From Opitutus sp. GAS368 (lineage in GTDB: Bacteria; Verrucomicrobiota; Verrucomicrobiia; Opitutales; UBA953): a DNA stretch of 33,594 nucleotides. Below the pieces are notes generated by a model. It was not told the DNA's origin. It searched no databases and was given only the letters and a program-made list of their open reading frames with translations. Each line of letters opens with the position of its first letter. Position 1 is the first letter of the stretch. Of the stretch, positions 1 through 33,594 are shown piece after piece. The stretch covers positions 1-33,594 of the forward strand of contig CALQIY020000009.1 of the NCBI GenBank assembly GCA_943330755.2, read 5' to 3'. Both the position numbers and the translations under genes were made by a program.

Positions 1-81
1 GATGCGAAGGCCGAGCCCGGCAAGTGCATCGTCACCGGCGAGCCCAGCGCCCGCCGCGTCGTGATGGCGAAGGCGTACTAA
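1..81 (+). CDS. proS: Prolyl-tRNA synthetase, C-terminal fragment (5' end outside window)
   Basis: The window opens inside an open frame that ends at TAA and encodes 26 residues finishing in CIVTGEPSARRVVMAKAY. A C-x-x-TG-x-P stretch followed by a short basic/hydrophobic run and a terminal tyrosine is what I remember of the C-terminus of archaeal/eukaryote-type prolyl-tRNA synthetase, where the last tyrosine is conserved. That enzyme charges tRNA-Pro in the cytoplasm. Only the tail is visible, so the call rests on this motif; another zinc-ribbon-like C-terminus is possible. The stop overlaps the convergent xseA stop (CTAA read both ways), so there is no room for a separate terminator between the two genes. 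Confidence 0.6.
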   Translation, partial: DAKAEPGKCIVTGEPSARRVVMAKAY

Positions 82-1262
82 CCGCCCGTCGCGTCGGCTT
101 CGCCGTCCGCGAACTTCAGCCGAAGCTTACGTCCCGTGGTCACGCCTTTACTGGTGCTGATCACGGTGCCGTCGGCGTCGCGCACGATGCTGTAGCCGCG
201 CGCGAGGACGGATTCGAAACCGGCCGACCGGAGGCGCTTGCCGAGTTGGTTCAGCTTTTCGCGGGAGACGCCGAGGCGCGCCTTGGGCGAGAGCCGATGG
301 AGGTCGCTGCCGAGTTCGGACAACCGGTGCCGGCGGTCCGCGAGGTATTCCTCGGCCGTGCTTTCGAGTTTGGCGTAGAGCAGGTCGAGGTCGCGATACC
401 ACGACTGCAGCTTCGCCTTGGGCGAATGGCGCTGCAGTTCGGACTCCAAGAGGCGGAGTCGCTCACGCAACTTGGTCTGACCTGAAGCGATGAGTTCGGC
501 GGCGGCCGTCGGGGTTTCCGCGCGGCGGTCGGCGGCGTAGTCGCACAGCGTGAAGTCGGTTTGGTGTCCGACCGCGGAGATCACCGGGGTCGCGCTCGCG
601 CGGACGGCCCGGACGAGCGCTTCGTCGTTGAAGCCCCAAAGGTCTTCCATCGAACCGCCGCCGCGGCCGACGACGATGAGGTCGATGCCGGGGATGGCGT
701 TGGCCTGCTTGAGGCCTTGGATCACGGAGCCTGGGCAGGTGTCGCCTTGGACGCGGGCGGGTACGAGCCAGACGGTGCCGCGCCACCCGCGGGTCTTCAG
801 GATTTCGGTGAAGTCATGCCAGACCGAACCGATCTCGGAGGTCACGAAGGCCACCGTCTTCGGGAACTCGGGGAGAGGGCGTTTGAGCGCGTCCTCGAAG
901 AGCCCTTCGGCCTTCAGCTTCGCGAGGAGCTCGGTGAACTTCTTGAAGAGGTCACCTTCGCCGGCGGGTTTGAGCGAGTCGACGATGAGGGACAGTTTCC
1001 CGCTCTTGCCGTAGAAATCGACCTTCGCCTTCATCACCACGCTCAGGCCGTCGCGGAGCGGCACCTTGATCCAGCGGGCCTGGAAACTGTAGAGCACGCA
1101 GTCGACCTTGGCCTCGGCGTCTTTGAGCGAGAAGTAGTGGTGGCCGGAAGGGTAGGTCTTGTAGCCCGAGATTTCGCCCTGCACTTCGATCGTGCCGAGC
1201 CCGTTGACGTGGCCCTTGAGGACGTCGGAAAGTTCGCTGACGGAAAGAGGGGCCGAGGCCAT
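78..1262 (-). CDS. xseA: Exodeoxyribonuclease VII large subunit
   Basis: 394 residues. The protein starts MASAPLSVSELSDVLKG, the usual XseA opening, followed by an OB-fold nucleic-acid-binding domain (about residues 5-100, with VQGEISGYK) and the catalytic domain. The conserved GRGGGSMEDLWGFNDE segment lies near residue 200 and a helical, basic C-terminal part follows. With XseB it forms exonuclease VII, a cytoplasmic enzyme that degrades single-stranded DNA to oligonucleotides and acts in repair. The length is at the short end of the family. xseB is not next to it in this window. Its stop overlaps the convergent upstream gene by a few bases, and its ATG faces a divergent dehydrogenase gene across 183 bases. 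Confidence 0.95.
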   Translation of the reverse strand: MASAPLSVSELSDVLKGHVNGLGTIEVQGEISGYKTYPSGHHYFSLKDAEAKVDCVLYSFQARWIKVPLRDGLSVVMKAKVDFYGKSGKLSLIVDSLKPAGEGDLFKKFTELLAKLKAEGLFEDALKRPLPEFPKTVAFVTSEIGSVWHDFTEILKTRGWRGTVWLVPARVQGDTCPGSVIQGLKQANAIPGIDLIVVGRGGGSMEDLWGFNDEALVRAVRASATPVISAVGHQTDFTLCDYAADRRAETPTAAAELIASGQTKLRERLRLLESELQRHSPKAKLQSWYRDLDLLYAKLESTAEEYLADRRHRLSELGSDLHRLSPKARLGVSREKLNQLGKRLRSAGFESVLARGYSIVRDADGTVISTSKGVTTGRKLRLKFADGEADATGG

Positions 1263-1350
1263 GTCCGGAGGTTCGAGGATTTCGCCGGGGAGGGCAAGCG
1301 GTAGGTAGGGACGGCTTAGGTTGTGGCGGTTGGCGGATGGGGCTTGCCCT

Positions 1351-1383
1351 GGGTAGGGTCAGCACTGCGTGCTGATCCTGCCC
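1351..1383. repeat. REP-like palindromic hairpin in the xseA/dehydrogenase gap
   Basis: Two 15-nt arms, gggtagggtcagcac and gtgctgatcctgccc, surround a tgc loop. As DNA 13 of 15 positions pair. In RNA of the + strand the two exceptions become U-G and G-U wobbles, so the stem would be continuous. No T-run follows, so it does not look like an intrinsic terminator. It lies between two divergent genes, where a terminator is not expected. A dispersed palindromic repeat (REP type) or a structured 5' leader of the downstream dehydrogenase are the best readings. Confidence 0.55.
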
Positions 1384-1445
1384 GATTCAATTCAGCCCTC
1401 GATGCTGTCCTCGACTCAGTCCGTCCTTCTGCTTTCCTTCGCCCT

Positions 1446-2306
1446 ATGAAAATCGCGTTCGTCGGCACTGGGGTCATGGGGAAGAGCATGGCGGGCCATC
1501 TGCTGAAGGCTGGCCATGAGGTCTTCGTGTATACCCGGACCAAGTCGAAGGCCGCCGACCTGCTTGCCGCGGGCGCCCATTGGGCGGAGTCGCCGGCCGC
1601 AGCCGCGCACGGGGCCGACGCCGCCATCTCCATGGTCGGCTATCCGAATGACGTCGAAGAAGTCTGGCAGGGCTTCCTGAGCACGGCTCGCGCTGGCTGT
1701 CTGCTCATCGACATGACGACCTCCAGTCCCTCGTTGGCCCGCCAGCTAGCGGCAGCCGCGACGGCCCAAGGGTGCCTGCCCTTGGATGCACCCGTCTCGG
1801 GTGGCGACCGCGGCGCCCGTGAGGCGACGCTCACCATCATGGTCGGGGGTGCCTCGGCGGATTATGAAAAAGCCCGCCCGCTTTTTGAGGCCATGGGTAA
1901 GACCATCTCCTTGCAGGGTGGGCCTGGTGCCGGCCAGCTCTGCAAGCTCGCCAACCAAATCGCCATCGCTTCCGGGATGGTGGCCATGGCGGAAGCCTTG
2001 GCGTTTGCGCGTGCGAATGGGCTGGATCTAGACGCCGTGCTGAAGGCGCTTTCCGGGGGCGGGGCTTCCAGCTGGGCTTTGCTCAACCTGGCGCCGCGCG
2101 TGCTCAAGGGCGACTTCGCCCCGGGCTTCTACGTGAAGCACTTCGTCAAGGATATCGGCCTCGCGCTGGAAGTCTGCCGCGAGCAGAAACTCTCGCTGCC
2201 GGGCCTCGAGCTCGCCGCGAAACTCTATGCCGACGTCGTCGCCGCGGGTGATGGCGACTGCGGCACGCAGGCGTTGGCGAAGCGGTATTTTGAGGCCAAT
2301 CGTTGA
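1446..2306 (+). CDS. 3-hydroxyisobutyrate dehydrogenase-family NAD(P)-dependent reductase
   Basis: 286 residues from ATG at 1446 (MKIAFVGTGVMG). The ORF track begins 41 codons upstream, in sequence overlapping the palindromic hairpin, which is unlikely to be coding. The N-terminal Rossmann domain has the GTGVMG dinucleotide motif. The family substrate-binding signature DAPVSGG lies near residue 120, the catalytic-lysine region GAGQLCKLANQ near residue 170, and KDIGLAL in the C-terminal helical domain. Family members reduce or oxidise beta-hydroxyacids such as 3-hydroxyisobutyrate, tartronate semialdehyde or short aldehydes in the cytoplasm. Neighbouring genes do not indicate the substrate, so only the family is assigned. 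The TGA stop lies at the start of a short octamer repeat. Confidence 0.88.
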   Translation: MKIAFVGTGVMGKSMAGHLLKAGHEVFVYTRTKSKAADLLAAGAHWAESPAAAAHGADAAISMVGYPNDVEEVWQGFLSTARAGCLLIDMTTSSPSLARQLAAAATAQGCLPLDAPVSGGDRGAREATLTIMVGGASADYEKARPLFEAMGKTISLQGGPGAGQLCKLANQIAIASGMVAMAEALAFARANGLDLDAVLKALSGGGASSWALLNLAPRVLKGDFAPGFYVKHFVKDIGLALEVCREQKLSLPGLELAAKLYADVVAAGDGDCGTQALAKRYFEANR

Positions 2307-2325
2307 ATCGTTGGATGGTTGATTA
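2302..2325 (-). repeat. Octamer repeat array, copy 1 (three units, inverted)
   Basis: Read on the minus strand this is taatcaac-catccaac-gattcaac, three units of an 8-nt repeat with consensus nAwyCAAC. It overlaps the stop codon of the dehydrogenase gene. Its last 23 bases are an exact reverse-complement match to part of the copy at 4704-4735. It could pair with the copy at 2362-2393 (20 of 23 positions) to give a long hairpin between the dehydrogenase and pyruvate kinase genes. Confidence 0.7.
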
Positions 2326-2361
2326 GAAAGGGATGCGAAAGCCAGCGTGTGACCTCTCTTC

Positions 2362-2393
2362 AAATCAACGAATCAACCATTCAACCAATCAAC
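2362..2393 (+). repeat. Octamer repeat array, copy 2 (four units)
   Basis: Four consecutive octamers, aaatcaac-gaatcaac-cattcaac-caatcaac, in the gap between two convergent genes (dehydrogenase and pyruvate kinase). An 18-nt stretch, aatcaacgaatcaaccat, is identical to copy 3 at 4704-4735. It faces copy 1 in inverted orientation across about 36 bases. A bidirectional hairpin here could help to end transcription from both sides, but no T-run supports that. Confidence 0.7.
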
Positions 2394-2412
2394 CAACCCT
2401 CCCGACCTTTTC

Positions 2413-3855
2413 TTAACTCAATTCCGTGCCTTCGGGCGGCGGGACCGCGCGGAGCTGGACGGAGTCGATGACCTGCGGCCCGAGGATGACGTTGGTCACG
2501 ATCACGAGGACCTGGCCGGGCTGGCAGAGGCCTTCATTGCGGAGGCGGACCAAAGCGGCGGTGATGTTCTCGTCGGCCTTGGGGCTGAAGGGCATCTGGA
2601 AGGACGAGACGCCCCAGAGGAGGGACATCTTCCGATGGACGGCTTCCTCTTCCATGAAAGCGTAGATGGGCGAACCCACGGCACGGAGGGACGAGAGCGT
2701 GCGCGGGACGTCGCCATTGCGCGTGAACGCGATGATCCCCGCGTTGCCGAGGTCCTGCGCCAAGCTGGCCGCGGCGCGGAGAAGTTTGATCTTGGGGGTC
2801 TCGTTCGGTTGTTCCGCGGAGAGCACGACCGGGAGTTCGCGTTCGGTCGTGGAGGCGATGCGGGACATCACCTCGACGCAACGGATGGGGTGCTTGCCCG
2901 TGGTGGTTTCGCCCGAAAGCATGACCGAGTCGGCCAGTTCCAGGACGGCATTGGAGACGTCGGTCACCTCGGCGCGGGTCGGCACCGGGTTCTGGATCAT
3001 CGACTCCAGCATGTGTGTCGCGACGATGACCGGCTTGCGGGCGGCGATGGCCATGGCGACGGCCTTGCGCTGGATGAGCGGCAGGGTCTCGTAAGGGATT
3101 TCGATGCCAAGGTCGCCGCGGGCCACCATGAGGGCATCGGTGGCGCGGAGAATGTCGCCGAGGTGTTCGATGGCGGACTGGTCTTCGATCTTCGCGATGA
3201 TGTGGGCCTTGGAGTGATGCTCGAGCAGCAGGGCGCGGAGCGCGTCGACGTCGGCCGCCTCGCGCACGAAGGACAACGCGTAGAAGTCGACCCCGACCTC
3301 GCAACCGACGGCCACGTCGGCCCGGTCCTTGTCGGTGAGGGCAGGGAGGTCGACCTTCACGCCGGGGAGGTTGATGTGGCGGCGGCTACCGAGCGGGCCG
3401 GGCTGCTCGACCTTGCAACGCAGGCGGTCGGCCTTCTGTTCGAGCACGCGCAGCTGGATGAGCCCGTTGTCAACGAGGACGACGCCGCCGACCGGCACCG
3501 CGCTGATCATCTTCGGGTAGTTGGTCGGGATGATGAGGATATCGCCGTCGGACTTAGGCTCGCTGGAGCCAGTGACATCGACGAGTTGTCCGGTGGTCAA
3601 CTGGGTGGGTTCGGTCCGGGCGCCGGTCCGGATTTCGGGACCTTTGATATCCATCATCACGGCCAATTCCTTGCCGACCTTTTGGCTGACTTTACGCACC
3701 CGCGCGACGGTGGCCCGGACCCAGGCGTGGTCGGCGTGAGCCATATTCAGGCGGACCACATCGGCTCCGGCCTTGATAATCGCCTCTAAATTGGCCTCGG
3801 ACTCGGTGGCCGGACCAATCGTGAACGTGATGCGGGTGTGGCGGAAGGACTTCAC
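2413..3855 (-). CDS. pyk: Pyruvate kinase, divergent
   Basis: 480 residues, normal for bacterial pyruvate kinase, which converts phosphoenolpyruvate and ADP to pyruvate and ATP as the last step of glycolysis. Visible motifs: TIGPATES near the N-terminus, KGPEIRTG (71-78), the lysine-containing IIAKIEDQSA, ARGDLGIEIP with the metal-binding aspartate, VATHMLESM and SGETTTGKHP, followed by the C-terminal regulatory domain. Two places differ from the usual family. The loop normally RLNFSHG reads RLNMAHA, so the serine that helps to bind potassium is alanine 39. The usual MDTKGP reads MDIKGP. Glu74 of KGPEIR, which marks potassium-dependent enzymes, is kept. An active enzyme with altered ion dependence is likely. 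It is followed on the same strand by nothing close. Confidence 0.93.
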   Translation of the reverse strand: MKSFRHTRITFTIGPATESEANLEAIIKAGADVVRLNMAHADHAWVRATVARVRKVSQKVGKELAVMMDIKGPEIRTGARTEPTQLTTGQLVDVTGSSEPKSDGDILIIPTNYPKMISAVPVGGVVLVDNGLIQLRVLEQKADRLRCKVEQPGPLGSRRHINLPGVKVDLPALTDKDRADVAVGCEVGVDFYALSFVREAADVDALRALLLEHHSKAHIIAKIEDQSAIEHLGDILRATDALMVARGDLGIEIPYETLPLIQRKAVAMAIAARKPVIVATHMLESMIQNPVPTRAEVTDVSNAVLELADSVMLSGETTTGKHPIRCVEVMSRIASTTERELPVVLSAEQPNETPKIKLLRAAASLAQDLGNAGIIAFTRNGDVPRTLSSLRAVGSPIYAFMEEEAVHRKMSLLWGVSSFQMPFSPKADENITAALVRLRNEGLCQPGQVLVIVTNVILGPQVIDSVQLRAVPPPEGTELS

Positions 3856-3924
3856 GGCTAAATGACTAGATATGATTGTTAACTAGGCAAGGGAAAGCGG
3901 GACGCGTGCCTGATTTTAACAATC

Positions 3925-3935
3925 CCCCGATGGGG
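3925..3935 (-). terminator. Possible weak terminator after trmB
   Basis: On the minus strand, 15 bases beyond the trmB stop, a CCCC-atc-GGGG stem is followed by gattgttaaaat. The stem is short and the T-run poor, so this is only a weak intrinsic-terminator candidate. The rest of the gap to pyk (3856-3924) is A/T-richer than its surroundings and probably holds the pyk promoter, but I cannot name convincing -35 and -10 boxes. Confidence 0.25.
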
Positions 3936-3950
3936 CAAAGATTGACCTAA

Positions 3951-4559
3951 TTAAGGCAAGCGGACCGCGAGCAAATCTCTTTTCGCCTTCATCATGTCTT
4001 CGAAGAAAGTGGTGCGCTCAAACGGCCAAGGGGTTCCTTCGACGAGTTGCCACCGCGGATGCGCCGAGAGGTGCTCGCGCGTCCAGTCGTGATAGGCTTC
4101 CGAGTCGGTCCGGAAATGCAGCGTGGTGCCGGCGACGGCATGGTCCGCGAGCCGATCGAGGTTCGCCGCGTTGATGAAACGGTTCTTCTGATGCCGCTTC
4201 TTCGGCCAAGGATCCGGATAAAGGATGAAGATCTTGGCGAGCTTCTGCGTCGGCAACAAAGCGTCGAGGAACTCGGTCGCTTCGGCCTTCAGGAAGACCA
4301 CGTTCGTGAGTTTGCCCAAGACCTGCTTGCGTTGCGAGCGCTCGACGCGGTGGGTGACCAGGTCGATGCCCACGCAGAATTCCGCCGGATGGGCCGCCCC
4401 GTAAGCGGTGAGCCAATGTCCATGGCCGCAGCCCAACTCGAACGTGATCGCGGTGTGGTTCGCCAGGGCGGTCTGCAACGTCAGACGTAAACGGTCGACG
4501 CTCCCCTCGCGGCGCGCATCCGCCCAATCCTTACCCATGACTTTGGTCTGTTCCGGCAT
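3951..4559 (-). CDS. trmB: tRNA (guanine-N7-)-methyltransferase
   Basis: 202 residues from ATG at 4559 (MPEQTKVMGKDWADARREG). The track adds 12 residues using a TTG codon in low-complexity sequence, which I reject. The SAM-binding motif FELGCGHGHW is at the expected place, followed by GIDLVTHRV. The family hallmark PDPWPKKRHQKNR and a late RTDSEAY complete the set. TrmB methylates G46 in the variable loop of many tRNAs in the cytoplasm. It stands alone between pyk (same strand, downstream) and a divergent unknown gene. A G-rich tandem repeat lies about 50-100 bases upstream of its start, on what would be the template strand of its leader or promoter. Confidence 0.93.
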   Translation of the reverse strand: MPEQTKVMGKDWADARREGSVDRLRLTLQTALANHTAITFELGCGHGHWLTAYGAAHPAEFCVGIDLVTHRVERSQRKQVLGKLTNVVFLKAEATEFLDALLPTQKLAKIFILYPDPWPKKRHQKNRFINAANLDRLADHAVAGTTLHFRTDSEAYHDWTREHLSAHPRWQLVEGTPWPFERTTFFEDMMKAKRDLLAVRLP

Positions 4560-4610
4560 CGCCTTGGTTAAGGAGCGGAAAGGAGGGGGAGGCAAGGTAT
4601 TGAAAGGAGG

Positions 4611-4655
4611 GGATGGGGGATAGGGGGATGGGGGATAGGGGGATGGCGGTTAGGG
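4611..4655 (+). repeat. 15-nt G-rich tandem repeat with G-quadruplex potential
   Basis: Three units of ggatgggggataggg; the first two are identical and the third differs at two positions. The array contains four runs of five G separated by ATA, AT and ATA (4615-4642), which meets the usual definition of a very stable G-quadruplex on the + strand. It lies in the 262-base gap between the divergent trmB and the unknown gene at 4822. Confidence 0.75.
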
Positions 4656-4663
4656 GAGTTGGT

Positions 4664-4697
4664 GGGAGGATTAACGAGGCCTCCCGTGCCCTTTTTC
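4664..4697 (+). terminator. Hairpin followed by a short T-run
   Basis: GGGAGG and CCTCCC pair around a 10-nt loop, followed after a few bases by CTTTTT. The form resembles an intrinsic terminator on the + strand. No + strand gene ends nearby, so it may be an attenuator in the leader of the gene at 4822, or chance. Confidence 0.25.
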
Positions 4698-4703
4698 CTA
4701 CTC

Positions 4704-4735
4704 CAATCAACGAATCAACCATCCAACGATTCAAC
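4704..4735 (+). repeat. Octamer repeat array, copy 3 (four units)
   Basis: caatcaac-gaatcaac-catccaac-gattcaac, the same 8-nt repeat family as at 2302 and 2362. The last three units equal copy 1 in inverse orientation over 23 exact bases, and the first 18 bases from 4705 equal copy 2. Intergenic, upstream of the gene at 4822. Confidence 0.75.
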
Positions 4736-4821
4736 GTCACCGCCGCCCCCGCCCTTGACCAGAGGCGTTGCGAATAACTCCGGCTTCCCATGCAGGTGGG
4801 GATGGTCTCTGTTAGGGGCCT

Positions 4822-5265
4822 ATGGCCAAGGTAGACATCGAACTCGTGCAGAAAGTCCTGAAGGAAAACGGCGTGGATGTCCGTTTGGCCGCTGCCATCC
4901 TCAACCAGATCCGTGAAGCGGCGGCCGAGGATGTCGTCGAGCGCGAGAAGCCGGCGAAGAAGCAGCACCTCGTCTTGGTCAGCGAGCCCGAAGAGGGCCT
5001 CCCCAAGGACCTGGTGGGTTGGGTCGTCCAAATCCTCGAGGACGATGATCCGCGCGAGGTCGCCGAAAAGATCGCCGACACCGCCTCGGCTTTCAACAAC
5101 ACGCCGAAAGGCGAGCGCGTGCCGGTCACCTCTTTTGGTGACGCGTGCCAGAGCTTGCCGCCGAAACTGCTGAAGGAGAAGAATGTTTGGGTGAAGACGC
5201 GCGAGCCGGTGCGCATCTTCGCGGTGAAGAATTCGCTCGGTCGTCGTCGCGCCCGCGGCGAGTGA
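4822..5265 (+). CDS. Conserved-looking small soluble protein of unknown function
   Basis: 147 residues starting MAKVDIELVQKVLKENGVD. I do not recognise a family. The N-terminal part looks helical and charged, with a stretch (EDVVEREKPAKKQHLVLVS) leading into a mixed segment with GLPKDLVGWVVQIL and EDDDPREVAEKI. The C-terminus is basic (NSLGRRRARGE). There is no signal peptide or membrane segment, so it is probably cytoplasmic. The frame has normal codon use for this window, and a G-rich stretch (taggggcct) precedes the ATG. The long minus-strand ORF over the same bases is a shadow. Nothing in the neighbourhood points to a role. Confidence 0.7.
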   Translation: MAKVDIELVQKVLKENGVDVRLAAAILNQIREAAAEDVVEREKPAKKQHLVLVSEPEEGLPKDLVGWVVQILEDDDPREVAEKIADTASAFNNTPKGERVPVTSFGDACQSLPPKLLKEKNVWVKTREPVRIFAVKNSLGRRRARGE

Positions 5266-5274
5266 TTTTAAAAT

Positions 5275-5338
5275 CCGCTTTCTAATGCGGAGCATTACCT
5301 GAAAAACGCATTTTTTGATGTGTTTTCGGGAGTGCTCC
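5275..5338 (+). terminator. Imperfect hairpins after the unknown gene, before the desaturase
   Basis: Two overlapping structures are visible: CCGC-ttctaat-GCGG type (5275-5290), and a longer imperfect stem pairing ggagcattacctgaaaaacgca with tgtgttttcgggagtgctcc around a T-rich loop (5289-5338). The first is followed by no T-run; the second has a TTTTTT loop. They could end the upstream transcript or form alternative structures in the desaturase leader. Confidence 0.35.
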
Positions 5339-5422
5339 GTTGTTAGGCAATCGAAAGAGCCGTTTTTCCACGGCCTCGATTCGTCTCGCCTCTGCCGATT
5401 CCCCTCCGCAATCTCGGCCTGT

Positions 5423-6610
5423 ATGAAGTTTAGGAATTTCCCGATCTACCGCATCGAATGGATCACCTCCATTTTCTTGATCGGTACGGCCTTGTTGTCT
5501 TTGACCGTGGTGCCCTGGTTCCTGTGGACCCAGTACCAGATGGCCGACGGTACTCCTGGTAAGGTGCAGGGCTGGCCCTTCATCTGGGCGCTGTTCGTTT
5601 TCTACTATTACGCCACCGGTTTCGGCATCACCTTGGGCTACCACCGCCTCTTCTCTCACCTGTCCTTCAAGGCCAAGTGGCCGGTGAAGCTGTTCGTCCT
5701 CCTGTTTGGCGCCGCTTCTTTCGAGAATTCGGCCCTGGATTGGTCCGCCGACCACCGCATCCACCATAAGCATGTCGATGAAGACGAAGACCCGTACGAC
5801 ATCTCCAAGGGCTTCTTTTACGCCCATATCGGCTGGTTGCTCTTCCGTCTGAAGCCAAAGCCCCCCGTCACCAACGTGAAGGACCTTGAAGCCGACCCGC
5901 TCGTGATGTGGCAGCACCGCTACGTCCAGTGGATTGGTTTGGTCGTTGGGTTCGTCACCCCGGCCCTCTTGGGCTGGGCGTGGGGTTACTTCAATGGCTA
6001 CGAATCCCCTTGGATGACCGCCTTGGCCGCCTTCCTCATCGCTGGCCTGCTCCGGACGGTCGTGGTGCAGCAGGGCACCTTCTGCATCAACTCGCTGTGC
6101 CACATGTTCGGTCGTCGCCCTTATTCGACCACCCACAGCGCTCGCGACTCCGGTGCCGTGGCTTTGCTCACCTTCGGTGAGGGCTACCATAACTATCACC
6201 ACGAGTTCCAGCACGACTACCGCAATGGCGTGAAGGCTTGGCAGTTCGACCCGACCAAGTGGATCATCTGGTCCCTCGAGAAGGTCGGTCTGGTCCAGGA
6301 TCTCCGTCGCGTCCCCGACGCCCGTATTCTCGCCGCTGAACTCAAGGAGAAGAGCCGCACGCTGGGTTCGGACATCGATAAGCTCGCCGCCCGTCTCGAC
6401 GCCCGCACCCGCGAACTCAAGGTCCGTACCATCACCGCCGCGCACGAACTCGCCAAGGAATTGGCCGTCCGCTCCGAAGCCTTGAAGGAAGCCGCCTTGA
6501 CCAAGGCCGACGTCGGTGCCGAAACCATGGCCGAATTGCGCACCCTGCTCAACGAGGCCGCCGAGATGCTTGAGTCCTTGCGCCGCGCGGATGCGGGCGC
6601 CGCGGCCTGA
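5423..6610 (+). CDS. Membrane fatty-acid (delta-9 type) desaturase with helical C-terminal tail
   Basis: 395 residues from ATG at 5423 (MKFRNFPIYRIEW); the track start lies within the upstream hairpin region. The three histidine clusters of membrane di-iron desaturases are present: HRLFSH, HRIHHKH and HNYHHEFQHD. Hydrophobic segments flank them (about residues 12-38, 55-75, 95-115, 165-215). The enzyme introduces a cis double bond into acyl chains at the inner membrane using oxygen and an electron donor. Residues about 301-395 form a long charged helical extension rich in A, E, K and L, likely coiled coil. A second desaturase without this tail lies at 15894-16871. The gene stands alone and ends 6 bases before a convergent phosphatase gene. 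Confidence 0.9.
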   Translation: MKFRNFPIYRIEWITSIFLIGTALLSLTVVPWFLWTQYQMADGTPGKVQGWPFIWALFVFYYYATGFGITLGYHRLFSHLSFKAKWPVKLFVLLFGAASFENSALDWSADHRIHHKHVDEDEDPYDISKGFFYAHIGWLLFRLKPKPPVTNVKDLEADPLVMWQHRYVQWIGLVVGFVTPALLGWAWGYFNGYESPWMTALAAFLIAGLLRTVVVQQGTFCINSLCHMFGRRPYSTTHSARDSGAVALLTFGEGYHNYHHEFQHDYRNGVKAWQFDPTKWIIWSLEKVGLVQDLRRVPDARILAAELKEKSRTLGSDIDKLAARLDARTRELKVRTITAAHELAKELAVRSEALKEAALTKADVGAETMAELRTLLNEAAEMLESLRRADAGAAA

Positions 6611-6616
6611 GCTTAG

Positions 6617-7084
6617 TTAGCCGTTCCGCCGGAACGTCTCCACCAGACCGAGGACCAGTGCCTCGATCTGCGGGAGCGCGTCCGCCGGCTGCGCGCAGTC
6701 GATGTCATGAACCTGCCAGTACTCGATGCGGTCAGCCCACTCGGGGTGGGCCTTGAGCATCATGGCGTAGTGTTCGTCTTTCTTGAGAGCGATCGAGCGG
6801 TGGGCGCGGGCCAGGTCCTCGGGTCGGAGTTGCACGGGTTCTGGGCCGGTGTGGTCTTCCCGGATGCCGAGGTGCTTGAGGCGGGCCCGTGTATCGACCG
6901 AAATCCGGGTCGGTTCGTCGGCGACCATGGAGGTCAGCAGACCGCGGGAAAAGGCCCGAAAAGGCAGGTCCTCGCGGCGGGCATGCCAATTGAACAGTGC
7001 CTCGGCGTGGCGGCTTCGGTAGAAGTTGCCCGTGCAGATGAAGAGCACGTGGGGATGAGAATCTGCGCTTGAGCGGGAGGACAT
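6617..7084 (-). CDS. Low-molecular-weight protein-tyrosine-phosphatase-like protein
   Basis: 155 residues. The N-terminal P-loop reads ICTGNFYRSRHAEALF, matching C-x5-R-[ST] of low-molecular-weight phosphotyrosine phosphatases with Cys as nucleophile. A late VHDIDCAQPAD segment probably supplies the aspartate general acid, though the usual DPY/DPF form is changed. The fold is shared with arsenate reductases; the lack of the second redox cysteine pattern favours a phosphatase. Substrate unknown. ATG at 7084 lies 36 bases from the divergent lipoprotein start. It is convergent with the desaturase. Confidence 0.82.
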   Translation of the reverse strand: MSSRSSADSHPHVLFICTGNFYRSRHAEALFNWHARREDLPFRAFSRGLLTSMVADEPTRISVDTRARLKHLGIREDHTGPEPVQLRPEDLARAHRSIALKKDEHYAMMLKAHPEWADRIEYWQVHDIDCAQPADALPQIEALVLGLVETFRRNG

Positions 7085-7119
7085 GCTCGGTAAAGTCCGA
7101 CCAACCTAACTCCACCGTC

Positions 7120-7371
7120 ATGGCACGCAACCTGTTCGTTCTCTCCGCCCTCTCTTTCGTCCTCGTCGGCTGCTTCGGCCCAGACAAGGCCCCTAGCCCT
7201 GTCACCGATGGCGGCCCGGTCTTCACCGGTGCTCCCCTCGTCATCGACAACGGTGGCCTCGTCCCGGTTCCGGCCGTGACCGCCCCGGCCGCCAAGCCGG
7301 CGCCGTCCAAGGCTCCGACCAAGAAGGCCCCTGGTACCCGTCTCCCCATCGAGAAGGCCGGCAACAAGTAA
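7120..7371 (+). CDS. Small lipoprotein of unknown function
   Basis: 83 residues from ATG at 7120 (MARNLFVLSALSFVLVGCFG). A basic N-terminus, a hydrophobic run and the lipobox LVGC indicate lipidation at Cys18 by signal peptidase II processing. The mature part is short and rich in Pro, Ala and Lys (APAAKPAPSKAPTKKAP), likely unstructured, and could be a spacer to the peptidoglycan or outer membrane. The track's longer form starts inside the divergent phosphatase gene and lacks a signal sequence at its N-terminus, so I use the internal ATG. Family unknown. Confidence 0.7.
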   Translation: MARNLFVLSALSFVLVGCFGPDKAPSPVTDGGPVFTGAPLVIDNGGLVPVPAVTAPAAKPAPSKAPTKKAPGTRLPIEKAGNK

Positions 7372-7393
7372 GCCGTCGGCGGCCGCTGGTCGC

Positions 7394-8323
7394 TTACAGC
7401 AACGAGACTTCGGTGACGAAGGTCTCGACCCGACCGGGCTCCGCAAAACGGAGCCCGTTCTTGTGTTCGGGGCTGTTGGGCGGCCCCATCCAAGGCTCGA
7501 CGCAGTAGAAAGGCGCTTCCGCATCCGGGGTCCACGTGACGACGGTCGTCCACGCATCCGGAATCGGTTCTTCCCCCACCTTCACGGTGAGGTTCTCTTC
7601 CCCGGAGCGCGGGCCGAAGGACACCGTCGCATCCTTCAGGTTGGTGAAGATGCAGTCCGGGAGGTGCGGATCGTCGAAGGCGAATTCGGTCCGGCCCTTG
7701 AGTTCACCGAAAGGGATGAGTTTGCCGTCGGCGGCGTGCCGCCACTGCTTCTTGGAGGCGATCTTCAGCAGGTAGTCGCGCCGGCTGAGGCCCGCGTGCC
7801 ACGGGAGCGTGAAATAGAAGTGATGCCCGGCGCACCAAGGCAGCGGACGGCTATCGAGGTTCTCGAATTCGAAGGTGCAGCGCAGGAAGAGTTCGCGGAA
7901 TTCGTAGCGGATGCGGAATTCGTAGGCGAACGGGTAGCAGGCGCGGGCGCGATCGTCGGGCACCAGGCGGACCAAGGCGTGCCGGTCGCTGCTTTCGATG
8001 ATTTCGAACCGGCAGTCGCGGGCGAAACCGTGCTGCGGCATCGGGCGTTTGACGCCCTCCGCGTCTTTCCACGCGAACTTCTCGCCGTCCGCGTAGTTGC
8101 GGCCCATGAACGGGAAGAGGATGGGGTTGCCGCCGCGCACGAGGCCGATCTTGTCGGGCGCGCAGTCGGCGCCGGCGGGCCAGTGCAGGATCTCGCGGTT
8201 GCCCGTGGGGAGGCTCAGGCGCCAGCGGAGGAGCCGGGCGCCGCGCGTGAGACAGGTTTCGTAGGTCGAGGCACCGATCTGCCACCGTTCCATCGGCACG
8301 CCCATTTCATCGTAGCTCTGCAT
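7394..8323 (-). CDS. Aldose 1-epimerase (galactose mutarotase) family protein
   Basis: 309 residues from ATG at 8323; internal ATG codons at residues 7 and 11 are also possible starts. Family motifs occur in order: a first arginine-rich strand, PQHGFARDCRFE with the conserved HGFAR, AGHHFYFTLPW where mutarotases carry the second histidine, and FYCVEPWMGPPNS with the catalytic-base glutamate. The family interconverts alpha and beta anomers of free or phosphorylated hexoses in the cytoplasm. The exact sugar cannot be read from the sequence. It shares no operon with sugar genes here and lies 51 bases beyond the methyltransferase at 8375 on the other side, oriented the same way. Confidence 0.87.
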   Translation of the reverse strand: MQSYDEMGVPMERWQIGASTYETCLTRGARLLRWRLSLPTGNREILHWPAGADCAPDKIGLVRGGNPILFPFMGRNYADGEKFAWKDAEGVKRPMPQHGFARDCRFEIIESSDRHALVRLVPDDRARACYPFAYEFRIRYEFRELFLRCTFEFENLDSRPLPWCAGHHFYFTLPWHAGLSRRDYLLKIASKKQWRHAADGKLIPFGELKGRTEFAFDDPHLPDCIFTNLKDATVSFGPRSGEENLTVKVGEEPIPDAWTTVVTWTPDAEAPFYCVEPWMGPPNSPEHKNGLRFAEPGRVETFVTEVSLL

Positions 8324-8374
8324 GCGCCGAGCAAACGATGGAACGGCCGGGAGGCAAACGCGGACTTGGCGGGC

Positions 8375-9409
8375 TTACTTCTTGGCGAAGCGGTAATGAC
8401 AGACCATCCACTCCGCGCCGCCCCGGTAGTTCCAGAGCTCGGCGCAGGCCATGAAGAAGATGCGCCAGTAAGCGAGCCACTTGCGGGCCTGCTCCGGGCC
8501 ATAGGTCTCGGCGAAGATGCGCAGGACTTCCGCGCGATGGGCATCGGTGTTCTGGAGCCAGTGCTCGGCCGTCTGGCCGTAGTGGCGGCCTTCGACTTCC
8601 CAATGCGTTTCGAGCTTCAGGTCATCCTGGAAGCGCATCGCCAGGTCGTTGGAGGGCATGATCCCGCCGGTGAAGAAGTGTCGGGACATCCAGTCCGAGC
8701 CGTCCTTGGTCTCGAAATGGTAGGCGATGTCGCGGTGCGTGAAGACGTGGAAGAAGAGCTTCCCGCCCGGCTTGAGCCAGCCGCCGATGCGGCGCATGAG
8801 CTCGGCCCAGTTCTTCATATGTTCGAACATCTCGACCGAGACGACCCGGTCGAACCGGCCGGCCTCGGCGGCGAAGAGGTTCATGTCCTGCGTGATGATC
8901 CGGACGTTGCGGAAACCGCGCTTCGCGCATTCGCCCTCGATATGGGCCCGTTGGGAGGCGGAATTGGAGACTCCGGTGATCCGGGCGTTCGGGTAGTGCT
9001 CCGCCATCCAGAGGGTGAGCGATCCCCAACCACAGCCGAGCTCGAGGATTTCCATCCCGTCGGCCAATTCGGCGCGCTTGCAGGTCAGCGCCAACATCGT
9101 CTCCTCGGCTTGGCCGATGGTTTCCGTGCCCAGGGTGTAAAAGCACGACGAGTATTTCAGGCGGGGACCCAGGCAGAGCTTATAGAAGGCCGCCGGTACC
9201 TCGTAGTGCTGGTCGTTGGCGGCTTTCGTTTCGACGGCGACCGGCATCGAGCGGAGTTGCGCGGCAAAGCGATCGACCTGTGCGATGCGCGCGACGTTGT
9301 CGTCGGGGCGTTCGTCGCGCAGGCGTTGTTTGAGGAGCCGGCGGATACCCCAGCGGATGGCGCCGTCGGGGAGGAGGTCTTTGGCGAGGATGGTGTCGAT
9401 GAGCGGCAC
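8375..9409 (-). CDS. CFA-synthase-like SAM-dependent methyltransferase (short form)
   Basis: 344 residues, apparently from GTG at 9409; there is no in-frame ATG nearby. It lacks the N-terminal domain of cyclopropane-fatty-acid synthases but keeps the catalytic half: [23 protein letters not shown], the SAM motif [32 protein letters not shown], then a long aromatic C-terminus. This is the branch that also includes plant N-methyltransferase-like proteins, as I remember it. Likely substrates are an unsaturated acyl chain or an amine head group. It is the last gene of a minus-strand block, 52 bases after the DUF1295 gene, so co-transcription is likely. It is clearly different from the full-length CFA-type enzyme at 11159. 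Confidence 0.85.
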
Positions 9410-9461
9410 GCCACCATCAGTGGCGTTTCCGTCGTCGGTGGCAACCCGGAGCGCCAGAAAA

Positions 9462-10280
9462 TTACCGCAGGGGCTTCCGCGGCCAGAAGGCCGGCACCCG
9501 ACTTTGGTACTCGGCGTAGGCGGGGCCCTTGGACGCCAAGAGCTGGGCTTCCGTCAGGGGGATGCCCGTCACGCGGGTCAGCAGGTAGTACATGACGCCG
9601 GCGCAGGCGATACCCGGAATCCCCCAGTAGCTCTGATTGAAGGCCAACAGGGCGAAGCCGACCCAGACGAGCCATTCGCAGAAGTAATTCGGGTGGCGGG
9701 TCCAGGCCCAGAGGCCATGGGCGCAGACCTTTCCGCGGTTTTCAGGGTTGCGCTTGAAGGCGGCCAGTTGGGCGTCGGCGAGCCCTTCGCCCAGCATGCC
9801 CAAGGCGAAGATGAGGAGACCGAGCCAATGCCAGACGGCCATGTGGCCGGCTTCCTTGGGGGTGGTCCCCGCCGCGGAAATCAGGGGCAAAAGCAGCAAC
9901 GCCAGCGCCACGGCTTGGTACAGGTAGAACCGGTACATCTTCAGCCCCGTCCACTGGCCCCATTCCGCCCGCATCTTCAGGTAGCGGCCGTCTTCGCGGT
10001 CGAGGTGCCCGAGGACGCGGATGCCTAGGTGCGAGCCCAGCCGTAAGCTCCACACGGTCGTGGCCGCCGCGAGCCAGAGGAAGGGGTCGCGCGCGTTCCA
10101 AGGGAAGGAAGTGAGGATCCAGAGACCGACGAGCGCGAAGCCATAGGCCCAGGCCACATCGACGATCGACCAGTTATCGAGCAACTTCGCCACGACCCAA
10201 GTCGCCGTGAAGAAGAATCCGGCGAGGAACAGGATGTAGACGAAATCAAAGAGGAGCTGGCCGAGGAGGCTGGGGTTCAT
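9462..10280 (-). CDS. DUF1295 family integral membrane protein (steroid 5-alpha-reductase-like)
   Basis: 272 residues from ATG at 10280 ([13 protein letters not shown]); the track start lies inside the upstream gene. About six or seven hydrophobic segments are visible. The C-terminal signature [29 protein letters not shown], quoted here in part as [10 protein letters not shown], is typical of DUF1295 and of isoprenylcysteine methyltransferase/steroid reductase-like membrane enzymes that bind SAM or NADPH. DUF1295 genes often sit with CFA synthase and DUF1365 genes, so a reductase or methyl-transfer step on lipids is a fair inference. Its ATG overlaps the stop of the DUF2062 gene as ATGA, which implies translational coupling. 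Confidence 0.87.
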
Positions 10281-10762
10281 GGAGCAGGGGGAGGGGCAGG
10301 TGGGCCGAGCCGGCGAAAGAGCCGGACGAGGAGGAAGTATAGCCCCAAGCAAGTGACTGGCACGACTAATACCCATCCCAAGAGGCCGTGGACATAGGCG
10401 AGGCCGAATTTCGCGACAAACCCCCAGAAGGACCGCTGGAACTCCTCGATCAGGAGGCTGGGGCTAAGCGGCAGGGCCTCGGCGCCGGTGATGTATTCCC
10501 CGAGGCGGACGAAGGGAACGAGGAAGGCGAACTGCAGGGGGTAAGCGAGGTGATTGACCGTCTGCATCACGAGATGGTTGAGGCGGAAAATCCTGCCCGC
10601 GACGAGGCAGAGCACGGTGGTCGAGCCGATGACCGGGTTGACCGCGAGGCAAAGACTCACGACGACGGCCAGCGCAAGGTCTTCGGGCGAGAGCCCCCGC
10701 TTGACCAGCGCGATGAGCGGGTCGCTGACCTTCCGCTTCAGCCAATCGCGCAGGCGGCCCAT
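10277..10762 (-). CDS. DUF2062 family membrane protein
   Basis: 161 residues from ATG at 10762 (MGRLRDWLKRKVSDPL). The basic N-terminus is followed by LSPEDLALAVVVSLCLAVNPVIGSTT, quoted here as NPVIGSTT, the typical DUF2062 entry helix, then two or three more hydrophobic helices (AYPLQFAFLVPFVRLGEY; GLLGWVLVVPVTCLGLYFLLV) and a Pro-rich tail. The function of DUF2062 is not established; such proteins sometimes sit with glycosyl- or acyl-transfer genes. The ATG overlaps the upstream stop by one base (TGATG on the minus strand) and its own stop overlaps the DUF1295 start (ATGA). Confidence 0.85.
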   Translation of the reverse strand: MGRLRDWLKRKVSDPLIALVKRGLSPEDLALAVVVSLCLAVNPVIGSTTVLCLVAGRIFRLNHLVMQTVNHLAYPLQFAFLVPFVRLGEYITGAEALPLSPSLLIEEFQRSFWGFVAKFGLAYVHGLLGWVLVVPVTCLGLYFLLVRLFRRLGPPAPPPAP

Positions 10763-11157
10763 CAGGCCTGCTTGCGGGTGAAGAAGGTGACGTCGAGGCT
10801 GGCGTCCGCCGGGGCTTTCCAGAGGCAAAGCAACGCGTAGCCGGCGATGGCGAAATTGCCGAGCAGCATCAGCGCGATGAGCCATAGCCCGCGGGCCAGG
10901 CCGGAGCGTTCGCGCCAGGCGACGTAGAGCCAAAAGGCCAAGAAGCCGAAGTAGGCGTCGAACATCGTGGCGAGGCCCCACGGCTCGCTGCAGACGGTGA
11001 CGAATCCGTCCAGCACGTTGATGCCTTCCTTGCCCGCGACGGCGGCGTACTTCGCCAGGGAGGTGATGGTCGGGGCGGTGCTGGCATACCACGACACCCA
11101 GGTCATGGCGGCGAGGACGAGGACGAAGTAGGCGATGAGCGCGTTACGGGTTTTCAT
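10762..11157 (-). CDS. Small membrane protein, DUF1475-like
   Basis: 131 residues from ATG at 11157 (MKTRNALIAYFVLVLAAMTW). Three hydrophobic segments are visible: residues about 6-25, a middle segment after the motif EPWGLATMFDAYFGFLAFWLYVAW, and one near the C-terminus (LIALMLLGNFAIAGYALLCLW). The E/D-PW-G-A-T-x-x-D-x-Y-x-x-F pattern resembles DUF1475, a family of unknown function also found in plants. It starts one base after the stop of the CFA-type gene, so it belongs to the same transcript. Its role is unknown; a membrane partner of the lipid enzymes is conceivable. Confidence 0.75.
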   Translation of the reverse strand: MKTRNALIAYFVLVLAAMTWVSWYASTAPTITSLAKYAAVAGKEGINVLDGFVTVCSEPWGLATMFDAYFGFLAFWLYVAWRERSGLARGLWLIALMLLGNFAIAGYALLCLWKAPADASLDVTFFTRKQA

Positions 11158-11158
11158 G

Positions 11159-12412
11159 TCAAAGGGAAGGGTGGTTGGGGCGGACGTAGACGGCTTGGAC
11201 GACCCCGATGTTGCGGTGCGCAAAGGCGGCCTCGCAGTACCGGAAATACAGGCGCCACTTGCGGATGAAACGCTCGTCGAAGCCCATGGCGCGGACTTGG
11301 TCGATCTTCGCCTCGAAGGCTTGGCACCAGACATCGAGCGTGCGCGCGTAATCCAGGCCGAATTCCTCGAGGCGATGGAGCTGGAAGCCGCTCTCCTTCG
11401 TCATGAGCTGGTTCACGCGGTTGATCGAGAGCAGCAAGGAGCCCGGGAAGATGTGCTTCTGGATGAAGTCGACGCCGCGCCGGAATTCCTCGTACCGGCT
11501 GTCCGGGCAGGTGATGTACTGGAAGGCGGCGATGCCCGTGGGCTTCAGGAGCCGCCCGATGGAGTCGCAGAACGCGGGCAGATACTTGTGGCCGAGGGCT
11601 TCCATCATTTCGATGGAGACGCACTTGTCGTACTGGCCTTGGTGGTCGCGGAAGTCCTCGAGCTTCACGGTGATGCGGTCGGATAAGCCGGCCGCCCGGA
11701 TGCGCTCGATGGCCAGGTCGTGTTGGGCTTGCGAGATGGTCAAGGAGGTGACGCGGCAGCCGTGGTGCTTGACGGCGTGGAGGGCCCAGCCGCCCCAACC
11801 GGTGCCGATCTCGATGACGTGGTCGGTGGGCTTGAGCTGCAGGAACCGGCAGAGGGCCTCGTTCTTGTTGGCCTGGGCTTGCTCGAGCGTGGCGGCGCCT
11901 TCCCAGCGGGCCGACGAGTACATCATCGATGGATCCAGGAACAGCCGGAAGAAGTCGTTGGAGACGTCGTAGTGCTCGGAGATGTTGCGGCGGACGACCT
12001 GTTTGGAATTCGGGCGCAGCAGGTGGCCGATGCGGTCGGCGATCCGCAGGAGGCCGAGGGCGGCCCCGCGTGCGGCGGAACCCGACATGCCGGGCGTGTG
12101 GTCGACGTTCTGGATGAAGAAACCGATGACGGCCCGGAGGTCGGGCGAATCCCATTCGCCGTCCATGTAGGATTCGGTGAGGCCGATGTCCGCCGCCAAG
12201 ACGATGCGGCGGAAGAAGTTTTCGTCCGCGATGCGGATCTCCGCCGGTTGGCCGGCGAAGGCCGCATCGCCGATGAGGAGCGTCTCCCCCGTCGGCAAGG
12301 TCAGGCGGAGCTGCGCTTGCCGCATGCGGCGGAGCTCACGCAACACCAGCCGGCGGGCCAGGCCTCCGCGGGAGCTGGCCTCGGCGAGGCTGATGGGGGC
12401 GGGGGCGGTCAT
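11159..12412 (-). CDS. Cyclopropane-fatty-acyl-phospholipid synthase family methyltransferase (UfaM-like candidate)
   Basis: 417 residues. The N-terminal CFA-synthase domain is present (IGLTESYMDGEWDSPDL near residue 80), then EHYDVSNDFFRLFLDPSMMYSSA in part, the SAM motif VIEIGTGWGGWALHA, SIEMMEALGHKY and DFIQKHIFPGS. The E. coli-type LLHTIG segment, which carries a bicarbonate-binding histidine, is replaced by FQYITCPD. That replacement is seen in the branch that travels with DUF1365 and flavin-oxidoreductase genes. The enzyme should transfer a methylene or methyl group from SAM to a double bond in membrane phospholipid. Its ATG overlaps the DUF1365 stop (ATGA). In Rhodobacter sphaeroides a relative, UfaM, makes the methylated precursor of furan fatty acids; equivalence here is inference. 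Confidence 0.92.
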   Translation of the reverse strand: MTAPAPISLAEASSRGGLARRLVLRELRRMRQAQLRLTLPTGETLLIGDAAFAGQPAEIRIADENFFRRIVLAADIGLTESYMDGEWDSPDLRAVIGFFIQNVDHTPGMSGSAARGAALGLLRIADRIGHLLRPNSKQVVRRNISEHYDVSNDFFRLFLDPSMMYSSARWEGAATLEQAQANKNEALCRFLQLKPTDHVIEIGTGWGGWALHAVKHHGCRVTSLTISQAQHDLAIERIRAAGLSDRITVKLEDFRDHQGQYDKCVSIEMMEALGHKYLPAFCDSIGRLLKPTGIAAFQYITCPDSRYEEFRRGVDFIQKHIFPGSLLLSINRVNQLMTKESGFQLHRLEEFGLDYARTLDVWCQAFEAKIDQVRAMGFDERFIRKWRLYFRYCEAAFAHRNIGVVQAVYVRPNHPSL

Positions 12413-13260
12413 TCTTTGCGAAGGAGTTCGGGGGTGGGGTGGCGCAGGTTGCGCTGGAGAGCGATGTCATCCCCCTTGCGGCGGAAGGGAAGTTTTTTCA
12501 CGAGCCAAAGCCACGCGGCATGCAGGTGAATCAAGCCCACGACTTTGAGGATCAGGAACGGGACCTTCACCGTCAGCCAGGCGAGCTGGGCATCGGTCGC
12601 CGGGACGGCCCGCCCCGTCCACGTGCTGATGAGCGTCTTGCGGCCATCTTCAAAATGGTCGACGCCCACGGCCAAGCGCCCATCGGGTGCGCGCAGCGTG
12701 AATTCGAATTCGGTATCGAGGCCGGAAAAGGGCGAGACGTAGAAGCGCTTGGGGGTCCGGAGGACGAGCGACTCCTCGCCGGTGGGACCGAGTTGGCGGC
12801 AGGCCGGCCCCAGGAACCAGGCTTTCCGTTCGCCGAAGGTATTATGGACCTCCGCGATGCCGCAGTGGAGTCGGCCCCCTTGGTGCACCAGGAAGAAGAT
12901 GACGGGGTTGTAGCTCTTGCCGAACGCGCGCGGCATCGCGATGAGGGTGATCCGCGCCTCCGGGGTGAGCGTCTCGCCGTGGGCCGCGCAGAAGGCGCGG
13001 ACCCGCTGCGCCAAGGTCGCGTCGGCCCCGCCGAAATCGTGGGGGGTGCCTTCCGCGCCGAAGACCGCCGCCGCCGGCAGGAAGTCCGCCGCGCGCAGTT
13101 GGTATGGCGCCCAACCCTTTTCGCCGAGGAGGAGCTGCCCTTGGCCGATCCGGCCAAAGTCGCTTAGTTCTACTGCAAAGCAAAAGACACCATGCGTGAA
13201 GCCATGCCGCTTCGGCCAAAGCCGGGCGTGCATGACCTGCGCATCGTAGAGTCGGACCAT
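12409..13260 (-). CDS. DUF1365 family protein (UfaO-like candidate)
   Basis: 283 residues from ATG at 13260 (MVRLYDAQVMHARLWPKRHGF). The N-terminal motif VMHARLWPKRHGFTHGVFCF fits the DUF1365 signature of H-x-R-x-x-P-x-x-H-x-F. Further family segments are FGKSYNPVIFFLVH, EVHNTFGERKAW and KRFYVSPF. Near the C-terminus is one hydrophobic stretch (VPFLILKVVGLIHLHAAWLW) that may anchor it to the membrane. In R. sphaeroides a DUF1365 protein (UfaO, from memory) is needed for the oxygen-dependent step of furan fatty acid formation. This gene begins the six-gene block and its stop overlaps the next start. The 86-base gap to the divergent GIDE-LemA gene should contain its promoter. Confidence 0.9.
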   Translation of the reverse strand: MVRLYDAQVMHARLWPKRHGFTHGVFCFAVELSDFGRIGQGQLLLGEKGWAPYQLRAADFLPAAAVFGAEGTPHDFGGADATLAQRVRAFCAAHGETLTPEARITLIAMPRAFGKSYNPVIFFLVHQGGRLHCGIAEVHNTFGERKAWFLGPACRQLGPTGEESLVLRTPKRFYVSPFSGLDTEFEFTLRAPDGRLAVGVDHFEDGRKTLISTWTGRAVPATDAQLAWLTVKVPFLILKVVGLIHLHAAWLWLVKKLPFRRKGDDIALQRNLRHPTPELLRKE

Positions 13261-13346
13261 CGCCGCCCAGAGTGGAAGGAAAGCCCGCGGGTGCAAGTGC
13301 CCGCCTACGCTTGCCAACCTCGGCCGAGGCGGGTCATGCTGGCCGG

Positions 13347-14627
13347 GTGTCCGCTGCAGAAGCCAGCCCCGTCGGTCTCTTTCCCCTCGCCTTGGGGTTT
13401 CTCCTGCTCTGGTTCGGCCTCAACGCCGGACGGAAGCGCCGGTTGCTCGACGATACCCCGCTCAGCAAGACCTTGGGGGTCTTCATCGGCGAGGTCGAAG
13501 TCACCGGCGTCTGCGTGACCTCGACCCCGTTCCAGTCTTATTTGTCGGGCCGCATGTGCGTGCTCTACGATTGGAGCGTCGAGGAAGAGTGGGAGCGTTG
13601 GGAGACGGAAACCTACAGGGATAAGGACGGCCGCACCCGCACCCGCCGGGTGCTCCGGAGTGGGTGGACGACCGTGGCGGGTACGGAGCATACGCAAGGG
13701 TTTTACCTGAAGGATGAATTCGGGTTTCTGTGGGTCCATCCCCGCGGGGCCGACCTCGAGACGCTCGACCTCTTCTCCGAGACGGTTTCCCGGCATGAAG
13801 ACCTTTACTTCGCCAAAGGGCCCAGCGACGAGATCGCCGACTCGACGGGCCGTCGCCGGTTCCGCGAGTCCGGCCTGCCGGTCGGCACGCAGCTGTTCGT
13901 TCGGGGCCGCGCGACGGAGCGGTCCGACATCGTGGCGCCCCAAATCATCCAGGACCCGAAGGCGGACATGTTCATCATCACGCCCCGCAAGGAGAGCGAG
14001 GTCAGCGCCGGCAAGGACACCACCTACTGGCTGTGCAACCTGATCGGCCTGCTCGCCGTCATCGGCGGTTGCAGCTTGTTGGGGGGGCAGCAATACCCGG
14101 CCGTCTTCGCGTTGGTGGCCGGCTACTTCGTCGCCTGGGCCGCCGGGTGGGTTTGGATGGTCTTCAATAGCTTGGTCGGCCTGCGTAACCGCGTGCGCCA
14201 AGCCCATTCGCTGATCGATGTGCAGCTGAAGCGCCGCGCGGACTTGATTCCGGCGCTCGTCGCCTGCCTGCAGGGCTTCCGGCAATACGAAGCGGAGCTG
14301 CAGACGACCATCGCGACCTTGCGGGCGCAGGGGGGGCGCGCGCCGCAGGTCGCGGCCGTCGCGTCGTCCTTGGTGGCGGTCGTCGAGCGCTACCCCGACC
14401 TGAAGGCCGACCAGTCCTTCCAGGGCCTGATGAAGCACCTCACGGAGACCGAGGACCGCATCGCCTTGGCCCGGGCCTATGCGAACGACATCACGACGTT
14501 CTACAATACGCGCCTTGAACGGATTCCGGACGCGTATGTGGCGCAGATCATATCGATGCAGCCCGGCGCGCTCTTCGTCGCCACGGGCTTCGAGCGGAAG
14601 GCCGTCGACGTGAAGTTCCCCGCTTAA
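13347..14627 (+). CDS. GIDE-LemA fusion membrane protein
   Basis: 426 residues from GTG at 13347, which places the first membrane helix (VGLFPLALGFLLLWFGLNAG) right at the N-terminus; a GTG at 13272 is the track's alternative. Residues about 35-240 resemble the GIDE domain known from mitochondrial E3 ligases (TPFQSYLSGRMCVLYDWSVE, GFYLKDEFGFLWVHPRGAD in part), without a RING finger. Two hydrophobic segments follow (about 250-290). Residues about 295-426 are a LemA domain: NSLVGLRNRVRQAHSLIDVQ and LKRRADLIPALV. Both families are membrane-linked and poorly understood. The gene lies opposite to and between the two lipid gene blocks. Its TAA overlaps the flavin gene stop by four bases. Confidence 0.87.
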   Translation: MSAAEASPVGLFPLALGFLLLWFGLNAGRKRRLLDDTPLSKTLGVFIGEVEVTGVCVTSTPFQSYLSGRMCVLYDWSVEEEWERWETETYRDKDGRTRTRRVLRSGWTTVAGTEHTQGFYLKDEFGFLWVHPRGADLETLDLFSETVSRHEDLYFAKGPSDEIADSTGRRRFRESGLPVGTQLFVRGRATERSDIVAPQIIQDPKADMFIITPRKESEVSAGKDTTYWLCNLIGLLAVIGGCSLLGGQQYPAVFALVAGYFVAWAAGWVWMVFNSLVGLRNRVRQAHSLIDVQLKRRADLIPALVACLQGFRQYEAELQTTIATLRAQGGRAPQVAAVASSLVAVVERYPDLKADQSFQGLMKHLTETEDRIALARAYANDITTFYNTRLERIPDAYVAQIISMQPGALFVATGFERKAVDVKFPA

Positions 14628-15901
14628 GCCGTCCAGGCGTCGCGACCGAGGAGGAAACTGCAGAGGCGGTGGGCCGACCACAGGCCATCTTCGTGGAAGC
14701 CGTACCGTTGCCAGGCCCCGGCGAAGTGGACGCAGGCGCCCGGGCGTTCGTTCAGGGCCTGCACTTTTCCTTGGGCCGCCATCGCCTCGAGCGAGAACAT
14801 GGGATGTTCGACCGGGATGGAGCGCAGGACCTTGTCCGCGGCGATCTTATCGGGATGGTTGATCGTCACGAAGTACGGCCGCGCCGGCTCGAGGCCTTGC
14901 AACGCGTTCATCCAATAGTGCGTGGAAGTCGCTTCGCCGCTCGCGGTGCGCCAGGTCTGGTAGTTCCACGCTGACCAGGCGAGCTTGGCCCGGGGCATCG
15001 GGCTGGGGTCCGAGTGGACCAAGGCCACGTTTTGGTTGTAGCCGAAGGCGGCGAGGACGGCGCGTTCGGTGGCGTCGGCATCGGCGAGCAGCGCGAGCGA
15101 TTGGTCCGCGTGGCTCGCCAAGATGACGCGGTCGAAGGCTTCCTCGCCGGCGTCCGTGGCGACGAGGGCTTTGCCTTCGCTGCGCCGCACGGACTTGACG
15201 GCCGCGCCGAGCCGCAGCTGGGCGGGGTGCCGCGCCAGCAGCGCCTGCACATACGTGCGGGAACCATTGACCGGCGTCAGCCATTGGTGCTGCGTGTCGA
15301 GCCCGAGGAAGCCGTGGTTATGGAAGAAGCGCAGCAGGGCGGCGGCGGGGAAGCCCAGCATCTTTTCCGGGGGCGTGGACCAGACCGCCGAACTCATCGG
15401 GATCAGGTACAGCTCGAGGAAGTCCGCGCCTAAGCCATGGCGGGCGCACCAGTCGCGCAACGACGTGGTTTCGGCCTCGGTCGATTGCCAGCCCGTCTTG
15501 GCGAGTTGGTTGAAGCGATTGATCTGCAGGAGGAGCCGCCAGAAGCGCAGGCTGAAGAGGTTGCGCTTCTGGGCGAACAGATGGCGGAACGACGAACCGC
15601 ACCATTCGATGCCCGTCGGGTCGTGGCGCACCGAGAAGGACATGGGCGCCTTTTTCCAGCCGACGTCCAGCTCGCGGAAGAGACGGCAGAGATGGGGATA
15701 GGTCACCTCGTTGAAGACCATGAAGCCGGTGTCCATCGGCTGCGTGCCGCCCGCCTGCGTCGCCGGCACGTCGATGGTGTGCGCATGGCCGCCGGGACGC
15801 GTGTCCCGGTCGAACACCGTCACGTCGTGGTGGGCTGCGAGGAAATGCAGGCAACCAAGCCCGCCGATGCCCGACCCGATGATGGCAATCCGTTCACGCA
15901 C
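14624..15901 (-). CDS. FAD-dependent oxidoreductase / amine-oxidase-like desaturase (UfaD-like candidate)
   Basis: 425 residues from GTG at 15901, preceded by AGGAAGG at 8 bases and overlapping the desaturase stop by 8 bases; the track start is 19 codons upstream. The N-terminus has the FAD-binding GSGIGGLG and VTVFDRDTRPGGHAHT. The C-terminus has FAGAWQRYGFHEDGLWSAH, the GFHEDG signature of the group annotated as NAD/FAD-binding cyclopropane fatty acid proteins. Substrate-contact regions are hydrophobic, which fits a lipid. In R. sphaeroides the related UfaD oxidises a methylated acyl chain to a conjugated diene on the way to a furan (from memory). It forms a two-gene unit with the overlapping desaturase. 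The rest of the expected set is 1.4 kb further, past the GIDE-LemA gene. Confidence 0.9.
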   Translation of the reverse strand: MRERIAIIGSGIGGLGCLHFLAAHHDVTVFDRDTRPGGHAHTIDVPATQAGGTQPMDTGFMVFNEVTYPHLCRLFRELDVGWKKAPMSFSVRHDPTGIEWCGSSFRHLFAQKRNLFSLRFWRLLLQINRFNQLAKTGWQSTEAETTSLRDWCARHGLGADFLELYLIPMSSAVWSTPPEKMLGFPAAALLRFFHNHGFLGLDTQHQWLTPVNGSRTYVQALLARHPAQLRLGAAVKSVRRSEGKALVATDAGEEAFDRVILASHADQSLALLADADATERAVLAAFGYNQNVALVHSDPSPMPRAKLAWSAWNYQTWRTASGEATSTHYWMNALQGLEPARPYFVTINHPDKIAADKVLRSIPVEHPMFSLEAMAAQGKVQALNERPGACVHFAGAWQRYGFHEDGLWSAHRLCSFLLGRDAWTA

Positions 15902-16871
15902 GCGGCAGGCCTTCCTGTCGGGTCCGCTCCGCTTCTTCGTAGATGGAGTCCGGGACACCCTTGAGGCCCCAGATCAGGCCCAGCCATGACATCACCTTGA
16001 GGCCGTAATAGGTCGGATCGAATTCCCACCAATAGAAGCCCTGCTTCGTCGTCGCTTGGTAGCGGTGGTGGTTGTTGTGCCAGCCTTCGCCCAAGGTGAT
16101 CAGCGTCAGGACGAGGGAGTTCCGCGACTCATCGCCCGTGGTCCGGAAGCGCTTGGTGCCCCAGACGTGCGCGAGTGAATTGATGCAAGCCGTCCCGTGG
16201 AAAAGCACGACCGTCGAGATGACGCCCCAGACCAGGAGCTGCGGACCGTTGGTGTCGTAACCGTAGGACCCGAGCCAAGCGCCGGCCCCATACAACCCAC
16301 CCGCCGCCAGCAGCGGGATGAGGATGTCGAAACGATTCAGGAACACCAACTCGGGGTACTTGGCCAGGTCGGGGATCTTGGAGTAGTCGGTCGGGAAGTT
16401 CCGCTTCGAGGTGATCCAGCCGATATGCGACCACCAGAAGCCATCGACGACCGGCGAGTGCTTATCTTCTTCTTCGTCCGAATGCTTGTGGTGGTGGCGG
16501 TGCGTGCAGGCCCACCAGAGCGCCCCGCGTTGCACCGCCAAGGCGGTCCAGACGGCCATGATGAACTGGAAGCCACGGGAAGTGGAATAGGTCTTGTGGG
16601 AGAAGTAACGATGTAGGAAGCCCGTGATCGCGAACATGCGGAAGAAGTAGAGACCGACCGCGGTCCAGACCGCGATGGGGCTGGCGCCGACCCAAATCAC
16701 GGCGAAGCACGCGACGTGCAGGATGATGAAAGGGATGGACCGAAGCCAATCGACCTTCTTGGGGGTGTTTTGGAGCGTCTCGACCCCCTCCGGGATGTAG
16801 TCCGCGTCGAACCAGCGGATCAGGGAGCGGAAAAACCCGCTGGGGGCTGGGCTGACGGGGTCGGCTGGCAT
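15894..16871 (-). CDS. Membrane delta-9-type fatty-acid desaturase
   Basis: 325 residues from ATG at 16871 (MPADPVSPAPSGFFRSL). The 84 extra residues in the track would cover the promoter region and the start of the sigma factor gene. The histidine boxes HRYFSH, HRHHHKH and HNNHHRYQ are complete, with the usual four membrane segments between. It should make cis-unsaturated acyl chains, the substrate class of the CFA-type methyltransferases in the neighbouring block. It overlaps the flavin oxidoreductase by 8 bases and diverges from the ECF sigma factor across 125 bases. It differs from the desaturase at 5423, which carries a long helical tail. Confidence 0.92.
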   Translation of the reverse strand: MPADPVSPAPSGFFRSLIRWFDADYIPEGVETLQNTPKKVDWLRSIPFIILHVACFAVIWVGASPIAVWTAVGLYFFRMFAITGFLHRYFSHKTYSTSRGFQFIMAVWTALAVQRGALWWACTHRHHHKHSDEEEDKHSPVVDGFWWSHIGWITSKRNFPTDYSKIPDLAKYPELVFLNRFDILIPLLAAGGLYGAGAWLGSYGYDTNGPQLLVWGVISTVVLFHGTACINSLAHVWGTKRFRTTGDESRNSLVLTLITLGEGWHNNHHRYQATTKQGFYWWEFDPTYYGLKVMSWLGLIWGLKGVPDSIYEEAERTRQEGLPRA

Positions 16872-16951
16872 CTGCGGGCGAGTAAGTGAGCCTTGGGGCC
16901 TTTCGCAACTGCTTTGACCATTTTGGCGGAAGGGCCATCTTGGGGTCGGGT

Positions 16952-16969
16952 GCGTAGACAAATCTACGC
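16952..16969. promoter_or_regulatory. Perfect inverted repeat between the desaturase and ECF sigma genes
   Basis: gcgtaga-caaa-tctacgc, a 7-bp perfect palindrome with a 4-base centre, 28 bases before the sigma factor ATG and 81 bases before the desaturase ATG. It could be an operator or part of a sigma-factor promoter. The half-site ctacgc also occurs in the promoter gap of the DUF1365 block (13305-13310), which may be chance. Confidence 0.4.
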
Positions 16970-16996
16970 GCCGCCATCGCTCCCTTTGAGTTCCCC

Positions 16997-17500
16997 ATGA
17001 ACGATGCCCATGCCGAGCAAGACTGGCGGGCCTGGTTTGCCGAACACGGCGCCCGGCTCCGGTTGATCGCGCGCCAATGGACCCGCTCGGAGGCCGATGC
17101 CGACGATGTCCTCCAGGAGGCATTTGTACGCTTTTGGAAACACCAACGTCACCTTCCCGGCAATCCCAACGCCCTGGTCGTGACCTCCATCCGCCGGGCG
17201 GCGTTGGACCTCCATCGCCGGACGGATCGCCGCGCCCTCCGTGAGCAGGTTGTCTCGGCCGATGCCGCGGCCCTGGCGGACTTCGCGCCCGAGGCCGATC
17301 CGCGGCTCCAGGCCTTGGCGCGTTCCCTCCCGGCGCTGCCGGCGGAACAACGCGAAGTCGTCGTGCTCAAAGTCTGGGGTGACCTCACTTTCGAGCAGAT
17401 CGGCGCCCAACTCGAAATCTCCCCCAACACCGCCGCCTCCCGGTGGCGCTATGCCATGGAGGCGCTCCGTCGCCTCGTGACCGCCCGCACTTATGAATAA
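16997..17500 (+). CDS. ECF-type RNA polymerase sigma factor
   Basis: 167 residues, typical for group IV sigma factors. Region 2 contains EADADDVLQEAFVRFWKH and region 4 contains LPAEQREVVVLKVWGDLTFE and QIGAQLEISPNTAASRWRYA, a normal helix-turn-helix. No extra sensor domain is present. It redirects RNA polymerase to a small promoter set, usually while released from an anti-sigma factor. The following gene overlaps it by 8 bases and encodes a short membrane protein that fits an anti-sigma role. Divergence from the desaturase-flavin genes suggests they may be targets, like the ChrR-controlled sigma factor beside CFA/DUF1365 genes in proteobacteria. That is inference. Confidence 0.92.
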   Translation: MNDAHAEQDWRAWFAEHGARLRLIARQWTRSEADADDVLQEAFVRFWKHQRHLPGNPNALVVTSIRRAALDLHRRTDRRALREQVVSADAAALADFAPEADPRLQALARSLPALPAEQREVVVLKVWGDLTFEQIGAQLEISPNTAASRWRYAMEALRRLVTARTYE

Positions 17501-17918
17501 CGAAGATCAAGACATCGAATCCGCCTTGCGCAGCTTGCGTCCCCGCCCGCCTGGTCCGGCGGTGGTGAGCGCCATTGGCCGCGCGCTGGATGCGCCGGTC
17601 GTCCCGGCCGCGCCCCGCGGGGTTATCGTGCGCTGGTCGGCGGGCCTCGCGGCCGCCGCGGCCTGCCTGCTGGGGTTCTTTTTCTTCGGCCGCCCGCCCG
17701 TGACGACCACCCCCGAGTATCAACTCGTGCGCGCCGAACAGCCCCCGGCTTCGGTCGATGTCTTCGCGCCCGTCCGACTGGAAGATGGCTCCTTTGCCCG
17801 CCCCGTCCGGGTCCGCTGGAGCAATGAGACGCAATGGGAGGACCGTCGCACCAACACCCGCCTCATCCATTACTCGCCCAGCGAGCAGTTCGGGCTGATC
17901 CCCATGGAAACTTATTGA
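17493..17918 (+). CDS. Single-pass membrane protein, probable anti-sigma factor
   Basis: 141 residues. A soluble N-terminus of about 45 residues (MNNEDQDIESALRSLRPRPP) is followed by one membrane segment (WSAGLAAAAACLLGFFFFG) and a periplasmic part of about 75 residues that ends in NTRLIHYSPSEQFGLIPMETY, quoted here as EQFGLIPMETY. There is no zinc-binding HxxxCxxC motif, so it is not a ZAS-type anti-sigma like ChrR. The position, an 8-base overlap with the sigma gene, and the topology are the reasons for the call; no sequence family is recognised. The stop is 43 bases before the PDZ gene. Confidence 0.7.
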   Translation: MNNEDQDIESALRSLRPRPPGPAVVSAIGRALDAPVVPAAPRGVIVRWSAGLAAAAACLLGFFFFGRPPVTTTPEYQLVRAEQPPASVDVFAPVRLEDGSFARPVRVRWSNETQWEDRRTNTRLIHYSPSEQFGLIPMETY

Positions 17919-17961
17919 ACAAATCCGCCGATCCTCTCCGCTTATTGCTTATATCACCGCC

Positions 17962-19062
17962 ATGAACTCCCTCCGCCAAATCCCGCTGCACATGCTGCTG
18001 CTCGCCGGCCTCGTCGGCCCGTTGGCCGCCCAAAGTCAGTCCGCTCCGGCGACCCCCTCGGCGCCGGCCGATGCCAAGAAAAACGCCTTGGTGCCCCAAG
18101 CCTACATCGGTTTGTATGTGAATTCCCTGACCGAAGAACTCCGCGGCAAGTCCGCGGTGACCATGCCCGACGGTGTCGGCGTCAATGTCATCATCGTCGA
18201 CCCCAAGGGGCCGGCGGCGGGGAAGGTTGAGGTCGGCGACATCCTCACGCGCCTCGACGATCAGGTGTTGGTGACGCCCGACCAGTTCCGCGCCTTGGTG
18301 CGCATGCGCAAACCCGGCGATAAGCTGAAGCTCGTCGCCGTCCGGGAGTCGGAGGTGAAGACCATCGAAATTGAACTGACGGAAAAAGCCGTCCTCGAGC
18401 GCAGCGCGCCGACGGCTCGCTCCGTGGGCCCGGCGCCGACCATCATCCCGCCCACCGCCAATGGTACCAACCCGATGCGCATCACGGTGAATGGCCAGCA
18501 GATCGACCTCGGCAGCATGCCGGCGGGTAATGGTACCGTCACGCAAGTCGGCCCCGGCCACGTCGTCATCATCGGGCCCAATCAAGGCCTGCCGCCCGAG
18601 GTGCTGAAGCAGCTCGAGGAAATGCGCGCGCGCGGCTTGCCCATTCCGCCGATCGGTCCGCAAGGCCTGGCCCTCGGTGCGCCGGTGCCTGACCAAGGGC
18701 CCACCGCCCAAGGGGGCACGGTGCAGCAGCGTTCGCAGACCTTCAGCTTCAGCCTGGGCGGTCCCGGTGCGAAGAGCTCCTCCAGTTCGGTGGCTTCCGA
18801 TGCCCAAGGCACCGTCTCGCTGGAAGCGAAGGACGGCAAGAAGCACGCCATCATCAAGGACGCCGATGGCAACGTGACCTTCGAGGGAGACGTGACCTCC
18901 GAAGAGCAACGCGGCAAGATGCCGGCGGCGGCCCGCGATCGGCTCAAGCTGGTCGAGGGGAATTCTTTTTCCATCCAAGGCTCCAAGCCCGCAAAGAAGG
19001 CCGACGGTGCCGCGGAACCCGAAGCGCCGAAGAAGAAGCGCGACCCGAAGGAAGGCGCCTAA
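17962..19062 (+). CDS. Secreted PDZ-domain protein
   Basis: 366 residues. A signal peptide (MNSLRQIPLHMLLLAGLVG, cleavage probably after AAQ or nearby) precedes a PDZ domain at about residues 45-135, with AYIGLYVNSL, GPAAGKVEVGDILTRLDDQ and PDQFRALVRMRKPGDKLKL in order. This is the HtrA/DegS type of PDZ but no serine protease domain is present. The remainder is low-complexity (PPTANGTNP, GPQGLALGAPVPDQGP) with a second ordered part around the TVSLEAKDGKKHAIIKDADG segment and a Lys-rich end. It probably acts in the periplasm as a binding or signalling partner, perhaps feeding the sigma/anti-sigma pair upstream. A strong terminator lies 20 bases after its stop. Confidence 0.85.
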   Translation: MNSLRQIPLHMLLLAGLVGPLAAQSQSAPATPSAPADAKKNALVPQAYIGLYVNSLTEELRGKSAVTMPDGVGVNVIIVDPKGPAAGKVEVGDILTRLDDQVLVTPDQFRALVRMRKPGDKLKLVAVRESEVKTIEIELTEKAVLERSAPTARSVGPAPTIIPPTANGTNPMRITVNGQQIDLGSMPAGNGTVTQVGPGHVVIIGPNQGLPPEVLKQLEEMRARGLPIPPIGPQGLALGAPVPDQGPTAQGGTVQQRSQTFSFSLGGPGAKSSSSSVASDAQGTVSLEAKDGKKHAIIKDADGNVTFEGDVTSEEQRGKMPAAARDRLKLVEGNSFSIQGSKPAKKADGAAEPEAPKKKRDPKEGA

Positions 19063-19082
19063 ACGCGAGGCGTCCGCAAACG

Positions 19083-19115
19083 AAGAGGCCTCCCGCGTGG
19101 GAGGCCTCTTTATTT
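19083..19115 (+). terminator. Intrinsic terminator
   Basis: aagaggcctccc-gcgt-gggaggcctctt, a perfect 12-bp stem with a 4-base loop, followed by tattt on the + strand. It ends the sigma/anti-sigma/PDZ transcript and, since the stem is symmetric with AA on its other side, probably also the convergent YHYH gene. Confidence 0.9.
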
Positions 19116-19123
19116 GCAGCGGG

Positions 19124-20290
19124 TTACTTTTTCGCCGCGGGCTCAACCGGGGCGGCTGGGGTCGCCCCAGGCGGCGGGCCGTCGAGGGGCGGTGGACCAT
19201 CAAAAGGCGGCGGGCCGCCGAAGCCACCCTTACCCTGACCGGGGCCGTCTGGTCCGAAGCCGCCCTTGCCTTGGCCTGGGCCGCCTTTGCCTTTGCCCTT
19301 ACCGCCCTTGCCTGGGCCGCCGGCTTGGCCGCCGAGGTTCGAGTGCGGGTCGAGGTTCTGCTTGCTGAAGGAGGGGTCCGCCGTGCCCTTGTGTTTACGC
19401 GGGATGAAGGGGTAGTCTTCGGTCAGTACGTAATAGTAGGTTCCCTTGGGGAATTCGGGAGTGACGCCGGTGCGACCGCCGAATTCATCGAGGTCGCCGG
19501 AGCCGGCCACATATTCGAAATCGAGGCCGAACGAGCCGTCCGGCTGCCCCGTCGGGGTGGTTTTGCCGTCCCCGCCGCGTTCCGTGGTCTTGAGGCGATA
19601 GCTGCTCTTCATGTTCTTGAGCGGGCTCTTCGGGTCTTCGGGGTTCGTGTAGGCGTAGATTGCGTACACGGGGTACCCGTCGGCGGCCCAGCCGACGTGG
19701 GTCATCTTCGTTTCGCCGCCGGAAAGGCGCTCCAGGAGGAGGGTGGGGAGGCCGTGGTAGTGGTAGGCGCCGTTGGGCTGCACGTGGCCATGGTTCTCGT
19801 CGAGGCCGAGGCCGGACTTGATTTTAGGGGTGGTCCCCATGGTTTTGTTGCTGGTCAACGCCTCGTAGTGCCAAGGGTTGCTGCGGTCGCCGTCGTTGTA
19901 GACCTCCGCGGTACCCGGGTCGAAGACCACGCCGTTGAGGGCCACGCCCCAAGCCGACATCATGCGGGCAGAGGCTCCGCCTTTGGAAGGTTGCGGGTTC
20001 GTCGGGACTTGGAGGCTATACTTCTGCTCGGAGATGGGGTTGGGGTTGCCGCGGTTCGGGAACTTGGAGACCTTGTGGTCGGGGATGCCGTTGGACTCGA
20101 TGATGCGCTTGTCGCCTTTGACGGTGATGGTGACCTTGTTCTGGGCGGGCGGTGCGTTGTCCGCCTTGATCAAGGCCGGCCCGGTCGCCCGGGTTTCGGT
20201 TGCCTTGGTTTCAGGGGCCTTCGTTTCGGCGCCGTAGCTGGCAGTGCTGCCGAGCAGCAAGCAGAGGGTGAGGTTGCGGAGGGGGAGCAT
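19124..20290 (-). CDS. Secreted YHYH-domain protein with Gly/Pro-rich tail
   Basis: 388 residues with a signal peptide (MLPLRNLTLCLLLGSTASYG). The YHYH domain, named for its motif, covers about residues 95-310: NGVVFDPGTAEVYN, ENHGHVQPNGAYHYHGLP and GWAADGYPVYAIYAYT are all as in the family. The function is unknown; the histidine pattern suggests metal binding. The last 65 residues are low-complexity, with two copies of GPGQGKGGFG and three GPPP blocks. The protein is probably exported and may be anchored by nothing visible. It shares the terminator at 19083 with the PDZ gene and diverges from the DUF420 gene. Confidence 0.88.
   Translation of the reverse strand: MLPLRNLTLCLLLGSTASYGAETKAPETKATETRATGPALIKADNAPPAQNKVTITVKGDKRIIESNGIPDHKVSKFPNRGNPNPISEQKYSLQVPTNPQPSKGGASARMMSAWGVALNGVVFDPGTAEVYNDGDRSNPWHYEALTSNKTMGTTPKIKSGLGLDENHGHVQPNGAYHYHGLPTLLLERLSGGETKMTHVGWAADGYPVYAIYAYTNPEDPKSPLKNMKSSYRLKTTERGGDGKTTPTGQPDGSFGLDFEYVAGSGDLDEFGGRTGVTPEFPKGTYYYVLTEDYPFIPRKHKGTADPSFSKQNLDPHSNLGGQAGGPGKGGKGKGKGGPGQGKGGFGPDGPGQGKGGFGGPPPFDGPPPLDGPPPGATPAAPVEPAAKK
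19169..19318 (-). repeat. Low-complexity Gly-Lys/Pro coding repeats in the YHYH gene
   Basis: Codons for residues about 325-374: GPGKGGKGKGKG, two copies of GPGQGKGGFG separated by PD, then GPPPFD-GPPPLD-GPPP. Such in-frame repeats vary easily in copy number by slippage. The encoded tail should be flexible and positively charged in its Gly-Lys part. Confidence 0.8.
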
Positions 20291-20347
20291 GGGGTGGTTT
20301 AGGGGTTAATGATACAGGATGGGGGCTTAAGCGAAGATTAAGGCCGC

Positions 20348-20382
20348 TTTTAGGGCTGGGAGGTTGCGTTTTGCCCCTAAAA
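20348..20382. promoter_or_regulatory. Inverted repeat in the YHYH/DUF420 divergent promoter gap
   Basis: TTTTAGGG and CCCTAAAA are exact reverse complements 19 bases apart, about 20 bases before the DUF420 start and 58 bases before the YHYH start. A regulator-binding site is possible; a leader hairpin is the alternative. Confidence 0.3.
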
Positions 20383-20401
20383 CCGTCTTTTCCCATGCAA
20401 T

Positions 20402-20881
20402 ATGGCATCCACCACCGAAATCCTCTCCCGCTCCGTCGCCGGGATGAACGCCCTCGCCACGGTCTTTCTCGTCATCGGCATCCTGCGCATCAAGGCGGGC
20501 GATCGCATCGGCCATGGCAAGGCCATGGGGGCGGCGGTGCTCACCTCAGCCCTTTTCCTGGCTCTCTACTTGGCCTCCAAGGTCCACCTCTGGGTCGCCG
20601 TCGGTCAGACCAACATCATCTACCGCGAAGGCGTCGGGATGACCTGGGACAAGGCCCTGTACTACCTGATCCTCTTCCCGCACATCGCCCTCGCGATCGC
20701 GGTGACGCCTTTCATCCTTTGGACGGTCAAGCTCGCCAAGGCCGGTCGCCTCGAGGAGCACAAGCGTTTCGCCCGCTGGGTCTTCCCCGTCTGGCTCTAT
20801 GTCTCGGTGACGGGTGTCTTGGTCTGGGCCTTCATGGAGTTCAGCGGCTCGTTGGCGGCGGTCGTTGCGAAGGCTCCCTGA
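20402..20881 (+). CDS. DUF420 family membrane protein
   Basis: 159 residues with four hydrophobic helices. The family's landmarks are visible: ALYLASKVHLWV in the second helix, LILFPHIALAIAV in the third, and EEHKRFARWVFPVWLYVSVTG leading into the fourth, with histidines at the conserved places. DUF420 proteins (YozB/CtaM-like) are linked to haem-copper oxidase maturation in other bacteria. There are no oxidase genes in this window, so the role here is only a family inference. Its stop is 55 bases before the DivIC-like gene on the same strand, so the two may be co-transcribed. Confidence 0.85.
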   Translation: MASTTEILSRSVAGMNALATVFLVIGILRIKAGDRIGHGKAMGAAVLTSALFLALYLASKVHLWVAVGQTNIIYREGVGMTWDKALYYLILFPHIALAIAVTPFILWTVKLAKAGRLEEHKRFARWVFPVWLYVSVTGVLVWAFMEFSGSLAAVVAKAP

Positions 20882-20936
20882 GCGAGATTTTCCCCTCGCC
20901 CGCCGCGGGCAGACGGGTTTGACTGCGCGTACGTTT

Positions 20937-21302
20937 ATGGAGAGCCCGGAGCGCACCGCCAACCCTCAGACCGAGAAGCTCATCCTTTGGACCTGCTTCC
21001 TGTTGTTCTGCACCGTGCTTGGTTTGGTCTACTCGACGTATCAAGAGGAGGAGGAGCGCCTCGCTTCCATGCGTCTGAACGAGAAGGCGAAGGAAGATAC
21101 TTTCAACGCCATCGAGCGTCAGCGCGAGCAGACGGCGCGTTACATCGACCGCTTCACCCGCGATCCGGAATTCGTCCGCGATCAGGCGCGCGAACGCCTC
21201 GGTGTGGCCGAGCCGGGTGAAGTGGTGATCCGTCTGGATGGGGGTGCGGCTTTGGCGCAACCCGCCCCGGCCCCGCAGCCGAAGCCCGCCGGCCAGCGCT
21301 AA
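20937..21302 (+). CDS. Septum formation initiator (FtsB/DivIC family) protein
   Basis: 121 residues from ATG at 20937 (MESPERTANPQTEKL). One N-terminal membrane helix (LILWTCFLLFCTVLGLVYS) is followed by a coiled coil (QEEEERLASMRLNEKAKEDT) and the family ending RDPEFVRDQARERLGVAEPG, with VVIRL. The Pro/Ala-rich last 20 residues are not part of the domain. FtsB/DivIC works with FtsL and FtsQ in the divisome at the inner membrane. The track start extends into the DUF420 gene and is rejected. argH begins 45 bases downstream on the same strand. Confidence 0.87.
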   Translation: MESPERTANPQTEKLILWTCFLLFCTVLGLVYSTYQEEEERLASMRLNEKAKEDTFNAIERQREQTARYIDRFTRDPEFVRDQARERLGVAEPGEVVIRLDGGAALAQPAPAPQPKPAGQR

Positions 21303-21347
21303 GCATCCTTGCTTGCCTGCAGGCCCCGGCAGGGGCATTCCTACTTC

Positions 21348-22754
21348 ATGTCCGCACGTAAGAAGGCACAAGCGACTTGGGGCGGCCGGTTCAGCGCCGG
21401 TCCCGCCGAATTGATGCTCCGTTTCGGCGAATCGGTCTCGTTCGATCGCCGCCTCTGGGCGCAAGATATCCGTGGTTCCAAGGCCCACGCCACCATGCTG
21501 TCCAAGGTCGGCATCCTGACGGCCCGCGAATGCGCGGCCATCGTGAAGGGCCTCGATGGCATCGCCCGGGAAATCGCCGCCGGCAAATTCGTCTGGAGCG
21601 AGGCGCTCGAGGACGTGCACATGAACATCGAAAGCGCGCTCACGCAGCGCGTGCCGGCCGCCGCCAAGCTGCACACGGCCCGTTCGCGCAACGATCAAGT
21701 CGCCACCGATGTCCGTCTCTGGATCAAGGACCAAGCCGCCGCCGTCGACGCCGCGCTCGTGGGCTTGCTCCGTGCGCTCGTCGAACTCGCCGCCGCCAAC
21801 GCCACGGTGATCCTGCCGGGTTACACGCACCTCCAGCGCGCCCAGCCGGTCTCCGCCGCCCATCACCTCTTGGCCTACGCCGAGATGTTCGGCCGCGACC
21901 GCACGCGTTTCGCCGCCGCCGCCGCTTCGGCCAATTGGTGCCCGTTGGGTTCCGGCGCCATCGCCGGGACGACCCTGCCGATCCGCCGCGAGATCACGGC
22001 GAAGCTCCTGGGCTTCGTCGACGCGAAGGGCCGTCCGCAGGTGACGACCAACTCCATGGATGCCGTCGCCGACCGCGATCCCGCCACGGAGTTCTGCTTC
22101 GCCGCCGCCCTCTGCGGCGTGCACCTCTCGCGCTTGGCCGAAGACATGATCCTTTGGTCGACGGCCGAATTCGGCTTCGCGCGCATGCCCGACGAGTTCT
22201 CGACGGGTTCGTCGCTGATGCCGCAGAAGCGCAACCCGGATTCGATGGAACTGCTCCGCGGCAAGGCCGCCCGCTTCCAGGCTTCGCTGACGCACCTGCT
22301 CACGTTGACCAAGGGCTTGCCGCTGACCTACAACCGTGACCTGCAGGACGACAAACCGCCGCTCTTCGATGCGGCCGACCAGATCCTGCTCTCGCTCGAC
22401 GTCGCCGCCGCCACCTTGCGCGGGACGACCTTCAACCGCGCGCGTTGCCTCGCCGCGGCTTCGGATCCGGCCCTCCTGGCGACCGACCTCGCCGATTGGC
22501 TCGTCCGCAAGGGCATGCCCTTCCGCCATGCGCACCATGCCGTGGGCCGGCTCGTCGCGCTCGCCGAAAAGACCGCCGTACCGCTCGACAAGCTTTCCGA
22601 TGCGGCCGCCCTCACGGCCGATGCCGCCTTCACGAAGGGCTGGCGCGAGGTCTTCAACCTGCAGCGGGGCTTCGCCGCCCGCGAGAATACGGGCATGCCC
22701 GGCCCCAAGGCCGTCGCCCGCGAGCTCGCGCGCTGGCGGAAGGCGCTCCGCTAA
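21348..22754 (+). CDS. argH: Argininosuccinate lyase
   Basis: 468 residues from ATG at 21348 ([19 protein letters not shown]), the usual length. The family features are complete: WGGRF at the start, HTARSRNDQ near residue 105, a central THLQRAQPV segment with the catalytic-acid histidine region, and the superfamily signature [15 protein letters not shown] with the catalytic serine. It splits argininosuccinate into arginine and fumarate in the cytoplasm, the last step of arginine synthesis. No other arg genes are in the window. A LysE-type exporter starts 6 bases after its stop, which suggests that arginine or another basic amino acid might be the exported compound. Confidence 0.97.
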
Positions 22755-22760
22755 GGGTCG

Positions 22761-23381
22761 ATGAACATCGGACTGCTGATCGGTTCCTGCCTGACCGCGA
22801 GCCTTTCCCCCGGCCCGGCGTCGTTGTCGACCATCGAGACGTCCTTGCGCTACGGTAAGCGTCGGACGTTCTGGCATACGCTAGGTCTTGCCATCGGTGA
22901 GACGCCTCACCTGTTCCTCGCGCTCTACGGGACGCATTGGTTGACGGTGCATGTCCCCTACGCGCTGCAGCTCATCGGCTTCGCAGGGATGTCGTACTTC
23001 CTGTACCTCGGCCTCGGGCTGCTCCTCCGTCCGCGCTCAAGTCTCCCGGAATCCGTCGGCCTGGAGGGTGGCGCGGTGCGCTTGTTCATCCGCGGGGCTT
23101 GGGTGAACTTCTCGAATCCGAAGACCATCCCGTGGATGATCGTCATCATCCAGGCGGCCGGCGTCCCGGCCGATCAACTGGCTTGGTCCACGACGGGCGT
23201 CTTCCTGCTGTGTACGTTGGGCTCCGAGATCTCGGTGATGAGTTTCTATGCGTTCGTCGGCGATCGTCTCCGGGTCCGCCTGAAGGATGCGGCCACCATC
23301 CGGGTGGTCGACCGCGTGACCGGGGTGCTGTGGTTGGCGCTGGGCCTGTTGATGGCTTGGAGGCTCTTTACTTCACTGTGA
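22761..23381 (+). CDS. LysE/RhtB-family amino-acid exporter
   Basis: 206 residues, six hydrophobic segments. The N-terminal SPGPASLSTIE and the later NFSNPKTIPWM are the conserved SPGP and NPK motifs of the LysE/RhtB superfamily. These inner-membrane carriers export amino acids such as lysine, arginine, threonine or homoserine lactone. It is very probably co-transcribed with argH (6-base gap). Its stop overlaps the convergent GH3 gene by 14 bases. The substrate is not determined by the sequence. Confidence 0.88.
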   Translation: MNIGLLIGSCLTASLSPGPASLSTIETSLRYGKRRTFWHTLGLAIGETPHLFLALYGTHWLTVHVPYALQLIGFAGMSYFLYLGLGLLLRPRSSLPESVGLEGGAVRLFIRGAWVNFSNPKTIPWMIVIIQAAGVPADQLAWSTTGVFLLCTLGSEISVMSFYAFVGDRLRVRLKDAATIRVVDRVTGVLWLALGLLMAWRLFTSL

Positions 23382-25515
23382 ACGTCCCCCTGAGGCGGAT
23401 GTCCTCGGAGGAGGCGCCGACCTCGATTTTCTCTTCGCCCGGGAAGAGCGTGAAGCGATGCGCGGTCTCGTCCCACGTGGCGAAGGTGTCGGGCTTGAAG
23501 GTCAACGTGACGACTTTGCTTTCACCGGCCTTCAGCGCGACGCGTTGGAAGGCGACGAGTTGGCGCTGCGGACGGACGACCGGACCGCGCCCGCTGACGT
23601 AAGCCTGCACGACTTCTTCGCCGTCGCGGCTGCCCGTGTTCTTCACTTCGACCGTGAGGGTCTGCGTCTGGCCGAGGGTCGGGCTGGTCGTCGGCACCGT
23701 GAGCTGGCTGTATTGGAACTGGGTGTAGCTGCGGCCATGACCGAAGGCCCAGAGGGGCTTGCCTTTGAGGTACATGTAGGTGAAGCCTTGGGAGATGTCG
23801 TAGACGTCGCGCGCCGGGACCTGCTCTTCGGAGGCGTACACGGTGTACGGCAGACGACCCGCCGGGTTCGTCGTTCCCAGCAAGACGTCGGCCACGGCAT
23901 GGCCTTGTTCTTCACCGCTCCACCAGGCCGACAGTACGGCCGGAGCTTGGGCTTGGATCGTCGGTACGGTCAAGGGGCCGGCGTTGCAGAGCACGACCAC
24001 CGTGCGCGGATTCGCCGCGAGCACGGCGTCCACGAGTTCCTGTTGGTTGCCGGGGAGGCCGAGCTTGGAGCGGTCGATGCCTTCATGCTCGTTCGCCAGG
24101 ACCGTGCCGACGCAGAGGATCGCGACGTCCGCGGACTTCGCCAGGGCGACGGCCTCTTCGCGGGAATGGCCCTTCTCGGGTTTGACGTCCTTCATCTTGG
24201 GATCGGCGTAGGCGCCTTTCGCGAAGACGACTTCGGCGTTGGGCAAGCGGTCTTGGAGTCCTTGCGCGATCGAAACGAGTTTACGCGGGTGTTTGCCGAT
24301 GTAGCTCGGGTCGCCGGCGACGGGGATGTTGGCCAGGGGACCCATCACGACGACACGCTTCAGCTTGGCCCCCTCGAGCGGGAGCAGGCCGCGGTTTTCC
24401 AGAAGCACGATCGATTTGCGCGAGGCTTCGAGCGAGAGCGCGCGGTGTTCCGGGGCGCCGATCTTGCTCACGGGAATCGCACGGTAGGCGACCTTGTCCG
24501 CCGGGTCGAACTCACCGAGGCGGAAACGCGTCGTGAGCACGCGGCGCACGGCGTCGTCGAGGCGAGCGGTCGTGAGCTTGCCGGTGCGGACGGCTTCGGG
24601 GATGTTCAGCCGGTATTCTTTGTCGGAGAAATCCGTGCCCGCCATGACCGACTTGGCGACGGCATCGACGTAGCTCATCGCGCCTTTCTCGTGTCCGGTG
24701 ACCATGGTGCGCACGCCGCCGAGGTCGGAGACCACGAAGCCGTCGTGCCGCCACTCGCCCTTGAGGACGTCGGTCAGGAGCCATTGGTTGATGTTGTTCG
24801 GCGTGCCGTTGATGGCGTTGTAGGAGGCCATCAGCGACTGGGCCTTGCCCTCGACGACGGCGGCGCGGAAATGCGGCAGCCAGTATTCGCGGAGCCAGCG
24901 TTCGGGGACGATGGCGTTCAGCGATTGGCGCTTCTGCTCGACGTTGTTGACCGCGTAATGCTTCAGCGTGGCGGCCAGCTTGAGGTTCCGGGGGTCGTCC
25001 CCTTGCAGGCCTTGGACGAACGCGACGGCCATGCGGCCGCAAAGGTGGGGGTCTTCGCTCCACGCCTCGTTGTTGCGTCCCCAGTAGGGGTTGCGGAGGA
25101 TGTTGATCACCGGCGCGCGGTAGATCAGGCCTTTGCGCGTGCCCTTGAACGACTCCGGATGGTCTTTCCAAGCATTGTTGATGGCGCGGGCTTCGGTGGA
25201 GATCGCATCGGCGACCTGTTGGATGAGCGCGGGGTCCCACGTCGCGGAGAGTCCCGTGGGGATGGTGAAGAGCGTGGTCGCGCCGCCATCCCACGAGACG
25301 CCGTGCAGGCACTGGTTCCAGTTGTCTTCGACGATCCCGAAGCGCTCGATCGTCGGGCCGCGGTGGTCGAGGACCACGGCCTTCTCTTCGAGCGTCAGGC
25401 GCCCGAGCAGGTCCTGCACGCGTTGCTCGACCGGAAGGGTCGGGTTGCGGAAGGGTTCGGACTGGGCGTAGGCCGAAAGCGCGAACAACGAGGCGAGCAG
25501 CAAGCGAAGGGGCAT
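23368..25515 (-). CDS. Secreted glycoside hydrolase family 3 enzyme (beta-glucosidase/beta-xylosidase type)
   Basis: 715 residues. A signal peptide (MPLRLLLASLFALSAYAQS) is followed by the GH3 N-terminal barrel (about 30-340), the C-terminal sandwich (about 370-590) and a fibronectin III-like domain (about 630-700). Asp264 in FVVSDLGGVRTM is the catalytic nucleophile. EHEGIDRSKLGLPGNQQ carries the likely acid/base glutamate. The RNPYWGRNNEAWSEDP segment resembles that of beta-xylosidase-like members. It removes terminal sugars from plant-type beta-glycans in the periplasm or outside. No other polysaccharide genes are adjacent. It follows the Rrf2 gene by 55 bases on the same strand. Confidence 0.94.
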   Translation of the reverse strand: MPLRLLLASLFALSAYAQSEPFRNPTLPVEQRVQDLLGRLTLEEKAVVLDHRGPTIERFGIVEDNWNQCLHGVSWDGGATTLFTIPTGLSATWDPALIQQVADAISTEARAINNAWKDHPESFKGTRKGLIYRAPVINILRNPYWGRNNEAWSEDPHLCGRMAVAFVQGLQGDDPRNLKLAATLKHYAVNNVEQKRQSLNAIVPERWLREYWLPHFRAAVVEGKAQSLMASYNAINGTPNNINQWLLTDVLKGEWRHDGFVVSDLGGVRTMVTGHEKGAMSYVDAVAKSVMAGTDFSDKEYRLNIPEAVRTGKLTTARLDDAVRRVLTTRFRLGEFDPADKVAYRAIPVSKIGAPEHRALSLEASRKSIVLLENRGLLPLEGAKLKRVVVMGPLANIPVAGDPSYIGKHPRKLVSIAQGLQDRLPNAEVVFAKGAYADPKMKDVKPEKGHSREEAVALAKSADVAILCVGTVLANEHEGIDRSKLGLPGNQQELVDAVLAANPRTVVVLCNAGPLTVPTIQAQAPAVLSAWWSGEEQGHAVADVLLGTTNPAGRLPYTVYASEEQVPARDVYDISQGFTYMYLKGKPLWAFGHGRSYTQFQYSQLTVPTTSPTLGQTQTLTVEVKNTGSRDGEEVVQAYVSGRGPVVRPQRQLVAFQRVALKAGESKVVTLTFKPDTFATWDETAHRFTLFPGEEKIEVGASSEDIRLRGTFTVK

Positions 25516-25570
25516 GCGGCATCGAAGGCGGAAAGGCCCCCGCCTGCAACCGAAACGCGGCTGGCCAGAC

Positions 25571-25984
25571 TTAGATTTCCCAGTCGCCGCTGGCCTCGGA
25601 CTGCGCGAGCTGGGCGACGTTGAAGCCGGCCAGGGACTTTTCGAAACGCTTCGACAGTTCGCGCCAGAGCGTGGCGACCTGGGGTCCCGATGCGCCCTTC
25701 AGGGTGATCTTCGTGGCGACGAGGTCGGGTTCAACCACGGCCAGAACCTGCTTCAAGCTGATGTCTTCGGCCGGGCGGGCGAGGCGGTAGCCGCCCGTCT
25801 TGCCGCGCTTCGAGTCGACCAAGCCGCCTTCGCGGAGTTCGTTCAGCAGCTGGACGAGGTAGTTCGCCGGGATGTCCTCGAGGCGGGCGAGCTCTTCGAT
25901 GCGCGTCACGGCATTGCCCTTGTTGCGCCGGGCCAACTGGGCGAGGACGCGAAGGGAGTATTCGAGCTTGAGCGAGGCTTTCAT
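25571..25984 (-). CDS. Rrf2-family transcriptional regulator without cluster cysteines
   Basis: 137 residues from ATG at 25984 (MKASLKLEYSLRVLAQLARR). The winged-helix fold typical of Rrf2 is clear: TRIEELARLEDIPANYLVQL, then GLVDSKRGKTGGYRLARPAED. The three cysteines that hold an Fe-S cluster in IscR and NsrR are absent; there are no cysteines at all. This makes it CymR-like, so it may sense a partner protein or a metabolite. Its ATG overlaps the HAD gene stop (ATGA), which couples the two. The GH3 gene downstream might be read through. Target sites cannot be seen here. Confidence 0.88.
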   Translation of the reverse strand: MKASLKLEYSLRVLAQLARRNKGNAVTRIEELARLEDIPANYLVQLLNELREGGLVDSKRGKTGGYRLARPAEDISLKQVLAVVEPDLVATKITLKGASGPQVATLWRELSKRFEKSLAGFNVAQLAQSEASGDWEI

Positions 25985-26523
25985 GCGGAAGTTTTGGGGG
26001 CGGTGGGTTTGGCGTCGGTGCCGACGTGGATGAAGGTGCGGTTGGCGGCTTCGTCGGGCAGGATCGGCGCCTTGGGGCGGGCGAAGTAGGAGGTCCCGAG
26101 GAAGCACATGCCGGTGTTCTGCACGACTTGGATGGCGCGATCGTCCCAGAGCTCGATCATGCCGAAATCTTTGCGATCGGTGACTTCGAGCGCGGGGAGG
26201 CCTTGGGCGACGAGCCACTTCTGGGTCGCGGCGATGCCGACGGGATCACCGGCCCGCGCGGTCATGATCTTCACGCGCACGCCTTTCTCGATCCACGCTT
26301 TGACGCGTCGGAGCATGAGCGGCACCGGCGGCCCGATGTGCTCCATGCCTTGCCACGCCGTGGCTTCGGCCAGGGTGCCGTCGAGGTCGACGCCGATCCA
26401 GGGCTTGAAATCCTTCGGACGGCTGCTGGCAACCCGCTCGGTCGGGACCGGCTCGTCGGGGGCTTGGGACAGGTCAGGTCCCGAGGCTTTCGGGGCGAAG
26501 AGACTGCGGAACCAAGCGAACAT
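25981..26523 (-). CDS. HAD-superfamily phosphatase-like protein
   Basis: 180 residues. GVDLDGTLAE is HAD motif I (DxDGT), VKIMTARAGDP fits motif II (threonine), and DFGMIELWDDRA resembles motif IV with adjacent aspartates. Only a small insertion lies between motifs I and II, so it is a compact phosphatase acting on a small or exposed substrate. The first 40 residues are Pro/Ser-rich and may be a linker. The C-terminal 45 residues are of unknown fold. It is translationally coupled to the Rrf2 regulator, so a joint role in sensing is possible but not shown. Confidence 0.75.
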   Translation of the reverse strand: MFAWFRSLFAPKASGPDLSQAPDEPVPTERVASSRPKDFKPWIGVDLDGTLAEATAWQGMEHIGPPVPLMLRRVKAWIEKGVRVKIMTARAGDPVGIAATQKWLVAQGLPALEVTDRKDFGMIELWDDRAIQVVQNTGMCFLGTSYFARPKAPILPDEAANRTFIHVGTDAKPTAPKTSA

Positions 26524-26590
26524 GACCCAAGATTGAACCTTAAGGCCCCAAGGGGCAAGGACGGAGGCGGCATCCCGCGGGCAGTCCCTC
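26524..26590 (-). terminator. Possible terminator between the metH unit and the HAD-Rrf2 unit
   Basis: On the minus strand CCTTGCCCC-tt-GGGGC-ctt-AAGG can fold into a stem with a 3-base bulge, 35-60 bases after the stop of the gene at 26591. There is no clear T-run, so this is only suggestive. Confidence 0.25.
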
Positions 26591-26926
26591 TTAAGCGATG
26601 TCCGCCTGGAAGCCGTACTGCTCCAGCATCCGGGCCACGGCTTGGGCCAAAGGCGGCCGCAGGCTCGTCGCGACGGGTTGGTTGCCTTCGTGGGTGCAGG
26701 TCAGGTACCCGAGTTTCCGCGGGGCATCCGCCTGACGGCCATGGGCCTCGAGCCAGCGTTGCAGGACGGCGGCGGCGCGGGCCCATTCCGGCCAATCCTG
26801 TTCGGCGCGGTCGGCCGTTTCGACCAGCAGGCAAAGCGCGCAGCCGTCACCGAGGAAGCGTTCGACCGCCGCGGCGTCTTCGGCCCCGATCGTGTCGACG
26901 AGCTTCTGGCGTTCGCGCGCGTCCAT
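26591..26926 (-). CDS. Small unknown protein coupled to metH
   Basis: 111 residues starting MDARERQKLVDTIGAEDAAA. I recognise no family. It is acidic and mostly helical in the first half, with a CALCLL stretch, and has a tryptophan-rich middle (DWPEWARAAAVLQRWLEAHG), then a possible beta part (LGYLTCTHEGNQPVATSLRP). No signal peptide or membrane helix. Its ATG lies 2 bases after the metH stop, so it is translated from the metH message, probably with coupling. The position hints at a link to methionine or cobalamin metabolism, or it is simply a passenger. Confidence 0.65.
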   Translation of the reverse strand: MDARERQKLVDTIGAEDAAAVERFLGDGCALCLLVETADRAEQDWPEWARAAAVLQRWLEAHGRQADAPRKLGYLTCTHEGNQPVATSLRPPLAQAVARMLEQYGFQADIA

Positions 26927-26928
26927 GC

Positions 26929-30621
<3,693 letters not shown>

Positions 30622-30681
30622 CGCCCCTACCGTGCGGTTCCGTGGCCTCGGGTCAAGGCACGGTCGGGTCATAAGGCCCGC

Positions 30682-31350
30682 TCAGGCGGCCGGGAGGTCG
30701 GGCTTCTTGCAACGCGGCAGGTCCTGGGCGCGGTAGAGGACGATCCGCTTACCCTCGAACTTCTCGTCGTTCCAGAGCAGGGGGCGGAGTTCGAAGCTGA
30801 AATGGGGGGCGATGCCGGCCTTGGCCTTTTCCTCCGCGGGGTCGCCGCCCTGCCAATAGAGGATGCCGTTGGGCAGGGAGTGCTTCAAGCCGTGGCGGAT
30901 GAGCTGCTTGGTCTGGTGGACGAAGAGGCGGAGGTCGGACACCGCGCGGCCGGTGATGAAGTCGTGCTCGTGGGTGAGCGTCTCGGCGCGGGCGTTGAGG
31001 ACCTGGACGTTCTTCAGCTTGAGGCGCTTCACGATGTCTTCGACGACCATGACCTTCTTGCCGACGGAATCGACGAGCGTGAAATCCGCCTTCGGGTACA
31101 GGACCGCGAGGATGAGCCCGGGGAAGCCGCCGCCGGTGCCGACGTCGATGACGCGGGCGCCGACCATGAGCTTCAGGCACTTCACCGCCGCGATGCAGGG
31201 CGCGTAGTGGTGGCGTTCGAGGTGCTCGATGTCCTTGCGGGAGACGAGGTTGATCTTCTCGTTCCACTCGCGGTGGAGCGCCGCCATCTCGATGAGCTTC
31301 GCCCACTGGGCTTCTTCGACTTCGGGAAAGAGGGGGATGAGGTCCTGCAT
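30682..31350 (-). CDS. rsmG: 16S rRNA (guanine-527-N7)-methyltransferase
   Basis: 222 residues from ATG at 31350 (MQDLIPLFPEVEEAQW); the 68 additional residues in the track overlap the gap and the neighbouring gene. LHREWNEKINLVSRKDIEHL is the family's N-terminal signature. VIDVGTGGGFPGLILAVLYP is the SAM motif, followed by LVDSVGKK and the late GRAVSDLRLF. RsmG modifies G527 in 16S rRNA; its loss gives low-level streptomycin resistance in other bacteria. It lies 44 bases after the membrane-anchored gene at 31395 and 60 bases before metH, all on one strand. Confidence 0.94.
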   Translation of the reverse strand: MQDLIPLFPEVEEAQWAKLIEMAALHREWNEKINLVSRKDIEHLERHHYAPCIAAVKCLKLMVGARVIDVGTGGGFPGLILAVLYPKADFTLVDSVGKKVMVVEDIVKRLKLKNVQVLNARAETLTHEHDFITGRAVSDLRLFVHQTKQLIRHGLKHSLPNGILYWQGGDPAEEKAKAGIAPHFSFELRPLLWNDEKFEGKRIVLYRAQDLPRCKKPDLPAA

Positions 31351-31394
31351 GGAAGGCGGTGAGCGTGGGCGGGACGTCCGCCGGTGCAAGCGAC

Positions 31395-32048
31395 TTAAAC
31401 GCCGGTCGGGCGCAAGGCCTCGCGGAGGCGACCAATCTGCTCCAGGCGGGCTTGGACGGCATCCCGGTCGGCCGCGCGGGCGGCGAGGTGGATGCGGGCG
31501 TTCTGGCGGAGGTATTCCTTCGTGAGGTGGGCGAGGGCTTTTTCGATTTCCCATTCGGGCTTCACGCCGAGTTCGGTGGCCAAGGCCAGCAGCGGCGGCT
31601 CCCAGCCGACCATGCGGTCGCCGGCGACCTTCGGCGAGCGCTTCCGTCCCTTGGGTTCTTGCTCGGCGCGGCGGAGGTGGCGGAGGTATTGCGCGAACTG
31701 CTTCAGGTTCATGCGCAACGCGGCCTCGTCGATCGTCACCGTGGTGCGACAGGCGCGGCTGACGGCTGCGGCGAATTCCGCCGGGGCGACCTTGGCCAGC
31801 ACCTCAGTGAGTGGGGTGTCCAGCGGTACTTGGCGCGGCGGGGTGCCGGTCATCTTGCCGACGATCCAAGCGATGCGTTCGAGGTCGGTCGAGCCGCTCG
31901 GGGCGGCGGGGACTTGGTCGGCCCGCGTGGCCTTGCGGCGACGTGGGGCCGGGCGTCGGGTGGACGGACGACGGAAATAGAGCCAGGCCATCGCCGCGAC
32001 GATGCCGAGCACGCCCGTGGCGAGGAAAGTGACGAACGCGTTGGGCAT
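31395..32048 (-). CDS. Membrane-anchored protein of unknown function, downstream of Hsp70-like gene
   Basis: 217 residues from ATG at 32048 (MPNAFVTFLATGVLGIVAAM). One N-terminal helix (VTFLATGVLGIVAAMAWLYF) is followed by a very basic stretch (RRPSTRRPAPRRRKATRA), so by the positive-inside rule the rest is cytoplasmic. A helical region of about 75 residues (TDLERIAWIVGKMTGTPP to MNLKQFAQYL) comes next, then a second helical region rich in Arg and Ala with WEIEKALAHLTKEYLRQNAR. The start lies one base after the stop of the Hsp70-like gene, so the two are translated together. A co-chaperone or adaptor role is plausible. No J-domain HPD motif was found. Confidence 0.72.
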   Translation of the reverse strand: MPNAFVTFLATGVLGIVAAMAWLYFRRPSTRRPAPRRRKATRADQVPAAPSGSTDLERIAWIVGKMTGTPPRQVPLDTPLTEVLAKVAPAEFAAAVSRACRTTVTIDEAALRMNLKQFAQYLRHLRRAEQEPKGRKRSPKVAGDRMVGWEPPLLALATELGVKPEWEIEKALAHLTKEYLRQNARIHLAARAADRDAVQARLEQIGRLREALRPTGV

Positions 32049-32049
32049 C

Positions 32050-33546
32050 TCAGCCGAGCGTGACCTTCGCGACGTTGAGCGAACCGCGGCCCGCGCCTTC
32101 ATCGCGCAATTCGATGACGAGGGGTTGGCCGGTGCCGAGGTCGCGGAACTCCGCGCGCATGATCCCGTTGAGGTCGTAGGCGAAGGTGACTTCGATGGCT
32201 TGGTCGGCCGGGCGGCCGGCGGGCAGGGCCATCTCCACTTCGGCGATGCGCAGGACCATGAGCGGGTCGTTCTCGGGAATCGCGGACTGCGTGACCTCGC
32301 AGGTCAGGACGCGTTGATCGGCCTCGACGGTGTAGTAGGTCCGGGTCCGGGCCACGGGCAGTTTCTCGCCCTTGGAAATGATGATGCTGTTCTCCAGCAC
32401 GCCGTCGTCGTCGAGCGAGAGCGTGCCGTAGTAGTGCGGGGCGATATCCTGGAAGCTGATCTCCGCGGCGCGCCGGCGTTGGGCGGGCGAGAGCTTCGCC
32501 GGGTCGGCCTTATGCGCGGCGTAGAGCGCGGCGCCAAGGGCCACCGCGGTGTCGGGGTCGCGGAGCTGCGGTTCTTGGCCGAAGACGCGGCGGACGGCCG
32601 CTTGGACGCTGGGCACGCGGCAGGTGCCGCCGGCGAGGAAGACGCCGGCGAGTTCGCGGCGGTCGAGTCCGGCCCGCAGCAGCACGCCTTCGCAGGCCAT
32701 CTCGGCTTGGGCGACGAGGCCCGCGATGGCGGCTTCGAATTCGGCCCGCGTCACCTCGACGTGCACGCGGCCGTGCTTGGCGGAACGGAGCGGGAGGCGG
32801 ATGGCTTGCCGGGACGATAGCCGATGCTTGAGGTCTTCGGCGTCGGCCTTGGAGAACTCGCAATCGCCGGCGCGGAGCTCGTCGCCGGTTTCCGCCTGGA
32901 ATTTGGCCGCCACGAGGGCGGAGAGCTTGGCGTCGAAGTCTTTCCCGCCCAGCCGTTGCACGCCTTCGGTGAAGACGACTTGGACGGACATGCCCTTCGC
33001 GCGCACGAGGGAGACGTCGAACGTCCCGCCGCCGAAATCGAAGACCGCATAGAGGCCGTCGAGCGGTTGCTTTTGGCCGCGCGCATAGGCGAGGGCCGCC
33101 GCGGTCGGCTCGTTGATCATGTGCACCTGCGCGAAGCCCGCTCGGCGCGCGGCCTCGAGGGTGGCTTCACGGGCGGCGTTGGTGAAGTTCGCGGGGATGG
33201 TGATGACCGCGAGGTCGACGGGGCCGTGGGCGGCTTCGGCGTGGGTGCGGACCTTGCGGAGGAGCAGGGCGGAGAGGTCGAGGGGCGTGACGCGTTGGCC
33301 GAAGACCGGGTGCGAGACCCCCGTGCCCATGTCACGTTTGAATTCCAGGAACGCGTGTTCGGCATCCTCGGCCATCGCGCGGGCTTCGCGGCCCACGACG
33401 ACGTGCGTGGCGGTCTCGAAGCACAGGGCCGACGGGGTGATGGCCTCGCCTTCCCAGTCGCGGATGATTTCGGGGGCGCCGGACTCGTCGACGCGCGCGA
33501 CGATGGTCGTCGTGGTGCCGAGGTCGATGCCGAGGAGGTGAGCCAT
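32050..33546 (-). CDS. Hsp70-family protein lacking the C-terminal lid
   Basis: 498 residues. The ATPase domain is complete (about 1-370): GIDLGTTTTIVARV (phosphate 1), VITIPANFTNAAREA, INEPTAAALAYA, FDFGGGTFDVSLV (phosphate 2) and AGGTCRVPSVQAAVRR (adenosine). A beta-type substrate-binding region follows (about 390-495), then the protein stops, without the alpha-helical lid of DnaK (about 640 residues). HscC-like and other specialised Hsp70 proteins are shorter too. The adenosine motif reads AGGTCRVP where DnaK has GGxTRxP. No dnaJ or grpE is adjacent; the only partner is the membrane-anchored gene one base downstream. The 48 bases before the start contain no clear promoter. Confidence 0.9.
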   Translation of the reverse strand: MAHLLGIDLGTTTTIVARVDESGAPEIIRDWEGEAITPSALCFETATHVVVGREARAMAEDAEHAFLEFKRDMGTGVSHPVFGQRVTPLDLSALLLRKVRTHAEAAHGPVDLAVITIPANFTNAAREATLEAARRAGFAQVHMINEPTAAALAYARGQKQPLDGLYAVFDFGGGTFDVSLVRAKGMSVQVVFTEGVQRLGGKDFDAKLSALVAAKFQAETGDELRAGDCEFSKADAEDLKHRLSSRQAIRLPLRSAKHGRVHVEVTRAEFEAAIAGLVAQAEMACEGVLLRAGLDRRELAGVFLAGGTCRVPSVQAAVRRVFGQEPQLRDPDTAVALGAALYAAHKADPAKLSPAQRRRAAEISFQDIAPHYYGTLSLDDDGVLENSIIISKGEKLPVARTRTYYTVEADQRVLTCEVTQSAIPENDPLMVLRIAEVEMALPAGRPADQAIEVTFAYDLNGIMRAEFRDLGTGQPLVIELRDEGAGRGSLNVAKVTLG

Positions 33547-33594
33547 CCGTAAGGTTTATATGAACGACAGGGGAGGGCGGGGGAAGGCGAAACC

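Follow-up and report, generated by a model that had tools for sequence, protein, structure and literature searches.

A GIDE-LemA membrane protein of Verrucomicrobiota and its insertion into a lipid locus in a single clade

The mitochondrial outer-membrane protein MAPL (also called MULAN or MUL1) combines a BAM/GIDE domain, which sits in the intermembrane space, with a RING domain, and the original function of the GIDE/BAM part has been described as an open question (PMC4457424). According to a survey of BAM/GIDE proteins, in which LemA is unmentioned, the prokaryotic members are all without RING (PMC4457424). The LemA family includes TM0961 of T. maritima (PDB 2etd) and MamQ, which is needed for normal magnetosome membranes, is described as the sole LemA member tied to a known process and may, according to one proposal, serve as a hub of the cytoplasmic membrane (PMC4902198); in a review, the C-terminal LemA domain of MamQ is assigned to the non-cytoplasmic side (PMC3905215). 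A third system is the formation of furan fatty acid in Rhodobacter sphaeroides by UfaD, UfaO and the methylase UfaM, where the adjacent genes RSP1091-RSP1090 are ufaD, encoding an NAD/FAD protein, and ufaO, whose product contains DUF1365, in one operon (PMC7380195). No paper on a fusion of GIDE with LemA was found in the literature searched.

The window analysed here, the whole stretch of 33,594 nucleotides from Opitutus sp. GAS368, carries such a fusion at 13347..14627 on the plus strand, in an open reading frame of 426 aa with a GTG start and a TAA stop. Pfam places a GIDE match (PF12483) at residues 88-233, with 46.2 bits against a cutoff of 23.6 (E 4e-12), and a LemA match (PF04011) at residues 288-424 (14208..14618, plus strand), with 116.4 bits against a cutoff of 26.2 (E 1.3e-33). 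As a folded unit, the all-beta GIDE domain extends over residues 36-215 in the AlphaFold2 model (13452..13991, plus strand). The original prediction of a RING-less GIDE domain, expected within residues 35-240 and fused to LemA, proved right, since both matches exceed their cutoffs, the GIDE match falls inside the expected span and a Pfam search of the 426-aa protein for a RING domain gave no match, the C-terminus being LemA. The gene holds the sole GIDE match across the host genome and, with dN/dS values of 0.09-0.14 against five close relatives, similar to those of the lipid genes, it is under purifying selection. The closest public loci are those of Opitutae MAGs (Verrucomicrobiota), the one from Opitutia bacterium UBA957 (L109) being 92% identical. 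Two public MAGs that bear the names Akkermansia muciniphila and Polynucleobacter meluiroseus (L073 and L079) hold the Opitutae locus as well, and their names or bins are probably wrong.

The protein shares with MAPL, besides the PF12483 match, a GIDE/BAM domain that immediately follows a short transmembrane helix at the N-terminus and has a further membrane helix behind it. Hydropathy and the AlphaFold2 model put the first helix at about residues 9-28 (13371..13430, plus strand), with RKRR right behind it, and the second at about residues 226-248, so that the GIDE domain is flanked by membrane segments. Unlike in MAPL, LemA takes the place of the RING, and two transmembrane helices follow the GIDE domain, the third helix (about residues 251-274) being connected to the second by a short loop (14022..14168 for both, plus strand). 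The Pfam label of the family, 'E3 Ubiquitin ligase', is what speaks for a bacterial ubiquitin- or SUMO-ligase-like enzyme, a role that we rejected as extremely improbable: no RING was matched here, RING is absent from all prokaryotic BAM/GIDE proteins surveyed (PMC4457424), and in MAPL it is the RING that is held responsible for ligase activity.

The C-terminal part is a LemA helical domain like those of TM0961 and MamQ, and comparison with 2etd gave a sequence E of 5e-38 and a Foldseek probability of 1.00. The protein is not MamQ, as its match to the MamQ profile NF040966 (E 2e-18, 66.9 bits) lies far below the 250-bit equivalog cutoff; MamQ itself has a single TM helix and is encoded in another operon, and relative to the LemA family an N-terminal GIDE domain and two transmembrane helices have been added. 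The AlphaFold2 model, built with 50 homologues (mean pLDDT 88, pTM 0.79), consists of a helix at residues 8-35, an all-beta domain at 48-212, a helix at 216-244 and a long helix at 250-331 that leaves the membrane to become part of the LemA bundle, and the GIDE domain modelled alone reached a pLDDT of 93.6. The structure prediction thus agrees with the expectation of a folded GIDE domain joined to LemA by membrane helices. A fold search for a solved structural relative of the GIDE domain found none, the best results being weak OB-fold similarities to a single-strand-binding protein (E >0.01).

The predicted order along the protein is TM1-GIDE-TM2-TM3-LemA; as a single transmembrane helix precedes GIDE and a pair of them separates it from LemA, the two domains would lie on the same face of the membrane. 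Among 42 homologues, Lys and Arg together average 0.02 ahead of TM1 against 4.4 in the 15 residues behind it. The corresponding values are 1.1 for the loop joining TM2 to TM3 and 5.6 for the stretch behind TM3. By the positive-inside rule, this charge bias would place GIDE and LemA in the cytoplasm, and the two domains probably face that side with the N-terminus out. The parallel drawn earlier with the mitochondrial GIDE domain of the intermembrane space is therefore doubtful. The cytoplasmic prediction conflicts both with the location of the MAPL domain and with the placement of MamQ in the review, so the membrane face is a tentative assignment.

GIDE-LemA is the common GIDE architecture of Verrucomicrobiota. 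GIDE was present in 19 of 388 genomes sampled across the phylum, and LemA was also present in 8 of the 10 GIDE frames, from the phylum and order surveys, that were scanned with Pfam. Homologues of the fusion occur in Planctomycetota and Chloroflexota too, with the same architecture in unlinked homologues of all three phyla, and this recurrence makes it a standard architecture. A search for plasmid copies yielded LemA-domain matches only, among the matches listed. Two loci (L234, 58-3264; L235, 166-3348) encode proteins of about 1060 residues in which GIDE and LemA are accompanied by long N- and C-terminal parts lacking assignment, and L234 carries two GIDE stretches.

In the window, the gene lies between minus-strand genes of a lipid locus. 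Its divergent neighbour encodes a UfaO-type DUF1365 protein (12409..13260, minus strand; PF07103, E 6e-53), downstream of which lies a methyltransferase of the cyclopropane-fatty-acid-synthase (CFA) family (11159..12412, minus strand; PF02353, E 3e-77), and the same locus includes a DUF1295 (steroid-reductase-like) protein (9462..10376, minus strand; PF06966). The convergent neighbour is a UfaD-like FAD-dependent oxidoreductase identified by Pfam (14624..15958, minus strand), with a fatty acid desaturase upstream of it (15894..17123, minus strand; PF00487). The locus contains two distinct CMAS-type methyltransferases (8375-9409 and 11159-12412), and two conserved minus-strand frames at 17863-19227 (454 aa) and 20841-22877 (678 aa) belong to a genus-wide syntenic block and have no Pfam match. 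The neighbours of the fusion, namely a FAD oxidoreductase, a DUF1365 protein and a CFA-type methyltransferase, recall ufaM-ufaD-ufaO of R. sphaeroides, with the flavin-DUF1365 pair adjacent in relatives and split here. From its gene content, we infer that the locus is of the ufaD-ufaO type. Unlike here, no GIDE-LemA gene has been reported between the Rhodobacter ufa genes, and none is present in the annotated proteobacterial FAD-DUF1365-CFA operons of the Azospirillum and Azoarcus records; in Azospirillum, genes for a cupin protein and a sigma factor lie alongside.

Among 80 public relatives, 34 are linked to lipid genes and 46 lie away from them. All 34 lipid-linked homologues, identically placed, form one clade (support 100/100), and the fetched flanks (up to 10 kb) of the homologues outside it contain a lipid gene in 0 of 45 loci, the recurrent neighbours being housekeeping genes (pantothenate kinase, BirA-type ligase, leucyl-tRNA synthetase, DHFR). 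On these counts we rejected a general association of GIDE-LemA with lipid genes; the link is real but local to one clade and genus. There, every locus for which enough sequence is available has GIDE-LemA in the slot, reversed. Its position between two halves of the locus, which the original prediction took as part of the layout of the region, thus stands within the genus together with the reverse orientation, and does not extend across taxa, where the gene is found mostly away from lipid genes.

The empty site is preserved in relatives (L208-L213, L215, L216), where the flavin gene directly neighbours the DUF1365 gene on the same strand and 14-189 bp separate the matched ends. Seven of these loci come from other families of the order and one from genus g24 of the same family (41 bp), and this arrangement indicates that a single backward insertion split the ufaD-ufaO-like pair. 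The slot has accepted an unrelated gene too, since in another genus of the family (L207, 8163-8982) it holds a same-strand TrmO/TsaA-like gene, identified by eye. Tandem GIDE-LemA copies were seen inside the lipid locus in L217, L218 and L219 (at about 9000-11700). In the tree, the two non-lipid members of the clade (L124, L222) nest among tandem second copies, and one insertion, later tandem duplication in some genomes and relocation of second copies explain all that was seen.

Such a fixed position, held under purifying selection, might reflect recruitment, in which the GIDE-LemA protein of this genus became a membrane scaffold or sensor that helps the modified-fatty-acid enzymes to act on phospholipids of the membrane, and is expressed along with the DUF1365-CFA unit. 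We regard this as possible, but on balance rather unlikely. The gene is present whenever the locus is intact (no intact lipid locus without it was found in the genus), and the tandem duplicate also remains in the slot in four genomes (G002, G151, G163, G209); yet the surrounding genes are equally syntenic, second copies have been relocated away from the locus in L124 and L222, many genomes, such as L208-L216, have the lipid locus without the gene in it, and homologues outside the clade are free of lipid neighbours. Genus genomes without GIDE-LemA either lack the locus as well (G003, G005, G011) or have a contig end there (G008, G025), and because joint absence is expected from linkage, it is not independent evidence of function. 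Outside the genus, GIDE and DUF1365 co-occur in 13 of 17 GIDE-positive genomes, a figure that is confounded by family and was for that reason not used as evidence.

Recruitment would also be in keeping with the divergent promoter region, which both genes have in common and which shows the same geometry on each side. For the DUF1365 gene, the most probable start is a conserved ATG at 13260 (minus strand) and not the beginning of its open reading frame at 13317, so the intergenic region measures 86 bp (13261-13346). The motif GCAAG-N(11-27)-CTTGC occurs between the two start codons in 32 of 32 loci, against a mean of 0.2 of 32 for shuffled sequence. On each strand, the start codon follows the first C of CTTGC by 35-39 nt in all 32 loci; on the GIDE-LemA side, where a CATAA-like hexamer lies between CTTGC and the start codon, the range is 35-37 nt, and this constant spacing from an invariant CTTGC in the lipid-linked loci backs the GTG at 13347 as the start. 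The putative GIDE-LemA promoter (13310..13340, plus strand) comprises CTTGC at 13310-13314 and CATGCT at 13335-13340, and the putative promoter of the DUF1365 transcription unit (13261..13297, minus strand) has CTTGC at 13297-13293 ahead of the ATG. The geometry would fit back-to-back promoters with leaderless transcripts and suggests a GIDE-LemA mRNA starting at the GTG itself. The earlier claim of a promoter facing DUF1365 holds up. The pyruvate kinase gene of the window has the same element 36 nt ahead of its GTG (3855, minus strand), so the promoter looks like an ordinary type of this genome and not a lipid-specific one; GCAAG...CTTGC in this form has one occurrence in the genome. A palindromic operator was considered and set aside, because each arm stands at a steady distance from the start codon on its side although the spacing between the arms varies from 11 to 27 nt, and because the same element stands at pyruvate kinase.

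At its other end, the gene shares the TTAA at 14624..14627 with the flavin gene, whose stop codon lies on the minus strand. The overlap of stops noted in the original prediction was confirmed, and overlap or abutment holds in 37 of 37 loci (about 33 distinct genomes), the gap being -4, 0 or +2. The interference with the flavin gene that the original prediction raised would be compatible with these conserved stops. Since the stops overlap and a search of the junction gave no intrinsic terminator, transcripts would be predicted to run into each other, and the GIDE-LemA and flavin transcripts might collide, each unit repressing the other in an excludon-like manner. Such antisense control, to which the constancy of the gap lends some weight, appears unlikely to us: compact genomes often have convergent genes whose stops abut, Rho-type termination may operate, and a single precise insertion, inherited ever since, is enough to account for the arrangement. 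Still further from what we would expect is a switch between enzyme sets, by which a sensor or scaffold of membrane state would have taken control of a furan-type fatty-acid pathway through antisense insertion between ufaD and ufaO, sharing a promoter region with one half and opposing the other by obligatory transcript overlap.

We slightly favour a general membrane scaffold whose location in the lipid locus is conserved but circumstantial and goes back to one historical insertion. The protein would be an inner-membrane protein with three transmembrane helices and the N-terminus out, carrying the GIDE beta domain and the LemA helical domain on one, probably cytoplasmic, face. By analogy with one distant relative, MamQ, its most likely function is that of a membrane-bound scaffold or hub, and its role would concern the envelope in general, independent of the lipid enzymes and presumably with no dedicated part in their pathway. 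In the ancestor of the genus, the gene would have entered, once and reversed, an older fatty-acid modification operon of ufaD-ufaO-CFA type between its flavin gene and its DUF1365 gene, leaving a desaturase-flavin unit on one side and a DUF1365-CFA-DUF1295 unit on the other. Purifying selection and vertical inheritance would have kept the gene there, expressed from its own putative leaderless-type promoter. Against a circumstantial location speaks that every intact locus shows the divergent promoters and the abutting stops, a constancy that hints at more than chance.

The genus provides a clear natural example of an operon that a precise antisense insertion has divided in two. In GIDE-LemA, two known but poorly understood domains are joined in one real membrane protein, and the common, compact bacterial fusion suggests that both domains act together at a membrane face and lets the domain pair be studied without ubiquitin or mitochondria.
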